From Acidimicrobiia bacterium (GTDB lineage Bacteria > Acidobacteriota > Vicinamibacteria > Vicinamibacterales > UBA2999): a stretch of 64,000 bases of DNA. Shown in pieces: positions 1 through 64,000 of this stretch. The notes beneath the pieces are model-generated. The model saw only the letters and a list, made by a program, of their open reading frames with translations, ran no database searches and was not told the DNA's origin. The position numbers were made by a program, and so were the translations under genes. The stretch is from contig VFZG01000004.1 of assembly GCA_016871275.1 (NCBI GenBank), positions 1 through 64,000 of the forward strand, written 5' to 3'. Positions within the stretch are counted from its first letter, which is position 1. Every line of letters begins with the position of its first letter.

Positions 1-76
1 TTTACAGTGCTGCACGCGGAATACGGTCAAGTCCGGAGGCGAAGGCCCGCGCCCACGCCGTCCGGTCAACTGATCG

Positions 77-2716
77 TTATTGCGGTCGATAGAACAACCA
101 CGCGTCCTGATTCAGCGCGTCCCAGTCACACCGCGGCCGCGCCAGGAAGTCCATCCCTGAATCGCCGATTGGCGCGCCCGGCGGGGCCGCCAGCGGCGGA
201 ACAATGCGGGCCGACATGGCGTCGTTCATCGGGCGCTCGAGGAAGCGCTTGATGTCGGCGGCCAGCAGCATGCGGTGCGCACGCTCGGACTCGGCCTGCA
301 GGTTGGACGGCGCCGCTGCGGTCGCGGCCGGCCGCACGCGGGTGGCAATCTGATCCAGCTTGAGCGACGCAATCGCGCGCACCTGCGCGTTCGGCGCCGC
401 GGCCGCCAGCCAGGAAATGCGATCCACCAGCACGCGCTCGATGGCGCGCTTGATCTCGGCTTCATAGCCCGAGCTGGTGGTCTGCTCGAAGGTCGCCTTG
501 ACGAAGCGGTCGATCACTTCGCCGAGCCCGGGCTTCGCCTGGTCGAGCGCGTTCTGCGCGATCATGCGGGCGGCCCGATCCGGCTGCAGCGCGAAGCCGA
601 TGGTCACTTCGGCGGCGATGGCCGCCGGCGCGATCGGATCGAACGACTCCCCGGTCGTCCGGTTGAACAACTCGCGATGCATGCCGTAGCCTGGCGGGCG
701 CGGCGGAATCAGGTCGAGGATTCGCTGCGGCAGCGCCAGCTCCGACACACGCAAGGTATTGCCGAGCGCGTCGAGCGCCTTTCTTTGCGCCTCGGCCGAC
801 ACCCACATCACCGGGTCACGTCCGTCACCGCGCATGCCGTAGGTGAAGTCCTGGCCGGCGATCATCGAGGCGGCCGATTCCACCGTGAAGCGGTGATACA
901 TGTAGGTCGTCACCAGCGGCTCTTCAATCAGCGCCAGCGGCGTGCCGGTGCGGATGGTGTTGACGCCCAGGCGGTTGAGCGCGGCGCGGCGGACGCGCAT
1001 CAAACGATTCAACTCATCGGCCTGGTCGGTGCCGTTCGACCACTGATCGGATCGCGGGTGGACGTCGGTGTCCTGGTTGGTGAAGTAGCGCAGGTCGTTC
1101 TTCCACGCTTCGTCCAGGATCTTCTGGAGCGCCGCCGGCTCGTCGGTGCCGGCGGGGAACTGGCGGTAGCCGTAGTCGATTGACACCTTGTCCCAGTCGC
1201 CGATCTTCTGCTCGTAGGCGTTCGACAGGTCGATGGTGCCGTCTTCGCGCAGCGTTTCCATGGGGTGGGGGTAGTCCATCACCGAGATCCAGCCCTTGCC
1301 GCTGCTGTAGTAGTTGTGGCCGAGGCCCAGCGTGTGTCCGACCTCGTGCGCCGACAGCTGGCGGATGCGCTTCAGGGCCGCCTCGTAGAGAATCGACGGC
1401 CGCTCGGTGCCGTTGGTGTACGGCGACAGCAGGCCTTCGAAGATCATGTAGTCCTGTCGGTCGCGCAGCGACCCGAGCGTGACCACGCCCTTGATGATCT
1501 CGCCGGTGCGCGGATCGGTGATCGACCCGCCCATGCTCCAGCCGCGCGTCGAGCGGTGGACCCAGTTGATCATGTTGTAGCGGATGTCCATCGGATCGGC
1601 ATCCGCCGGCAGGACGTCGACCTTGAAGGCATTGCGGAACCCCGCCGCCTGGAACGCCTGGTCCCACCACATCGCACCCTCAATCAGCGCCTTCTTGACG
1701 TCTTCCGGTGCGCCCGAGTCAACCCAGTACTGAATCGGCTTGATCGGCTCGCTGATCGCCGCGTTCGGATCCTTCTTCTCGAGGCGATGGCGCCGGATGT
1801 AGCGGAGCTGGATCTTCTCGCTGATCGGCTGGCTGTAGTCGAGGAACGTCAAACCGCCGTAGCCGGCGCGCGGATCCTCGACCCGCATCTTGAAGGTGGT
1901 GTGATCCGGCAACTGAACCAGCGACACGTGCTCACGCAGCGTCACCGACTCGGCCGAGGGTGTGACACTACCCACCGAGCCGGAGAAGAGACCGCCGCCG
2001 AATCCACCGCCGCCCCCGCCGCCAATCGGCGCCGGGCCCTGGGTGGGACCGCCGCCCCCGCCGCCGCCACCCTGCGGGTTGTTGACGAAGGTCAGCGTCA
2101 TGTCGACTTCGGTGTTCTGTGGGAAGTTCCGCGTATTGGGCAGGTAGAACGCGCTGCGTGACCGGTCGAGCTGATAGTTGCCGGGCCGCAGGCTCGGCGC
2201 GGCACTGGCCACGTCGCGCAGGAAGAAGTCGGTGGCGTCCACCAGCACGCGGCTGCCGGACTCCGCGGCGACCGTAAAGCCCCAGAGGATCGACCTCGCG
2301 AACGAATCCTCCACGGACTTGCGTTCAAGCGGATTGGTGCTGCTCGAGCGGAACGACTGGTTCGGCTGTACCAGCATCACTCGCGGTCCAACCCGGTTGA
2401 ACGTCACCAGGCGGCCGCCGCCGCGGCTGGTTCCGCGATCGAGCCCGATGTCGTTGGAGCCAAGGCCCGCGGACAATCCCGTCGAGTACAGGAACTCCGT
2501 GTCGAAGCGGGCGATCTCCAGGAACATCGACCCGGTGCGCTCGTCCCAATACAGCGGGAAGTAGCCGTCGAGTTTTCGCATCCCCGACGTGCGATCTTCG
2601 ATGGATGGCGGCGCTGCGGGACGCTGTGCCTGCTGTCCCTGTGCAGGCTGCCGGGCGTCGAGCGCGGGGCCCGCAAGCAGCAGGACACCGACCAACAGAA
2701 CTGATTGTTTCAACAT
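77..2716 (-). CDS. Exported zinc-dependent metalloprotease, DUF5117/DUF5118 type
   Basis: Predicted secreted metzincin-like protease of 879 residues. The ATG at 2716 follows an AGGAG five bases upstream and is preferred over a GTG two codons earlier. Residues 1-23 form a signal peptide. The zinc site HEVGHTLGLGH (HExxHxxGxxH) lies at about residues 457-467, and an SVMDYP segment further on resembles the Met-turn. This layout (N-terminal DUF5117/5118 regions and a metzincin-like core) is common in Acidobacteriota and Bacteroidota proteins annotated as zinc-dependent metalloproteases. A glycine-rich low-complexity stretch sits at about residues 215-245, before the catalytic part. The substrate cannot be told from sequence. 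It stands alone, with the next gene upstream 167 bases away on the same strand. Confidence 0.9.
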   Translation of the reverse strand: MLKQSVLLVGVLLLAGPALDARQPAQGQQAQRPAAPPSIEDRTSGMRKLDGYFPLYWDERTGSMFLEIARFDTEFLYSTGLSAGLGSNDIGLDRGTSRGGGRLVTFNRVGPRVMLVQPNQSFRSSSTNPLERKSVEDSFARSILWGFTVAAESGSRVLVDATDFFLRDVASAAPSLRPGNYQLDRSRSAFYLPNTRNFPQNTEVDMTLTFVNNPQGGGGGGGGPTQGPAPIGGGGGGGFGGGLFSGSVGSVTPSAESVTLREHVSLVQLPDHTTFKMRVEDPRAGYGGLTFLDYSQPISEKIQLRYIRRHRLEKKDPNAAISEPIKPIQYWVDSGAPEDVKKALIEGAMWWDQAFQAAGFRNAFKVDVLPADADPMDIRYNMINWVHRSTRGWSMGGSITDPRTGEIIKGVVTLGSLRDRQDYMIFEGLLSPYTNGTERPSILYEAALKRIRQLSAHEVGHTLGLGHNYYSSGKGWISVMDYPHPMETLREDGTIDLSNAYEQKIGDWDKVSIDYGYRQFPAGTDEPAALQKILDEAWKNDLRYFTNQDTDVHPRSDQWSNGTDQADELNRLMRVRRAALNRLGVNTIRTGTPLALIEEPLVTTYMYHRFTVESAASMIAGQDFTYGMRGDGRDPVMWVSAEAQRKALDALGNTLRVSELALPQRILDLIPPRPPGYGMHRELFNRTTGESFDPIAPAAIAAEVTIGFALQPDRAARMIAQNALDQAKPGLGEVIDRFVKATFEQTTSSGYEAEIKRAIERVLVDRISWLAAAAPNAQVRAIASLKLDQIATRVRPAATAAAPSNLQAESERAHRMLLAADIKRFLERPMNDAMSARIVPPLAAPPGAPIGDSGMDFLARPRCDWDALNQDAWLFYRPQ

Positions 2717-2882
2717 GACCACTCCTGGAGAGTGGCCATTCTAACGCGCCCTGCCGGGCCGGCGCGTCAGCTCTTTCCAGGGAGGACCCTCATTACGAAG
2801 GTGCCATGGTTCTCGCGGCCAAGGCCGAGGGCTCAGGCCATCTCCCCGGCCCAAGCCCCAAAACAAGACACCACGAAAGTCG

Positions 2883-3488
2883 TCAGCGCCGGTACGGGAT
2901 CTCTTCGAACATCGGCAGCCCGGCCATCGCGATGATTTCGAGCAGGCCAGAGCGCTCGTGGAATTCCTTGCTGTCTCGATCGATGACGATCGTGTTCGGG
3001 TACGATGGCGCGAGGCGACGGAACTCGGCGTCGATCAGCCGGAACCGGCGAACCATGTTCTCCACTTCCTCGTGATCGCGGTGGCGCAGCCGGATGTGCT
3101 TTTCAATGGTGTCGGTACTGGAGGTCAGCACGATGACCTTGTCCGGATTCCACGCGTCGCCGATGGCGAGCACCCTCCGCAGCGCGGCGTGGTCCGCGGC
3201 GGCGTATTCCGCCATGTGCGCTTCGAGCGTGATGCGCGCGCCCTCGAAGAAGATCACCCGGCGAGGACCGTCGTGCAGCGCCGCGTCACGATAATTGGCG
3301 TCGTAGAGGCGCGCGAAGTACTCGGTGACACCGGCCGAATTCACGCCCGTGGCAATGTCTTCGAGCACCCGGGTGTCCCACACGCCCTTCTCGCCCTCGC
3401 CATAGGCGCCGTTGTGATACAGGTCGGCGAGCTGGCGCACCAGCGTGCTCTTGCCGACACCGGGTCCGCCGACGATGGCTACGCGCAC
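2883..3488 (-). CDS. P-loop ATP-binding protein, AAA_28/NadR-kinase-like
   Basis: A 201-residue soluble protein beginning with a GTG codon, because the P-loop GGPGVGKST starts at residue 7 and leaves little room for another start. The fold appears to be a small nucleoside-kinase-like ATPase: Walker A at the N-terminus, a FFEGAR segment (probable Walker B region) in the middle, and a basic RLRHRDHEE lid-like segment near residue 150. Proteins of this kind are usually annotated AAA_28 or NadR-like ATP-binding proteins; the substrate is unknown. It begins 9 bases after the stop of a truncated permease remnant on the same strand, so it may now be transcribed from that gene's old promoter or from the antiporter gene upstream. 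Confidence 0.7.
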   Translation of the reverse strand: MRVAIVGGPGVGKSTLVRQLADLYHNGAYGEGEKGVWDTRVLEDIATGVNSAGVTEYFARLYDANYRDAALHDGPRRVIFFEGARITLEAHMAEYAAADHAALRRVLAIGDAWNPDKVIVLTSSTDTIEKHIRLRHRDHEEVENMVRRFRLIDAEFRRLAPSYPNTIVIDRDSKEFHERSGLLEIIAMAGLPMFEEIPYRR

Positions 3489-3497
3489 GCCCGAATT

Positions 3498-3785
3498 CTA
3501 CCTTCTCACACCGGTGTTAAGGGCTTGGCCGGCCTTGAGGTCGTTGATCTCGGGCACCGAGAACGCCGCGTTTTCGGTACCTCGACCCGGAGCACTCTGG
3601 CGGGTATAGAACAGCGTCTCCTCGTTGTCGTTCACAAGCGGCGCCAGCAGCACGCCGCGGACCACGCTGAAGATGGCGGCGTTGGCGCCAATGCCCAGCG
3701 CCAGCGTCAGGACGACGGTAACCGCCAGGCCGCGAGCCCGGAGCAATGAGCGGACGGCGTATCGAAAGTCAGTGAGAAGTCCCAT
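3498..3785 (-). pseudogene. N-terminal remnant of an ADOP/MacB-type ABC permease
   Basis: Only about 95 residues remain of a protein family usually around 800 residues long. The start [16 protein letters not shown], the single hydrophobic helix and the [13 protein letters not shown] segment are the hallmark N-terminus of Acidobacterial duplicated-orphan permeases (ADOP, MacB_PCD periplasmic domain). The similarity fades after about residue 88 and the frame stops at 3498-3500, giving a tail (NTGVRR) that does not look native. I chose the ATG at 3785; a TTG at 3800 would overlap the antiporter stop by four bases. The periplasmic domain and the remaining membrane segments are missing, so it is probably non-functional. 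Confidence 0.75.
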
Positions 3786-3796
3786 GACAGCTCTAT

Positions 3797-5617
3797 TCAA
3801 CGTTTGCGGGCGAGTTCTTGAGGTTGATCATCATCGCTCAACCCCGCGCCGGTTGCACCTAGAACGGCACCGTCGCGCTCGACCGCGACGGCCTCACCAA
3901 ACAGCTCCGTGTGGGCGCGGGCACGCTCACGATCGATTTGCTCTGCCGTGGCACCAAGGCGCGACAGCAAGTCCTCGACGAACGCGAGTGCCACCTCACC
4001 TTCGCCGGTATAGACCGTGTCTGCGCCGGCGTGGTGGAGTTCCGGCAAGTGCCGCAGGTATGAGGCCCGGGCCAACACGCGAATCCTGGGGTTCGCCTCA
4101 CGCGCCGCCCGAATGACTTCGGGACTGTTGGCCATTCCGGCGGCGGTGAGTATCAAGTTGTTGGCGCTGGTGATGCCGGCCTCCGCAAGGGTCTCGGGCC
4201 TCGTCGCATCGCCATAAACGGCGTCGATGCCCTCCTCGCGCATTGCCCGCACGGTGTCAATGTTCAGCTCGACGATGGTTGGTTCGATGCCGCTTTCCTT
4301 CAACAATCGCGCGACCGTCCTGCCGGTCGGGCCGTAGCCGATCAGCACAGCGCGATGCGCCGATCGCGCCACGCGCAACTCGCGCGACACCGCGCCGCCA
4401 TCGACCGGCGCTGATCGATCGAGCCATGTCCGCAGCGCCGGGTGTGCATTGACCCAGCGGACAATCGGGTCGATGGTGCGATAGAGCAGCGGGTTGACCA
4501 CAATTGAAACGATCGACGAGGCGACGATGGTGTTGGTGGCCTCCATGGTGAAGAGCCCGAGCTCGCGGCCAAGCGTGGACAGGATGAAGGAGAACTCGCC
4601 GATCTGCGCCAGCGACACCGCGACCGTGATCGACTCCTTGAACGGCCGTCGGCTCATCCACAGGAACGCGAATGCCGCGAGCGGGCTGGCGAACAGGACA
4701 ATGGCCAGCGTGCCGGCGAATAGCAGCGGCGAGTCGAACAGTGATGCCGGGTCCAGCAGCAGCCCCACCGAGACGAAGAACAGCACCGCGAAGGCATCGC
4801 GCATTGGCAGCGCGTCCGACGCGGCGCGCGAGCTGAAATCGGATCGGCCGACCACCATTCCGGCCAGGAAGGCGCCGAGCGCCATCGACACGCCGAAGAT
4901 CGACGCGGAACCGACGGCGATTCCGAGTGCGATCACCAGAACGGTGAGCGTAAACAGTTCGCGCGAACGCGTCCTGGCGACTCGGTCCAGCACCCACGGA
5001 ATCACGCGAGCGCCCACGATGGCCGTGAACGCCACGAGGCCGGTGACCTTGAGAACGGTGATCGACAACCCCAGCCAGATTGGTTGGCCGACGTCGCCGC
5101 CGCCGACAATCGCCGGCAGCAACACGATCGCGAGCACGGTGAAGACGTCTTCGACCACCAGCCAGCCCACGGCGATGTGCCCGGCTGGCGTGTGGAGGGC
5201 GTTGTAATCCGACAACACCCGGACCACGACCACGGTGCTGGCGACGGCGAGTGCGAGTCCGTAGACGATGCCGGCCGGCCAGCCCCAGCCCCAGGACACC
5301 GCGAGCCCCGCTCCGAGCAGCGTCGAGACGCTGCACTGCATCAGCGCGCCTGGCAGCGCGACACCCTTGACGGTCAGCAACTCCTCGAGGTGAAACTGCA
5401 GCCCGACGCCGAACATCAGCAGAATCACACCGATCTCGGCCAGTTGCTGCGCCATCGCGCCATCTACGGTGAGGCCCGGCGTATTGGGCCCCATCAGCGT
5501 TCCCGCGAGGAGATAGCCAACGATCGGCGACAGCCCAAGTCGTTGTGTCAGATAGCCGAGCAACAGCGCGCCGCCAAGCCCGGCCGTGAGCGTGACGATC
5601 AGGTCGTATTCGTGCAT
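3797..5617 (-). CDS. CPA2 family monovalent cation:proton antiporter with TrkA-N domain
   Basis: 606 residues, full length for the Kef/YbaL branch of the CPA2 family. About 12 membrane segments fill residues 1-400, with motifs typical of Na+/H+ exchanger domains ([15 protein letters not shown] early, then [15 protein letters not shown]). A cytoplasmic TrkA-N/RCK nucleotide-binding domain follows from about residue 415, with the dinucleotide-binding loop [17 protein letters not shown] separate RCK_C domain is not evident. It likely exchanges K+ or Na+ for protons across the inner membrane, gated by NAD(H) or a similar ligand. It is divergent from the S9 peptidase gene with 56 bases between the starts. 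Confidence 0.9.
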
Positions 5618-5624
5618 CGCGCCA

Positions 5625-5639
5625 CCAGTCTGACACTGG
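5625..5639. promoter_or_regulatory. Short palindrome in a divergent promoter region
   Basis: CCAGT, five bases, ACTGG: an inverted repeat in the 56-base gap between the antiporter and the S9 peptidase genes. It could be an operator for either gene. The evidence is the symmetry and position only. Confidence 0.25.
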
Positions 5640-5673
5640 CCCCGGGTGTGTAACAGGAGTAAAGTGTGTCGCC

Positions 5674-7800
5674 ATGAAGCACGCCATCACCCTTGCCTTC
5701 GCATGCCTCGTCGCGATCAATCCCCCGGGATCCGTGAGCGCGCAGTCGGGGCGCGCGCTGGCGATTGAGGACTACTATCGGATCAAGTCCGTCGGCGAGG
5801 TGCAACAGTCGCCCGATGGCCGGTGGGTGGTGTACACCGTCACCTCGCGAATCGAGGATGACAACACCAACGCGATCGACACGTTCGTGGTCGCGACCGA
5901 TGGATTGTCGGCGCCGCGCAAGCTTACGCACGACGGCAAGAGCATGGCCGCGCCGCGGTGGGTCGCAGCCTCCAGGTTGCAGTACTCGTTGAATGCGCGC
6001 ACCGATAGCGGCGTCTTCGTTGGTCCTGGCGGCCCGGCGCGCAGTCGCCCCGACACCGCATTGTTCACGGTCGATGTGGCGGCCGCCGCCCAGGCACCGG
6101 CGACCGCGTCGGCGCCGCCGGCCGGCATCGTCAGCGGAGATGGCAAGTGGCGAGCGGCGGTTCGCGAACTGCCGCGCGCGCCGCAGCCCGAAATCACCGG
6201 CACGGACTTTGAAAAGCGTCACGCCGCGCGATTCAAAGGCCGGCAGTTCGACTGGATGCGGTTCCAGTCCGACGGCCAGGACTATCCGACCGCCGATCCG
6301 CGCACTCGTCCAGCGGCGGAGATCGTCATCACGACCGCAGATGGCGCCGACGCCCGCACGATCACCAAGCTCGGCCTGCGCGCCGCCAACCTGACGTGGC
6401 ATCCGGGCGGCAGCGCGATCGCGTTCACCGCCGATGACAGGTGGCGGAACGAGCAGGCCTACGAGCAGCCTGATATCTACACTGTGACGACACAAGGTGA
6501 CGTGAAGCGGATTACCAACGACGGCTACGTCTGGAGCTCGTTGTCGTATTCGCCCGACGGCCAGTTCCTGCTGTCGGAGCGGACGTTCGGCACCGACATG
6601 ATCATCGAGAAGAAGCTGTCGCACGGCGGATCGAACGATGTCATCCTGTGGCCGGCGTCCGGCGGCGCGGCCATCAACCTCACCGCGGCGTGGGATCTCG
6701 AGCCGACCGCGCCGCGCTGGTCGGCGGATTCGAAGTTCGTATACTTCACCGCCGAGCAGGGCGGCACGACGCATCTGTTCCGCGTGCCGGCGCGCGCCGG
6801 CGCGACCGTCGAACAGGTGACCAAGGGCGAGCGGCGTCTGGGCAGCGTCACGTTCGATCGGGCGATGACGCGCATCACCTACACCGTCGGCACCTACGAG
6901 AGCCCTGCCGACGTGTGGACGTCGAACATTGATGGCACCGGCGAGCGGCGGCTGACCGATCTGTTTGCCGATCTGCGCGCCGAGATCGGCATCACCAGGA
7001 CCGAGCGCCTCACGTGGAAGAGCAGCGACGGCACCGAGATTGAAGGTTGGTTGACCATGCCGTACGGCTTCACCAGGTCGGCGGGCGCCTACCCGCTGGT
7101 GGTGTTCAATCACGGCGGACCGCACTCCGCGGTGGGATACGGATTCAATTTCAAGCAGCAGTACTTCGCCGCCAACGGCTATTTCGTGCTCGACACCAAC
7201 TTCCGCGGCTCGACCGGGTACGGCGATGCGTTCAAGTGGGCCACGTGGGGTGCGTGGGGCACTAAAGACGGGCAGGATGTGCTGTCCGGCGTCGATCACG
7301 TGATCGCGCGGTATCCCATCGATCGCGCGCGGGTGGCCAGCATGGGTCACTCGTACGGCGGGTTCATGACCAATTGGCTGATCACGCAGTATCCCGATCG
7401 GTTCGTCGCGGCTGCATCGGGCGCCGGCATTTCGAACTGGTTCAGCGATTACGGCACCGCGGACATCTATCGCACGAAGGAAATGGAGTTCTTCGGCGCG
7501 CCGTGGCAGGAGGAAGGCATCAAGCGCATGATCACGCAGTCCCCGCTGATGCAAGCGGGCAAGGTCCGCACGCCGACGCTGTTCATCGTCGGCGAAATGG
7601 ATCAGCGCGTGCCCTACGAAGAATCGGAGCAGATGTACTTCGCGCTGCGGCGCCAGGGCGTGGCCGCGAAGATGCTGCAGTATGCCGGGCAGCCGCACGG
7701 CATCAGCGGCCACTGGAACAACGTGCACCGCATGCTCAACGAGCTGAAGTGGATCGACAGCTACGTGAAGAAGGCGCGCGACGGCCCGACGGCCCGTTAA
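5674..7800 (+). CDS. Exported S9 family prolyl oligopeptidase-type peptidase
   Basis: 708 residues with a signal peptide (about 1-24, ending SVSAQS). An N-terminal beta-propeller of WD40-like PD40 repeats (PDGRWVVYTV, PDGQFLLSE and others) covers roughly residues 35-440, and the alpha/beta hydrolase catalytic domain fills the rest. The nucleophile is Ser560 in GHSYGGF, the acid is Asp643 in GEMDQRVPY and the base is His675 in GQPHGIS. This is the dipeptidyl-aminopeptidase/acylaminoacyl-peptidase pattern, so it probably trims peptides in the periplasm. The start at 5674 is the first ATG giving a signal peptide. It converges with the acyl-CoA ligase gene, whose stop overlaps this stop by four bases. 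Confidence 0.93.
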   Translation: MKHAITLAFACLVAINPPGSVSAQSGRALAIEDYYRIKSVGEVQQSPDGRWVVYTVTSRIEDDNTNAIDTFVVATDGLSAPRKLTHDGKSMAAPRWVAASRLQYSLNARTDSGVFVGPGGPARSRPDTALFTVDVAAAAQAPATASAPPAGIVSGDGKWRAAVRELPRAPQPEITGTDFEKRHAARFKGRQFDWMRFQSDGQDYPTADPRTRPAAEIVITTADGADARTITKLGLRAANLTWHPGGSAIAFTADDRWRNEQAYEQPDIYTVTTQGDVKRITNDGYVWSSLSYSPDGQFLLSERTFGTDMIIEKKLSHGGSNDVILWPASGGAAINLTAAWDLEPTAPRWSADSKFVYFTAEQGGTTHLFRVPARAGATVEQVTKGERRLGSVTFDRAMTRITYTVGTYESPADVWTSNIDGTGERRLTDLFADLRAEIGITRTERLTWKSSDGTEIEGWLTMPYGFTRSAGAYPLVVFNHGGPHSAVGYGFNFKQQYFAANGYFVLDTNFRGSTGYGDAFKWATWGAWGTKDGQDVLSGVDHVIARYPIDRARVASMGHSYGGFMTNWLITQYPDRFVAAASGAGISNWFSDYGTADIYRTKEMEFFGAPWQEEGIKRMITQSPLMQAGKVRTPTLFIVGEMDQRVPYEESEQMYFALRRQGVAAKMLQYAGQPHGISGHWNNVHRMLNELKWIDSYVKKARDGPTAR

Positions 7801-9347
7801 CTCGTCCGCTCTCTCTCGACCAGCACGCGCCGCAGGATCTTGCCGGACGGCGACTTGGGGATCGCGTCCACGAAGGCCACGTGCTTCACGCACTTGTAGT
7901 GCGCGACCTTCGGCTTCAGGTAGGCGATCACATCCTCGGCCGTCAGGCTGTCACGCTTGACGACGATGGCTTTGGGCACCTCGCCGCTGTGTTCGTCGGC
8001 GACCGGTATCACCGCGACGTCGGCGATTTGCGGGTGCTTGAGCAACAGCGATTCGAGCTCGGCAGGCGCGACCTGGAAGCCTTTGACCTTGATCAGTTCC
8101 TTCAGGCGATCCACCACCGTCAGGTAGCCATCGTCATCAGCAATGCCAATGTCGCCGGTGTGGAGCCAGCCGTCGGCATCCACAGTGCGCGCCGTCGCTT
8201 CCGGATTATTCAGGTAGCCCTTCATGACGTTTGGCCCGCGCACCCAGACTTCGCCAGGCTCGCCGCTCGGGACGTCCTTGCCCGTCTCGGGGCTGATCAT
8301 GCGCATCTCAATGCTGGGCATCAGCCGCCCGGCGGTCCCCGATCGCTCAAAGCCGGCGACGGTGTAATGCGTGGCGGGACTGGCCTCGGTCATGCCGTAG
8401 CCCTGCCGGATCTTGACGTTGAGGCGTTTCTCGACCGCATCCGTCAGCTCCGGCCCGAGCGGCGCCGCGCCTGAGAACAGGAACCTGAGGTGCGGGAACT
8501 TGTAGTTGTCCACCGCCGGGTGCTTGCCGAGCCCGACCACGATCGGCGGCACGATGTGCGCGGTGACGATGGGCCAGTCCTGCAGCACTTTGAGGAACGG
8601 CTCGAATTCGAACTTCGGCATGGTGACAATCGTGGAGCCGCGCATCAGCCCGTGCATCACGAGGATCACCATTCCGTAGATGTGGAAGAACGGCAGCACG
8701 CCGAGCAGGGCCGGCGTTTCAACGCTTTCAATTGAATCGATCTGATGGAGCTGTGCCACCAGGTTGCGGTGGGTCAGCATCACGCCCTTGGGCAGGCCGG
8801 TCGTGCCCGACGAGTAGGGCAGCACGCAGAGATCGTTGGCCGGGTCAATGGTCACCGCGGGCGGGTCCTGGTCGATTGCCAGCGAGGCGAGCGTCGGGAC
8901 GCCGGGCGTCTCGTCGATCGTGAACAGCTCAATCGTCTTGCCCGACTCCTGGATCGCGGCCTTGGCCTTGTCGACCAGGGCGCTGACCGTGAACAGCATC
9001 TTGGCGTCCCCGTCCTTGAGCTGGAACGACAGCTCCTCGGGCGTGCTGACGGGATTCGAGGCGTGCACAATTGCACCCAGTTTCACGACGGCGAAAAACA
9101 CCACCGGCCATTCGGGCACGTTGGGCGACCACAACGAGACAACGTCGCCCTTCCCGATGCCGCGCGCGGCGAGGCCGGCCGCCGTCTGGCGGATTTGCTC
9201 CAGCAGGGACTCGTAGCTAATCGTGCGCCCGGTCAACCCGTCGGCCATTGCAATGGCACCGGGCCTGGGATGGGCGTGGCTGAACACTTGTTCGAAGAGG
9301 TCGATGTTCGGGACCGTGATGTCGGGATAGGGGCTGCGATACGCCAT
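7797..9347 (-). CDS. Acyl-CoA/4-coumarate-CoA ligase-like adenylate-forming enzyme
   Basis: 516 residues, standard length for the ANL superfamily. All core motifs are present: the phosphate loop YSSGTTGLPKG near residue 175, GYGMTEASPATH, the hinge WLHTGDIGIADDDGY followed by RLKELIKVKGFQV, and the C-terminal catalytic lysine in KSPSGKILRR. The sequence is closest in flavour to plant-type 4-coumarate:CoA ligases and bacterial medium/long-chain acyl-CoA synthetases. It likely activates an aryl or fatty acid with ATP and CoA in the cytoplasm; the exact acid is not determinable. Its ATG at 9345-9347 lies 25 bases from the start of the divergent sugar dehydrogenase gene. Confidence 0.9.
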   Translation of the reverse strand: MAYRSPYPDITVPNIDLFEQVFSHAHPRPGAIAMADGLTGRTISYESLLEQIRQTAAGLAARGIGKGDVVSLWSPNVPEWPVVFFAVVKLGAIVHASNPVSTPEELSFQLKDGDAKMLFTVSALVDKAKAAIQESGKTIELFTIDETPGVPTLASLAIDQDPPAVTIDPANDLCVLPYSSGTTGLPKGVMLTHRNLVAQLHQIDSIESVETPALLGVLPFFHIYGMVILVMHGLMRGSTIVTMPKFEFEPFLKVLQDWPIVTAHIVPPIVVGLGKHPAVDNYKFPHLRFLFSGAAPLGPELTDAVEKRLNVKIRQGYGMTEASPATHYTVAGFERSGTAGRLMPSIEMRMISPETGKDVPSGEPGEVWVRGPNVMKGYLNNPEATARTVDADGWLHTGDIGIADDDGYLTVVDRLKELIKVKGFQVAPAELESLLLKHPQIADVAVIPVADEHSGEVPKAIVVKRDSLTAEDVIAYLKPKVAHYKCVKHVAFVDAIPKSPSGKILRRVLVERERTS

Positions 9348-9372
9348 GGCGGACGGGGATTATAGTGTAGCG

Positions 9373-10557
9373 ATGGCTCGAACACTTGCGATTGTTGCCC
9401 TGACCCTGCTTGGCGGAATTCAGCTTTCCGGCCAAACCACACTCCGTTCGGCGCTCCACGACTACCGTGTCGTCACCTTTGCGGAGGGCCTGGTCCAGCC
9501 ATGGTCCATCGCGTTCCTCCCCGGCGGCGACGCCCTGATCACCGAGCGGCCCGGCCGCCTGCGCATCGTGCGCAACGGTAAGCTCCTGCCGAACCCCGTG
9601 GAGGGCGTGCCGGCGGTTGTGGCTGCCAGCCAGGGCGGGCTGCTTGAAGTCGCGCCGCACCCCAACTTCGCGGCCAACCGGCTGCTCTACCTCACCTACT
9701 CCAAGAAGATTGGAGAGCCGGCGACGCCCAAGGATCCGGCCCCCGCGACCACGGCGCTCATCCGCGGCCGGTTCGAGAACGATCGCCTCACGAACGTCGA
9801 GCAGCTGTTCCAGTCGGTGTCCGAAGGCCGCGGCCACTTCGGCGGGAAAATCGCGTTCGACAACAACGGATTCGTGTTCCTGACGCTGGGCGATCGGCAG
9901 GTGCCGCCGACGGGGAAGCTCGAGGCGCATCCCGCGCAGGACCTGACCAACCATCACGGCAAGATGATTCGACTCCACGACGATGGGCGTGTGCCGGCGG
10001 ACAATCCGTTCGTGAAGACTGCTGGCGCCAAGCCGGAAACCTGGAGCTACGGTCACCGGAACATTCAGGGACTCGCGATTCACCCGGAGTCCGGTGACGT
10101 CTGGGCCAACGAGCATGGACCGCAGGGCGGCGATGAGCTGAACCTGATCCGGCCGATGGTGAACTACGGCTGGCCGGTGATTGGCTACGGCGTCAACTAC
10201 ACCACCGGTCTGGCGATTCACACCAGCACGCATCGCGAGGGCATGGCGCAGCCGGCACAGGTGTGGGTGCCGTCGATCGGCATGTCGGGCCTGATGATCT
10301 ACACCGGCGACAAGTTCCCGAACTGGAAGGGCAACTTCTTCATGGGCGGCATGGCGGGCCAGCAGGTGGTGCGTCTCACCTACGATCCGAAGCGCGGCTT
10401 CTCACCGAACCGCGAACTGCTGGCGACCGAGATGGGTCGCATCCGCGATATCCGCCAGGGCCTCGATGGCTACATCTACCTCGTCATCGACGATCGCGAC
10501 GGCAAGCCGACGCCGGTACTGAGAATGGAGCCGGTCGAACGCCAGACGTTGAGATAG
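9373..10557 (+). CDS. PQQ-dependent sugar (aldose) dehydrogenase, exported
   Basis: 394 residues from the ATG at 9373, which gives a clean signal peptide (ALTLLGGIQLSGQ). An earlier in-frame start would overlap the divergent ligase gene. It belongs to the soluble glucose/sorbosone dehydrogenase family, a six-bladed propeller holding PQQ and Ca2+. Signature parts are WSIAFLPGGDALITERPGR, GRGHFGGK (His155 is the likely catalytic base), GHRNIQGLAIHP and NEHGPQGGDELN. It should oxidise aldoses to lactones in the periplasm and pass electrons to the respiratory chain. A bidirectional hairpin follows the gene. Confidence 0.93.
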   Translation: MARTLAIVALTLLGGIQLSGQTTLRSALHDYRVVTFAEGLVQPWSIAFLPGGDALITERPGRLRIVRNGKLLPNPVEGVPAVVAASQGGLLEVAPHPNFAANRLLYLTYSKKIGEPATPKDPAPATTALIRGRFENDRLTNVEQLFQSVSEGRGHFGGKIAFDNNGFVFLTLGDRQVPPTGKLEAHPAQDLTNHHGKMIRLHDDGRVPADNPFVKTAGAKPETWSYGHRNIQGLAIHPESGDVWANEHGPQGGDELNLIRPMVNYGWPVIGYGVNYTTGLAIHTSTHREGMAQPAQVWVPSIGMSGLMIYTGDKFPNWKGNFFMGGMAGQQVVRLTYDPKRGFSPNRELLATEMGRIRDIRQGLDGYIYLVIDDRDGKPTPVLRMEPVERQTLR

Positions 10558-10565
10558 CGGCCCTT

Positions 10566-10594
10566 CAGGCGGGCGCTCGACGAGCGTCCGCCTG
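10566..10594. terminator. Bidirectional hairpin terminator between convergent genes
   Basis: CAGGCGGGCGCTC, a three-base loop, then GAGCGTCCGCCTG make a 13-pair stem with one G-T pair. It sits between the convergent sugar dehydrogenase and D-aminoacylase genes. There is no clear T run on either side, so it may work as an attenuating hairpin rather than a classic intrinsic terminator. Confidence 0.6.
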
Positions 10595-10631
10595 GCGTTC
10601 GACGGGCGTGCAGGCCGCACGTACAACCGCG

Positions 10632-12320
10632 CTATCGCGTAACGATCTTCCCGGGTCTGGCCTGGGTGAGCTTGCCTGCGTCGACGACGGCGACGCCGTT
10701 GATCAGCACGTGCTCGATGCCCTCGGAGTGCTGGTGCGGATCGAAGAACGTGGCCTTGTCCCTGATGGTCGCGAGGTCGAAGACGACGAGATCAGCGGCG
10801 GCGCCCTCTCGTATGTATCCACGATCCGTCAGGTCCATGATGCGCGCCGGCAATGACGTGGCCGCGCGAATGGCGTGCTCGAGTGAGATGGTGCCGCGCT
10901 CGAGCGCGTAGTGGCGAATCTTGCGCGTGAAGCTGCCGTAGAAGCGGGCGTGCGTCTGCGGCCCGTCCGACGGCATGGCAATGCCTCCGTCCGTTGATGT
11001 TGCCACCCACGGCTGTTTCGCGATGGTCTCCATGTCGATCTCCGACATGGAGAATCCGCGCATGCGGGCGCCGCCGTTGCGCGTCTGGATGCCCTCCAGT
11101 TGAATCCTGATCGCGGCCTCGACCGGATCGAGCTTCCACCCTCGTGCGATTTCGGCCAGCGACTTTCCGTAGAGCGATTTGTCGGTGTACTCGTAGACGG
11201 TGATGTTTGCGGCGCCGCCCCGGCGTCGAATCTCGTGCGCGATGTCCGATCGCACGAGCTTCGCCGACGGCGGATCGCCGAGGACCCGCTTCAGCAGGTC
11301 GGCGCGGCTGGTGGGCGGCTGGTTCGGCCCGGCGCCCGGCGGCCGGGTGGCCCATGCCGGAATCAACACGGTCGATCCGTCGGTGCCGCTGGTCGGGTAG
11401 GGATACTGATCGGCCCACACATCCACGCCACGATCGCGCGCACGCTGGATCAGCGTCACCGCGGCCGCACTCGATCCCCAATAGTGCTCACCCTTGGCCT
11501 TGAGGTGAGACGCGACCACGCGCGCGCCGGTGCGCTCGCCGATGTCGATGGTCTCCTGCACGGCGTCGAGCAGCGTCGGTGGCGGCGTGGCCCCATCCTG
11601 GCTCGGCACGTACCACATGGGGTCGGTGCCTTCGCTGCGCTCGTGTGAGATGTACACGCCATTGAACGCCGGCAGCTCGCGCGCCAGCTCGACGACTTCG
11701 TCGGTGGTGCTCCAGCGGCCGGGTTCGTACTCGAGGCCTGCCGATAGCCCGACGGCGCCTTCCTGCAACGCCTGCTTGACCAGCGCCCGCATCTTCGTGA
11801 CTTCGTCCGGCCTCGCCGGCCGCCGCACATCGTCTCCCATGATTCGCCGCCGCACGGTGCCGTGCCCGACGAGCAACATCGCGTTGGGACCAATGCCGTT
11901 CTTCTCGAGCTGGGCGCGCTGGTCCGCAATCGGCCACACCGAGCGGCCATCCTGGTTCACCACCACCGTGGTAATGCCCTGCGACACGAGATTGGGCGCC
12001 GATCGCCTCACCGGATCCGGATCGCGAAACCCGCCTCGCGGACCGGAGCCATCGTCTGCATGTGAATGAATGTCGATAAACCCGGGCGAGACGTACTTGC
12101 CCGTTGCGTCGATGACGCGCGCTGCCTGCGCGTCGGCGAGCTTGCCGACAGCGACAATGCGTCCGTTCTGCACGGCAACGTCGGCAGGGAACCACGGATT
12201 GCCCGAACCGTCGAAGACGCGCCCGTTCCTGATCAGCAGGTCGTATCGCTGCGCAGACTGTGCGCCGACGATTGCAACCAGGGCCGACACCGCAACGAAC
12301 AGGGCAACAAGCTTCTTCAT
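10632..12320 (-). CDS. Exported N-acyl-D-amino-acid deacylase (D-aminoacylase)
   Basis: 562 residues in the amidohydrolase superfamily. The start chosen is the ATG at 12320 (MKKLVALFVAVSALV, a signal peptide cut near residue 22); another ATG three codons upstream is possible. Sequence upstream of that is a dispersed repeat, so a longer reading is unlikely. The N-terminal beta sandwich (LIRNGRVFDGSGNP) is followed by the metal site GFIDIHSHADDG (HxH), SHLKAKGEHYWG, and C-terminal SDGPQTHARFYG and DLVVFD segments typical of D-aminoacylases. It probably removes acyl groups from N-acyl-D-amino acids, for example from cell-wall debris. Confidence 0.9.
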   Translation of the reverse strand: MKKLVALFVAVSALVAIVGAQSAQRYDLLIRNGRVFDGSGNPWFPADVAVQNGRIVAVGKLADAQAARVIDATGKYVSPGFIDIHSHADDGSGPRGGFRDPDPVRRSAPNLVSQGITTVVVNQDGRSVWPIADQRAQLEKNGIGPNAMLLVGHGTVRRRIMGDDVRRPARPDEVTKMRALVKQALQEGAVGLSAGLEYEPGRWSTTDEVVELARELPAFNGVYISHERSEGTDPMWYVPSQDGATPPPTLLDAVQETIDIGERTGARVVASHLKAKGEHYWGSSAAAVTLIQRARDRGVDVWADQYPYPTSGTDGSTVLIPAWATRPPGAGPNQPPTSRADLLKRVLGDPPSAKLVRSDIAHEIRRRGGAANITVYEYTDKSLYGKSLAEIARGWKLDPVEAAIRIQLEGIQTRNGGARMRGFSMSEIDMETIAKQPWVATSTDGGIAMPSDGPQTHARFYGSFTRKIRHYALERGTISLEHAIRAATSLPARIMDLTDRGYIREGAAADLVVFDLATIRDKATFFDPHQHSEGIEHVLINGVAVVDAGKLTQARPGKIVTR

Positions 12321-12333
12321 GCGGGCCATTCTA

Positions 12334-12459
12334 AGGCGATCCACAGATGCCACAGTGAACACAGATTGCCGAGCGGCGCTCGGCGCGCTTCGCGGCATGG
12401 CCGTCGGCGCCGCTTCAGCGTCCGGAATCGGTGGAATCCGTGAAATCTGCGGATCGCCT
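12334..12459. repeat. Imperfect inverted-repeat element, arms of 34 bases
   Basis: Arm 1 (12334-12367, beginning AGGCGATCCACAGATG) and arm 2 (12426-12459, ending CTGCGGATCGCCT) match at 25 of 34 positions as an inverted repeat around a 58-base centre. The wording (CCACAGATG, GAATCCGTGAAATCTG) resembles dispersed repeats that I recall from Acidobacteriota genomes. The right arm supplies the last codons of the APC permease gene, and the whole lies between that gene and the D-aminoacylase gene. Confidence 0.6.
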
Positions 12460-13695
12460 TCTGCGGACGGCGTAGGCAATCGATCCGACCACAATGCACA
12501 CACCGAAGCCTAACCACTCGTCGAGCGTGAGGCCGGTGAGCAGCCAGACGATCACAAGGCACGCAAGCGCAGGAATAGCCGGTGATTGTCCCAGCTTCCA
12601 GGCGGCGATCGCGCAACCCAGATAGAGGGCGAGGGCCGCGACATTGGCGAGGATGGCCAGCGTCTCGAACGTGCCGGTGATGGCCAGCACGAGCGCGAAG
12701 ATCGACTGCACGATGATGGCGGGTTGCGGCGATCGCGACACCGGGTCCACGATGGCCAGCGCCGACGGCAGGTAGCCGTCTCGGGCCATGGCGTAGACAA
12801 GGCGCGGCACGGACAGCGTCATTCCACCGAGGTAGCCGAACATCGAAATCGAGGCGCCCACCAGCAGCAGCGATCGCGCCCAGCCGCCGAACGCCGCCCC
12901 CGCCGCTTCGGCGAGCGGTGCGGTGGTGGATTGCGCCAGGCCGCTTCCCAGAATGCCCTGCGCCACCATTTGCAGCAGGATGTAGAGCAGCGTGATGCCG
13001 ACCATCGCCAGCGCGATGGCGCGAGGTACGGTTCGCGCGCTGTCGCGCACTTCGCCGCTCGGGATCAGCGCGGTCTCAATGCCGGCAAACGCAAAGATCA
13101 GCAGCAGTGACGTCCGCGCGATGTCACCGGCGGGTGGGACGGTCGTGACACTGAGGTTGTCGCCGTTCATGAAGAACAGGCCGCCGACCGCGATCAGCAG
13201 CAGCGGCGCCAGCTTGGCGACTGTGGCGATGGTGTTGAGTTGCACACCGAGCGTTACACCGCGAAGGTTGATCAGCGTCCAGAACACGAACGTGCCGATC
13301 AGCACGACGCCGTTCATCCCAGGCGCGGCCAGCGACGGAATCAGCAGGCCGAGACTGGCCGCGAACACCGTGGCTACGGCCGCGGTGGCAAACGCGCCCA
13401 GCATCCACAGCATCAGGCCGGCGATGAATCCGGCGTACGGTCCGAGCGTGACGCCGACGTAGGCATACGGCCCACCGGTCAGCGTGACGCGCTTGCCGGC
13501 GCCGGCGATGCACATCACGATCAGGCCCATCGCGACCGCGCACACCAGATACGCAATGGGCGCTGCCGGACCGAGCGATGCGGCGACGCTGGAGGGCAGG
13601 CGGAAGATGCCGCCGCCGATGGTGATGTTGATGATGCCCGCCGCCAGGCCAAAGGTGCCGATGGCCCGCGTCAGCGATTCCCGTTCGGAATGCAT
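12415..13695 (-). CDS. APC superfamily amino acid permease
   Basis: 426 residues with about 12 hydrophobic segments. The N-terminus (TFGLAAGIINITIGGGIFRL) carries the GxxIGxGIF-type unwound helix motif that binds the amino acid backbone. The start is the ATG at 13695; the GTG of kynB lies only 19 bases away on the other strand. The last 15 or so residues (SADFTDSTDSGR) come from a dispersed repeat and are probably not original. The divergent arrangement with kynB-kynU hints at an aromatic amino acid or kynurenine substrate, but this is inference only. Confidence 0.85.
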   Translation of the reverse strand: MHSERESLTRAIGTFGLAAGIINITIGGGIFRLPSSVAASLGPAAPIAYLVCAVAMGLIVMCIAGAGKRVTLTGGPYAYVGVTLGPYAGFIAGLMLWMLGAFATAAVATVFAASLGLLIPSLAAPGMNGVVLIGTFVFWTLINLRGVTLGVQLNTIATVAKLAPLLLIAVGGLFFMNGDNLSVTTVPPAGDIARTSLLLIFAFAGIETALIPSGEVRDSARTVPRAIALAMVGITLLYILLQMVAQGILGSGLAQSTTAPLAEAAGAAFGGWARSLLLVGASISMFGYLGGMTLSVPRLVYAMARDGYLPSALAIVDPVSRSPQPAIIVQSIFALVLAITGTFETLAILANVAALALYLGCAIAAWKLGQSPAIPALACLVIVWLLTGLTLDEWLGFGVCIVVGSIAYAVRRRRSADFTDSTDSGR

Positions 13696-13714
13696 CCGCG
13701 CTATTGTGTGCTGA

Positions 13715-14344
13715 GTGACGCCACGTCTTTGGGATATTTCGCCGCCGCTCTCGCCGGACACGCCGGCGTTTCCCGGCGACACCACCTACCAGCAACGCTG
13801 GACGGCTGAGATTGGGCCGGGGTGTCCGGTCAACGTCAGTGCCATCACCTTGTCACCGCACCTGGGCGCGCACGCCGATGCGCCGCTGCACTACGGCCGC
13901 AACGCCGCCGCGATTGGCGCCGTCACCCTCGAACCGTTCCTGGGACGTTGTCGCGTGATTCACGCGATTGGCAGGAAGCCGCTGATCCGGCGATCCGATC
14001 TCGAGCATGCGGTCACGAACGTGCCGCCCAGGGTTCTGGTGAGAACGTGCCTCAAGGCGCCGACGAGGTGGGATGCCGGCTTTGCGGCGTTTGCCCCGGA
14101 CACCATTGCCTGGCTGGCATCGCTGGGCGTGAAGCTGGTTGGCATTGATGCGGCGTCAGTCGATCCGGCCGACAGCAAGACGCTCGACAGCCATCAGCAA
14201 TTGCTGGCGCACGATGTGCGCGTGCTCGAAAACCTGGTGCTGGACGAGGTCGATCCCGGCGACTATGAGTTGATCGCCCTGCCGTTGAAGCTCACCCAGG
14301 CGTGCGCGTCGCCGGTGCGCGCCGTGCTGCGGTCGTTGCCATGA
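13715..14344 (+). CDS. kynB: Kynurenine formamidase (cyclase family)
   Basis: 209 residues starting with GTG. It hydrolyses N-formylkynurenine to kynurenine in tryptophan breakdown. The cyclase-family metal signature HxxxHxD is visible as His49, His53 and Asp55 in PHLGAHADAPLHY, and the start WDISPPLSPDTPAFPGDT is typical of bacterial KynB. The stop overlaps the ATG of kynU by four bases (ATGA), so the two are translationally coupled. No tryptophan dioxygenase gene (kynA) is in the window. Confidence 0.92.
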   Translation: MTPRLWDISPPLSPDTPAFPGDTTYQQRWTAEIGPGCPVNVSAITLSPHLGAHADAPLHYGRNAAAIGAVTLEPFLGRCRVIHAIGRKPLIRRSDLEHAVTNVPPRVLVRTCLKAPTRWDAGFAAFAPDTIAWLASLGVKLVGIDAASVDPADSKTLDSHQQLLAHDVRVLENLVLDEVDPGDYELIALPLKLTQACASPVRAVLRSLP

Positions 14345-15615
14345 TCACGCGCGAGGACTGCATCCGCCAGGACTCGGGCGATTCGCTGGCGCCGCTCCGC
14401 GCGCTGTTTGCGCTGGAAGGCGCCGACGCGGAGGGGGTCATCTACCTGGATGGCAATTCGCTGGGCGTCCTGCCGCGAGCCGCCGCCAGGAGGATTGGCG
14501 AGGTGGTTGAAGGGGAGTGGGGCCGTGGGCTGATTCGCAGCTGGAACACCGCCGGCTGGATCACGTTGTCACAGCGAATCGGCGACAAGCTGGCCGCGCT
14601 GATTGGCGCGGGCTCCGGCGAAGTGATGGTGGCCGACTCCACCTCGGTCAACCTGTTCAAGGCGCTCAACGCCGCTCGCTTCGTGATGACGCCAGGCAGG
14701 ACACGGCTCATCTCTGAGGTCACGAACTTTCCGACGGATCTCTACATTGCGGAGACGTTCGCGCGAGAGCACGGGCTCGAATTGGTGCTCGTCGAACAAT
14801 CCGGCATTGCCGCCCACCTCGACGATCGCGCCGCCATCCTGATGCTGACCCACGTCAACTACCGGACCGGGTTCATGCACGCGATGACGGAGGTGACTCG
14901 CGCGGCACACAACGCCGGCGCCGTGGTGATCTGGGATCTCGCGCATTCGGCCGGCGCGGTGCCCGTGAACCTGCGCGAGGCCGGCGCCGACTTCGCGGTT
15001 GGGTGCGGCTACAAGTATCTCAACGGCGGACCCGGTGCGCCGGCCTTCATCTGGGCGCATCCCTCACATCTGACGGCGATGGATCGGGAAGACTGGCGCC
15101 AGCCGCTCTCGGGTTGGCTCGGACACGCCGCCCCGTTTGACTTCACACCCCACTACCGGCCGGCACGCGGCATCGCCAGGTTCATTTGCGGCACCCCGCC
15201 GGTGATTGCCACCGCCGCGCTCGAATGCGGAGTGGACACCGTGCTGGCGGCGGGCGCGCACGGCGGCATGACGGCAATTCGGCAGAAATCCGTGGCGCTG
15301 ACGGACCTCTTCATGCAGTTGATCGACCAGCGCTGTGCCGCACACGGCTTTACCATCGTCACGCCGCGCGAGGCGGACCGCCGCGGCAGCCAGGCGTCGA
15401 TTGCGCACCCCCACGCCGGCTACGCGATCACGCAGGCGCTGATCGCCCGTGGCGTAATTGGCGACTTCCGCGCCCCCGACATCCTTCGGTTCGGCTTTAC
15501 GCCGCTCTACACGCGCTTCGCCGACGTCTGGGACGCCGTCGATCGCCTGGCCGCGGTGATGACGTCGGGCGAGTGGCGCGATCCGCGTTACGCGATCCGG
15601 GCCACGGTGACCTGA
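14341..15615 (+). CDS. kynU: Kynureninase
   Basis: 424 residues, the usual size for this PLP enzyme, which cleaves kynurenine to anthranilate and alanine. Visible features are YLDGNSLGVLPR near residue 40, IWDLAHSAGAVPVNL with the PLP-pocket aspartate, and the Schiff-base lysine Lys225 in CGYKYLNGGPGAPAF. The ATG at 14341 overlaps the kynB stop; an earlier in-frame start lies inside kynB and is not needed. A sodium symporter gene begins about 20 bases downstream, suggesting a kynB-kynU-transporter operon. Confidence 0.95.
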   Translation: MITREDCIRQDSGDSLAPLRALFALEGADAEGVIYLDGNSLGVLPRAAARRIGEVVEGEWGRGLIRSWNTAGWITLSQRIGDKLAALIGAGSGEVMVADSTSVNLFKALNAARFVMTPGRTRLISEVTNFPTDLYIAETFAREHGLELVLVEQSGIAAHLDDRAAILMLTHVNYRTGFMHAMTEVTRAAHNAGAVVIWDLAHSAGAVPVNLREAGADFAVGCGYKYLNGGPGAPAFIWAHPSHLTAMDREDWRQPLSGWLGHAAPFDFTPHYRPARGIARFICGTPPVIATAALECGVDTVLAAGAHGGMTAIRQKSVALTDLFMQLIDQRCAAHGFTIVTPREADRRGSQASIAHPHAGYAITQALIARGVIGDFRAPDILRFGFTPLYTRFADVWDAVDRLAAVMTSGEWRDPRYAIRATVT

Positions 15616-15636
15616 TCGCTGTGGTAGGGTGTGGTC

Positions 15637-17442
15637 GTGTCGCTGACCACCCTCGACTGGATCATCATCGCGTTGTCGTTGCTGGTGTGCTTCGTGCCGG
15701 CCTTGTTTTTCGGCCGGCGCGCCAGTAAGGACACGTCGGAGTTCTTCGCATCGGGACGGGCGGTGCCATGGTGGCTGGCCGGCCTGTCGATGGTCGCGAC
15801 CACGTTCAGCAGCGACACCCCCAACCTCGTCACCGACATCGTCAGGCGCGACGGCGTTGCCGGCAACTGGGTGTGGTGGGCGTTCGTGCTCACCGGCATG
15901 TCGACGGTGTTCTTCTACGCGCGCCTGTGGCGGCGATCCGGCGTGCTCACCGATCTCGAGTTTTACGAGATTCGATATTCGGGGAAGCCGGCGTCGCTGG
16001 TGCGCGGCTTCCGCGCGCTCTACCTGGGTCTCTTTTACAACTGCATGATCATGGCCATCGTCAACCTGGCGGCGGTGAAGATTGCCGGCATCCTGTTCGG
16101 TCTGGATCGGTGGCAGACCCTGTTGATGGTGGGTTCACTCAACGCCGTGTTCGCGACCTACGCCGGTCTGTGGGGCGTGCTGGTCATCGACATGATTCAG
16201 TTCTTCATCAAGATGTCGGCCGTGATTGCCGCGGCCTACTTCGCGGTGATGGCGCCCCAGGTCGGCGGCCTCACGGGCCTGATGGACAAGCTGGCTGAAC
16301 GCCGCGGCCCGGGCGGGCTCGATTACACCAGCCTGCTGCCGGACTTCAGCAACAACTGGGAGCTCGCCGTCGCCGTCTTCATCATGCCGATTGCGGTGCA
16401 GTGGTGGGCGGTGTGGTATCCCGGTTCGGAGCCTGGCGGCGGCAGCTACATCGCACAGCGCATGCTGGCGTCGAAGACCGAGAAGGATGCGTTGCGCAGC
16501 GTGCTGTTCTTCAACATTGCGCACTACGTGCTGCGGCCCTGGCCGTGGATCCTGGTCGGCCTCGCCTCGCTGATCGTCTACCCGGAGCTGTCGGACATCC
16601 AGAAGGCGTTCCCAGGCCTGGATCCGACGCTGCTTGGCCACGACATTGCCTATCCTGCGATGTTGCGATTCCTGCCCGCCGGCTTCGCGGGTCTGATGGT
16701 CGGCGGTTTGATCGCGGCGAATTCATCGACCATCCTCACGCACCTCAACTGGGGCGCGTCGTACCTGGTGCACGACTTTTATCGCCGTTTCATCCGCAGC
16801 GACGCGGGCGAACAGCACTACGTGCAGGTCGGCCGGCTGGTCACCGTCGGCTTGTTCCTGGCGTCATCCGCCATGGTCTACCTGATGGACACGGCCCGAG
16901 ATGCGTTCGGTGTCATCCTCCAGATTGGCGCTGGTACCGGGTTGCTGTACCTGGTCCGGTGGTTCTGGTGGCGGGTGAATGCGTGGTGCGAGATCGTTGC
17001 GATGACCAGCTCGCTGCTGGTCTCGATTGCGCTGCTGATTGCAGCACGGAGCGGCGCGGGCGTCAGCGCGCATGCCGGGCTGTTGATCACCGTGATCGTG
17101 ACCACGATCTGCTGGCTGGCCGCGGCGTATCTGGCGCCGCCGACCGATCGCGCAACGCTCATCGCGTTCTATCGCCGCGTCAGGCCGGTTGGCCCTGGAT
17201 GGGAGCCGATTCGACGTGAGGCCGGTGACCTGCCTGCCTCCACCGAGGAGAACATTCCGATGGCTCTGGTTGGCTGGTGTGCCGGCTGCCTCAGCGTGTG
17301 GTCGGCGTTGTTCACGATCGGCACGCTGCTGTATGGCCGCACCACCGAAGGCCTGTTGCTGGGTGCGGTATTCGTCGTCAGCTCCATCACGCTCGCGTGG
17401 GCCATGCGTAATGTGTGGCCCGAAAACAGTGTCAGTCGGTAG
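15637..17442 (+). CDS. Sodium:solute symporter (SSS/SLC5 family)
   Basis: 601 residues with about 13 membrane helices. The opening SLTTLDWIIIALSLLV, the FFASGRAVPWWLAGLSMVATTFSSDT region (typical SSF helix 2 and its following loop) and the NSSTILTHLNWGASYLVHDFY stretch identify the family. Two GTG codons (15631 and 15637) are possible starts; the second has better spacing to an upstream AGGG. It directly follows kynU on the same strand and may import a substrate for that pathway. The 3' end overlaps the next, convergent symporter gene by 11 bases. Confidence 0.87.
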   Translation: MSLTTLDWIIIALSLLVCFVPALFFGRRASKDTSEFFASGRAVPWWLAGLSMVATTFSSDTPNLVTDIVRRDGVAGNWVWWAFVLTGMSTVFFYARLWRRSGVLTDLEFYEIRYSGKPASLVRGFRALYLGLFYNCMIMAIVNLAAVKIAGILFGLDRWQTLLMVGSLNAVFATYAGLWGVLVIDMIQFFIKMSAVIAAAYFAVMAPQVGGLTGLMDKLAERRGPGGLDYTSLLPDFSNNWELAVAVFIMPIAVQWWAVWYPGSEPGGGSYIAQRMLASKTEKDALRSVLFFNIAHYVLRPWPWILVGLASLIVYPELSDIQKAFPGLDPTLLGHDIAYPAMLRFLPAGFAGLMVGGLIAANSSTILTHLNWGASYLVHDFYRRFIRSDAGEQHYVQVGRLVTVGLFLASSAMVYLMDTARDAFGVILQIGAGTGLLYLVRWFWWRVNAWCEIVAMTSSLLVSIALLIAARSGAGVSAHAGLLITVIVTTICWLAAAYLAPPTDRATLIAFYRRVRPVGPGWEPIRREAGDLPASTEENIPMALVGWCAGCLSVWSALFTIGTLLYGRTTEGLLLGAVFVVSSITLAWAMRNVWPENSVSR

Positions 17443-18970
17443 CGCGCGACATCACACCGCGCCAGGTCTGCCCTTGGACTTCCGCTGAGGGCGGCGCCGT
17501 GACCAACGACACCGCGTAGCCGACGACAACCGTGGCCACCAGCCCGAACGTCGACGGCCAGAAAAAGCTCAGCGAGCTGTGGAACGCCACAAGGTAAGAC
17601 GACAGCGCGCCGACCAGCCCGCCGGTGAGCGCCGCGGTGCTGGCGCTGCGCGGGCTGAACATGGCCAGCAGGAATATTCCGAACAGTGGTCCGGCAAACG
17701 AGTCGGTGACCTTCTTGTTGATCTCGAGCAGCGAGCCAAGGCCCTCGACGTTGCAGGCCAGCGTCGTGCCAATCACACCCATCACGATCGTCGCGATGCG
17801 CAATGCCCGCACCTGCTCGGGACCATCGCCGGCGGGCTTGCTGTCCAGGCGCTGAAGCCGGCGCCTCTTGATGAGCCGGTTGTAGAGATCGACCACCAGC
17901 ACCGAACTGCCGGAGTGAATGGCCGCATCCACACTCGAGAGTGACGCGGCGAGGATGGCAGCGTTGACCAGGCCAACGGCGCCGGCCGGGAAGACCTGCG
18001 TCATGAAATACGGCAACAGGCGATCCGACGACAGGCCTTCGGGCGCAGGCGTGCGCTGGAAGTACGCAAACAGCGCCAGGCCCACGAACGTCAGACCGAG
18101 CATCCACAACGCATCGCCGGCCGCATTGACGATGAACGCGTGGCGCGCATCTGCGGTGGTCCTGGTGCTCTGCACTCGCAGCGCCATGGTCTGATCGGTG
18201 GTGTACTGCGCCATGCGCCCGATGATGACCGCGCACATCAGCGCCGGCACCGTCATTGGCTGCTGGAGGAAGCCGGCGACGCCACCCCCGATTGGCACCC
18301 AGAGATCCGTCTTGCCGGCGGCTTGAGCCACCTGCCAGATTTCGCTGACGCCGCCCGGCGCGCTGCCGGCGACGATCCACACCGTGGCGCCGAGGCCGCC
18401 GAACATCACGGTGAACTGGATCACGTCGTTCCAGATCACCGCCTGAATGCCGCCGAGCATGGTGTAGAGCGTCACCAGCACTCCGGCGATGACGATCATC
18501 ACGGTCAGATCGATCGCCCCGCCCGACGCCGCGTGAATGGCCAGGCACGGCACGTACAGGGCGGTGGCCATCCAGCCCACCCGCCAGGCGATGAAGATCA
18601 CTGCCGCCAGCGTTCGGACCCGCACGTCGAAGCGATCCTCGAGATACTCGTAGATCGAATACACGTTCAGCCGGCGGAAGAACGGGAACGCGACGTACGC
18701 CACCCACGGGTAGATGACGAACCACGACAGCGTGCCGAGCGCCAGCACCAGCCCGAACTGGATCGTGGCCGACGGCTGCGTCAGGTAATCGATGCCGCTG
18801 TTGAGCGCCGCCATCAGCGACAGGCCCACCGGCAGCCACGAGATCGTGCCGCCACCGATCAGAAACGCATCGAGGCTGGTCTGCTGCCGGGAGAAGTACG
18901 CACCGATGCCCGCCAGCAACAGCAGGTAACCGACAATAATGATGAGGTCGAGGGAGGAGAGCGTGGCCAT
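17432..18970 (-). CDS. Sodium:solute symporter (SSS family), second copy
   Basis: 512 residues, about 13 membrane helices, beginning LSSLDLIIIVGYLLLLAG. The FLIGGGTISWLPVGLSLMAA and LAASLSSVDAAIHSGSSV segments fit the sodium/glucose and sodium/pantothenate cotransporter pattern. It differs clearly from the neighbouring symporter, so this is not a recent tandem duplication. The substrate is unknown. It is divergent from mutM, with 36 bases between starts. Confidence 0.87.
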   Translation of the reverse strand: MATLSSLDLIIIVGYLLLLAGIGAYFSRQQTSLDAFLIGGGTISWLPVGLSLMAALNSGIDYLTQPSATIQFGLVLALGTLSWFVIYPWVAYVAFPFFRRLNVYSIYEYLEDRFDVRVRTLAAVIFIAWRVGWMATALYVPCLAIHAASGGAIDLTVMIVIAGVLVTLYTMLGGIQAVIWNDVIQFTVMFGGLGATVWIVAGSAPGGVSEIWQVAQAAGKTDLWVPIGGGVAGFLQQPMTVPALMCAVIIGRMAQYTTDQTMALRVQSTRTTADARHAFIVNAAGDALWMLGLTFVGLALFAYFQRTPAPEGLSSDRLLPYFMTQVFPAGAVGLVNAAILAASLSSVDAAIHSGSSVLVVDLYNRLIKRRRLQRLDSKPAGDGPEQVRALRIATIVMGVIGTTLACNVEGLGSLLEINKKVTDSFAGPLFGIFLLAMFSPRSASTAALTGGLVGALSSYLVAFHSSLSFFWPSTFGLVATVVVGYAVSLVTAPPSAEVQGQTWRGVMSRATD

Positions 18971-19006
18971 CCGGCCCCGACATCATAAACGTGATAGGAA
19001 AGCGAC

Positions 19007-19825
19007 GTGCCGGAACTTCCTGAAGTCGAGTCCGTGCGGCAACTGCTGGAGCCGGCGATGCGCGGCGCGCGGTTCCGGCGGGTGATCCTGAATCGTCCCA
19101 ACCTCCGCATCCCCTTCCCGAAGCAGTTCATCGAGCGGCTGCGCGGCAACACCGCAACGCAGGTGTCGCGCCGGGGGAAATACCTGACGGTGGAACTGTC
19201 ATCCGGCGAAACGCTGGTGATGCACCTCGGGATGTCCGGCTGGTTTTACGTGGCGCCGATCGGCGATCGCACGCGCGAGCCGGATCCGCACGATCACGTC
19301 GTGTTCGTCATGGCTTCCGGCCAGACCGTGCGGTTCAACGATCCTCGGCGGTTTGGCTTCATGGACCTTGCCGAACCCGGCCGCCTCGGCGACTACCCGT
19401 CGCTTCGCAAGCTGGGGCCGGAGCCGCTGTCGCCGGATTTTGACGCGGCGTCGCTGGCGCGCGCCTGCCGCGGCAAGCGGATTTCGCTCAAGGTCGCCCT
19501 CCTCGATCAACGCATCGTCGCCGGCCTCGGCAACATCTACGCGAGCGAAGCGCTGCACCATGCCAGAGTCTCGCCCTTCCGCAAGGCATCGTCTTTGGCC
19601 ACCGCGGCCGGCGCGCCGAAACCGGACGCGGCGCAGCTGGCCAAGTCGGTGAAAGCGGTGTTGGGGAGCGCCATCAGGCGGCGCGAGACCCCCTACGGCT
19701 CGGCACGTTTCAAGGTCTACCAACGGGAAGGCGAGCGTTGCCCGCGTGCGGGCTGTCGCGGCACCATCGCACGCGCGTGGCAGGCCGGGCGCTCAACTTT
19801 CTATTGTCCGGTGTGCCAGCGATAA
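19007..19825 (+). CDS. mutM: Formamidopyrimidine-DNA glycosylase (Fpg/MutM)
   Basis: 272 residues, full length. It removes 8-oxoguanine and formamidopyrimidines and nicks the abasic site. The start is GTG, fixed by the obligatory N-terminus PELPEVESVR, in which the proline is the Schiff-base nucleophile and the next Glu the general acid. Other landmarks are MHLGMSGWF, the ring segment DQRIVAGLGNIYASE, and a C-terminal zinc finger with C-x4-C and C-x2-C pairs ending FYCPVCQR, which is within the allowed family pattern. Confidence 0.95.
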   Translation: MPELPEVESVRQLLEPAMRGARFRRVILNRPNLRIPFPKQFIERLRGNTATQVSRRGKYLTVELSSGETLVMHLGMSGWFYVAPIGDRTREPDPHDHVVFVMASGQTVRFNDPRRFGFMDLAEPGRLGDYPSLRKLGPEPLSPDFDAASLARACRGKRISLKVALLDQRIVAGLGNIYASEALHHARVSPFRKASSLATAAGAPKPDAAQLAKSVKAVLGSAIRRRETPYGSARFKVYQREGERCPRAGCRGTIARAWQAGRSTFYCPVCQR

Positions 19826-19850
19826 CGAGCTGGAACGAACGTGGGTGCTT

Positions 19851-20810
19851 CTATCGGCTCGCCCGGCTCGCGAGCCACCACTTCATCGTCGTGGTGACCA
19901 GATCGGCGGCGTCCTGCTGCACGAAGTGGCCGGCCTCTGGCGCCGTGACGATCGTGAGGTCCTTCGCCACCCAGTTCCAGGTGCCCGACAGGCCGTCCGA
20001 GTGCAGTGCGGTGTCGCGCAGGCCATGGAACATCAGCACCGGGGCCTGCACCTTCGGCAGATCGGACGCGGTCGGCGGCGCATCCGCGCTTGGATAGTTG
20101 CGCTTGTAGTAGTTCAGCATCGCCTCGAAGTCCGACCGGTTGAAGGCGTCGACGTAGCGCTTGCGCGCGGCGGGATCGCGTACCCACCCGGCGAGATTCT
20201 CCGCCGTCATCGGCCGGCCGAAGAACACGGTTGGATCGGCCGGCGCCTTCTCCTGGAAGGTCCGCGCATAGGCGCTGTTCTTCTTCTGCTCGGCGTTGTT
20301 GCGCAGCTCGCGCGTCAGACCGTTCGGGTGCGGCAGGTTGAGGATCACCAGGTGCTCGGTCATCTGCGGCACATGCATCGCAAACTGCCAGGCCACCATG
20401 CCGCCCCAGTCGTGGCCGACAATGGTGGCGCGCTCGCGGCCGATGTGGCGGATCACCGCTGCGACATCGGCGACCAGCAGCTTCATGTCGTAGTGCTCGA
20501 CGCCCTTGGGCTGGTCGCTCAGGTTGTAGCCGCGCTGATCGATCGCCACCACCTGGAACGACTGCGACAGCGCTTCCATCTGGTGCCGCCACGAGTACCA
20601 GAAATCCGGGAACCCGTGAATCATCACGACCAGCGGTCCCTTGCCGAGCGACGCGTAGTGAATCTTCACGCCGCCTTCGGAAATGGCGGTGGCGTGCGTC
20701 ACCCGGTCGAACACATCGGCTGGCTGTTCCGTGGTGGCGCCCACCGGGGCTGACGTGGCGAGAATCCCGCCGGCGACGGCGGCGCAGAGCAGGCGGAACC
20801 AGCGCTTCAT
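19851..20810 (-). CDS. Exported alpha/beta hydrolase, epoxide hydrolase-like
   Basis: 319 residues with a signal peptide ([20 protein letters not shown]). The ATG at 20810 has GGAG seven bases upstream and is preferred to an earlier in-frame codon. The oxyanion motif [10 protein letters not shown], the nucleophile elbow GHDWGGM (Asp134) and the C-terminal His295 in AGHFVQQ place it with epoxide hydrolases and haloalkane dehalogenases, which use Asp rather than Ser. A cap region lies between residues of about 160 and 230. The physiological substrate is unknown. Confidence 0.87.
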
Positions 20811-20879
20811 CGTGCACTCCTCGATGAGCAGCATGATAGCGCATGGCTGCCCGGCTGTTTGGGCGATCGCTGCCTCGCG

Positions 20880-21770
20880 CTACTCCCTGTTGGCCAGGAG
20901 TTCGGAGAACGACAGCGCTCCTCCGAAACGCGCGTCGAGTGCCGCGACACGCGCAGGCACCACGTCTTCCGCGGGCAGGCCGCCTTCTGTCGCGATCACG
21001 ACCTTGTTCGCCGCGGGCGGACAGCGGTACACGACTGCGTGGCCGAACGCGGTCGCAACCGCCGTCACGTCGTCTGCCATCGAGTCGTGCTGGTTGATGT
21101 TGAACGCGACCACGCCGCCGGGCGCGAGCGTCTGCCTTAGGCGCCCGAGAAACTCGAGTGTCTTGAGCCGGGTCGGAACTCCCACCGTGTCGGTGGCGTC
21201 CGACGGCCTCAGGAACGCGTCCATCAGGATCAGGTCGTATCGGTTCGAGGTGGTCTCGATGAATCGAAACGCATCGGCGGTGTGGACCACGACGTTCCCG
21301 CTGGTGCGCACCCCGAAGTACTGGTCCGCGAGACGGACGACTACGGGATCGATCTCGACGGCGTCGATCTGCACTTGCGGATCGTGGTGGGTCAGGAAGC
21401 GCACCATCGCGCCACCGCCCAGGCCGACAATCAGCACGCGGCGCGGCTGGGGCTGATAGAGATAGCTCGCGAACATGCTGCGGGCGTAGGCCGACACCAA
21501 CCTGTGCGGCGCGGTCAGTCTGAGCCGGCTTTGCACGGCCTCCTGGCCGTTGTCGCGCACGAACGTCAGGGCGCGAATGTCGCCGTCCCGGCGAATGCGG
21601 ATTCTGGAAAACTCCGACGTTTCTTCGTGCTCGAGGGTCCCCAGCGGCGATGAAGACGACCACCAGACCAATAGCGCGGCGCCTGCCGCGAACAACACCA
21701 CCGCCAGGAGCGCCGGAATGGCGACGCGGCGTCGCGGCTGATGTGGGGCGTTCGATTTGGCGGTGCCCAT
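20880..21770 (-). CDS. Membrane-anchored spermidine synthase-like protein
   Basis: 296 residues starting at the ATG 21770. A basic N-terminus and one membrane helix (about residues 15-35) are followed by a Rossmann domain of the polyamine aminopropyltransferase type: VLIVGLGGGAMVRFL (cofactor loop), DAVEIDPVVV and DLILMDAFL. True spermidine synthases are cytosolic and longer. This anchored version is of the kind annotated as fused or spermine-synthase-like in many genomes, and its reaction is unproven. It is divergent from the GlcG-like gene. Confidence 0.7.
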   Translation of the reverse strand: MGTAKSNAPHQPRRRVAIPALLAVVLFAAGAALLVWWSSSSPLGTLEHEETSEFSRIRIRRDGDIRALTFVRDNGQEAVQSRLRLTAPHRLVSAYARSMFASYLYQPQPRRVLIVGLGGGAMVRFLTHHDPQVQIDAVEIDPVVVRLADQYFGVRTSGNVVVHTADAFRFIETTSNRYDLILMDAFLRPSDATDTVGVPTRLKTLEFLGRLRQTLAPGGVVAFNINQHDSMADDVTAVATAFGHAVVYRCPPAANKVVIATEGGLPAEDVVPARVAALDARFGGALSFSELLANRE

Positions 21771-21896
21771 TCTCCAACCATTGTGGCAGAGACGCGGACG
21801 GGGCCGAACCGCCGGCATGAATTCGGGAGCCGCTCAGTTCCCCCCTGGCACGAACTAATTCCTGCTCGAGTACAATTACGGTTTCAAGGAGCTTTC

Positions 21897-22379
21897 ATGA
21901 CGCAGAGAATGACCGGCCGGATCGTACTGACGCTGATGGGTGTCGTGTTCTCAACCGCAGCGGCGATGGCCCAGGCACCGGCCGCACCGGCGCCGCAGGC
22001 CCTGACCTACGAAATGGCCGTCCAGGTGATTGATGCCGCGGAGGCGGAGGCGCGCAAGAACAAGTGGAATGTGACGATTGTGGTCACCGATGCCGCCGGC
22101 ATGCCGGTGGTGTTGCGCCGGTTGACGGGGGCCAGCCCCCGTTCGTACGACATCGCGATGCGCAAGGCCGCGACCGTGGTGGCGGCGAAGATGACCACGG
22201 CCGAGTACGGCGCGCAGGTCAAGGCGAAAACCGTCACGGAAGTGCCGAATGGCATCACGTTCGCCGGCGGCGTGCCGATCATGAGCGGTACGGAACTGAT
22301 CGGCGCCGTGGGCACGAGTGGTGTGACGGCGGCGCAGGATGAGATCATTTCCAGGGCCGGCGCAACGGTTATCAAGTAG
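21897..22379 (+). CDS. Exported GlcG/HbpS-family (heme-binding-like) protein
   Basis: 160 residues from the ATG at 21897, which has AAGGAG five bases upstream. Residues 1-27 form a signal peptide ending AAAMAQA. The mature part has the GlcG/HbpS pattern: LTYEMAVQVIDAAEAEA, VVTDAAGMPVVLRRL, AMRKAATVVAAKM, and the glycine-rich end GGVPIMSGTELIGAVGTSG. Family members bind heme or cobalamin or have unknown roles, and no specific role can be assigned here. It ends shortly before the tRNA-Gln promoter. Confidence 0.85.
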   Translation: MTQRMTGRIVLTLMGVVFSTAAAMAQAPAAPAPQALTYEMAVQVIDAAEAEARKNKWNVTIVVTDAAGMPVVLRRLTGASPRSYDIAMRKAATVVAAKMTTAEYGAQVKAKTVTEVPNGITFAGGVPIMSGTELIGAVGTSGVTAAQDEIISRAGATVIK

Positions 22380-22400
22380 CAGGGGAAGCCGGCCCGGGAT

Positions 22401-22429
22401 TCGACAGTTCTGGGCCGTTTTCCTATAAT
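22401..22429 (+). promoter_or_regulatory. Sigma-70-type promoter of tRNA-Gln
   Basis: TCGACA (one mismatch to the -35 consensus), a 17-base spacer, then a perfect TATAAT at 22424-22429. The -10 ends 19 bases before the first base of the tRNA. Confidence 0.8.
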
Positions 22430-22448
22430 GGGAGGTTTCAACCCCTGC

Positions 22449-22522
22449 TGGGAGGTCGTTCAACGGTAGGACAGCGGACTCTGACTCCGCTTATCGGGGT
22501 TCGAATCCCTGCCTCCCAGCCA
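22449..22522 (+). tRNA. tRNA-Gln, anticodon CTG, with encoded CCA
   Basis: All arms fold by eye. The acceptor TGGGAGG pairs with CCTCCCA, the D stem closes as GTT/GAC, and the anticodon stem GCGGA/TCCGC holds the loop CTCTGAC (anticodon CTG reads codon CAG). The T arm has the loop TTCGAAT. The discriminator is G at 22519, followed by a genomically encoded CCA at 22520-22522. U33 and the T-loop consensus are conserved, so it should be functional. Confidence 0.97.
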
Positions 22523-22523
22523 T

Positions 22524-22600
22524 CCGCCTTCGCCGCGCCGAGAACTCAGGCGCGGCTATGGCGAGATGTCTCGCCGAAGCCCGAAGGGCGGAGGCGGACG
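22524..22600. repeat. Nested palindromic repeat just downstream of tRNA-Gln
   Basis: Outer ends TCCGCCTTCG and a degenerate GAAGGGCGGAGGCGGA are inverted. Inside are two perfect hairpins: GCCGCGCC/GGCGCGGC with a 9-base loop (22532-22556), and GGCGAGA/TCTCGCC with a 2-base loop (22560-22575). The first hairpin starts 10 bases after the tRNA CCA end and could also terminate its transcript. The composition resembles repeats I recall next to tRNA genes in Acidobacteriota. Confidence 0.55.
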
Positions 22601-22720
22601 CCTTCGAATTGTCTGATCGCCACTTGACGGCGCCGCACGAATCGAAGTGCGTGCCTTTGCCGTCATCGTGCAGATTCGTTCACGAATTCAGTTGGCGCGT
22701 GTCGTGCGTAGTCGGTTCAC

Positions 22721-22850
22721 ATGCATGGCATCGAGAAACGGACCGTCTACATACTCCCCAGCGACACCGATCCTTCACAGCACTACGTCGGCATCACCAG
22801 TGACTTGCGTAAACGGATCCGGACGCGCGTTCGCGACTCGGCACTTCGGG
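22721..22850 (+). pseudogene. Decayed GIY-YIG endonuclease-like reading frame
   Basis: The frame starting at the ATG 22721 reads TVYILPSDTDPSQHYVGITS followed by DLRKRI. This is the opening of a small GIY-YIG domain (VYIL at the GIY position, YVGIT at the YIG position, then the conserved arginine region). After about residue 40 the similarity disappears and the catalytic glutamate region is missing, so only the first strand-helix unit survives. It lies downstream of tRNA-Gln and the palindromic repeat. From 22850 to the promoter at 23035 I see no convincing gene. Confidence 0.5.
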
Positions 22851-23034
22851 CGCTGACTAAGGTTAGATCCTCCGGCGCGGTGCCGGTGAATGGGAACGGG
22901 ACGGGTGGGTGGCGGCGCACGATTCCTCTTTTCACATCGTGTATCGTTCGGGGATCATCGGCCTCGCTTGGCTGGTCGCCGCCAATTTCCTGGTCATCCT
23001 GGAAGTCCCGTGTACGGCTGTCCCATTGTGGGCG

Positions 23035-23061
23035 TTGTACGGAGCGACGTACGCGTATAAT
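23035..23061 (+). promoter_or_regulatory. Putative promoter of the PfkB-GH4-permease operon
   Basis: A perfect TATAAT at 23056-23061, 35 bases ahead of the PfkB start codon, with TTGTAC 15 bases upstream as a possible -35. The short spacing lowers certainty. No good ribosome binding site is seen before the ATG at 23097. Confidence 0.5.
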
Positions 23062-23096
23062 CGTCAGTCAAAAGAAAAAGAACAGTCAATCACGCA

Positions 23097-23966
23097 ATGA
23101 AGTACGTCGCGCGTAACACGCCAGCCGCGTTGATTTGCGCCGGCGAGGCCTTCGAAGACTTGATCTTCGTCGGCCTCGACCGCCTTCCGGCACCGGGCGA
23201 GGAAATCAAGACCGACCAGTTCACCGCCACCTTCGGCGGCGGCGCCATCATTACCGCCGTCACCGCCGCGCGCCTCGGCATGAACACGACCTTGATCAGC
23301 GCCTTGAGCGCCGCCGCCTGCGTCCGTCTGAAGAAGGAGCGCGTCCGGATCACGAATCTCCGCAAGAATAACGAACCGCACGCGATCACGGCCGCACTCT
23401 CGACCGGCCACGATCGCGCGTTTGTCACCTATAACGGAATCAATTCAACAATCGCGCAACGTCTCGCCCGGATGATCCCGGGACTACGAGCCACGCATAT
23501 CCATTTGTGTTTTTGTCCGCACGAGTGTCATCGCTGGGCCCGAATAATCGCCCAACTGCGCGATCGGCAAATCAGCACGTCATGGGACTTCGGCTGGGAT
23601 GACTCATTGCCACACGCCCCGGGGTTCTTCGATCTCATCGACTCACTCGACTTCGTCTTCGTCAACGAACACGAGGCGCGTCTCTACAGCGGCACGCCAA
23701 CCATCGCGGCGTCAATTCCGCGTTGGCGTGAGCGCAAGGCCATCACCATCATCAAGATCGGCGAGGAAGGCTCGGTGTGGGTCGCGCCAGATCGGGAAAT
23801 CCTCGTCACCGCGCCAACGGTCAAGGTGGTCGACACCACGGGCGCCGGCGATTCATTCAACGCCGGGTTTCTGGTCGCGTGGATGAAGGGCAAATCGCCC
23901 GAACAGTGCCTCGCCGCAGGCAATAAGGTCGGCGCAGCGTCAACCACGAAGGCGGGCGGCATTTGA
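23097..23966 (+). CDS. PfkB family carbohydrate kinase
   Basis: 289 residues of the ribokinase/PfkB fold. The N-terminal substrate region reads GEAFEDLIFVGLDRLPAPGEE and then FGGGAIITAVTAARLG. The C-terminal signature DTTGAGDSFNAGF carries the anion hole and the catalytic base Asp252. The phosphoryl acceptor is probably a free sugar or sugar-like compound and cannot be named from sequence. The stop overlaps the TTG start of the GH4 gene, and a third overlapping gene is a permease, so the three probably import and process one glycoside. It could be related to the inositol block nearby, but nothing specific marks it as IolC. Confidence 0.85.
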   Translation: MKYVARNTPAALICAGEAFEDLIFVGLDRLPAPGEEIKTDQFTATFGGGAIITAVTAARLGMNTTLISALSAAACVRLKKERVRITNLRKNNEPHAITAALSTGHDRAFVTYNGINSTIAQRLARMIPGLRATHIHLCFCPHECHRWARIIAQLRDRQISTSWDFGWDDSLPHAPGFFDLIDSLDFVFVNEHEARLYSGTPTIAASIPRWRERKAITIIKIGEEGSVWVAPDREILVTAPTVKVVDTTGAGDSFNAGFLVAWMKGKSPEQCLAAGNKVGAASTTKAGGI

Positions 23967-25237
23967 AGATCGCCATCATCGGTGGGGCCGGCATGCGCGT
24001 CCCGCTGCTGGCCGGCGGCCTGGCGCGATCGGATCTGCGCATTTCCGACATCGCACTATTTGACATCGACAACACCCGCCAGCAGGTCATCGCGGATCTT
24101 GCGGCACAGATGGCGCCAGGGGTCCGCGTTCGCAGCGAACAGTCGGTAGAATCGGCGATCGCGGGCTCGGCGTTCGTCATTTCGAGCATTCGCGCCGGCG
24201 GCATGCAGCAGCGCGCCCGCGATGAAGCCGCGGCCATCGCGCTCGGCGTGGTGGGCCAGGAAACTGTTGGACCGGTGGGCTTCGCCATGGCGCTGCGGAC
24301 CATTCCTCCAATGGTCGAGTACGGCCGCCTCGCCGCCCGCCTCGCGCCGCGCGCGTGGCTGATCAACTTCTCGAATCCGGTCAGCATCATCACGCAGGCG
24401 GTGCACCAGCACACATCGGCGAAGCTGTTCGGCATCTGCGACACGCCGATGGAGATGTTCGAAGACGCGGCGCACGCGCTCGGCGTGCCGGCCAGCGCGT
24501 GTTCCTACGATTACTTCGGTCTCAACCATCTCGGCTGGCTGCGCGATGTGCTGTTCGACGGCGAAGGCCAGATGCATCGGATCTGGAATGACGACGCGCG
24601 GTTGCGGTCGGCGTATCGGAGGCCGCTGTTCGAGCCGGAGCGTCTGCGAACACTGCAGCTGCTTCCGACAGAGTATCTCTATTACTACTATCGCCCTGAC
24701 GTCGCACTCGCGAGCATGAAGAAGTCCGGCTCGAGCCGCGGCCAGCAGGTCGCGCGGTTGACGGACGAGTTCTTCGGGTCACGACCCGATCTCAAGCGCT
24801 ACCAGGAGTACTTGGCCGCTCGTGACGGTAGCTATATGACAATTGAAACCGGTGAAACGAAGCCTCGCGTAAAACCCGATTGGGCCGAGCTCTCCGGTTA
24901 CGATCGCATCGCCGTGATGACGATGAGAGCCATCGTCCATGATCAGGGCGCACTCCTCCCGCTCGACGTGGCCAACCAAGGCACGCTGCCGTTCCTCGAA
25001 GACGACGATATCGTTGAAATGCCGTGCCGCGTCGACCGCAACGGGCCGCGGCCGCAGCCTGTGGCCCCGATTCCGCAGCATCCGCGCCAACTGATCGAGC
25101 AGGTGAAGGCGTACGAGCGCGCCACCATCAAGGCCGCGTTGGCCGGCGATCGCCAGGAGGCCATTGACGCCCTCGCGTTGAATCCCTTGGTGCCGTCTCG
25201 ACAGAAAGCTGCCCAACTGGTCGAGGCCCTGTTGTGA
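23963..25237 (+). CDS. Glycoside hydrolase family 4 enzyme (6-phospho-glycosidase-like)
   Basis: 424 residues starting with TTG at 23963, overlapping the kinase stop; the start is fixed by the NAD-binding opening KIAIIGGAGMRVP. GH4 enzymes use NAD+ and a divalent metal to cleave glycosides by an oxidation-elimination mechanism. Visible are VGQETVGPVGFAMALRTIP, NFSNPVSIITQA, the metal cysteine motif CDTP at residues 159-162, and NHLGWL with His189. The specificity motif reads CDTP rather than the CNVP, CDMP or CHSV I associate with well-studied groups, so the substrate is open. Its stop overlaps the permease GTG. Confidence 0.87.
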   Translation: MKIAIIGGAGMRVPLLAGGLARSDLRISDIALFDIDNTRQQVIADLAAQMAPGVRVRSEQSVESAIAGSAFVISSIRAGGMQQRARDEAAAIALGVVGQETVGPVGFAMALRTIPPMVEYGRLAARLAPRAWLINFSNPVSIITQAVHQHTSAKLFGICDTPMEMFEDAAHALGVPASACSYDYFGLNHLGWLRDVLFDGEGQMHRIWNDDARLRSAYRRPLFEPERLRTLQLLPTEYLYYYYRPDVALASMKKSGSSRGQQVARLTDEFFGSRPDLKRYQEYLAARDGSYMTIETGETKPRVKPDWAELSGYDRIAVMTMRAIVHDQGALLPLDVANQGTLPFLEDDDIVEMPCRVDRNGPRPQPVAPIPQHPRQLIEQVKAYERATIKAALAGDRQEAIDALALNPLVPSRQKAAQLVEALL

Positions 25238-26559
25238 CCGAGTTGAAACGGGCAATGGGACTATTGGAGGCCACGGCCACCAACGTGATCTCGATGGTGG
25301 GGGTGGGGCCCTTTCTGACGATTCCCTTCATGGTTGCAGCCATGAACGGGCCGCACGTGATCTACGCCTGGATTGCCGGCCTCGTGCTCGCCCTCGCCGA
25401 CGGTCTCGTCTACGCGCAGCTCGGCGCGGCGCTGCCCGGCAGCGGCGGCGGCTATTTATACCTGCGCGAAGCCTTCAAACCGTTCGGCCTCGGCGGCCTG
25501 ATGGCGTTTCTCTTCATCTTCCAGACCATTCTGGTGGCGCCGCTCTCGGTGGCGGGCGGCGCCGTGGGCTTCGCCGACTATCTGCAATTCGTGCGGCCGG
25601 TCGCGCCGCTGACGCATCACCTGATCGCGGCGTTGGTGTGCGTGGTTTCCACGGCGCTACTCTGGCGCAACATCGAGGACATCGGCCGGCTCGCTGTGGC
25701 GATGCTCGTCGTCGTGCTGATCACCGTCGGGTGGGTGATTGTCGCGGGCCTGTTCAGCTTCTCGCCGGCACAGGCCTTCGACTTTCCTTCCCTCGCGTAC
25801 GACTTTGGCAGCACCAACCTGTGGCTCAGCATCGGTGCCGCCTCGGTGCTGGCGATGTACAGCTATGGCGGCTACAACCAGGTCTGTAACATCGGCGGTG
25901 AGATCAAGGATGCCGAACGCACCATCCCCCGCTCGATCGTTCTGTCGACCTGTCTCGTCGCCACGCTCTACATGCTGATGACCATCGTCATTGTCGGCAT
26001 GATCCCGTGGGAGGAAGTCAGGGAATCGCGAACGGTGGCGTCCGCGTTCATCGAACGCACCTTTTCGGATCCGCAAGCCGGCCGCATGGCCGGCATCGCG
26101 ATGACGACGCTGATCCTCTTTGTCGCCGCCTCGTCGCTGTACGCCACCATCCTCGGCTACTCGCGCATCCCGTACGCGGCAGCCAAGGACGGCGACTTCT
26201 TCCGCGTCTTCGCCCACGTCCACCCGAAGAAGCAGTGCCCCGATGTGTCGCTCGCGACCATCGCGGTGATCTCGATCCCGTTCTGCTTTTTCACGCTCGG
26301 ACAACTGGTGAGCTGGCTGATTCAGGTCCAGGTGCTGCTGCGGTTCATCTGGCAATGCGCGGCCGTCATCCTGCTGCGCCGCTACCGCCCCGACATCCCG
26401 CAGCCGTTCACGATGTGGCTCTACCCGTGGCCCGCGATCCTCTCGGGGGCGCTGTGGCTGTTCATCTTCTTGACGGGTCCTTGGGAGGGCATCGTGTTCT
26501 CGGTCGCGTTTCTACTGGCGGGGGTTGCCGCCTACCGGTTGTTTGTTCAGGGCAAGTAG
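25234..26559 (+). CDS. APC superfamily permease of the kinase-GH4 operon
   Basis: 441 residues, about 12 membrane helices, starting with GTG inside the GH4 stop (GTGA overlap). The opening NVISMVGVGPFLTIPFMVAA is the APC substrate helix, although GIG is replaced by GVG, and LPGSGGGYLYLREAF follows. Although the family mostly carries amino acids, the coupling to a sugar kinase and GH4 enzyme suggests a sugar or amino-sugar cargo. The 3' end overlaps the convergent PIG-L gene by 48 bases. Confidence 0.85.
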   Translation: MTELKRAMGLLEATATNVISMVGVGPFLTIPFMVAAMNGPHVIYAWIAGLVLALADGLVYAQLGAALPGSGGGYLYLREAFKPFGLGGLMAFLFIFQTILVAPLSVAGGAVGFADYLQFVRPVAPLTHHLIAALVCVVSTALLWRNIEDIGRLAVAMLVVVLITVGWVIVAGLFSFSPAQAFDFPSLAYDFGSTNLWLSIGAASVLAMYSYGGYNQVCNIGGEIKDAERTIPRSIVLSTCLVATLYMLMTIVIVGMIPWEEVRESRTVASAFIERTFSDPQAGRMAGIAMTTLILFVAASSLYATILGYSRIPYAAAKDGDFFRVFAHVHPKKQCPDVSLATIAVISIPFCFFTLGQLVSWLIQVQVLLRFIWQCAAVILLRRYRPDIPQPFTMWLYPWPAILSGALWLFIFLTGPWEGIVFSVAFLLAGVAAYRLFVQGK

Positions 26560-29199
26560 GTTTGCGGTGATCCGATACGCGCCGGCCACTCCGTATGGGA
26601 GCTGGCGATGCAGCGCGTACGCGAAATAGGTCCACGTTCCCTTGCCGACTCGAGCCGTCAGCCAGCCGCCGCTTTGTGGCGGCTGGCCCTTGTCGTGGGT
26701 CGAGATCATCGGCGTATACGAGGCATCCCACTTCGCGAAGAACTTCGAGCCTCGCTGTTCGACCCAGTCGTCGAAATCGTTCGCGGTGATGCGGTTCGGC
26801 CACGTGAACGCCTGGTGCTGCGGCGCGAGGATCGTCACCGGTGAGTCCTCCTCCGATACTTCCTCCGCGCTGCGCAGCAGCTCGCCGCGGAATGGCGCAA
26901 ACGTGTTCGGCACCAGCTCCTGCGTGTTGTAGAGCACCACCATGTTGCCGCCGCTGCGGACGTAGTCGAGCAGCCGCGAATTGTAGGTCTTGAGGTCGTC
27001 GCGCACCGCATACGCGCGCGTGCCGGTCATGATGGTGTCGTATTGCGACAGATCGGCCGCGGCGAGGTCGCGCTCGGTGAGGAGCGTGACCTGCGCGCCG
27101 AGCTGCTGCAGCCCGATCGGCACCTGATCGCCGATGCCCATGATGTAGCCGACCTTCAATCCGGCGACCGTGGTCACATTCACACCACGCACGATGGTCG
27201 TAGCGTCGCGATACAGGTAGCGCAGCTCGAGGTCGCGGTGATCGATCAGCTCGTAGCCGTCGCGATATTCGCCGCGCCCGTCGGTCGCCACCGCATCGAT
27301 CTGGTAGGCCTGCGCGCCCATCGCGCCGGGCCGGACCGCAAACCTGAACGACGCCCGCTCACCGGCTCGCTCGAACCTGAACGCCTGCGATCCCGGCTTG
27401 GCTGTCCAGCCTTCAGGCAGCCGCAGTGTCAATTGACCGAAGGACGGTGTGTCGGCGTTGTGCAGTAAGGCGACCTCGACATCCAAGGTTCGGAGAGCGA
27501 CGGCTTTCTCGTCCGCCGAAGCGCCGGCAGGCGCGAAAGCGGAAGCCGTCGCTGTTTCCAGAGGAACAACCGCGTGACTCGGCGTCAGGCTCACGGCAAT
27601 CCTCGGCACCGATCGAATGTCACGCAGTACATCGCCGTACGGCAGTTTGGCTTCCCTGCGCTTCACCGTCTCTCGAATCTCAATCGGAACATCGCCGATC
27701 ATGTATCTCGCCGCGGCCACGAGCGGCGGCGGGCTCACCGGTGTGCTGAAGTGGCTGGGATCGCGCAGCGTATAGCGCGACTCCTGCAACCCGCTGCGGA
27801 AAAAGTACGGCCGCGTGCCGTGCGCGACGTCGTTGGCGAGCGTGACCGTCGTGGTCAGCGTGGCCTGCTGGTGCCGCTGGAGATCCGGCTCCCCGGTCAG
27901 TGTCGCCGCCTTGACGTTCCACCCGCGATCACCCTCGATGGTAATCGCGACACTGGATACGGCAATGCCGCCGCGATTCGCCAGTCGCGCGCGCACCTCG
28001 AACGTCTGCCCGGGCACGGGCGCCGCCATCAGCGCCGGCGGCGCGAATGCTGCGCCAGGACCAGTCGGCTCAGGCGCGCCCGCAGGCTGCGCCAGTGCCG
28101 TCAGCTCGACGCCGTTGGCGGCGTTGATCGCATCCTGGAATTGCTGCTCCTTGATGCGCATCAGGTGGCGCACTTGCGGATCGACCGCCGAGGCCAAGAC
28201 CTGCCGCGTGAGCTTCAGTCCCTGCACCAGCGCCGGCACGCTGGCTGACGGCTCGGTGACGCGGAACGCGGCGAATGCCCGTGCCACCTCGTCATCGATC
28301 GGCTTTCCACCCGCACCGATCGCCGCTTCGATGTTCTTCGGCAGCGCATCGAGCAGCGAGTGCTCCTTGGTGCCTTGCCCCGTCGCCCCCACACCAGCGG
28401 CGAGTTTGTAGTAACCGTAATTGGGTCCCGTGCCCGGCGTGAACCGTCCGCTGTTCTGCGAGCGCTGGAAGCTCAAGCCACGGCGGGCAAAGTTGTCGTA
28501 CGAGTCGCCGAGGATGGGATCGTACTCGCCGCTATCGACGCGGACCGTCCAGTCCTCGTTCGGCCGCACGCCGCCGATGTAGACCTTCGCCGGGGACCAG
28601 GGTTGCAGGCCGTCCTCGAGCTGATCGGGATACCGGCTCCGATCGCCGGCGGCGAGGAACGCCTCCTGCGCCACCACACCGGCCGCCTGGTGATTGCCGT
28701 GCCCGTCGCGATCGGTTCCCTGGAACCGCGACAGGATGATGGTCGGCCGCTCCATGCGGACGATGCGGACGACGTCGCCGAGGACGGTGTCGCGTCCCCA
28801 CTTGGCCATCGCTTCCTCGAGAAGCTTCGAGAAGCCGTAATCGACAACCGTGGTGAAGTACTGTTGATCCACGCCGTAGTAGCGATTTGACACCATCAGC
28901 TCTTCGGTGCGAATCAATCCGAGCGCATCGAATAACTGCGGACCGATGGCGTTGTCGCCCGACTCGCCGCGATTGAGCGTGAGCAGCGTCACCCGCGCCC
29001 CGTCGCCCCGGCTCAATTTCGCCAGCACGCCGCCGTGCTCGTCATCCGGATGCGCGGTGATGTGCATCACGCTCACGGTGGTCCGCAGCTTGAGCATCTT
29101 CTGCCACACATCGGCAGCACCTTCATACCGCGGAACCGACTGCGACCGCGCGATCGCGACCGAGGTCAGCAGGATTGCAAGCAATGAGAATCTGCGCAT
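26512..29199 (-). CDS. Exported PIG-L deacetylase with C-terminal amidotransferase-like domain
   Basis: 895 residues from the ATG at 29199, which gives a signal peptide (RRFSLLAILLTSVAIARS). The N-terminal PIG-L/LmbE domain has the zinc motif HPDDE at residues 50-54, followed by GARVTLLTLNRGESGDNAIG. A middle beta-rich region (about 400-490, with FEVRARLANRGGIAVSSV) resembles a NEW3-type domain. From about residue 680 a class I amidotransferase/ThuA-like fold follows (KVGYIMGIGDQVPIGLQQLG, then DYVRSGGNMVVLYNT). It probably deacetylates an N-acetyl sugar outside the cytoplasm. It starts one base after the TonB receptor stop, so the two form a unit. Confidence 0.85.
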   Translation of the reverse strand: MRRFSLLAILLTSVAIARSQSVPRYEGAADVWQKMLKLRTTVSVMHITAHPDDEHGGVLAKLSRGDGARVTLLTLNRGESGDNAIGPQLFDALGLIRTEELMVSNRYYGVDQQYFTTVVDYGFSKLLEEAMAKWGRDTVLGDVVRIVRMERPTIILSRFQGTDRDGHGNHQAAGVVAQEAFLAAGDRSRYPDQLEDGLQPWSPAKVYIGGVRPNEDWTVRVDSGEYDPILGDSYDNFARRGLSFQRSQNSGRFTPGTGPNYGYYKLAAGVGATGQGTKEHSLLDALPKNIEAAIGAGGKPIDDEVARAFAAFRVTEPSASVPALVQGLKLTRQVLASAVDPQVRHLMRIKEQQFQDAINAANGVELTALAQPAGAPEPTGPGAAFAPPALMAAPVPGQTFEVRARLANRGGIAVSSVAITIEGDRGWNVKAATLTGEPDLQRHQQATLTTTVTLANDVAHGTRPYFFRSGLQESRYTLRDPSHFSTPVSPPPLVAAARYMIGDVPIEIRETVKRREAKLPYGDVLRDIRSVPRIAVSLTPSHAVVPLETATASAFAPAGASADEKAVALRTLDVEVALLHNADTPSFGQLTLRLPEGWTAKPGSQAFRFERAGERASFRFAVRPGAMGAQAYQIDAVATDGRGEYRDGYELIDHRDLELRYLYRDATTIVRGVNVTTVAGLKVGYIMGIGDQVPIGLQQLGAQVTLLTERDLAAADLSQYDTIMTGTRAYAVRDDLKTYNSRLLDYVRSGGNMVVLYNTQELVPNTFAPFRGELLRSAEEVSEEDSPVTILAPQHQAFTWPNRITANDFDDWVEQRGSKFFAKWDASYTPMISTHDKGQPPQSGGWLTARVGKGTWTYFAYALHRQLPYGVAGAYRITANLLALNKQPVGGNPRQ

Positions 29200-29200
29200 C

Positions 29201-32200
29201 TCAGAAATAGAATTTGAACGCCAACTGGATCTCGCGCTGATCGCCAATCGAGCTGGTGATGCGTCCGAACGTCCCCAGGTTTGAAATATTCGCCGCCGGG
29301 AATCCGTAGTTCACCCAGTTGAACAGGTTGAAGGTCTCAACGCGAAGCTCTGCCCGTCGCTCCGAGCCGAGGCGGATCGATCGGAACACCGACAGATTCA
29401 TCGACTTCGATCCCGGCCCGCGCACGGTATTGTTGGCGCAATTGCCGTAGGTCCTCGTCGTCGTCGGCGCGAACGCGGCCGGATCCATCCACGAGTCGAT
29501 CGTCTGGTTCCACCCGTTCGGCACTGCGTCCCCGAGGCAGTTGGCGCGTGAGATGCGGCCTGGTCCGGTGCCGGCCTGGTCGGTGGCCGTCACCGTGAAC
29601 GGCCGGCCGGCGCTCAGCGTCAGGATGCCGTTCACCGACCAGTTGCGCGCGAATGCGCCCAGCGCGCCCTGTGGATCGAGCGCCCGCCCCGCGCCGAACG
29701 GCAGCTCGTAGATGAAGCTGGTGACCAGCCGATGCGGGATATCGAAGGAGAGCAGGCCGTAATCCTTCTGCATCTCGTAGGCCGAGCGCGGGAAGTTGCC
29801 GACCGCGCCGCCGCCGGCGCTCAGGTGATCGAGGAAGTCGCCCAGCGCCTTGCTCCAGGTGTAGGCCATCGTGTACGACAGCCCCCGGCTCATGCGGCGC
29901 TGCACGCGCATCTGCAGCGCGTCGTAGTCGGCGCGGCCGTTGGTGACGATCTGTTCGAGGAACGCGTTGCCGTAACCGTACTGCGCGTACGGGAACACCA
30001 CCGTGTTGCCCTGGATGACGCCTTCATTGAGGTTGCGCAGCCGCCGGCCGTTGCGCGTGCGGTTGCCGACATATTCAATCGCGCCCACCATGTTCTCCGC
30101 GAACTGAAATTCGGGCCCGAAGCTGAACTGATGGACGACGGGCGTATCCTGTTCCGGGTCCTGGATGCGCCACTGCACGATCGCCGGGTTGACCGTCGAC
30201 GGATTCAGCGGCGTAAACCCCCGCGCAAAGGTGAATGCCGGCGCTTCTGCGCCGCTGTTGGCCGTGATCGACGCATCTACCAGCTGTGGGAGGTTCAGAC
30301 CAAGCTGACTCTCGCTGCCGTAGCGATCGAACTGCTGATAGAAGATGCCGTAGCCGCCGCGGAACACGAGGCGATCCGTCACGCTCCAGCTGACGCCGAG
30401 TCGCGGGGCAATGTCGTCGCGATCGGGATGGATCAGGGCGCGATCGAAAATGCTGCCGTCCTTGGCCGTGAACGTCCGGCCCGTTGCGGGATCGAGGTTC
30501 GTCAGCAGGTTGTTGCGGTCGAGCAGCGGCGTGAATGCCTCGTAACGGATGCCGAGCGACACCGTGAGGTGCGATCGCGCGCGCCAGCTGTCTTGCGCGT
30601 AGAGCTGCCAGCCGTTCGCATAGAGGTTGGGCTCGTGGAACAGCGTCAGCCGCTGCGCGCTGGCCAGGCCGAGCAGGAAGTCGCCGAAACCGAAGCCGGT
30701 GTAGCGGCCGTCGGGAAAATTCAGCTCGCCGTTCAGCGATCGAAGGTCGATGTAGCGCAGGTTGTCACGGCGGAACTCGGCGCCAAACTTCATCGCGTGG
30801 CTGCCCTTCTGCCATGTCAGATGGTTGGCGAACTGAAACACGTTCGAGTCCTGGAACTGCGGCCGGAAGAACGGTCCGCCGATGCGCGCCACGCGCGCGA
30901 TACCAGTGTGCGGCAGGCCGCCATAGAACCGCGGGTCCTGCGGCACGCCGCGGATGCCGTACTCCGCGCTCACATCGCGGCCGAACGCCAGGTGCATCAC
31001 GTCCGATCGCACCTTGTTGAACGACCCGCGCAGCTCGTTGAACATCGTCGCGCCGAATACTCGTGACCAGCCGGCCACCGCGCTCTGGCCTCGGTTGAGG
31101 ATGTCGCTGGAGAAATCGCCTGACGCCACCGGATCTTCGAGCACCGGCGGCTCCAGACGCGCGGTGTTCTGGAAGCTATAGCGCGCGAACACCGAGTCGC
31201 TGCCCGAGCCGATGCGGTGATCGACACGAATGTCGAACTGATTGACATCGTTGTTCAGGATGCCGTTCGAAATGAAGTTGTTACTGAAAAAGCCGGTACC
31301 GGGAACGTTCGGTGCCGGGAAGAGACTCAACATCCGCACGGCCGTGGGATCGAAACATGACCGGTCGATCGTCTTGGCCATGGCGTTGACGCACCCCGCC
31401 GCCACGAACGAATTGCTCGCCACCATGTTGCCGGTCAGTTCGGAGAGGTCTCCGGCCTTCATTCGCGCCGTCGGCACCGTCGCCGTTTGCGACAGCGATC
31501 GCTCGGTGCGCGATGACTGATAATCCCCAAAAAAGAACGTTCGGCCGCGGACGATGGGGCCGCCGAAAGTGCCGCCGGCGATCAACTGATTGAAGGGCCC
31601 TTTCGGACGGCCGGCGCGGTTGTTGTCCCAGGTGTTCGCATTCAGCGATTCATCGCGGATGAACGCGAACGCCGACCCGCGGAAGTCGTTGGTGCCCTGT
31701 TTGATCGACGCGTTGATCACCGCGCCGGCCGCCTTGCCGAACTCCGCGGAATAGGTGCGCGTCTGCACCTTGAATTCCTGCAGCGCATCCACCGGCGGCG
31801 CCACCACCTGCGGGCTTCGTTCCTGCAGGTTGGTCGAGAACGAGTTGTTGTCGGCGCCGTCGAGCGTGTAGTTGTTCCACGTCGCGTAGTTGCCGTTGGC
31901 GTTGAAGAACGTGTCTTCGCCGCGGCTGGTGATGCCCGCCGGCGCCGACACCACGCCCGGCGTCAGAAACGCCAGCTCCGAATAGCGGCGACCGAGCAGT
32001 GGCAGATCCTGCACCTGCCGCTGCTCGACGATGTTGCCGATGTCGGCGGTCTGGGTTTGCAGCAACTCACTGCGTCCGGTGACCGTCACCTGTTCGGTGA
32101 TCGCGCCCACGCTCAGCTGCAAGTCCACCTGCCCTCGCGTCTGCACGTTCACGCGCACACCCTGCCGGATCGCGCGGCGGAAGCCCGGCAACTCGGCCGC

Positions 32201-32437
32201 GACGTCGTAGGTGCCGACCCGCAGCCCGGGAAAGATGTATTCGCCGCTCGCATTCGTCACCGAGCTCGACGCCACGCCGGTGGCCTGCTGCGTCACCGTC
32301 ACCGTGACGCCCGGCAGAACCCCGCCGCCCTCGTCAATGACCCGTCCGACGATGGTTCCGGTATCGATTTGCGCGAAGGCGATTGAACTGACGGTCAGGA
32401 AGGAAACGACGGACAAGACAAGCGTGCGGCACCGCAT
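29201..32437 (-). CDS. TonB-dependent receptor, Oar-like, with CarboxypepD_reg domain
   Basis: 1078 residues from the ATG at 32437, which has GGGAGGTG just upstream and opens a signal peptide (RTLVLSVVSFLTVSSIAFAQ). The frame stays open another 940 bases upstream, but that part is the opposite reading of iolD. Residues of about 27-110 form a carboxypeptidase-regulatory/Cna-like domain (GTIVGRVIDEGGGVLPGVTV). A plug domain follows (RRYSELAFLTPGV, NNYTLDGADNNSF), then a long beta barrel ending in the aromatic FKFYF. It is an outer-membrane importer. Its place after iolD suggests it serves the inositol block, possibly for an inositol-containing polymer. Confidence 0.9.
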   Translation of the reverse strand: MRCRTLVLSVVSFLTVSSIAFAQIDTGTIVGRVIDEGGGVLPGVTVTVTQQATGVASSSVTNASGEYIFPGLRVGTYDVAAELPGFRRAIRQGVRVNVQTRGQVDLQLSVGAITEQVTVTGRSELLQTQTADIGNIVEQRQVQDLPLLGRRYSELAFLTPGVVSAPAGITSRGEDTFFNANGNYATWNNYTLDGADNNSFSTNLQERSPQVVAPPVDALQEFKVQTRTYSAEFGKAAGAVINASIKQGTNDFRGSAFAFIRDESLNANTWDNNRAGRPKGPFNQLIAGGTFGGPIVRGRTFFFGDYQSSRTERSLSQTATVPTARMKAGDLSELTGNMVASNSFVAAGCVNAMAKTIDRSCFDPTAVRMLSLFPAPNVPGTGFFSNNFISNGILNNDVNQFDIRVDHRIGSGSDSVFARYSFQNTARLEPPVLEDPVASGDFSSDILNRGQSAVAGWSRVFGATMFNELRGSFNKVRSDVMHLAFGRDVSAEYGIRGVPQDPRFYGGLPHTGIARVARIGGPFFRPQFQDSNVFQFANHLTWQKGSHAMKFGAEFRRDNLRYIDLRSLNGELNFPDGRYTGFGFGDFLLGLASAQRLTLFHEPNLYANGWQLYAQDSWRARSHLTVSLGIRYEAFTPLLDRNNLLTNLDPATGRTFTAKDGSIFDRALIHPDRDDIAPRLGVSWSVTDRLVFRGGYGIFYQQFDRYGSESQLGLNLPQLVDASITANSGAEAPAFTFARGFTPLNPSTVNPAIVQWRIQDPEQDTPVVHQFSFGPEFQFAENMVGAIEYVGNRTRNGRRLRNLNEGVIQGNTVVFPYAQYGYGNAFLEQIVTNGRADYDALQMRVQRRMSRGLSYTMAYTWSKALGDFLDHLSAGGGAVGNFPRSAYEMQKDYGLLSFDIPHRLVTSFIYELPFGAGRALDPQGALGAFARNWSVNGILTLSAGRPFTVTATDQAGTGPGRISRANCLGDAVPNGWNQTIDSWMDPAAFAPTTTRTYGNCANNTVRGPGSKSMNLSVFRSIRLGSERRAELRVETFNLFNWVNYGFPAANISNLGTFGRITSSIGDQREIQLAFKFYF

Positions 32438-32459
32438 ACGCACCTCCCGGAATCCGGGA

Positions 32460-32465
32460 AGTATA
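32460..32465 (-). promoter_or_regulatory. Possible -10 element of the TonB receptor gene
   Basis: TATACT on the minus strand lies 22 bases upstream of the receptor ATG, in the 98-base gap after iolD. No convincing -35 is visible. A small CCCGGA/TCCGGG stem lies between it and the start codon. Confidence 0.3.
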
Positions 32466-32535
32466 ACAGGAGGCAATTGTTCGGTTGCCGGTCGTTTGAA
32501 AGAGGAGGTTGCGCGACAGTACTGACCGCGCCCAA

Positions 32536-34389
32536 TCAACTGCGCCGGCGGCGTCGCGTTTCGGTTTCCCAGGAGCGGCGGGCGGCCTGCACCGCCGGCT
32601 GCTCTGAAACTTCGGCCACGGGCACGTCCCACCACGACTCGTATCCGGCGACACCGTGATTCGGATCGACGCGCGCGTAGACCACCGCTGTCCGGTCGGC
32701 ATCGCGCGCCGATTGCAGCGCCGAATCCAGCGATGCGCGATCGCGTGCCCGATACACTCTCGCGCCGAGTGATTCGGCATTGGCGGCAAGATCGATGGGC
32801 ACCGTGTAATCGAACTGCGTGCCGAAGCCGCCCGATCCGATCGACCGCGAGAGGCTCCCGATGCTGGCGTAGCCGCTGCTGTCGAGCAGGACGATGATCA
32901 GTTTGCAGCCTTCCTGAACGGAGGTGACAATCTCCTGCGCCATCATCAGGTAGGAGCCGTCGCCGACCATCACGTAGACCTCGCGCGCCGGGTCGGCCAT
33001 TTTCACGCCAAGCCCGCCGGCGATCTCGTACCCCATGCACGAGTAGCCGTACTCGAGGTGATAGGAGTTCGGCGTCGTGGCGCGCCACAGTTTGTGGAGG
33101 TCTCCAGGCAGGCTTCCGGCGGCGCAGACCACCACATCGTTCGGCCTGACGACCGCATTCACGGCGCCAATCACCTCGGCCTGGGCAAACGGTGCGGCGC
33201 TGCGTTGCGCGTACAGACGATCCACTTCGGCGTTCCAGTCGCGCCGCGCCGCCTCGACGGTGGCGCGATACTCGGCACCCGTGCGATAGCCGGCCGCGGC
33301 CGCGCCAATCTCCTCCAGGGCGACGCGCGCATCGGCAATCACCGCAATGGCGCCGCGCTTGAACGCGTCCATTTCGCACACATTGACGCCGACGATCTGC
33401 GTGCCCGGCCGCCCGAACAGCGTGTTCGACATCGTCGGGAAGTCAGCCAGCCGGGTGCCAACGGCAATCACGAGGTCCGCCTGCCGGGCGATGCGATTGG
33501 CTGCGGACGTCCCGGTCACGCCGACGCCGCCGAGCGCCAGCGGATGGTCCCACGGCATCGCGCTCTTGCCGGCCTGCGTTTCGCAGACGGTGACCCCGCA
33601 GGTTTCGGCGAACCGGCGCAGCGCATCGGACGCTTCGCTGTAGAGCACGCCCCCGCCGGCGACGATCAGCGGGCTGCTGCTGTTCCGCAGCGCGGCGGCC
33701 GCCCGTGCAATTGCGGCAGTGTCGCCACGCTGGCGGGGGATGGTCCACGCACGTGGTTCAAAGAATCCCTCGGGATAGTCGAACGCCTCGGTTTGCGCAT
33801 CCTGCGGCAGCGCGAGGGTCACGGCGCCGGTTTCCGACGGCGACGTCAGCACGCGCATGGCTTCCGGCAACGCGGCCATCAATTGCTCCGGCCGATACAG
33901 GCGATCCCAGTAGCGCGACACCGGCCGCAGGCAGTCATTGACCGACACGTCCTGCGAGCCCGGAGATTCGAGTTGCTGCAGCACCGGTGCGGGAACGCGG
34001 CTGGCAAAGATGTCGCCGGGAAGCAGCAGCACCGGGACGCGGTTGATCGTCGCGCCCGCGGCGCCCGTGACGAGGTTCGTCGCGCCGGGCCCAATCGACG
34101 TCGTGCACACGAGCGTACGCAGCCGGTTCGACATCTTCGCGAACGCCGCGGCGGTGTGCACCATCGCCTGCTCGTTGCGGCACTGGTAGTAGCGCAACGC
34201 ACCATATTGATCGAGCGCTTGGCCGATGCCAGCGACGTTGCCGTGGCCGAAGATGCCGAACACGCCGGCAAAGAACGGCTGGCGGCGGCCGTCACGTTCG
34301 CTCGACTGCACGGCCAGGTAACGCACCAGCGCCTGGGCCAGCGTCAGCCGGCTGGTGGCTCGCGCCTCGTGCCTCGTGCCGGGGATCAT
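32536..34389 (-). CDS. iolD: 3D-(3,5/4)-trihydroxycyclohexane-1,2-dione acylhydrolase
   Basis: 617 residues, close to the usual IolD length. This ThDP enzyme opens the inositol ring at the third step of myo-inositol breakdown, giving 5-deoxy-glucuronate. The very characteristic GVFGIFGHGNVAGIGQAL is at the N-terminus, the ThDP-activating glutamate is in CRNEQAMVHTAAAFAKM, and the cofactor segment VGDGSYLMMAQEI with LLDSSGYASIG is near the C-terminus. The ATG at 34389 overlaps the stop of the transaldolase-family gene by four bases. A longer frame upstream is a shadow of that gene. Confidence 0.95.
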   Translation of the reverse strand: MIPGTRHEARATSRLTLAQALVRYLAVQSSERDGRRQPFFAGVFGIFGHGNVAGIGQALDQYGALRYYQCRNEQAMVHTAAAFAKMSNRLRTLVCTTSIGPGATNLVTGAAGATINRVPVLLLPGDIFASRVPAPVLQQLESPGSQDVSVNDCLRPVSRYWDRLYRPEQLMAALPEAMRVLTSPSETGAVTLALPQDAQTEAFDYPEGFFEPRAWTIPRQRGDTAAIARAAAALRNSSSPLIVAGGGVLYSEASDALRRFAETCGVTVCETQAGKSAMPWDHPLALGGVGVTGTSAANRIARQADLVIAVGTRLADFPTMSNTLFGRPGTQIVGVNVCEMDAFKRGAIAVIADARVALEEIGAAAAGYRTGAEYRATVEAARRDWNAEVDRLYAQRSAAPFAQAEVIGAVNAVVRPNDVVVCAAGSLPGDLHKLWRATTPNSYHLEYGYSCMGYEIAGGLGVKMADPAREVYVMVGDGSYLMMAQEIVTSVQEGCKLIIVLLDSSGYASIGSLSRSIGSGGFGTQFDYTVPIDLAANAESLGARVYRARDRASLDSALQSARDADRTAVVYARVDPNHGVAGYESWWDVPVAEVSEQPAVQAARRSWETETRRRRRS

Positions 34390-35489
34390 TGGGAATCGGG
34401 GTTGGGAATCATGACCTCGCGAACCAGGGCGCGGAGATCGTCGCACGCGCCAAGGAACTGCCGCAGCGTGCGGCGAGCCGGCGGAAAGGCGTCGAACTGA
34501 TCGATCGACAGGGCGTCCGGCTCGTAGGCCCGGACGAAATCGGGAAAGCGGCGCCTCAGGTCGTCGACGATAGCCGGCTCGACGGGTGTGTCGATGCGCG
34601 CGCGCACCGGAATGTCGCTCGCCGCGAATCGCCGCTGCCACGCATACGGCGGTGAGATCACCACGTCGCCGCCGATCAGCTCGCTCCAGTGCATGTGATT
34701 TCGAAACGCCGCGGCGAGCAGCCGCACGCGGTAACCGCGCTCGCGAAACAACGCGTAGGCGCGCTTGAATACGGCGACGCCCGCCCATTCCAGATGGCCG
34801 GGGTCGGTGACGATGCCCGTCTTCTCCATCACGACCTTCAGCCAGTCGTCGAGGCGGCCGAGCATGATCGTGCACACCGGGCCCATCCGCGAAATGTCGT
34901 GCCCGCCGTCCGTGCGGGCGCGCAGTCCGCGCTCCACCGCCTCCGCCACCGCAAGACATTGCGCCAGCGTGAACGACACCGTGGCGTTGATGCTGATGCC
35001 GCGCGCCGTCGCGGCTTCGATCGCCGCCAGGCCCGCGCGCGTGGCGGGAATCTTGACGAGCATGTTCGGCGCGAGCGCGGCAAAACGCCTGGCCTGCTCG
35101 ACGATGGCGCCGGCATCGCGGTAGAGACGCGGATCGGTTTGAATCGACAGCCGGCCGTTGCGCCCGCGATGCGACTCGAACGTGGTGTGCAACACGCCTG
35201 CGGCATCGATCGACAGTGCCTCGACCGCCGCCCACGCGATCGCATCTTCCGTGGCTTGCGATTGTTCGCCGACCAGCGCGGCGATGCGCGGACGCCACTC
35301 GGCGATTCGCGATTTGATTACGGTGTGCGCGATCACCGGATTGCATGTCGCGCCGACACCGCCCTGCTCAATGCTCCAGCCGAGCTCGTCGGGATCGGCC
35401 GAGTCGTTCCACAGACACGTCGGCGTTGTCTGTGTCATCTCGTGCAGCGGGCTCTTCCACTTCGACGCTGTGGGCACGGCCCGAATCAT
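34386..35489 (-). CDS. Transaldolase-family protein in the inositol cluster
   Basis: 367 residues from the ATG at 35489, which overlaps the iolE-like stop by four bases; another Met lies 17 codons in. The transaldolase landmarks are an N-terminal aspartate strand (LWNDSADPDELGW), GVGATCNPVIAHTVI (equivalent to the TNPSL loop), the Schiff-base lysine Lys146 in NMLVKIPATRAG, and SINATVSFTLAQCL. Classic transaldolase belongs to the pentose phosphate pathway. Here it is wedged between iolE and iolD genes, where an aldolase for 2-deoxy-5-keto-gluconate 6-phosphate (IolJ) is otherwise missing, so it may do that step. That role is inference. Confidence 0.8.
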   Translation of the reverse strand: MIRAVPTASKWKSPLHEMTQTTPTCLWNDSADPDELGWSIEQGGVGATCNPVIAHTVIKSRIAEWRPRIAALVGEQSQATEDAIAWAAVEALSIDAAGVLHTTFESHRGRNGRLSIQTDPRLYRDAGAIVEQARRFAALAPNMLVKIPATRAGLAAIEAATARGISINATVSFTLAQCLAVAEAVERGLRARTDGGHDISRMGPVCTIMLGRLDDWLKVVMEKTGIVTDPGHLEWAGVAVFKRAYALFRERGYRVRLLAAAFRNHMHWSELIGGDVVISPPYAWQRRFAASDIPVRARIDTPVEPAIVDDLRRRFPDFVRAYEPDALSIDQFDAFPPARRTLRQFLGACDDLRALVREVMIPNPDSQ

Positions 35490-36412
35490 AGACCCAAGCC
35501 GCGCAGAAAATCGCGGCTGCGTTGTGCGCTGGCCTTCGGCGAACCGTCGCCCGGGAACACGTCCTGTTCGACGACGATCCAGCCGGCGTAGCGTGCGTCC
35601 GTCAGCGCGTCGGCAAGGGCCGCGAAGTCCACAACGCCCTTGCCGAGCTCGCAAAACAGCCGCGACCGGACCGCTGCCAGGTAGCCGAGGCCGGTGTGCC
35701 TCGCCGCGGTGGCGACATCGAAATCGCAGTCCTTGAAGTGGACATGCCACACCCGTTGCCGATGCGCGTGCCACACAGTCAAGGGATCGCCGCCGCCATA
35801 CACAACGTGGCCGCTGTCGAGCACCAGGCCGACGCGCTTGTGATTGGTCAACTCCATGAGCCGGTCGATCTCGTCGGGCGTCTCCACGTAGCCGCCGCAG
35901 TGCGGATGGAACACGGTCCGCAGCCCGGTTTGCTGCGTCACCGCGTCGGCGACCGTATCCACACCTGCCGCCAGCGTCATCCATCCCTCGTCTGACAACC
36001 CGTGTTCCGGCCGGATCCGCCCGGCATGTTGCTCACGAACCGCGACTGACCCGTTGTCGTCGGCGAGCACGATGAACGCTGCGGGGAATCCCGCGTCACG
36101 CATCAAGGCCGCGGTGCGAACTGCCGTCGCGGCGCCGGCGTCGTGGGCGGCGCGATCGGCGAACGCCACCGGAACAAACGCGCCGACCAGCTCCAATCCG
36201 CGCCCCGTGATCTCGGCGTTGAGCCGCGCCGGCGCGGTCGGCATGAACCCCCAGTCGCCGAGCTCGGTGCCCGCGTAGCCGGTGTCGCGGATCTCGTCGA
36301 GCACTGTCTGGTATCCAGACGGCGGCGCCATGCCGTCGAATTCGAGCACACCCCACGAGCAGGGAGCGTTGGCGATGCGAATCGTACGAGGTCTCGAGGG
36401 CTCCACGTTCAT
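35486..36412 (-). CDS. iolE: Inosose dehydratase-like TIM-barrel protein
   Basis: 308 residues of the xylose isomerase-like TIM-barrel family (AP endonuclease 2). The start ATG at 36412 precedes RTIRIANAPCSWGVLEF, the opening seen in IolE/2-keto-myo-inositol dehydratases. The metal-binding interior includes FHPHCGGYVETPDEID, GLVLDSGHVVYGGGDP and HVHFKDCD. It should dehydrate scyllo-inosose to the trione substrate of IolD. Sugar-phosphate epimerases share this fold, so the name leans on its position upstream of iolD and next to iolB. Its start lies 23 bases from the start of divergent iolB. Confidence 0.85.
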   Translation of the reverse strand: MNVEPSRPRTIRIANAPCSWGVLEFDGMAPPSGYQTVLDEIRDTGYAGTELGDWGFMPTAPARLNAEITGRGLELVGAFVPVAFADRAAHDAGAATAVRTAALMRDAGFPAAFIVLADDNGSVAVREQHAGRIRPEHGLSDEGWMTLAAGVDTVADAVTQQTGLRTVFHPHCGGYVETPDEIDRLMELTNHKRVGLVLDSGHVVYGGGDPLTVWHAHRQRVWHVHFKDCDFDVATAARHTGLGYLAAVRSRLFCELGKGVVDFAALADALTDARYAGWIVVEQDVFPGDGSPKASAQRSRDFLRGLGL

Positions 36413-36435
36413 GCTTTCAAGGCTGAGCCTCGCCA

Positions 36436-37317
36436 GTGATAGTATCGCCGCCGTTGCCCACACGCGTGCTGTTTGAAGCCACGCCGATCGCCCCCACACG
36501 CACCGGGACGGCGATCGAGATCACTCGCGCCAGGGCGGGTTGGAAATTCGTGCACTTCGCGGTGCGGCATATCGCCCCCGGCAAGCCGTTCGCCGGCCGC
36601 ACCGGCACGGATGAATGCTGCCTGGTGCTGCTCGCCGGGCGCTGTCGGGCCGTTTTCAACGGACGCGAGGCCGCCCTCGGTCCTCGCGCGAGCGTGTTTT
36701 CCGGCTATCCCCACGCTCTCTACCTGCCGCCCCATACCGATTTCCGCATTGACGCCGACGAGGTCACCGAGCTGGCCGACGGCCGCGCGACCGTGCCGCG
36801 TCGTCTCGCCACCACGCTTGCACCGCGGGTGATCCGACCGGAAGACTGCGGATTCGAGATTCGCGGCGGCGACAACGCCACGCGCCAGATCGTCGACATC
36901 ATCCGTCCAGATTTTCCGGCGGCGCGGCTGCTGGTGTGCGAGGTCTACACGCCGGCAGGCAACTGGTCGAGCTACCCGCCGCACAAGCACGACGTCGACC
37001 GGCCGCCGGGCGAAGTGAAGCTCGAGGAAATCTACTACTACCGCTTCGAACATCCCGATGCCTACGGCATCCAGCGTCTGTATGATCGCCGCTCGGATCG
37101 CGCGCTGACGGTTCGTCACGGCAACGTGGTGCTGATTCGATCCGGTTATCACCCGTTTGTCACGGCGTATGGGTATAACGCTTATTACCTGAACGTGCTG
37201 GCAGGAAACCACCGCTCGATGGCAGCGAGCGACGACCCGCGGTACGCGCAGTTCCGGTCGTGGCCTGCGCCTGATGGGCGGGTGCCGATCGTCGTCAAAC
37301 CGCAACGCGTGTCGTAA
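36436..37317 (+). CDS. iolB: 5-deoxy-glucuronate isomerase
   Basis: 293 residues, normal for this bicupin enzyme, which turns 5-deoxy-glucuronate into 2-deoxy-5-keto-gluconate. Recognisable parts are FVHFAVRHIAPG, the metal-binding SSYPPHKHDVD with LEEIYYYRFEHP, and GYHPFVTAYGYNAYYLNVLAG. The start is GTG at 36436, with a TTG six codons later as an alternative. It is the only inositol gene on the plus strand. The genes for inositol dehydrogenase (iolG), the kinase (iolC) and semialdehyde dehydrogenase (iolA) are not in the window. Confidence 0.95.
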   Translation: MIVSPPLPTRVLFEATPIAPTRTGTAIEITRARAGWKFVHFAVRHIAPGKPFAGRTGTDECCLVLLAGRCRAVFNGREAALGPRASVFSGYPHALYLPPHTDFRIDADEVTELADGRATVPRRLATTLAPRVIRPEDCGFEIRGGDNATRQIVDIIRPDFPAARLLVCEVYTPAGNWSSYPPHKHDVDRPPGEVKLEEIYYYRFEHPDAYGIQRLYDRRSDRALTVRHGNVVLIRSGYHPFVTAYGYNAYYLNVLAGNHRSMAASDDPRYAQFRSWPAPDGRVPIVVKPQRVS

Positions 37318-37325
37318 CGGGTCAG

Positions 37326-37369
37326 GCGGGAGGAAGAGGAGAAGGAGAAAGGGCAGGCTCTTCTCCCGC
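37326..37369. terminator. Hairpin between convergent iolB and TonB receptor genes
   Basis: GCGGGAG-G-AAGAG pairs with CTCTTCTCCCGC, giving 12 pairs with one bulged G and a 19-base purine-rich loop. It sits in the 89-base gap between convergent genes, and there is no obvious T run. Confidence 0.5.
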
Positions 37370-37406
37370 TAGCCCACGCGAACGAACGAGTCAGGCGAAG
37401 GCCTAC

Positions 37407-40352
37407 TCAGAAGACGAAGCGCATGCCGAACACCGCCTGACGGGGGAAGCCGCTGCCGCCGCGGAGCGAGGTGCGCTGCAGGAACGTCGCCGTCAGCCGC
37501 CGGTCACCCGACGGGTTGTCCCAGTTCGCGCGGTCCATCACGTTGAAGATGTCGAAGAACAGCTCGGTGTAGCGCGCGTCGGTGAAGCGCACGCGCCAGC
37601 CGGCGCGCAGGTCGAGCTGGAGGTAGTCGGGGCCCGTGGCGCCGTTCCGGCCGCCCCGGCTCTCGACGTTCTGCATCGAGTTCGCCGCCGTGCCGCTGTA
37701 GGTGCCCGCCGGCAGGGGATCGAACAGCTCGCCGTTCTGATCGGCGTCGATGTTCGTGTCGTGTATGGTGAACGGCGCCCCGCTCATGTAGCGCAGCGTG
37801 CCGGACACCGAGGCGCCCTTCGTCCTTGGGATTTCCACGCGTCCATTGACCGACAGGATGTGCCGGCGGTCGGCGGGTGACGGAGCGTCCCACGCGTCCA
37901 GTCTGAGGTCGGTCTGGTACTGGAACAGGTTGCGATCGGCCTGGTTGTACCCGGTCCCGGTCGCCTTCGACAGCGAGTAGGAGATTCTGCCCGACCAGTT
38001 GTTCGAGTAGCGCTTCTCGAGCGACATGTTGAGCCCGTTGTAGGTGGCCTCGCCCGTGTTCTCCATCACCCAGACCTGCTGGCGGTACGGCTCGCCGAGC
38101 ACGCCGAACGCGTCCACGCGCGTGATCGGTCCGGTACGGCTGGTGTTGGCGCGCACCATCGGGTAGAGGTTGCGCGAGAGGAACATGTCCTTGTTCGTCA
38201 TGTGGATGTAGTCGGCCGCCACGGCGAGCGTCGAGCCCATCTGCCGGCTGACGCCGGCGGTGAACTGGTGCGCGTACGGCTGCCGGCGATCCGGCGAATC
38301 GTAAATGACCACGCCGGCGTTCCTGAGCGGCACGCCCGGCGGGAAGAGCTGGTCGAGCAGCGCACGGTTCACCGAGGTGACGCCGCCGAGCAGGAATGGG
38401 TTCGTCGGCAGCCGGCCGGCGCTCGGGCCCGGATCGGCGCTGTCGTTGGGAAACTGGAGCACGTTCGAGGTCGTGAACTTCGAGAACTCGATCGTGTCGT
38501 CGATGGCGCCCAGCACCGTCCGGTTGTAGAAAATGCCGTACCCGCCGCGGAGCACCGTCCGTCCCGCCGAATCGAGCGTGTGCGTCAGGCCGATGCGGGG
38601 CGCGATGTTGTTCCGATCGACCGGTGAATTCTTGGCCCCTGCCGGGAACAGCGGGTTGTCCTTCTGGTCGATGGGGATGATCTCCAGGTCGTACCGCAGG
38701 CCGGCGCTGAGCGTGGTCCGGCCGCCGAAGGTCCACTTGTCCTGGGCGTATAGCTCGACCGTGTGGTTCTTGATGAACTGCTCGAACTCGCCCTGGCGAA
38801 TCGTCAAGCGTTCGGGATAGGTCCCCGGGTTGGCCGGATTGTACGGGAGATCGGTGTTGAACCGGTAGGTGCCGTTCATGTTGATCTGCGAGACGCGGAC
38901 CAGTTCGGTGTAGTTGTAGCGGGCACCGAACTTGAGTTCGTGGTCGCCTTTCTTGCCCGGCACGAACCACGAGAAGTGGTCCTCGATCTGGTAGTTGTCG
39001 TCCCACGGGCCCTGCGCCTCGGTGCTGGCCTGGGTCAGGAAGCTGAGGTTGTCGAGCTGCGGCGGACAGCCCGACTGCACGCCCTCGCGCTCGAATCCCA
39101 GCGCGCGGGAGCAACCATTGCCGTGCCACCAGTGTTCCCACGTGCGCGCGATGCGCAGCGTGTTGACCTTCGACGTGCCGAGCACGCTGGTCAGCGTGCC
39201 GACCAGCGTCTCGTCCAGGTCCGTCTCGTCCTGAAGAGCGTCGAGCGCGTTCCGGGGCCCCGGGACGATGGGGAACTGCGGCGCGCTCTCACGCAGGTAG
39301 CGGACGGCCCAGGTGTGCGCGGCGTTGACCTGGTGATCGAAGCGGACGAGCGTGTTCCAGCCCGACCGTTCCTCGATGATCGAATAGTCGAGCGAGGGCC
39401 GTGTGGGAAACACACGCGTCCGCGTCGGGTTGTCGACCTGCCGCTCCACGCTGAAGAAGAAGTGCGCCTTGTTCCTGACCACCGGCCCGCCGATCACGCC
39501 GCCCCAGTCGCGCTTGGTGATCGTGGGCTTCGCCAGGTTGTTCTGCTTCACCAGGAAGTCCTCGGCCGTGAGGGCGTTGCTGGCGTTGCTCAGGAACAGC
39601 ACGCCCTTGAACTGGTTCGTCCCGGCCTTGGTGACGGCGTTGACAATCACGCCGCTCGCCCGTCCGAACTCGGCGTCGTACATGCTCGTCATGACCTGGA
39701 ATTCCTGGATCGACTCGACCGGAGTCCGGACCTGGGCGCCAGCCGTGGCGCCGAGCGCGTCATCGATGTTGTACCCGCCGTCCACCGACACGTTGTTGCC
39801 CTGGGCGGACTGGGCCGAGGCGATGATCGTGTCGTTCCCCATCTGGGTGGACGGCGTGAACTGCACGCCCGGCAGCAGCGCCACCGCCGCGAAGTAGTTG
39901 CGGTTCATCGACGGCAGCTCGGCCAGTTCGGCCGTGCCGATGTTCCCGCCCACGCGCGCGCTGGTCGTGTCGACGAGCGGTGACTGGCCGGCGACGGTCA
40001 CCGTCTCCTCCAGCCCGCCCAGCTGCAGCGAGAGGTTGGCGGTGAGGGTGGTCCCCACCTGCACGATCAGGCCGCTCCTCTCGAGCGTGCGGAAACCCGT
40101 CAGCGTCGCGACGACCTTGTAGCGCCCCGGGACGAGCTGCGGCACCGAGTAGGTGCCCTCCGAGCTCGTCGCCGCTTCGCGGAAGACACCTGTCTCCTCG
40201 TTGGTCACCGTGATCGAGACGCCGGGCAGAACGGCGCCCTGTTCATCGGTGACGCGGCCGGAGATGGCGGCGATGCCCTGCTGGGCGAAGAGCGGGGTGG
40301 CCGTAGCTAAAATCGCGGCCACGAACAACGAGGCGAGACGAACGCTGCCCAT
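37407..40352 (-). CDS. TonB-dependent receptor, Oar-like (taurine island, distal copy)
   Basis: 981 residues from the ATG at 40352, which has GGAGGG five bases upstream. It has a signal peptide (RLASLFVAAILATATPLFAQ) and a carboxypeptidase-regulatory domain (AISGRVTDEQGAVLPGVSIT). A plug follows (MNRNYFAAVALLPGVQ, NNVSVDGGYNIDD), then a barrel ending AVFGMRFVF. It lies 251 bases downstream of a second receptor on the same strand, and both face away from the aminotransferase gene. It is an outer-membrane importer; the substrate is unknown but the neighbourhood points to taurine or taurine conjugates. Confidence 0.9.
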   Translation of the reverse strand: MGSVRLASLFVAAILATATPLFAQQGIAAISGRVTDEQGAVLPGVSITVTNEETGVFREAATSSEGTYSVPQLVPGRYKVVATLTGFRTLERSGLIVQVGTTLTANLSLQLGGLEETVTVAGQSPLVDTTSARVGGNIGTAELAELPSMNRNYFAAVALLPGVQFTPSTQMGNDTIIASAQSAQGNNVSVDGGYNIDDALGATAGAQVRTPVESIQEFQVMTSMYDAEFGRASGVIVNAVTKAGTNQFKGVLFLSNASNALTAEDFLVKQNNLAKPTITKRDWGGVIGGPVVRNKAHFFFSVERQVDNPTRTRVFPTRPSLDYSIIEERSGWNTLVRFDHQVNAAHTWAVRYLRESAPQFPIVPGPRNALDALQDETDLDETLVGTLTSVLGTSKVNTLRIARTWEHWWHGNGCSRALGFEREGVQSGCPPQLDNLSFLTQASTEAQGPWDDNYQIEDHFSWFVPGKKGDHELKFGARYNYTELVRVSQINMNGTYRFNTDLPYNPANPGTYPERLTIRQGEFEQFIKNHTVELYAQDKWTFGGRTTLSAGLRYDLEIIPIDQKDNPLFPAGAKNSPVDRNNIAPRIGLTHTLDSAGRTVLRGGYGIFYNRTVLGAIDDTIEFSKFTTSNVLQFPNDSADPGPSAGRLPTNPFLLGGVTSVNRALLDQLFPPGVPLRNAGVVIYDSPDRRQPYAHQFTAGVSRQMGSTLAVAADYIHMTNKDMFLSRNLYPMVRANTSRTGPITRVDAFGVLGEPYRQQVWVMENTGEATYNGLNMSLEKRYSNNWSGRISYSLSKATGTGYNQADRNLFQYQTDLRLDAWDAPSPADRRHILSVNGRVEIPRTKGASVSGTLRYMSGAPFTIHDTNIDADQNGELFDPLPAGTYSGTAANSMQNVESRGGRNGATGPDYLQLDLRAGWRVRFTDARYTELFFDIFNVMDRANWDNPSGDRRLTATFLQRTSLRGGSGFPRQAVFGMRFVF

Positions 40353-40487
40353 GTGACCCTCCTGACAAACGGCAACGGGGAAGCCACGATAAATGCGGGA
40401 CGCCGAAACGATGAACTGGGCGGATTAGAACCGAAATCGTTCCGCCGGTCAATGACGGGGTGCGGTACGGCCCCCCAGCCAGAGGGC

Positions 40488-40517
40488 GGCCGCGCCTCGC
40501 TCCAGAGACGCGGCCGT
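40488..40517. terminator. Hairpin after the proximal TonB receptor gene
   Basis: A perfect eight-pair stem, CGGCCGCG with CGCGGCCG, around a 14-base loop in the 251-base gap between the two receptor genes. It may end or attenuate transcription from the upstream receptor. No T run is seen. The rest of the gap shows no gene. Confidence 0.35.
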
Positions 40518-40603
40518 TCGAACCGGCTGGTCACTTTATCCCGATGATCAGCTGCCGCCTGTCCTCGCCGTAAAACGATCGCGTCGCGCGTCCGCGAGGC
40601 AGC

Positions 40604-43441
40604 TCAGAATCGGACGCTCGCCGACACGCGGAACAGTCTGGCCAGCGGTATCTCCAGCGGGCGATCGAGGGCCGCGCCGAACGTCTCGGTGACACGCAAC
40701 ACCACGTTGGTGTTGAGCGCGTTGAACACGTCGAGGTTCGCATCGAACGACGTGTTTCCGACGCGGAAGCGTTTGCCGACGCGGAAATCCACCTGGTTGT
40801 AGCGGTCGAGGTACTTGCTGCCCGGCTGGATGAGCGGCACCGTGATCTGTGCCTGGGTCAGCGTGGGAACGACGGCACGGGTGACCACCCAGTTGACGCC
40901 CAACCCGGCTTCGGGCGATGCCACATCGAAAGTGGCCTGCGCGTTGACAGGGTTGCCCGGATAGCTTTGGAATGTGCCGCTGACGACGACGCCGCCGGGC
41001 AGCAGATGCGATCCCGAGACCTTGGCCACCGTCTGGTAACCGAGGTACTGCGTCTGGTCGCAGAAGCGCAACTGGTTGGGATCGGGGACATCGCAGGTCT
41101 TGTCGATCTGCTTGCCCACCGTGATGCCGCCGAAGAGCGTCGTGCCCGACCTCGGACGCGCATCGACCGAGAGATCGAATCCGTTGTAGCGCCGGGTGTT
41201 GTTCGACGAGTTGGTCTCGAACTGGTCGACGAGACCGAGTTTGTCGGGCCTCAGATTGTGGATCGTGATCGCCGATCCGTCGAGCGGGCTTCGGACTTCC
41301 ACCGGGGTGTAGTCGGAGAAACTCACCGCCAGGTCCTTCGTCTGGAAGACGCGGTAGTACTGGCGCTTGTACCAGGCCGCGGTCACCGACACGCGCGGGA
41401 CCACCTCGTGCTGCAGCGTGACGTTGTATTCCACGTGATACGGCCGCTTGATGTCCGGGTCGGGCCTGAGCGCCGGCGACAGGCCGAAGTTGCGGTTGCT
41501 CGCCGGACCGATCTCGTTGTCCTGGGCGATGTCATCGCGGTTCAAGTCGGTCCACGTGCGTCGATCGGATCCGTTGGCGCCGCCCGCCTGGTGCGGGTTG
41601 TGCCGCTCGGTGAAGGCCACCGACTCGCCCCACATGTACTTGTTCACGCCGCCCTTGATGGCGGTCTTGCCGGTGCCGAACAGGTCGTAGACGACGCCGA
41701 GGCGGGGCGTGAAGTCCTTCCAGTTCGGCACGTTCGGAATCTCGGCGAACCGGCGGGCCGGGACGAACCGTCCGGCTGGCACGTCCTGTTCGGACACGAC
41801 GCCACGGAACAGCTCCCACCGCACGCCGTAGTTGAGCGTGAGCTGCCGCAGCGTCCACGAGTCCTGCGCGTAGATGCCGAGCTCCGGCTTCAGCCACACG
41901 TCGGTGGCGACGGGGGTGGCAAAGACGTTGACGGACGAGGGCACGCCGTTGCGGTACTCCTGGATCAGATGCCGGTCGCCGGTGATCGTCAGCGTGTTGC
42001 GGCTGTGCGCCATCCGCAGCTGGTAGCCCGCCTTGTACTGGTGCGAGCCCGTGACGAAGGACAGCGAGCTGGTGACCACGCCGTTGCCCTTGTACAGGTC
42101 GGACCGGAACGCGTAGGCGTTGGCGAACGTGCCCAGCACGAGATCCTGCTTGGGGATGGCACCCGCGGCCGTGGCCACTTCGGGCTGCGGCCAGATCTTC
42201 GGATGCGTGTAGGTCATCGAGAAGCCGTTCTCGATGAAGAGACGGGCCGCCACCGTCGAGGCCACGCGGGCCTGGGCCGAATAGATGATGGGCGTCGTAT
42301 GCCGGCTCGAGGCCACCTCGGGTCTGTTGGGGCCGATGAACCGCTGGTAGAGCGTGCGCTTGAGCATGCGCGAGTAATAGACCATCAACTTGTTGCGCGC
42401 GCTCAGCTGCGACGTCACCCGCACCGATCCCGTGAGGTGCACGGCGTCGTCCGGGGAGCGTGATCCATCCGGGCGGACCGCCCCGGCGGCGTCGTTCTGG
42501 ACGCCCCACCAGCGCCACGACGAGAAGAACCAGTGCCGGTCGCGCGCAATCGGTCCCCCGAGCGTGAAGTTGTAGTCGTAGAAGCGCCGGACCTCACGCG
42601 CCGTGGGCAGCCCGCGCGTAACGAGGGCGGGCGTGATGTTGTTGGCCTGCCAGGCGCCCGGCGTCTCGGCGACGAACAGCGAGCTCCTGAAGGCGTTGCT
42701 GCCTTCCCGGCCGATCATGTTGATGCGGACGCCGCCTTTCGACACTTCGGCCGGGATCGAGCTCGTCGTGTAGACGACGGCCTCGTTGTCGCCGTCATCG
42801 CGATAGAAGCCCTGAAAGCGGCCGTCGCCCTCACCGGAAGTCGTGTCCATGCCGTCGAGGTGGATCGCCTGGTCGCGCGTCAGCGATCCGTGCACCCGCA
42901 GATTCGTGCTGAAGAAGGCTTCGGCGCCGGCGATGTCGGGCCGGTTCAACTGCACGCCCGGCGTCAGCTGCGCCACCGACTGGTAGCTCCGCCCCGTCGG
43001 GATGGCATCCAGCAGCTCGCGGTTCATCACGTTCTGGACCGTGGTGCTCCGCACGTCCACCACCGGCGACTCGGCCGTCACGGTGATCGACTCCTCGAGG
43101 GCCCCGACCTTCAGATCTGCGTTGACCGTGGCGATGAAGTCGGCGGGCAGCTCGAGTCCCTCGCGTCTGACCGTGTTGAACCCGGCCAGCGAGATGACGA
43201 CGGTGTACGTGCCGGGGCGCAGGTCGATGATCCGGTACTGCCCCTGTCCGTCGGTGACGGCCGTCCGCGTCTTCTCGATGAGCGCCGGGCTCGAGACCTC
43301 GACAGTGACCCCGGGCAGCACCCCGCCGCCCGAGTCCCTGACGACACCGGCGATGGCGCCCTGCGCCGCGGCCACGCCGGCCGAGAGCGCCAACAGTACG
43401 AAAGCGAAAACAAGGCTCCGGGTCCCTACGTTGGTGTTCAT
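40604..43441 (-). CDS. TonB-dependent receptor, Oar-like (taurine island, proximal copy)
   Basis: 945 residues from the ATG at 43441 (signal peptide around RSLVFAFVLLALSAGVAAAQ). An earlier in-frame start gives an implausible 33-residue leader. The regulatory domain reads GAIAGVVRDSGGGVLPGVTV, the plug includes GRSYQSVAQLTPGVQLN and IHLDGMDTTSGEGDG, and the barrel ends FRVSASVRF. A candidate TauR operator lies 153 bases upstream in the same orientation as the gene, which links this receptor to taurine use. Confidence 0.9.
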   Translation of the reverse strand: MNTNVGTRSLVFAFVLLALSAGVAAAQGAIAGVVRDSGGGVLPGVTVEVSSPALIEKTRTAVTDGQGQYRIIDLRPGTYTVVISLAGFNTVRREGLELPADFIATVNADLKVGALEESITVTAESPVVDVRSTTVQNVMNRELLDAIPTGRSYQSVAQLTPGVQLNRPDIAGAEAFFSTNLRVHGSLTRDQAIHLDGMDTTSGEGDGRFQGFYRDDGDNEAVVYTTSSIPAEVSKGGVRINMIGREGSNAFRSSLFVAETPGAWQANNITPALVTRGLPTAREVRRFYDYNFTLGGPIARDRHWFFSSWRWWGVQNDAAGAVRPDGSRSPDDAVHLTGSVRVTSQLSARNKLMVYYSRMLKRTLYQRFIGPNRPEVASSRHTTPIIYSAQARVASTVAARLFIENGFSMTYTHPKIWPQPEVATAAGAIPKQDLVLGTFANAYAFRSDLYKGNGVVTSSLSFVTGSHQYKAGYQLRMAHSRNTLTITGDRHLIQEYRNGVPSSVNVFATPVATDVWLKPELGIYAQDSWTLRQLTLNYGVRWELFRGVVSEQDVPAGRFVPARRFAEIPNVPNWKDFTPRLGVVYDLFGTGKTAIKGGVNKYMWGESVAFTERHNPHQAGGANGSDRRTWTDLNRDDIAQDNEIGPASNRNFGLSPALRPDPDIKRPYHVEYNVTLQHEVVPRVSVTAAWYKRQYYRVFQTKDLAVSFSDYTPVEVRSPLDGSAITIHNLRPDKLGLVDQFETNSSNNTRRYNGFDLSVDARPRSGTTLFGGITVGKQIDKTCDVPDPNQLRFCDQTQYLGYQTVAKVSGSHLLPGGVVVSGTFQSYPGNPVNAQATFDVASPEAGLGVNWVVTRAVVPTLTQAQITVPLIQPGSKYLDRYNQVDFRVGKRFRVGNTSFDANLDVFNALNTNVVLRVTETFGAALDRPLEIPLARLFRVSASVRF

Positions 43442-43594
43442 TCGCAACCTCGCCTTTCCCGCCGACACCAGAAGACGCGCCACGCCGACGCCTGCGACCA
43501 CGACAAGACAACCTGTCCCGTGACGAGCGAGCGGGGCCACTGTAATACCCCGCGCACGATGACGCGGAGCATACGCCCGTCAATTGGTGTGGAC

Positions 43595-43632
43595 CAAGAT
43601 CCACTTCAGCGGGGTATTGCTGATACCACTTG
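43595..43632 (-). promoter_or_regulatory. Candidate TauR operator A, upstream of the TonB receptor pair
   Basis: Read on the minus strand: CAAGTGGTAT, 15 bases, GAAGTGGATCTTG. It matches the sites upstream of tpa and of the amidohydrolase-xsc operon, and here the spacer is one base longer. The site lies in the 245-base gap between the tpa stop and the receptor start. A GGTAT/ATACC inverted repeat overlaps it. The gap holds no gene. Confidence 0.65.
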
Positions 43633-43686
43633 ATGAGTCGGGTGCCGCCAGGGGGATGCTGAGACCGCCGACGGCCAGTTGCCAGA

Positions 43687-45021
43687 CTAAAGGACGGCGC
43701 GATCGGCGAGCGCGAGGGCGCGGTCGATGACGTCGAAGCCGTCGTGCAACTGGGCCTCGGTGATGCTGAGCGGCGGGCTGGTGAACAGCATGTTCCATCG
43801 CTGGAACACGTAGAGGCCTTCGCGGCGGAAGAAGGCCTGCAGCGCCGCCATCTCGGGCGACGTCGCGTTGAAGGGCGCAAGCGGTTCCCGCGTGGCCCGG
43901 TTTCGAATGAGCTCGATGGCCCCGAACAGGCCGATCGAGCGCACGTCTCCCACGCTCGGATGACGCGCGGCCAACTGGGCCAGCCGGTCGGCCATGACCC
44001 GGCCGAGCACGCGCGCGTTGTCAATCAGGCGGTCCTCTTCGTAGACCGCGATGGTCGCCAACCCGGCTGCGCACGCCAGCGTGTGGCTGTTGTATGTGAG
44101 CCCGGCGTAGAACACCCGATCCTTGAAGTGATCGGCGATCCCGCGCCGCAGGCCCACCGCGCCGAGTTGCACGTACGCGCTCGTCAGGCCCTTGGCCATC
44201 GTGATCAGATCCGGCACTACCTTCCAGTGGTCGACGGCGAACCACTTGCCGGTCCGCCCAAACCCCGACATGACTTCGTCGGCGATGAGCAGGATGCCGT
44301 ACTGGTCGCAGATGGCGCGCACACCCTGCAAGTACCCGTCGGGAGGCACGAGCACACCGTTGGCGCCCGTCACGGGCTCCAGGATGAACGCGGCAATCGT
44401 CTGCGGGCCCTCGAGCTGGATCACCTCTTCGAGCGACGCCAACGACGCCTCCACCGGCTCCCAGCCGCGTTCGACCCCGTGATAGGGGTGCGAGACGTGG
44501 ACGACGCCGGGTATCCCCGGCTCGCTCATCCAGCGGCGAGGGTCGCCGGTCAGCGTCATGGCGCCCGCCGTCGCCCCATGGTACGAGCGGTACCGGGCGA
44601 GCACTTTGTGGCGGCCCGTGACGAAGCGGGCGATTTTCACCGCATTCTCGTTGCTCTCCGCCCCGCCATTGGTGAAGAAGAAGACGTCGATGTCGCCGGG
44701 GCAGATCTCGGCGAGCTTGGCGCCCAATCGCGCGCGCGGCTCAGTCGCCATGAACGGGCTGGCATAGGGCAGGGTGGCGAGCTGCTGGTGCAGCGCCTCG
44801 ACCACGCGCGCGTCCGCGTGGCCGATGTTGACGCACATCAACTGGCTGTTGAAGTCCAGATACCGCTGGCCCTCTGGCGTCCAGAAGTACACGCCCTGGG
44901 CGCGCGCCACGGGGATCGGATCGACCTTCGCCTGCACCGACCACTCGTACAGCGTGTGTGCCTTGCTGAGGGCGACGATCTCCTCGCCGGTCATGCCGGG
45001 AGCCTGGGTCTCGATGGCCAT
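43687..45021 (-). CDS. tpa: Class III aminotransferase, taurine:pyruvate aminotransferase-like
   Basis: 444 residues of the PLP class III (omega-aminotransferase) family. The start ATG at 45021 gives MAIETQAPGMTGEEI. Features are VYFWTPEGQRYLDFNSQLMC, FFFTNGGAESNENAVKIAR, LIADEVMSGFGRTGKW and the Schiff-base lysine Lys277 in TMAKGLTSAYVQLGAV. Taurine, beta-alanine and GABA transaminases all look like this. The taurine reading (taurine plus pyruvate to sulfoacetaldehyde plus alanine) rests on xsc, pta and a MocR regulator in the same island and on the shared upstream motif. No alanine dehydrogenase gene to recycle pyruvate is present here. Confidence 0.8.
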   Translation of the reverse strand: MAIETQAPGMTGEEIVALSKAHTLYEWSVQAKVDPIPVARAQGVYFWTPEGQRYLDFNSQLMCVNIGHADARVVEALHQQLATLPYASPFMATEPRARLGAKLAEICPGDIDVFFFTNGGAESNENAVKIARFVTGRHKVLARYRSYHGATAGAMTLTGDPRRWMSEPGIPGVVHVSHPYHGVERGWEPVEASLASLEEVIQLEGPQTIAAFILEPVTGANGVLVPPDGYLQGVRAICDQYGILLIADEVMSGFGRTGKWFAVDHWKVVPDLITMAKGLTSAYVQLGAVGLRRGIADHFKDRVFYAGLTYNSHTLACAAGLATIAVYEEDRLIDNARVLGRVMADRLAQLAARHPSVGDVRSIGLFGAIELIRNRATREPLAPFNATSPEMAALQAFFRREGLYVFQRWNMLFTSPPLSITEAQLHDGFDVIDRALALADRAVL

Positions 45022-45054
45022 GGCGACAAGCCTACGCGCCGAACTGGGTGGGGC

Positions 45055-45091
45055 CAAGATCCAGTTCCGGACCGATCGGTAATACCACTTG
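45055..45091 (-). promoter_or_regulatory. Candidate TauR operator B, upstream of tpa
   Basis: Read on the minus strand: CAAGTGGTAT, 14 bases, GAACTGGATCTTG, ending 33 bases before the tpa ATG. It is therefore in the promoter or leader region. A second symmetry, GAACTGG/CCAGTTC (45041-45067), overlaps it. It lies between the vapC stop and tpa. Confidence 0.7.
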
Positions 45092-45115
45092 CACGAGGGC
45101 TGGCGAACGCCCGCG

Positions 45116-45523
45116 TCAGCGCTGGCGCAGACGGCGGACGACGAGTGGACGAACTTCGGCGATGCGGTCGAAGTCGGCGTCGACGTGCACGACGCCGAGC
45201 CCGTGATGAAGGGCGGTTGTGGCGATCAACAGGTCGGGAATCGGTGTCCGATGCCACAGGCCATGGTGATGCGCCAGATCGCGCTGCAGGCGCAGCGCGA
45301 GTTCGAAGATGTCAACAGGCGCGTGCACGATCTCGAAGCTCGCGCGCAGCTCCACGTCGATCGCGTCGTAATGACGGGCCGACCGCGCAGAGTAGAGCTG
45401 CTCGAGCTGTGCCACAGCGCAGAGGTAGAACGACCCCGCAAGCTCCGCGAGCTGCGCCGCAATCGTGTCGTCAGCCGATCGCGCCGCTGCGCTCTTGTCC
45501 AGGATCCAGCCCGCTACCGCCAC
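45116..45523 (-). CDS. vapC: PIN-domain toxin (VapC family)
   Basis: 135 residues starting with GTG at 45523, overlapping the antitoxin stop by 10 bases. PIN-domain RNases use a cluster of acidic residues, and candidates here are Asp9 (WILDKSA), Glu41 (AQLEQLY), Asp97 (IPDLLIA) and Asp115/117 (VHVDADFDR). Length and pattern fit VapC toxins, which cleave RNA, often initiator tRNA. It lies just upstream of tpa on the same strand, so read-through into tpa is possible. Confidence 0.85.
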   Translation of the reverse strand: MAVAGWILDKSAAARSADDTIAAQLAELAGSFYLCAVAQLEQLYSARSARHYDAIDVELRASFEIVHAPVDIFELALRLQRDLAHHHGLWHRTPIPDLLIATTALHHGLGVVHVDADFDRIAEVRPLVVRRLRQR

Positions 45524-45738
45524 ATCTGACCGGACGCGAGCACGCGAAGGTCGCTGCGACCGCCGAGCTTCTGGAGGTAGTGCCGTTGTCGTTCGGCGCG
45601 ACGACCGTGCTCCGCCTCGGCGCTATCGGCCGCCCGGCGCAGCGCCTCCTCGATCGTGGCGCGCATCGTCGTCTGACCAAGGGCGCGTCGGGCTCTTGCC
45701 AGCAGGTCATCATCGATCTCCACCGTCGTGCGCCTCAT
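45514..45738 (-). CDS. vapB: VapB-type ribbon-helix-helix antitoxin
   Basis: 74 residues. The opening MRRTTVEIDDDLLARARRAL is the usual VapB ribbon-helix-helix start: a DNA-binding strand, then a helix with an ARxALG turn. The C-terminal half (GRRAERQRHYLQKLGG) would wrap the toxin. Start and stop overlap rules fit a coupled antitoxin-toxin pair. The promoter region upstream carries a direct repeat suited to autoregulation. Confidence 0.85.
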   Translation of the reverse strand: MRRTTVEIDDDLLARARRALGQTTMRATIEEALRRAADSAEAEHGRRAERQRHYLQKLGGRSDLRVLASGQMWR

Positions 45739-45750
45739 GCATACACTTTA

Positions 45751-45768
45751 GCACATGAATATGCACAT
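45751..45768 (-). promoter_or_regulatory. Direct repeat upstream of vapB, possible autoregulatory site
   Basis: GCACAT occurs twice, 12 bases apart, within 30 bases of the vapB start codon, in an AT-richer patch that also includes TAAAGT as a weak -10. VapBC complexes commonly bind such repeats. The evidence is position and repetition only. Confidence 0.35.
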
Positions 45769-45837
45769 ACGAACCGCTGCGGCACGACCGGGGGAAGAGC
45801 GAAGGCCCCGCGGCGACGGACGCGCCGCCCGAGCGGT

Positions 45838-47301
45838 TTACCACCGCGACCGCAGCGCCTGCCCGAACAGGGCAATCCCCTCGCGGATTTCGTGTTCCGA
45901 CAACGACGAGTACCCCGCAAGCACCCCGCTCCGTGTGGGCTGTCCGAGATAGTAGGGCGTCACCGGATAAAGCGTGACGCCCAGCTGACTCGCGCACTCG
46001 ACGAGCAAGGGGAGCTCGACGATCGGCACGGTGGGCAGCCAGAGCATCGCATGTAGGCCCGCGCTCACCCCCCCGATCGCGACGCGGTCCGCCAGCTGTT
46101 CTCGGGCCGCGGTCATGAGCGCGCCGCGTCGGCGGGCGTTGATCTCGCGCAGGCGCCGGAGGTGGCGGTCGTAGTGGCCGGCCCGGAAGAACTCGGCGAG
46201 CACCATCTGAGGGGCCGTCGGCGCGAACAGGTCCGCGACCCACTTCGCCGCCAGAAACGGCGACACGAGCGATTGGGGCAGCACCACATATCCGATGCGC
46301 AGCTCGGGCGTGAGCGCCTTCGACACCGTTCCCATGTAGATGACCCGGCCCGTCGTGTCGAGCGACTGCACGGCTTCGATCGGGCGGCTGTCATACCGCA
46401 GTTCGCCGTCATAGTCGTCTTCGAGGATGAAGGCCTGCCGCGCGCGCGCCCACTCGATGAGCGCCAACCGCCGCGCCAGCGGCAGGACGGTGCCCGTCGG
46501 GAACTGATGCGAGGGCGTCACGTAGACCAGCGCCACGCGCGCCGGGGACCGGGGCAGGGCCGTCACGTCGAGGCCATCCCCGTCCACCGGACACGGAATG
46601 AGGCGCGCCCCCGCCGCGCGGAACGTCTGGCGGGCGCCATGGTACTGGGGGTTCTCGATCACGACCGGCGCCCCGGTGTCCACCAGCAGACGGGTCACCA
46701 GGTCCAGCGCCTGTTGGGAGCCGTTGACGATGACGACCTGGGCGGGATTGCAGCGCACGGCACGCGTCCGGTGCAGGTGGGCGGCCAGGGCCTCCCGCAG
46801 GGCCATGTGACCGCCGCCAGGCGCACCGCTCGGGACCGCCCGCGCGGCCCGGCGCGAGACGAGGGTGTGCCACGCGCGGTGGGGGAAGTCGATGGCGATG
46901 CGGTTGCCGTAGTGAAAATCGACGTGGCCTGGCTGCTTGGCAATCGGTGGATCCGGCGGCCGATGTTCGGTCTCGGCGAGCAGGCGCGCCGCGTATTTTG
47001 ACAGGGCGGGAACGGCCTGGGCGGCGCCCGACCCGTCCGCCGCCTTGGTGCGGCCGAGCGAATCCGGGAGATCGGCCGCCACGACCGTGGCGGATCCCGT
47101 CACCCCCTGCACGTAGCCTTCGGCGGCGAGCTGTTCGAACGCCTGCAGCACCGTGGTGCGCGACACGCCCAGCTGCAGTGCCCAGGCCCGGGTAGACGGA
47201 AGCCTTGCGCCGGCGGGCAAACGCCCGGCCAGGATCTGCGCACGCACGAAGCGGTAGATCTGCCCGTAGATCGGTTCGCCGGCCTTCAGTGGGATCAACA
47301 T
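45838..47301 (-). CDS. tauR: MocR/GntR-family transcriptional regulator, TauR-like
   Basis: 487 residues starting at MLIPLKAGEPIYGQIY, the usual MocR opening; longer in-frame starts exist but are less typical. Residues of about 10-80 form a GntR winged helix (RLPSTRAWALQLGVSRTTV, QAFEQLAAEGYVQGV). A linker follows, then a full aminotransferase-like domain with VIVNGSQQALDLVTRLL, the PLP lysine Lys328 in MGTVSKALTPELRIGYVV, and ILEDDYDGELRY. MocR regulators sense amino compounds through PLP, and TauR activates taurine genes with taurine as effector in other bacteria. Position and the shared operator motif support that role. Confidence 0.8.
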   Translation of the reverse strand: MLIPLKAGEPIYGQIYRFVRAQILAGRLPAGARLPSTRAWALQLGVSRTTVLQAFEQLAAEGYVQGVTGSATVVAADLPDSLGRTKAADGSGAAQAVPALSKYAARLLAETEHRPPDPPIAKQPGHVDFHYGNRIAIDFPHRAWHTLVSRRAARAVPSGAPGGGHMALREALAAHLHRTRAVRCNPAQVVIVNGSQQALDLVTRLLVDTGAPVVIENPQYHGARQTFRAAGARLIPCPVDGDGLDVTALPRSPARVALVYVTPSHQFPTGTVLPLARRLALIEWARARQAFILEDDYDGELRYDSRPIEAVQSLDTTGRVIYMGTVSKALTPELRIGYVVLPQSLVSPFLAAKWVADLFAPTAPQMVLAEFFRAGHYDRHLRRLREINARRRGALMTAAREQLADRVAIGGVSAGLHAMLWLPTVPIVELPLLVECASQLGVTLYPVTPYYLGQPTRSGVLAGYSSLSEHEIREGIALFGQALRSRW

Positions 47302-47431
47302 GCGCACGTGCCGAGAACCCGGGCCCGCTCCGTAACCGGATCCCCGCGACACGCCCATACTACCTCGCGGCAGCATGCCACTGGCGAGGTCTGCCATGCA
47401 GCCCCCCACGGAATCGCCGGTCGGGCGGATC

Positions 47432-47468
47432 CAACTGGTCTTCAGCGAACGCCAGGAAGTGGATCTTG
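47432..47468 (+). promoter_or_regulatory. Candidate TauR operator C, upstream of the amidohydrolase-xsc-pta operon
   Basis: Read on the plus strand: CAACTGGTCT, 14 bases, GAAGTGGATCTTG, ending 93 bases before the first amidohydrolase ATG. It lies in the 260-base gap between divergent tauR and this operon, so it could also control tauR from 130 bases away. No gene is seen in the gap. Confidence 0.7.
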
Positions 47469-47561
47469 TGACCGACCAGTCACAGGACGTAGAGTCGCCT
47501 TCGGACTCACCGCGTCGCGGTGCGCGCAACGCTGCACCCACGGTGTGTCGGAGGAGTGGGC

Positions 47562-49283
47562 ATGCGCGTGATCGGTATCGCCGTGTGCGTTGGTGCGTGT
47601 CTCCCGCTCGTGGGCGGATGCTCGAGGAGCGCGCCGCCGGGCGGACTGACCGCCGACACCGTGTATCGGAACGGGGTCATCATCACCATGGACCCGGCAC
47701 GGCCGACGGCCGCCGCCGTGGCGGTCCGTCGCGATGAAATCGTCGGCGTGGGCAGCAGCGACGAGATCCAGCGGCTCGTCGGGCCGGACACGGCCATCGT
47801 GGATCTCGGGGGCAAGGTCCTGATGCCGGGCTTCTATGCGGCACACGATCACTTCCCGGGGTCCGGCATGGCCGCCGTCACCGGCGTCGACCTCAACAGT
47901 CCCCCCATCGGAAAGGTGACGCAGATCGCCGAAGTGGTCAGACTACTGAAAGAGCGGGCCGCGGCCACGCCGAAAGGGGCGTGGGTCGCCGGACGCGGGT
48001 ACGACGACACGCTCCTCGAGGAAATGCGACACCCAACGCGCCAGGACCTGGATGCCGCGTCGACCGATCACCCCATCTTCATCACCCACATCTCGGGCCA
48101 TCTCGGCGTGGCCAACAGCCTGGCGCTGAAGCTCGCCGGCATCACGAGGGCCACCAAGAACCCGGAAGGCGGCGTGATCCGTCGCGACGCCCACGGCGAG
48201 CCTGACGGCGTCTTAGAAGAGGTCGGCGGTCTGGTCTCGCGCCTGATCCCGCCGCCGTCGCCGGAGACGGCGCTCGAGGGCATCAAGTGGGCGGTGCGGG
48301 ATTACGTCGAAGAGGGCGTCACGACCGCCTCGGTGACGAGCGGCTCCCGGCAGGCGCTCATCGATCTGCAGGCAGCGGATCGGGCGGGCATCCTCGATCT
48401 GCGGGTCAATCTGTACCCCAACAAGTCCGAACCCGGCCAGCCGTCTGCCGTCGAGGCCGGCGGCATCGTCACGGGATTCGGCACGCGGAAGATCAAGATC
48501 CAGGGGATCAAGATCGTCCAGGACGGCTCGATCCAGGGATACACGGGGTACTTGACCCAGCCGTACCACGTGCCCTTCAAGGGCGATCGCACCTACCGGG
48601 GGTACCCGCGACGGTCGCGCGAGGCGCTGACCGCGATGGTCAAGGAGGTGCATCGCGCCGGCTACCAGATCGCGATCCACGGCAACGGCGACGCCGCCAT
48701 CGACGACATTCTGCACGCCTACGGCGAGGCGCTGCGCGAACTGCCCCGCGCCGATCATCGCCACCGCATCGAGCATGCGCAGATGGCGAGAGACGATCAG
48801 ATCGATCGGATGAAGGCGCTCGGGGTGACGCCGTCGTTCTTCGTCGGGCACGTGTACTACTGGGGCGATCGTCACCGCGACATTTTCCAGGGCCCCGAGC
48901 GCGGCTCGCGGATCAGCCCGCTGGCCTCGGCGGTCGAGCGTGGCGTGCCGTTCACGATCCACGACGACACGCCCGTGACGCCCGTCAAGCCGCTGCAGCT
49001 GGTGTGGGACGCCGTCAACAGACTGACGACCAGCGGGCAGGTGCTGGGGTCGGCGCAGCGAATCCCGGTCGAGCGGGCGCTGCGGGCCGTGACCCTGGAT
49101 GCCGCGTGGCAAAACTTCGAGGAAGCGACCAAAGGATCGATCGAGGTCGGCAAAGTGGCGGACTTCGTCGTCCTCGGCGAGAATCCGCTGACGGTCGAGC
49201 CGGCGCGGATTCGCGACATCCCGGTGCTCGAGACCATTCTGGGCGGCAAGAGCGTCTACAAGAGGAATTCGGCCTCGGAGTGA
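47562..49283 (+). CDS. Exported amidohydrolase (AmidoHydro_3/YtcJ-like), probable lipoprotein
   Basis: 573 residues from the ATG at 47562, which has GGAGGAG five bases upstream. The N-terminus is a signal peptide ending LPLVGGC, so Cys20 may be lipidated and the enzyme anchored in the periplasm or on the surface. Metal-site motifs of the family are present: YAAHDHFPGSG (HxH), IHGNGDAAIDD, HRIEHAQM and HDDTPVTP. Relatives include N-substituted formamide deformylases and many uncharacterised hydrolases of amides. It is the first gene of the xsc operon, and the next gene is a diverged copy starting 2 bases later. It may free taurine from an amide conjugate; that is a guess from context. Confidence 0.85.
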   Translation: MRVIGIAVCVGACLPLVGGCSRSAPPGGLTADTVYRNGVIITMDPARPTAAAVAVRRDEIVGVGSSDEIQRLVGPDTAIVDLGGKVLMPGFYAAHDHFPGSGMAAVTGVDLNSPPIGKVTQIAEVVRLLKERAAATPKGAWVAGRGYDDTLLEEMRHPTRQDLDAASTDHPIFITHISGHLGVANSLALKLAGITRATKNPEGGVIRRDAHGEPDGVLEEVGGLVSRLIPPPSPETALEGIKWAVRDYVEEGVTTASVTSGSRQALIDLQAADRAGILDLRVNLYPNKSEPGQPSAVEAGGIVTGFGTRKIKIQGIKIVQDGSIQGYTGYLTQPYHVPFKGDRTYRGYPRRSREALTAMVKEVHRAGYQIAIHGNGDAAIDDILHAYGEALRELPRADHRHRIEHAQMARDDQIDRMKALGVTPSFFVGHVYYWGDRHRDIFQGPERGSRISPLASAVERGVPFTIHDDTPVTPVKPLQLVWDAVNRLTTSGQVLGSAQRIPVERALRAVTLDAAWQNFEEATKGSIEVGKVADFVVLGENPLTVEPARIRDIPVLETILGGKSVYKRNSASE

Positions 49284-49285
49284 GG

Positions 49286-51037
49286 ATGGACATGCGGGGA
49301 ATGCAGAATCGGATGACGCGCAGGAGCGCGGGCGTGGCCGGCGGGGCCACCCTCGCGACTTGGCTCGGATTCGGCTGGCTCGGCGCCCAGGGGACCGCCC
49401 CGGACACGATCTACGTGAACGGCACCATCGTCACGATGGACGCGCAGTCGCGGAGCGTGGCAGCGGTCGCGACCCGCGGGGATCGCATCGTGGCGGTCGG
49501 GACCGACGTGGCGATCCGGCGGCTGGCGGACGATCGCACGCGCGTCGTCGACCTCCAGCAGCGCACGATGCTGCCAGGATTCATCGACGCGCACAGCCAC
49601 TTCCCCGGCTCGGGCACGGCCGCGCTGTTCACCGTGAACCTGAGTAGTCCACCCCTCGGTCCAATCAACAGCGTCGAGAACATGGTGGCGGCGCTCAGGC
49701 AGAAGGCGCGGACGCTGCCCGCAGGACAGTGGATTCGCGGCGGCGGGTACGATCAGACCCTGCTTCGAGAGGGCCGTCACCCGACACGGCAGGAGTTGGA
49801 CCGCGCCTCGACGGACCATCCGATTCTCATCACGCACGCGTCGGGCCACCTCAGCGTCGCCAACAGCCGCGCCCTCCAACTGGCGGGCCTCACGAAGGAC
49901 ACGCCGCAGCCCCAGGGCGGCGTGATCCAGAAGGACCCGAAGACGGGGGAGCTGACCGGGCTGCTCGAAGAAGTGGGCGGCATGGTCGGCCGGCTGATCC
50001 CGCCGCAGACACCCGCCGAGATCCAGCAGGCGATCGACTGGTCGGTGCGCGACTACGCATCGAACGGGGTCACGACGGCGACGCTGGCCGGCGGCGGCAT
50101 CAGCACCGCATTGCGGCAGGCCGGCAAAGAAGGCCGCCTGCCGTTCCGGATTGTCGCGATGATCCCGGGTGCCGCGCGGCCCGATGGCGGAGCGGCGCCC
50201 ACCATCGTCCCCGCGGCCCGGCTCGGCGACGAGATGCTCAAGTCGGGTCTCACCGTCAAGCTGATGCAGGATGGCTCGATCCAGGGCTTCACCGGCTACC
50301 TGTCCAAGCCGTATCACACGCCGTACAACGACGACCCGCAGTATCGCGGGTATCCGCGGGAGCCGCGGGCCGCGCTCGTCGAGCGCGTCAAGGCCTACCA
50401 CCGCGCGGGCTATCAGATCGCCACCCATGCCAATGGCGACGCGGCGATTGACGATGTGTTGTTCGCCTATCGCGAGGCGCTGGCGGAACGGCCGAGGCCC
50501 GATCATCGCTTTCGCGTGGAGCACGCGCAGATGACGCGCGACGATCAGCTCGATACGATGAAGGCACTCGGCGTCTCTCCGTCCTTCTTCGTCTCGCACA
50601 CGTATTTCTGGGGCGACCAGCATCGCGACATCTTCCAGGGACCGGAGCGCGGCGCACACATCAGCCCCCTGGCGGCCGCCGTCGCGCGTGGCATCCGCTT
50701 CTCGATTCACCTCGACAGCAACGTCACGCCAATGCGGCCGCTGCAAGCCGTCTGGTCGGCCGTGAACCGCCTGACACGCACCGACAGGGTACTGGGGCCC
50801 GACCAGCGGATTCCGCCCCTGCAGGCGTTAGGAGCGGTGACGATCGACGCCGCCTGGCAGGCGCACGACGACACCATCAAGGGATCGATCGAAACCGGCA
50901 AGCTGGCGGACTTCGTCATCCTCGCCGAGAATCCCCTCGTGGGCGATCCCCGGCGGATCAAGGACATCCACGTGATGGAGACGATTGTCGGCGGCCGGAG
51001 CATCTACCGGCGAGAGTCAGGGAGGACGGACCGATGA
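49286..51037 (+). CDS. Exported amidohydrolase (AmidoHydro_3), tandem paralogue
   Basis: 583 residues, starting at the ATG 49286 two bases after the previous stop; a longer frame upstream is a shadow of the first copy. The N-terminus MTRRSAGVAGGATLATWLG is a signal peptide with twin arginines but without the full Tat consensus, and it has no lipobox, unlike its partner. Matching motifs are IDAHSHFPGSG, THANGDAAIDD, FRVEHAQM and HLDSNVTPM. The pair share the same segment order throughout, so they arose by tandem duplication and then diverged in leader type. The stop overlaps the xsc start (ATGA). Confidence 0.85.
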   Translation: MDMRGMQNRMTRRSAGVAGGATLATWLGFGWLGAQGTAPDTIYVNGTIVTMDAQSRSVAAVATRGDRIVAVGTDVAIRRLADDRTRVVDLQQRTMLPGFIDAHSHFPGSGTAALFTVNLSSPPLGPINSVENMVAALRQKARTLPAGQWIRGGGYDQTLLREGRHPTRQELDRASTDHPILITHASGHLSVANSRALQLAGLTKDTPQPQGGVIQKDPKTGELTGLLEEVGGMVGRLIPPQTPAEIQQAIDWSVRDYASNGVTTATLAGGGISTALRQAGKEGRLPFRIVAMIPGAARPDGGAAPTIVPAARLGDEMLKSGLTVKLMQDGSIQGFTGYLSKPYHTPYNDDPQYRGYPREPRAALVERVKAYHRAGYQIATHANGDAAIDDVLFAYREALAERPRPDHRFRVEHAQMTRDDQLDTMKALGVSPSFFVSHTYFWGDQHRDIFQGPERGAHISPLAAAVARGIRFSIHLDSNVTPMRPLQAVWSAVNRLTRTDRVLGPDQRIPPLQALGAVTIDAAWQAHDDTIKGSIETGKLADFVILAENPLVGDPRRIKDIHVMETIVGGRSIYRRESGRTDR

Positions 51038-52809
51038 GCGGGAAACAGAAGATGACACCCAGCGAGGCGCTGGTCGAAACGCTGGCTGCGCACGGGGTCA
51101 CGGACGTATTCGGCATCGTGGGCTCGGCGTACATGGATGCCCTCGACCTGTTTCCCCTCGCGGGAATCCGGTTCATCCCGACCGTGCACGAACAGGGCGC
51201 TGCGCACATGGCCGACGGCTACTACCGGGCCAGCGGCAAGCACGGCGTGTGTGTCGGACAGAACGGACCGGGGGTCACGAATTTCGTGACCGCGATCGCC
51301 GCGGCGTACTGGGCGCACAGCGCCGTCCTCGCGATTACGCCGGAAACCGGGTCTCTGTCAGTGGGCCTCGGCGGCTTTCAGGAAACCGATCAGCTGCCCA
51401 TCTTCTCCAAGATCACGAAGTACCAGGCGCACGTGAACAACCCGGCGCGCATGGCCGAACTGACGGCGCGTGCGCTCGACCGGGCGATTCTCGAGATGGG
51501 ACCGACGCAGCTCAACATCCCGCGCGACTACTTCTACGGGGAGCTCGAGTGCGAAATCCCGGCCCCGATTCGCATCGATCGGGGCCCCGGCGGAGCGGCC
51601 AGCCTGGATGCGGCGGCGGATCTGCTGGCGGCGGCGAAGTTTCCCGTGATCATCGCGGGCGGTGGCGTCGTCGCGTCGGGCGGCGTGAATGAGTGCCTGA
51701 CGCTCGCCGAAGCGCTCGACGCCCCGGTCTGCAACTCCTACCTCCACAACGACTCGTTCCCCGCAGACCATCGTCTGTGGTGCGGCCCGCTTGGCTACCA
51801 CGGATCCAAGGCGGCGATGAAGGTCATCACGCGCGCGGATGTAGTGCTGGCCCTCGGCTCTCGGCTGGGGCCGTTCGGCGTGCTGCCGCAGTACGGGTTC
51901 GACTATTGGCCCGCCAGCGCCAGGCTGATCCAGGTGGATGCCGACGCCCGGATGCTGGGCCTCGTCAAGAAGACGTCGGTGGCGGTCAACGGTGACGCTC
52001 GGCAGGCCGCGCAGGCGATTGCCGCGCGTCTGCAGGGCCGCAGCCTGGCGTGCCACGCCAACCGCGGAGACCGCCTCGCGATCGTCAGCGCCGAGAAAGC
52101 CGCGTGGATGGAGGAGCTCGCGACGTGGGATCACGAGAAGGACGCGTGGAGCCTGGAAGTCGCGAAGGGGTCCACCTACATGCATCCGCGACAGATGCTG
52201 CGCGAGCTGGCCAAGGCCATGCCGGACGACGTGATGGTGTCGACCGACATCGGCAACATCTGCCAGGTGGCCAACAGCTACCTGAGGTTCACCCGGCCCA
52301 GGAGCATGTTCGGCGCGATGATGTTCGGCAATTGCGGCTATGCGTTCCCGACCATGATCGGGTGCAAGGCCGGCGCCCCTGGACGCACGGCTGTCGCCTA
52401 CGTCGGCGACGGGGCCTGGGCGATGAGTTTCGGAGAGATCCTCACGTGCGTGCGAGAGCAGCTGCCGGTCACAGCGGTCGTGTTCAACAATCAGCAGTGG
52501 GGCGCGGAGAAGAAGAACCACGTCGATTTCTACGCCAATCGGTTCCTCGGCGTCGAGCTGGAGAACCCCAGCTTCGCCGCCGTTGCCAAGGCGATGGGCG
52601 CCGAGGGCATCGTCGTCGATGCGGTCTCGCACGTCGGCGAGGCCTTCCGCGCGGCGTGCGACGCGCAGCGGCACGGGAAGACGACGATCGTCGAGATGAT
52701 GTGCACACGCGAGTTGGGCGACCCCTTCCGGCGCGACGCGCTGAAGAAGCCGCGCCGGCTCCTGTCCAAGTACGCGAGCCTGAACGCCCCGGAGTTCGCG
52801 CAGGTCTGA
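51034..52809 (+). CDS. xsc: Sulfoacetaldehyde acetyltransferase
   Basis: 591 residues, the expected size for Xsc. This ThDP enzyme converts sulfoacetaldehyde and phosphate to acetyl phosphate and sulfite. The Xsc-like N-terminal stretch includes FGIVGSAYMDALDLFPLAG, the ThDP glutamate Glu53 in VHEQGAAHMADGY, QNGPGVTNFVTAIAAAYW, GGFQETDQLPIF and TQLNIPRDYFYGE. The cofactor motif VGDGAWAMSFGEILT ends with VVFNNQQWGAEKKNH. Acetolactate synthases and IolD share the fold, but the middle region and the adjacent pta fit Xsc best. Its start overlaps the upstream amidohydrolase stop. Confidence 0.93.
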   Translation: MSGKQKMTPSEALVETLAAHGVTDVFGIVGSAYMDALDLFPLAGIRFIPTVHEQGAAHMADGYYRASGKHGVCVGQNGPGVTNFVTAIAAAYWAHSAVLAITPETGSLSVGLGGFQETDQLPIFSKITKYQAHVNNPARMAELTARALDRAILEMGPTQLNIPRDYFYGELECEIPAPIRIDRGPGGAASLDAAADLLAAAKFPVIIAGGGVVASGGVNECLTLAEALDAPVCNSYLHNDSFPADHRLWCGPLGYHGSKAAMKVITRADVVLALGSRLGPFGVLPQYGFDYWPASARLIQVDADARMLGLVKKTSVAVNGDARQAAQAIAARLQGRSLACHANRGDRLAIVSAEKAAWMEELATWDHEKDAWSLEVAKGSTYMHPRQMLRELAKAMPDDVMVSTDIGNICQVANSYLRFTRPRSMFGAMMFGNCGYAFPTMIGCKAGAPGRTAVAYVGDGAWAMSFGEILTCVREQLPVTAVVFNNQQWGAEKKNHVDFYANRFLGVELENPSFAAVAKAMGAEGIVVDAVSHVGEAFRAACDAQRHGKTTIVEMMCTRELGDPFRRDALKKPRRLLSKYASLNAPEFAQV

Positions 52810-52870
52810 GGCTGGCCGGAGGGGACGGCCGTGAAGCGGCCGCCCCGCAGCGGCACGCCGGAGCGTCGGC

Positions 52871-54307
52871 ATGAGCGAGCGCGCACAACTGCAGCGGCAC
52901 CTCAACCCGTGGCACATCGGGGCCCTCGCTCTCGGCTGCATCATCGGGTTCGGCTGCTTCGTCCTGCCTGCGGACTTGCTGCTCAAAGCCGGACCGTGGG
53001 GCGCATCCATCGGGATCATGCTGGGCGCGGCGCTGATGGTGGCCATCGCGTGGAGCTACGGCGTGATGGTCCGCCGCTTTCCCGTCGCAGGAGGCGAGTT
53101 CTGCTTTGCCTACTACGCGGCCGGACGGCACCACGCGTACCTGTGCGGCTGGTTCCTGGCACTCGGCTACCTGTCGATCGTGCCGCTCAACGCGACTGCG
53201 CTGGCGGTGCTCGGCAAGTTCCTGGTGCCGGACATCTTCACGCAGGGCCTCCTGTACCATGTGGCCGGCTTCGACGTCGGCGCCGGCGAAGTGCTGCTGG
53301 CGTCTGGTGCCGTGGTGCTGTTCGGGGTGTTCAACTATCGGGGTGCCCGGATGGTGGGGGCGACCCAGCTGGCGATGGCCGCCATCCTGGTCGGCGCCGT
53401 GGCGCTAGTGGGCGCCGGCAGCGCGCTGACATCAACCGGATCGCTCTCGCACCTCGAGCCCGCGTTCAGCCCGGAGCGCTCGCCGCTGGCCGGCGTGCTG
53501 GCGATCCTCGCCATCGCGCCATGGCTCTACGTCGGCTTCGACACGTTGCCCCAGGCCGCCGAGGAGTTCAACTTCCCGCCGGAGAAGAGCTTCGCCCTGA
53601 TGGTCGGCGCCATCCTGGCGGGCGGGGCGCTCTACCTCGTCGTGCTGCTGTCAACCGCCTTCACCATGCCCTGGCAGGAGCTTGTGGCCGCGAAGCACGT
53701 GTGGCCGACCGGATTCGTCACCCAACAGTCGCTGGGGGCGGCGGGGCTGATGGCGCTCACGGCCGCCGTGTGCATGGGGATCTTCACGGGCATCAACGGC
53801 TTCTTCATGGCATCGAGCCGGCTGCTCTTCAGCATGAGCCGTGCCCGCATCCTGCCCGACTGGATGGGGCGGCTCCATCCGCGGTACGGGACGCCGTCGA
53901 ACGCGATTCTCTTCGTGGGCGGTGTGTCGCTCGTCGCGCCCTGGTTCGGACGACAAGTGATCACCTGGGTGGTCGACATGGCGGCGGTCGGCACGGCCAT
54001 CGGCTACTTCTACACATGCGTTGCAGCGGCGCTCCTGCTGCGGCGTCAGCGGGCGTCCGTGGCGCGCCAGTGCCTGGCCGTCACCGGCGCCTTCGTCTCG
54101 GTGGGCTTTCTCGTCCTGTTGTGCGTGCCGGGCATGCCGGGCTTCATGGCGTGGCCGTCGTGGGTGGCGCTCTTCTGCTGGGTGGCCCTCGGCGCTACGT
54201 TCTACGCCTCGCGCGCGGCCGCTCTCGGTCCGCTCTCCAAACAGGAACGCGATCGACTCATTCTCGGGGAGGCGCTGGACGCGCCGCCGACAGCCGGGCC
54301 GCGGTGA
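52871..54307 (+). CDS. APC superfamily permease of the taurine operon
   Basis: 478 residues, about 12 membrane helices. The first helix reads [18 protein letters not shown], the GxxIGxG-type substrate site, and [14 protein letters not shown] follows. It lies between xsc and pta, so it is the best candidate for carrying taurine (or its precursor) across the inner membrane. No TauABC, TauT or TRAP-type transporter is in the window. It starts 61 bases after xsc, and its stop overlaps the pta GTG (GTGA). Confidence 0.87.
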
Positions 54308-55377
54308 CGACACCCCCAGGGCACGAGCGATCGCGGCCCGATGCAGAGATGCGCGGCGTCGTGGACCGTCTGCGGCGCGCCGCGGCTGCCACGGCGGCGC
54401 GAGTCGTGTTTCCCGAGAGTGACGACCCGCGCATCGTCACGGCCGCCCAGACGCTCGCGCGCGAAGGCATCGTCCGGCCGGTGCTGGTGGGGGACCCGGC
54501 CGTGACCGGCAAGGCGGCGCGCGCTGCGGGAGTCGCGCTGGACCCGCGCGTCGAACTGCTCGATCCCCGCTGCCACCCCGGGCGTCCGGCCCTCGTCGAT
54601 CTGCTGCACGAGCGGCGGCGCGCGAGAGGCGTCACTGGCGGCGCGGCCGAGCAGGATGTGGACGTCCCGATCACCTGTGCGGCGGCGCTCGTGCGGTCGG
54701 GCCAGGCCGACGCGTGCATTGCCGGCGCCGGCCACGCCACGAAGCAGGTCTTGCGATCGGCCCTGGACGTCGTCGGGCTCGCCGACGGCGTGCGCCTCCT
54801 GAGCAGCGCGTTCCTGATGGTGCTGCCCGGGGGGCGGACCGTGACGTTCGGCGACTGCGCCGTCGTGCCCGATCCGGACGCGGAGCAACTCGCGGACATC
54901 GCCGTGCGGGCGGCGCACACGCATCGCCAGCTTACCGGCGAGGTGCCGCGTGTGGCGCTGTTGTCGTTCAGCACGAAGGGCAGCGCCGATCATCCCAGCG
55001 TGGACAAGGTGCGTCTCGCCACGAGCGTGGCCGCGGCGCTCGCGCCAGACGTCGCGGTCGACGGCGAGCTGCAGTTCGATGCGGCCTGGGTGACTGACAT
55101 CGCCGCACGCAAAGCCCCCGGCTCGGTGGTGGCCGGGCAGGCCAACGTGTTCGTGTTCCCGAACCTCGATGCCGCGAACATCGCCTACAAGATCGCCGAA
55201 CGGCTCGGCGGCGCCGAGGCCATCGGCCCGATCCTCCAGGGACTGGCGCGACCGATGCACGACCTCTCGCGCGCTTGCAAGGTCGACGACATCGTGACGC
55301 TGGCGGCGGTGGCGGCCCTGCAAGCGTCGGCCGTCCCGCACGCGCGCCCTGCAGCCGGATCCGCCCGCCGCGAGTAG
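54304..55377 (+). CDS. pta: Phosphate acetyltransferase, short form
   Basis: 357 residues from the GTG at 54304, coupled to the permease stop; an ATG 15 codons later is an alternative. It is the short, single-domain Pta, without the N-terminal regulatory domain of enterobacterial Pta, as in other tpa-xsc-pta clusters. Landmarks are [62 protein letters not shown] and [17 protein letters not shown]. It turns the acetyl phosphate made by Xsc into acetyl-CoA. It is the last gene of the operon and converges with pyrE; the 105-base gap shows only a weak hairpin. Confidence 0.93.
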
Positions 55378-55482
55378 CGCGGGCTCATCTGCAGAGCCGT
55401 CCTCCAAACTGTCTCCACGCTCAGACACGCCGAGCGTCTTCGAACGGCAACGGAAGTGACTGACTCGCTTCGAATCGAAAAG

Positions 55483-56127
55483 CTATTGAGAAGCGGAGAT
55501 TGAGTGCTGCCCGGAGTGGGTCGTATCGGACGTCTCGGCTTCACCAATTTCAGGGAAATCGTTTCGAGTAAACACCGCTTGATAGTTTGGAGCCTTTGCC
55601 TTGATTCTGGCGGCTCCGTTGTCCTCAAGACGATCCATGAGGACAATCACACCAACCACATTGCAGCCGATCTCGCGAACTGCATCGATCGCTTCAATAG
55701 TTGAACGGCCAGTCGTCACCACGTCATCCACGATCACAACAGGAGTCCCCTGCGGTGGCGCATTCGCAACCCGATCCTTCAAACCGTGGGCCTTTTGCTT
55801 ATCGCGAACAAGAAATGATTCGACATGAACATCGCGCTCGCGACAGCGCATCATCATCGAAACGACAATCGGATCGGCCCCGACTGTCAGCCCTCCAACG
55901 GCACGAACCGGACCGGGAACGTTTTTCAGCTTGTCAAGGAATGCATCCGCCACCAGGGACGCGCCATCAGAACTCAACGTAACCGGCTTGCAGTTGAAGA
56001 AGAACTTCGATTTGCTGCCGGTACTGAGAGTGAACCACTCGCCCGGCTTCGCAATGCGAAGCGCCCGAGTGGCTAGCAGGTCACGAAGAGTTTCTTTCAT
56101 TGATGGCTCAAAGCAAAAACTCTTCAT
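55483..56127 (-). CDS. pyrE: Orotate phosphoribosyltransferase
   Basis: 214 residues. It joins orotate and PRPP to make OMP in pyrimidine synthesis. The PRPP-binding signature VVIVDDVVTTGRST is at about residues 129-142, with RALRIAKPGEWFTLSTG near the N-terminus and the catalytic loop lysines in SFLVRDKQKAHG. The ATG at 56127 has AGGAAGGA seven to eight bases upstream; an ATG nine codons later would also work. It stands alone between the taurine island and unrelated genes. Its base composition looks less GC-rich than its neighbours. Confidence 0.95.
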   Translation of the reverse strand: MKSFCFEPSMKETLRDLLATRALRIAKPGEWFTLSTGSKSKFFFNCKPVTLSSDGASLVADAFLDKLKNVPGPVRAVGGLTVGADPIVVSMMMRCRERDVHVESFLVRDKQKAHGLKDRVANAPPQGTPVVIVDDVVTTGRSTIEAIDAVREIGCNVVGVIVLMDRLEDNGAARIKAKAPNYQAVFTRNDFPEIGEAETSDTTHSGQHSISASQ

Positions 56128-56163
56128 GTTAGATCCTTCCTGCGATTAGCGCCAGGAGACGTG

Positions 56164-56191
56164 ATTATAGCCCGGTTCGACTTGGGGTCAA
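56164..56191 (-). promoter_or_regulatory. Sigma-70-type promoter of pyrE
   Basis: On the minus strand TTGACC, a 16-base spacer and a perfect TATAAT, with the -10 ending 36 bases before the pyrE ATG. Only one base of twelve differs from consensus. Confidence 0.8.
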
Positions 56192-56558
56192 GAAAATCCC
56201 GGACCCAACAGGCAACGCCGCGGTCGCGAAAGTGCCGGCGCTGGTGAAGGAGATGGTCGGGAGTGGCGCGATCGTCCCGACCATCAAACCTGTGCCGAAG
56301 GGTTAGTAGGTGCGGACCTTCTTGCCGGCGGCCGAAGTATGCGGACAACGGCCGCGCCAGGACGCAAGCAGAGCCGGATGCCTCTTTCGCCGAATACCGC
56401 CGCCGCATGGGGTGGAGAGGCGCGATCGACCTGATGCGCGACCAGATTGAGGCGCGGTCGAAGAACCTGCTGCGCTCCTGCGTGTCGCGCGAGTCAGCGG
56501 TCTACAAGGCGACCAAACACCGCTACCATCGGCTGCGCCGCCTCTGACGGCGCTGTGA
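56192..56558. other. Gene-poor interval with possible gene debris
   Basis: No complete gene is convincing here. On the plus strand a short frame ending at about 56307 reads TGNAAVAKVPALVKEMVGSG then AIVPTIKPVPKG and stops. This looks like a protein tail without a start, and its beginning overlaps the pyrE promoter. A later plus frame of 94 codons (56263-56547), rich in Arg and Ser, has no recognisable motif. I read the interval as remnants of a deleted gene. Confidence 0.35.
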
Positions 56559-58355
56559 CTACGGCGTCAGGGTGGTGCGCACCGTCATGCGGTTCTCGGT
56601 GGCCCGGCTGAAGAACGCCGGGAACTCCTCTCGCATGCGTGCCAGCGAGCGCAGATCGCGCAGCCGCAGCTGCTCGATGTTGGACGGGCGGCTGATGTAG
56701 ATGTAGGCCTGGCGAATCTGCCGCGGCGCATCAGCCGCCGCGGGCACACGCGGCCCCATGGCGTCGATCACATCCTGGATGAGGACCTCACGCCGCGTAC
56801 CGGTGATGCTGACGCCGGGCTCCGGTCCGTCTTCGCGATTGTGGCTGGAGATCGGTGACTCGATGTAAAACCACGCCGGGACTTCGTCTGGTGTGGCCAG
56901 GCCCATGGCGTAGAGGTCGAGCCGGCTGAATTTCTCGGACGCCGACGTGGTCCGGAACTGACCGCCGCCCAGGTCCTGGATCTCGTTGCCTTCCATCACC
57001 GAACCGTCGGTGTCGACAAAGAAGCTCCAGTGCGCCAGCTGCCGCCCGAGCAGCGCGTCCGACGCCTGTCGATCGGCGTTGCGGAATCGCAGTCTCGTCA
57101 GCCACTTGTGACCGGTTTCGTGCGCCAGCACGCCCAGCGGGCTCGAGCCGCCGAGCGAGCGCGAGGTCGGCGACTCGCCGTACTTCGCCACGCGATCCAT
57201 GTTCAGCACCCCCTCCAGGGTGCCGCCGCTGCCGAGCTGCGAGGCGAAATCGAACCGCTGCAGCCCAATGCCGGTGATGGTGTTCTTCACCGGCGCGTGA
57301 AACGCGAACGCGTCGGTCATCACGCCAATGTCGGTCCAAAACACCAGTTGCTCGAAGTCGTCGGCGTGGGCGGCGTAGAACCGTCTCGCGGCCGCGACCA
57401 AGTCCAGCGACGGCGACGAAATGAACTGTTCGCCGAAGGCCGGGCCGGCCGCCGGCGCCGCGGTGGCGGCGCTGAGGTCGGTGGGGTTGAACAGCTCGGT
57501 GCGTCCGGGCGACAGCGCGACAATGCCGTCGCGCAGTGTCGCGGTGCCGAAACGAAACTCGATGGCACCGTCCGGAAGCAACGACGCCTGCGTGGTCATC
57601 GTCAGGGGCGAATCAAATCCCGGCACGCTGCACCAGGTCACGGTCATCGCCTCCGGCGCGCTGGCCAGGAACACGCCTCCGCCGACGGAGGGATCGAGGT
57701 CGGCAAAGAACGGCGCAATGCGGGGCACGCCGGTCGTGAGCCGGGTCACGCTGCGCTCGGTGGACTCGTGGTCCGCCTCTTCGAACGTGATGTTGCCGTC
57801 GGAATTCACGAACAGCGCTGTGAAACGGCGGCCGAAAAACGGAAAAGAAAACGGAATCGTGGTCGATGCCGTCGAGGCGTCGTCTCCAAGTTGGAGCGCC
57901 TGCCCGAGCGGCGCACGGAATTCGGCTCCGGCCCTCGCAATCGAGTAGCTGTCGCCCGATGGCTCGAAGCGCAATCCCGAGTTCGCGAGATCGAAGCTGT
58001 TCGCCTGGATGACGAGATCGCCGTTGCGGTCTTCGAGGATCGCGATCTGGTTGTCGTCGCGATCGGCCATCGCCCGCACGGTGGCGGCCGCACGCCCGGC
58101 CCGCCGTGCGTTGGCCGCCGACGACAGATGGAGGAGATCCCGCACGTCGCGCGAGTCATTCCCGAAATGGCCGACTTTCTCCGGTGCCGCCGCCGCTCGG
58201 GCGACTCGAATCGGCACGTCGGCCAGCGCCGTCGCACAGGGATTCTCCGCCTGCGTCAGCGCCGGGATGGGCGGCCAGGCGACAATCGTGGCGAGTGCAA
58301 TAGTGAGAACGGCGAACCGGCGTGGAAGACTCAAGACGGCCCATCTTATCGGCAC
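56559..58355 (-). CDS. Secreted hypothetical protein with HExxH motif
   Basis: 598 residues from a GTG at 58355, with a hydrophobic leader (RFAVLTIALATIVAWPP). I do not recognise a named family. A beta-rich middle (TIPFSFPFFGRRFTALFVNS, FRFGTATLRDGIVALSPG) resembles a nidogen-like lectin fold. It is followed by a probable metal site, HETGHKW, at residues 412-418, with EGNEIQDLGGG and FSRLDLYAMGL further on. The HExxH suggests a peptidase, but no third ligand is obvious. It may be an exported or surface-attached protease of unknown target. Confidence 0.7.
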   Translation of the reverse strand: MPIRWAVLSLPRRFAVLTIALATIVAWPPIPALTQAENPCATALADVPIRVARAAAAPEKVGHFGNDSRDVRDLLHLSSAANARRAGRAAATVRAMADRDDNQIAILEDRNGDLVIQANSFDLANSGLRFEPSGDSYSIARAGAEFRAPLGQALQLGDDASTASTTIPFSFPFFGRRFTALFVNSDGNITFEEADHESTERSVTRLTTGVPRIAPFFADLDPSVGGGVFLASAPEAMTVTWCSVPGFDSPLTMTTQASLLPDGAIEFRFGTATLRDGIVALSPGRTELFNPTDLSAATAAPAAGPAFGEQFISSPSLDLVAAARRFYAAHADDFEQLVFWTDIGVMTDAFAFHAPVKNTITGIGLQRFDFASQLGSGGTLEGVLNMDRVAKYGESPTSRSLGGSSPLGVLAHETGHKWLTRLRFRNADRQASDALLGRQLAHWSFFVDTDGSVMEGNEIQDLGGGQFRTTSASEKFSRLDLYAMGLATPDEVPAWFYIESPISSHNREDGPEPGVSITGTRREVLIQDVIDAMGPRVPAAADAPRQIRQAYIYISRPSNIEQLRLRDLRSLARMREEFPAFFSRATENRMTVRTTLTP

Positions 58356-58413
58356 TTCGTTGCCGCCGCGTGCGTCGCCGGATGCCGTCGGATCGGCGCC
58401 CGGGAACCATGTG

Positions 58414-58446
58414 TAGACGCTCTACGTGTCGACCGTAGACCGTCTA
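58414..58446. promoter_or_regulatory. 33-base near-perfect palindrome between gltD and the HExxH gene
   Basis: TAGACGCTCTACG and CGTAGACCGTCTA are inverted (12 of 13 pairs) around TGTCGAC, whose core GTCGAC is itself palindromic. It starts 59 bases upstream of the GTG of the secreted protein gene and lies 106 bases past the gltD stop. It could be a large dimer operator or a transcript hairpin; no T run follows. Confidence 0.5.
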
Positions 58447-58551
58447 GCAGATGGTTTTCACAGCGCACCCTTGTCACCAGGCTGGCATCGCGAAACGACG
58501 GCGCCAGTGTAGAGGCTGTCGGGCAGTCAGGCTGCCCGCCTGCCCGCCCGC

Positions 58552-59924
58552 CTAGCGGCGGCTCAGATACCGATCAACAGAAGCGGCTGCGCGGCGGCCG
58601 TCGTCAATGGCCCACACAATCAAGGATTGGCCTCTCTGCATGTCTCCCGCAGCAAACACCCCAGCAACGCTGCTCATCCATTGATCGTCGCGCCAGACGT
58701 GGCCGCGCTCCGTCAGCTTCACATTCAGGTCAGTCAGCAGCGGGCTCTTTTCCGGCCCGGTAAACCCCATGGCGAGCAGCACGAGGTCGGCCCGCATTTC
58801 GAACGCTGCGCCATCAGCCAGTCGTTGTCCGTGCAAGGTCCGAACGTGGCCGTCGACTCCCCTGAGTTCGGTGGTCGAGACTTCGTACACGCGAGCGCCG
58901 CCCTCTTCGTGGGCCGATGAGGTGCGGAAGACGTGCGGCCATTGCGGCCACGGATTGCCGGACGCCCGCTGCGGCGGCGGCATTGGCATCAGCTCGAGCT
59001 GCGACACCGAGAGCGCTCCCTGGCGATGGGCGGTGCCGAGGCAGTCCGCGCCGGTATCGCCGCCGCCGATGATGACCACGTATCTGCCAGCGGCGCTGAT
59101 CCGGGGCACCTCACCGCCCTCACAGTGGCGATTCTGTTGCGTGAGGTAGTCCAAGGCGAAGTGGACACCGTTGAGATCGCGGCCGGGGACCGCTAGATCG
59201 CGCGGCTGTCCCGCGCCGCCGGCGAGCAACACCGCGTCGAACTCGCGCCTCAGATCCTGCGCGCTCACGTCGTTGCCCACGTCGACACGCGTACGGAAGA
59301 CCACGCCTTCCGCGGTCAGCAGATCGAGGCGGCGATTCAGGACGCGTTTTTCGAGTTTGAATTCGGGGATGCCGTAGCGGAGCAGCCCGCCGATGCGGTC
59401 TGACCTCTCGAACACCGTCACGCTGTGACCGGAGCGATTCAGTTGCGCGGCGGCCGCCAGCCCGGCGGGCCCTGAGCCGACGATGGCGACCTTCTTCCAG
59501 GTGCGCGTGGGCGGCGGCGCGGGAACAATCCAGCCCTCGTCGAACGCGCGGTCGACAATCGCCAGCTCGATCGACTTGATGGTGACCGCATCCTTGTTGA
59601 TGCCGAGCACGCACGAGCCTTCGCACGGGGCCGGGCACAGCAGGCCCGTGAACTCCGGGAAATCGTTGGTGATGTGCAGGCGCTCGATCGCCGCCCGCCA
59701 GTTGTCGCGATACACCAGGTCGTTCCAGTCGGGGATCAGGTTGCCGAGCGGGCAGCCCTGGTGGCAGAACGGAATGCCGCAATCCATGCAACGCGACGCC
59801 TGGCGCGTGAGTTCGTCGGCCGGATATGCGTAGTAGACGTGCCGGAAGTCACCGATCCGCTCTGCGGCCGGGCGCGCCGGCGGCTTGACGCGGTCGTGCT
59901 CGATGAAGCCAGTCGCCTTGCCCA

Positions 59925-59925
<1 letters not shown>
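58552..59925 (-). CDS. gltD: Glutamate synthase (NADPH) small subunit
   Basis: 457 residues. It passes electrons from NADPH through FAD and iron-sulfur clusters to GltB. N-terminal cysteines Cys46, Cys49, Cys54 and Cys58 (RCMDCGIPFCHQGCP) and a second set in LCPAPCEGSC bind the clusters. The FAD site reads VGSGPAGLAAAAQL with GGLLRYGIPEFKLEK, and the NADPH site VVIIGGGDTGADCLG. The ATG shares one base with the gltB stop (TAATG), so translation is coupled. Confidence 0.96.

Positions 59926-64000
<4,075 letters not shown>

Follow-up and report, generated by a model that had tools for sequence, protein, structure and literature searches.

The 64,000-nucleotide stretch of DNA analyzed here (the window) carries, directly behind its tRNA-Gln gene, what we take, with a probability of about 0.6, to be a degenerate copy of a minimal selfish element that is anchored at the 3' ends of tRNA and tmRNA genes and is probably spread by its own nuclease. 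The element is apparently of an undescribed kind, with intact relatives behind tRNA or tmRNA genes in many bacterial phyla. An intact unit spans ∼0.3–0.6 kb, beginning where the mature RNA ends, and consists of two inverted REP-like hairpins, the first with the tRNA CCA in its stem, and a gene for a GIY-YIG nuclease of ∼80 residues. An earlier note on this DNA had seen in the locus the relic of a small mobile unit at tRNA 3' ends, a reading supported by the tRNA association, the hairpins at the RNA end and the existence of element-free sites.

The tRNA-Gln(CTG) gene that anchors the element (22449–22522, plus strand) was found by both ARAGORN and Rfam as the sole tRNA gene in the window, with its encoded CCA at 22520–22522 on the same strand; its neighbors are an HbpS-like gene upstream and a PfkB-type kinase gene downstream. 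A 76-base structure begins at the first base 3' of the CCA and is bounded by an outer inverted repeat, TCCGCCT (22523–22529) and AGGCGGA (22592–22598), which has no strand of its own and forms part of the minimum-energy fold. Based on sequence and fold, the first REP-like unit (22521–22568, plus strand, inverted) has an outer stem, CATC (22521–22524) with GATG (22565–22568), that extends into the tRNA CCA, and an inner stem, CCGCGCC (22533–22539) with GGCGCGG (22549–22555), that makes a perfect 7-bp hairpin. Another perfect 7-bp hairpin, the strandless central palindrome GGCGAGA-TG-TCTCGCC (22560–22575, arms 22560–22566 and 22569–22575), is the meeting point of the two inverted units. The second REP-like unit, TGTCTCGCCGAAGC..GCGGAGGCGGAC (22567–22599, plus strand, pattern match 22567–22598), has a 3 × 3 purine internal loop and contains a small third hairpin (22579–22582 with 22586–22589). 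The array is made of two facing copies of one REP-like unit, the second being TGTCTCGCCGAAGC..GCGGAGGCGGA (22567–22598) and the first its inverse. Folded as DNA, positions 22519–22603 reached -28.9 kcal/mol versus -20.2 ± 2.3 kcal/mol in shuffles (n = 200), a z of -3.8 with 0 of 200 shuffles as low. The two perfect hairpins that the earlier note had placed within an outer inverted repeat directly 3' of tRNA-Gln were borne out by both sequence and fold. Rfam covariance models matched only tRNA in the window and 20 loci, and held no family for the hairpin structure.

A spacer of 121 bases (22600–22720, plus strand) leads from the hairpins to the N-terminal part of a GIY-YIG gene (VYILPSDTDPSQHYVGITSDLRKR, 22721–22825, plus strand), detected with Pfam and with the profile of its relatives. 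The frame from 22721 matched Pfam PF01541 over residues 8–35 only (profile 3–29) at 19 bits, under the curated cut-off, while 22745–22825 matched positions 2–28 of A1, the profile of intact relatives, with an E of 3e-6, in agreement with the decayed GIY-YIG frame, N-terminal part present, that had been proposed for this locus. A C-terminal remnant in another frame (GSGRAFATRHFGR, 22812–22856, plus strand, stop at 22854–22856) was found with the relatives' profile as a weak match of 22812–22847 to A1 positions 66–77 (E 0.8); it ends a few bases past 22850, where the first reading had stopped. Since a gap separates the N- and C-terminal matches, the middle of the gene, ∼37 of 78 profile positions, is gone, and since the two parts lie in different frames, the decayed frame corresponds to an internal deletion with a frameshift. 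The family-invariant His29 and Glu61 fall in the missing middle, and the window copy has no complete GIY-YIG catalytic domain. Judged from its sequence, the window nuclease, with the His/Glu region lost, cannot work.

An intact counterpart of the window copy was found in an Acidobacteria MAG (L107, JADGOB010000276.1), where a 25-base 3' fragment of tRNA-Gln is followed by hairpins nearly identical to those of the window, a spacer partly alignable with that of the window and an intact 89-residue nuclease; mean column identity to the window copy was 73% in the alignment. Within the host genome, the A1 profile gave further weak GIY-like matches at C5 and C31. An intact GIY-YIG gene accompanies none of the other host hairpin copies; a single match exceeded the cut-off, and that one is UvrC-sized.

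A search of 60 genomes of relatives with PF01541 gave 45 standalone GIY-YIG loci, of which 44 were counted, L036 being left out for coordinates that failed to yield the frame. The proteins were of two types, type A (ending in ..YLKSGSGRAFAKRHF) and type B (ending in ..QLKRWSRAKK). The PF01541 cut-off of 22.6 bits was exceeded by L107 (31.6), by a second Bradyrhizobium type (type 2, 73.3) and by type B (63.3), and Pfam score and fold place the intact relatives in the GIY-YIG nuclease superfamily. In a confident model of the L077 nuclease (pLDDT 95.9, pTM 0.83), strands and helices follow one another as expected of a GIY-YIG fold. The nearest solved structures were UPF0213 1zg2 and SLX1 by sequence and SLX1 and 1zg2 by fold, with no Foldseek match under E 0.001. 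SLX1 is a cutter of branched DNA, and by analogy an SLX1-like cutting of branched DNA would suit extruded hairpins. The possibility that the C-terminal motif RAFAKRHF is the translated left palindrome GCCTTCGCC was ruled out, as its codons vary freely. A phage or plasmid origin was also rejected: at 1e-5, relatives of the nuclease occurred in none of 50,697 phage or 72,556 plasmid records, and one relative was present in viral contigs.

Type A profile A1, built from ten proteins and biased in that seven of them came from loci behind tRNA or tmRNA, was scanned over 84,980 named species genomes and gave 533 confirmed matches, the best 80 of which formed the named set. Among these best 80 of 533, a tRNA (43) or tmRNA (19) lay directly upstream of the nuclease on the same strand in 62 of 80 loci, and the repeat is thus associated with tRNA and GIY-YIG genes elsewhere, the point on which the earlier note had staked its proposal. 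The tRNA was on the strand of the nuclease in 43 of 43 cases. Only seven further tRNA or tmRNA genes lay elsewhere in the 80 loci, a rate from which, by our own arithmetic, ∼0.7 upstream genes would be expected by chance; 20 UvrC loci from the same genomes (∼125 kb) contained no tRNA. The remaining named loci had a 3' fragment upstream (4), neither gene nor fragment (9) or less than 500 bp of upstream sequence (5). The nine without tRNA or fragment (L104, L105, L108, L123, L128, L156, L167, L168, and L177) were counted as misses; by eye, hairpins were present in at least L105, L123, and L167, and a near-miss tmRNA end in L128. The tRNAs of the named set, again the best 80 of 533, served 11 amino acids, with 13 phylum labels across the 80 rows. 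Tree analysis of the GIY proteins, poorly resolved, had the isotype change 33 times among 71 rows; close relatives often retained the same tRNA, and much of the inheritance may therefore be vertical. Copies next to a tRNA with an intact GIY-YIG gene, for which a search had been suggested, were also found. Among the 44 loci of the 60 relatives, a tRNA or tmRNA on the nuclease's strand immediately preceded the gene in 12 of 21 type A loci, with a 3' fragment in 2 more, and in 8 of 23 type B loci, with a fragment in 3 more.

In most loci the element starts immediately 3' of the CCA and its hairpins begin at the RNA end. The canonical junction reads CCA-xxx-TTCGC..GC-TTC-x'x'x'-T(n)GG-C(A/G)AGCC, followed by ..GCGAAx'x'x' and next by the second hairpin. 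With the junction triples anchored independently on the right arm, the triple after CCA was complementary to that of the right arm in 45 of 48 cases, with seven pair types; 20,000 shuffles of the right arms gave a mean of 27.3 and a maximum of 37. Left arms other than GCC matched by pairing in 11 of 12 cases. The stem often extends as CCA/TGG, so that the tRNA's own end forms part of the hairpin. Of 149 tRNA flanks ending in CCA, with or without the element, 40 contained an exact CCAxxx..xxxTGG, versus 5.3 in shuffles. The first stem is thus made of the tRNA's own CCA and three element bases, paired with covarying downstream bases. A CCA supplied by the element was considered and not retained, with one case against it: in G062 (Planctomycetales), where most listed tRNA genes have no encoded CCA, element L117 begins directly after the discriminator base. 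The right arm of L117 has no TGG, in this single case.

Presence and absence of the element at orthologous sites was found at tRNA-Ala in Bradyrhizobium and at tRNA-Gln in the genus of the window. Of 60 Bradyrhizobium genomes searched, 21 were read at tRNA-Ala (20 regions and L328), where the same tRNA gene adjoins the same MarR-like gene in several states: gain, loss and replacement of the element were seen at this one tRNA gene, with hairpin type matched to nuclease type. The site had no element in L373, nor in L374, where other DNA had entered. It held a short remnant in L371, hairpins alone in L361, L367, L372, and L377, and, in L358, hairpins with a C-terminal nuclease remnant closely resembling the window. 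Nuclease type 1 was present in six genomes, all with GCCTTCGC hairpins, and type 2, some of its genes broken, in seven, with CGCTTC hairpins in six and decayed ones in one. No mixed pairing of intact hairpin type and nuclease type occurred among these 13 nuclease-bearing copies, although the genomes are related and the counts of states are therefore not independent. Only the hairpins and the GIY-YIG gene lie between tRNA-Ala and the next gene, with no integrase gene. An exact pair of empty and filled sites was not found in Bradyrhizobium, the empty L373 aligning only in the next gene. Within the window's genus, tRNA-Gln had hairpins in G008 and was bare in G002, G004, G005, G006, and G007. The empty tRNA-Gln sites that the earlier note had anticipated were thus found in five genomes of the genus, but not as an exact empty site for the window locus, since the relatives' tRNA-Gln genes lie in different surroundings. 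As a separate observation, a large insert with an apparent integrase N-terminus parts tRNA-Ala from its usual neighbor by ∼18 kb in L374 (G075).

The unit ends at about the stop codon of the nuclease, as seen in Bradyrhizobium, and both solo and cargo-carrying copies of it occur. Two tandem units of ∼590 bases each lie behind tRNA-Glu in L043 (G002), both closed by an identical 15 bases and 16 bases of the tRNA 3' end. The first carries a type B nuclease and the second a DUF433 gene with the start of a DUF5615 gene, likely a toxin–antitoxin pair carried as cargo of a tRNA-end unit. In L147, a unit of 311 bases carries a GIY-YIG gene of yet another type, together with 33 bases copied from the tRNA-Ile end. 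A far-side direct repeat of the tRNA 3' end was clear in L043 and L147 and absent, at a length of at least 13 nt, in most loci. The left end recurs after 391 bases in L121 and after 362 in L148. L067 (G050) has a 25-base tmRNA 3' end at three places in a span of 9 kb; at two of these, the same type B unit comes next. In L299 (G062, 1650–2400), two genes that by reading look like HicA and HicB are flanked by tRNA-Glu on one side and by a 22-base repeat of the tRNA 3' end on the other.

The host genome contains further copies. Among the other host tRNA genes whose 3' flank could be read, 8 of 36 have a type A hairpin directly 3' of the CCA (Trp, Thr-GGT, Gly-TCC, Arg-ACG, Val-GAC, Pro-GGG, Ala-GGC, and Ala-CGC); by reading of the sequences, pairing was exact in seven and wobble in one (Thr). 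At others, the remains are truncated or of type B. The right-arm pattern GGNTGGCRRGCC occurred 43 times in the host genome, compared to 22 for the reversed control, and 7 of the 43 copies followed a same-strand tRNA by no more than ∼110 bp, with 0.02 expected (own arithmetic). A strict pattern of the second hairpin was present in 57 of 60 genomes; host copies numbered 34, compared to 4 in the reversed control, and relatives had as many as 193, compared to 0. The dispersed units were REP/REPIN-like, i.e., short palindromes, often in inverted pairs, with minus and plus neighbors 3–6 bases apart in G052. The strict pattern was enriched at GIY-A loci: it occurred at 7 of 21 of them, 7 times in 24 kb, versus 3 times in 89 kb of their flanks, and not in 27 kb at GIY-B loci. 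Median copy number was 62 in genomes with GIY-A (n = 16) and 22.5 in the others (n = 44; p 0.002), with genome size and kinship uncontrolled. Dispersed REP-like units also occur in genomes without a standalone GIY match.

A homing mechanism would account for the spread of such an element. The nuclease would cut an unoccupied site, either close to or at its tRNA 3' end or in its extruded hairpins, and recombination repair through the short 3' sequence common to tRNA genes would copy the unit in. Copies without a nuclease may have been mobilized in trans or may be deletion remnants. A more specific proposal, which we regard as possible though doubtful, is that the units form a distinct and widespread class of minimal mobile elements that find their site by base pairing of first-hairpin bases with the tRNA CCA, together with an SLX1-like nuclease, specific for structure, acting on the hybrid hairpin or cruciform. 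As the first hairpin pairs with CCA, any tRNA-like 3' end, of tRNA or tmRNA, could then serve as host, and the units would be a GIY-YIG counterpart of REP/RAYT and a source of otherwise orphan REP-like repeats. If the reading as a nuclease-spread selfish element is right, a nuclease of ∼80 residues and two hairpins suffice for an element settled behind tRNA and tmRNA genes in many phyla. It would also give a context to many small GIY-YIG genes that stand alone in bacterial chromosomes, a candidate mobilizer for REP-like palindromes without a transposase, and a simple test system made of a small protein, a tRNA end and a hairpin in which CCA pairing is open to mutation and rescue.

Ordinary integrase islands also leave tRNA 3' fragments at such sites, and the units could instead be passive miniature islands, put at tRNA 3' ends in trans by tyrosine or serine integrases, with the GIY-YIG gene as cargo. 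The 3' fragments of ∼16–33 nt of tRNA or tmRNA beside some units and the DUF433/DUF5615 pair in place of GIY-YIG in one of them are consistent with this. Ends of tRNA and tmRNA genes are classic integrase sites, as in Dehalococcoides, where the accessible text describes integrative islands at ssrA with 20-bp ssrA repeats (PMC3146451). By the same portion of that text, the likeness extends to the tRNA or tmRNA 3' end as target, some 3'-end repeats and tandem units, whereas the tRNA-end unit is of ∼0.4 kb, has no integrase and has a hairpin at its junction. This origin is unlikely, as it leaves the CCA pairing and the matching of nuclease to hairpins unexplained, and accords poorly with a Bradyrhizobium unit of hairpins and GIY-YIG gene only and with the lack of a direct repeat of at least 13 nt in most units. 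A function in RNA, with trailer hairpins serving tRNA processing, termination or downstream expression and the nuclease gene borrowing the tRNA promoter, would fit the common strand of unit and tRNA in all 43 tRNA cases among the best 80 of 533 loci, as well as a covarying stem that includes the mature CCA. It is improbable given that orthologous tRNAs of close relatives have no hairpins, that many isotypes and tmRNA are involved, that related units lie away from tRNAs and that no Rfam family fits. A chance meeting of an arbitrary palindrome with an unrelated piece of a gene beside a tRNA can be practically dismissed, having nothing in its favor and being contradicted by the association across the 80 loci (best 80 of 533), the fold, the profile match, the stem pairing, the host copies and L107.

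The units resemble REPtrons in their inverted pairs of short palindromes with one small nuclease gene beside them, in dispersed copies without nuclease and in matched types of nuclease and palindrome. The palindromes might then be REPs moved by a Y1 (RAYT) transposase, with the GIY-YIG gene a passenger, which we consider quite unlikely. Y1_Tnp was found in 45 of 60 relatives and five times in the host genome, inverted doublets look like REPINs, and the median number of REPs was 34 with RAYT versus 3 without. Copy number of the strict pattern also rises with the number of Y1 transposase (RAYT) genes (Spearman rho 0.56), with genome size and kinship uncontrolled. However, the 94 kb surrounding 30 RAYT genes contained a single strict REP, whereas 7 of 21 GIY-A loci (24 kb) had the pattern, and G051 and G052 have 66 and 102 REPs, yet no Y1_Tnp match at E 0.001. 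RAYTs also leave the tRNA-end position and the hairpin/nuclease matching unexplained. Unlike REPtrons, in which a Y1/HUH transposase is flanked by REPs, the unit holds a GIY-YIG gene in its place and is anchored at tRNA-like 3' ends. The available part of PMC3733652 describes GTAG and CGTC REPs, with no transposase found for the latter, and does not mention GIY-YIG; judged from that text, the tRNA-end units fit neither tag.

Elements of the IS200/IS605 family carry a hairpin at their end, and their short target pairs with bases of the element. A likeness by analogy only may be drawn in the end hairpin and in the pairing of target with element bases, but the tRNA-end unit has no Y1 transposase and its hairpin borrows bases of the tRNA. 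SegB, a free-standing GIY-YIG homing endonuclease of T-even phages, is described in the accessible sections of PMC13096335 as a frequent associate of tRNAs that initiates recombination between tRNA sequences. Both are small GIY-YIG nucleases beside tRNA genes; unlike SegB, the present units are chromosomal and lie directly behind one tRNA or tmRNA 3' end, and their covarying hairpins take in the CCA. No description of GIY-YIG genes, tRNA ends and palindromes together in bacterial chromosomes was found in searches of the open-access journal literature, nor is this combination described in the available parts of PMC12306157, PMC13096335, PMC3146451, and PMC3733652.

Apart from the hairpins, a GGTCCATTCCGGTCACATGGGTAAC-like sequence was observed in the host genome directly behind several tRNA genes or in hairpin remains there (L378, L381, L403, and L404), and may represent one end of an insertion sequence with a preference for tRNA-end sites. 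Another host copy of the repeat unit (L012, C35:5505–5541) apparently lies inside a coding sequence resembling an AMP-binding enzyme, perhaps in frame.
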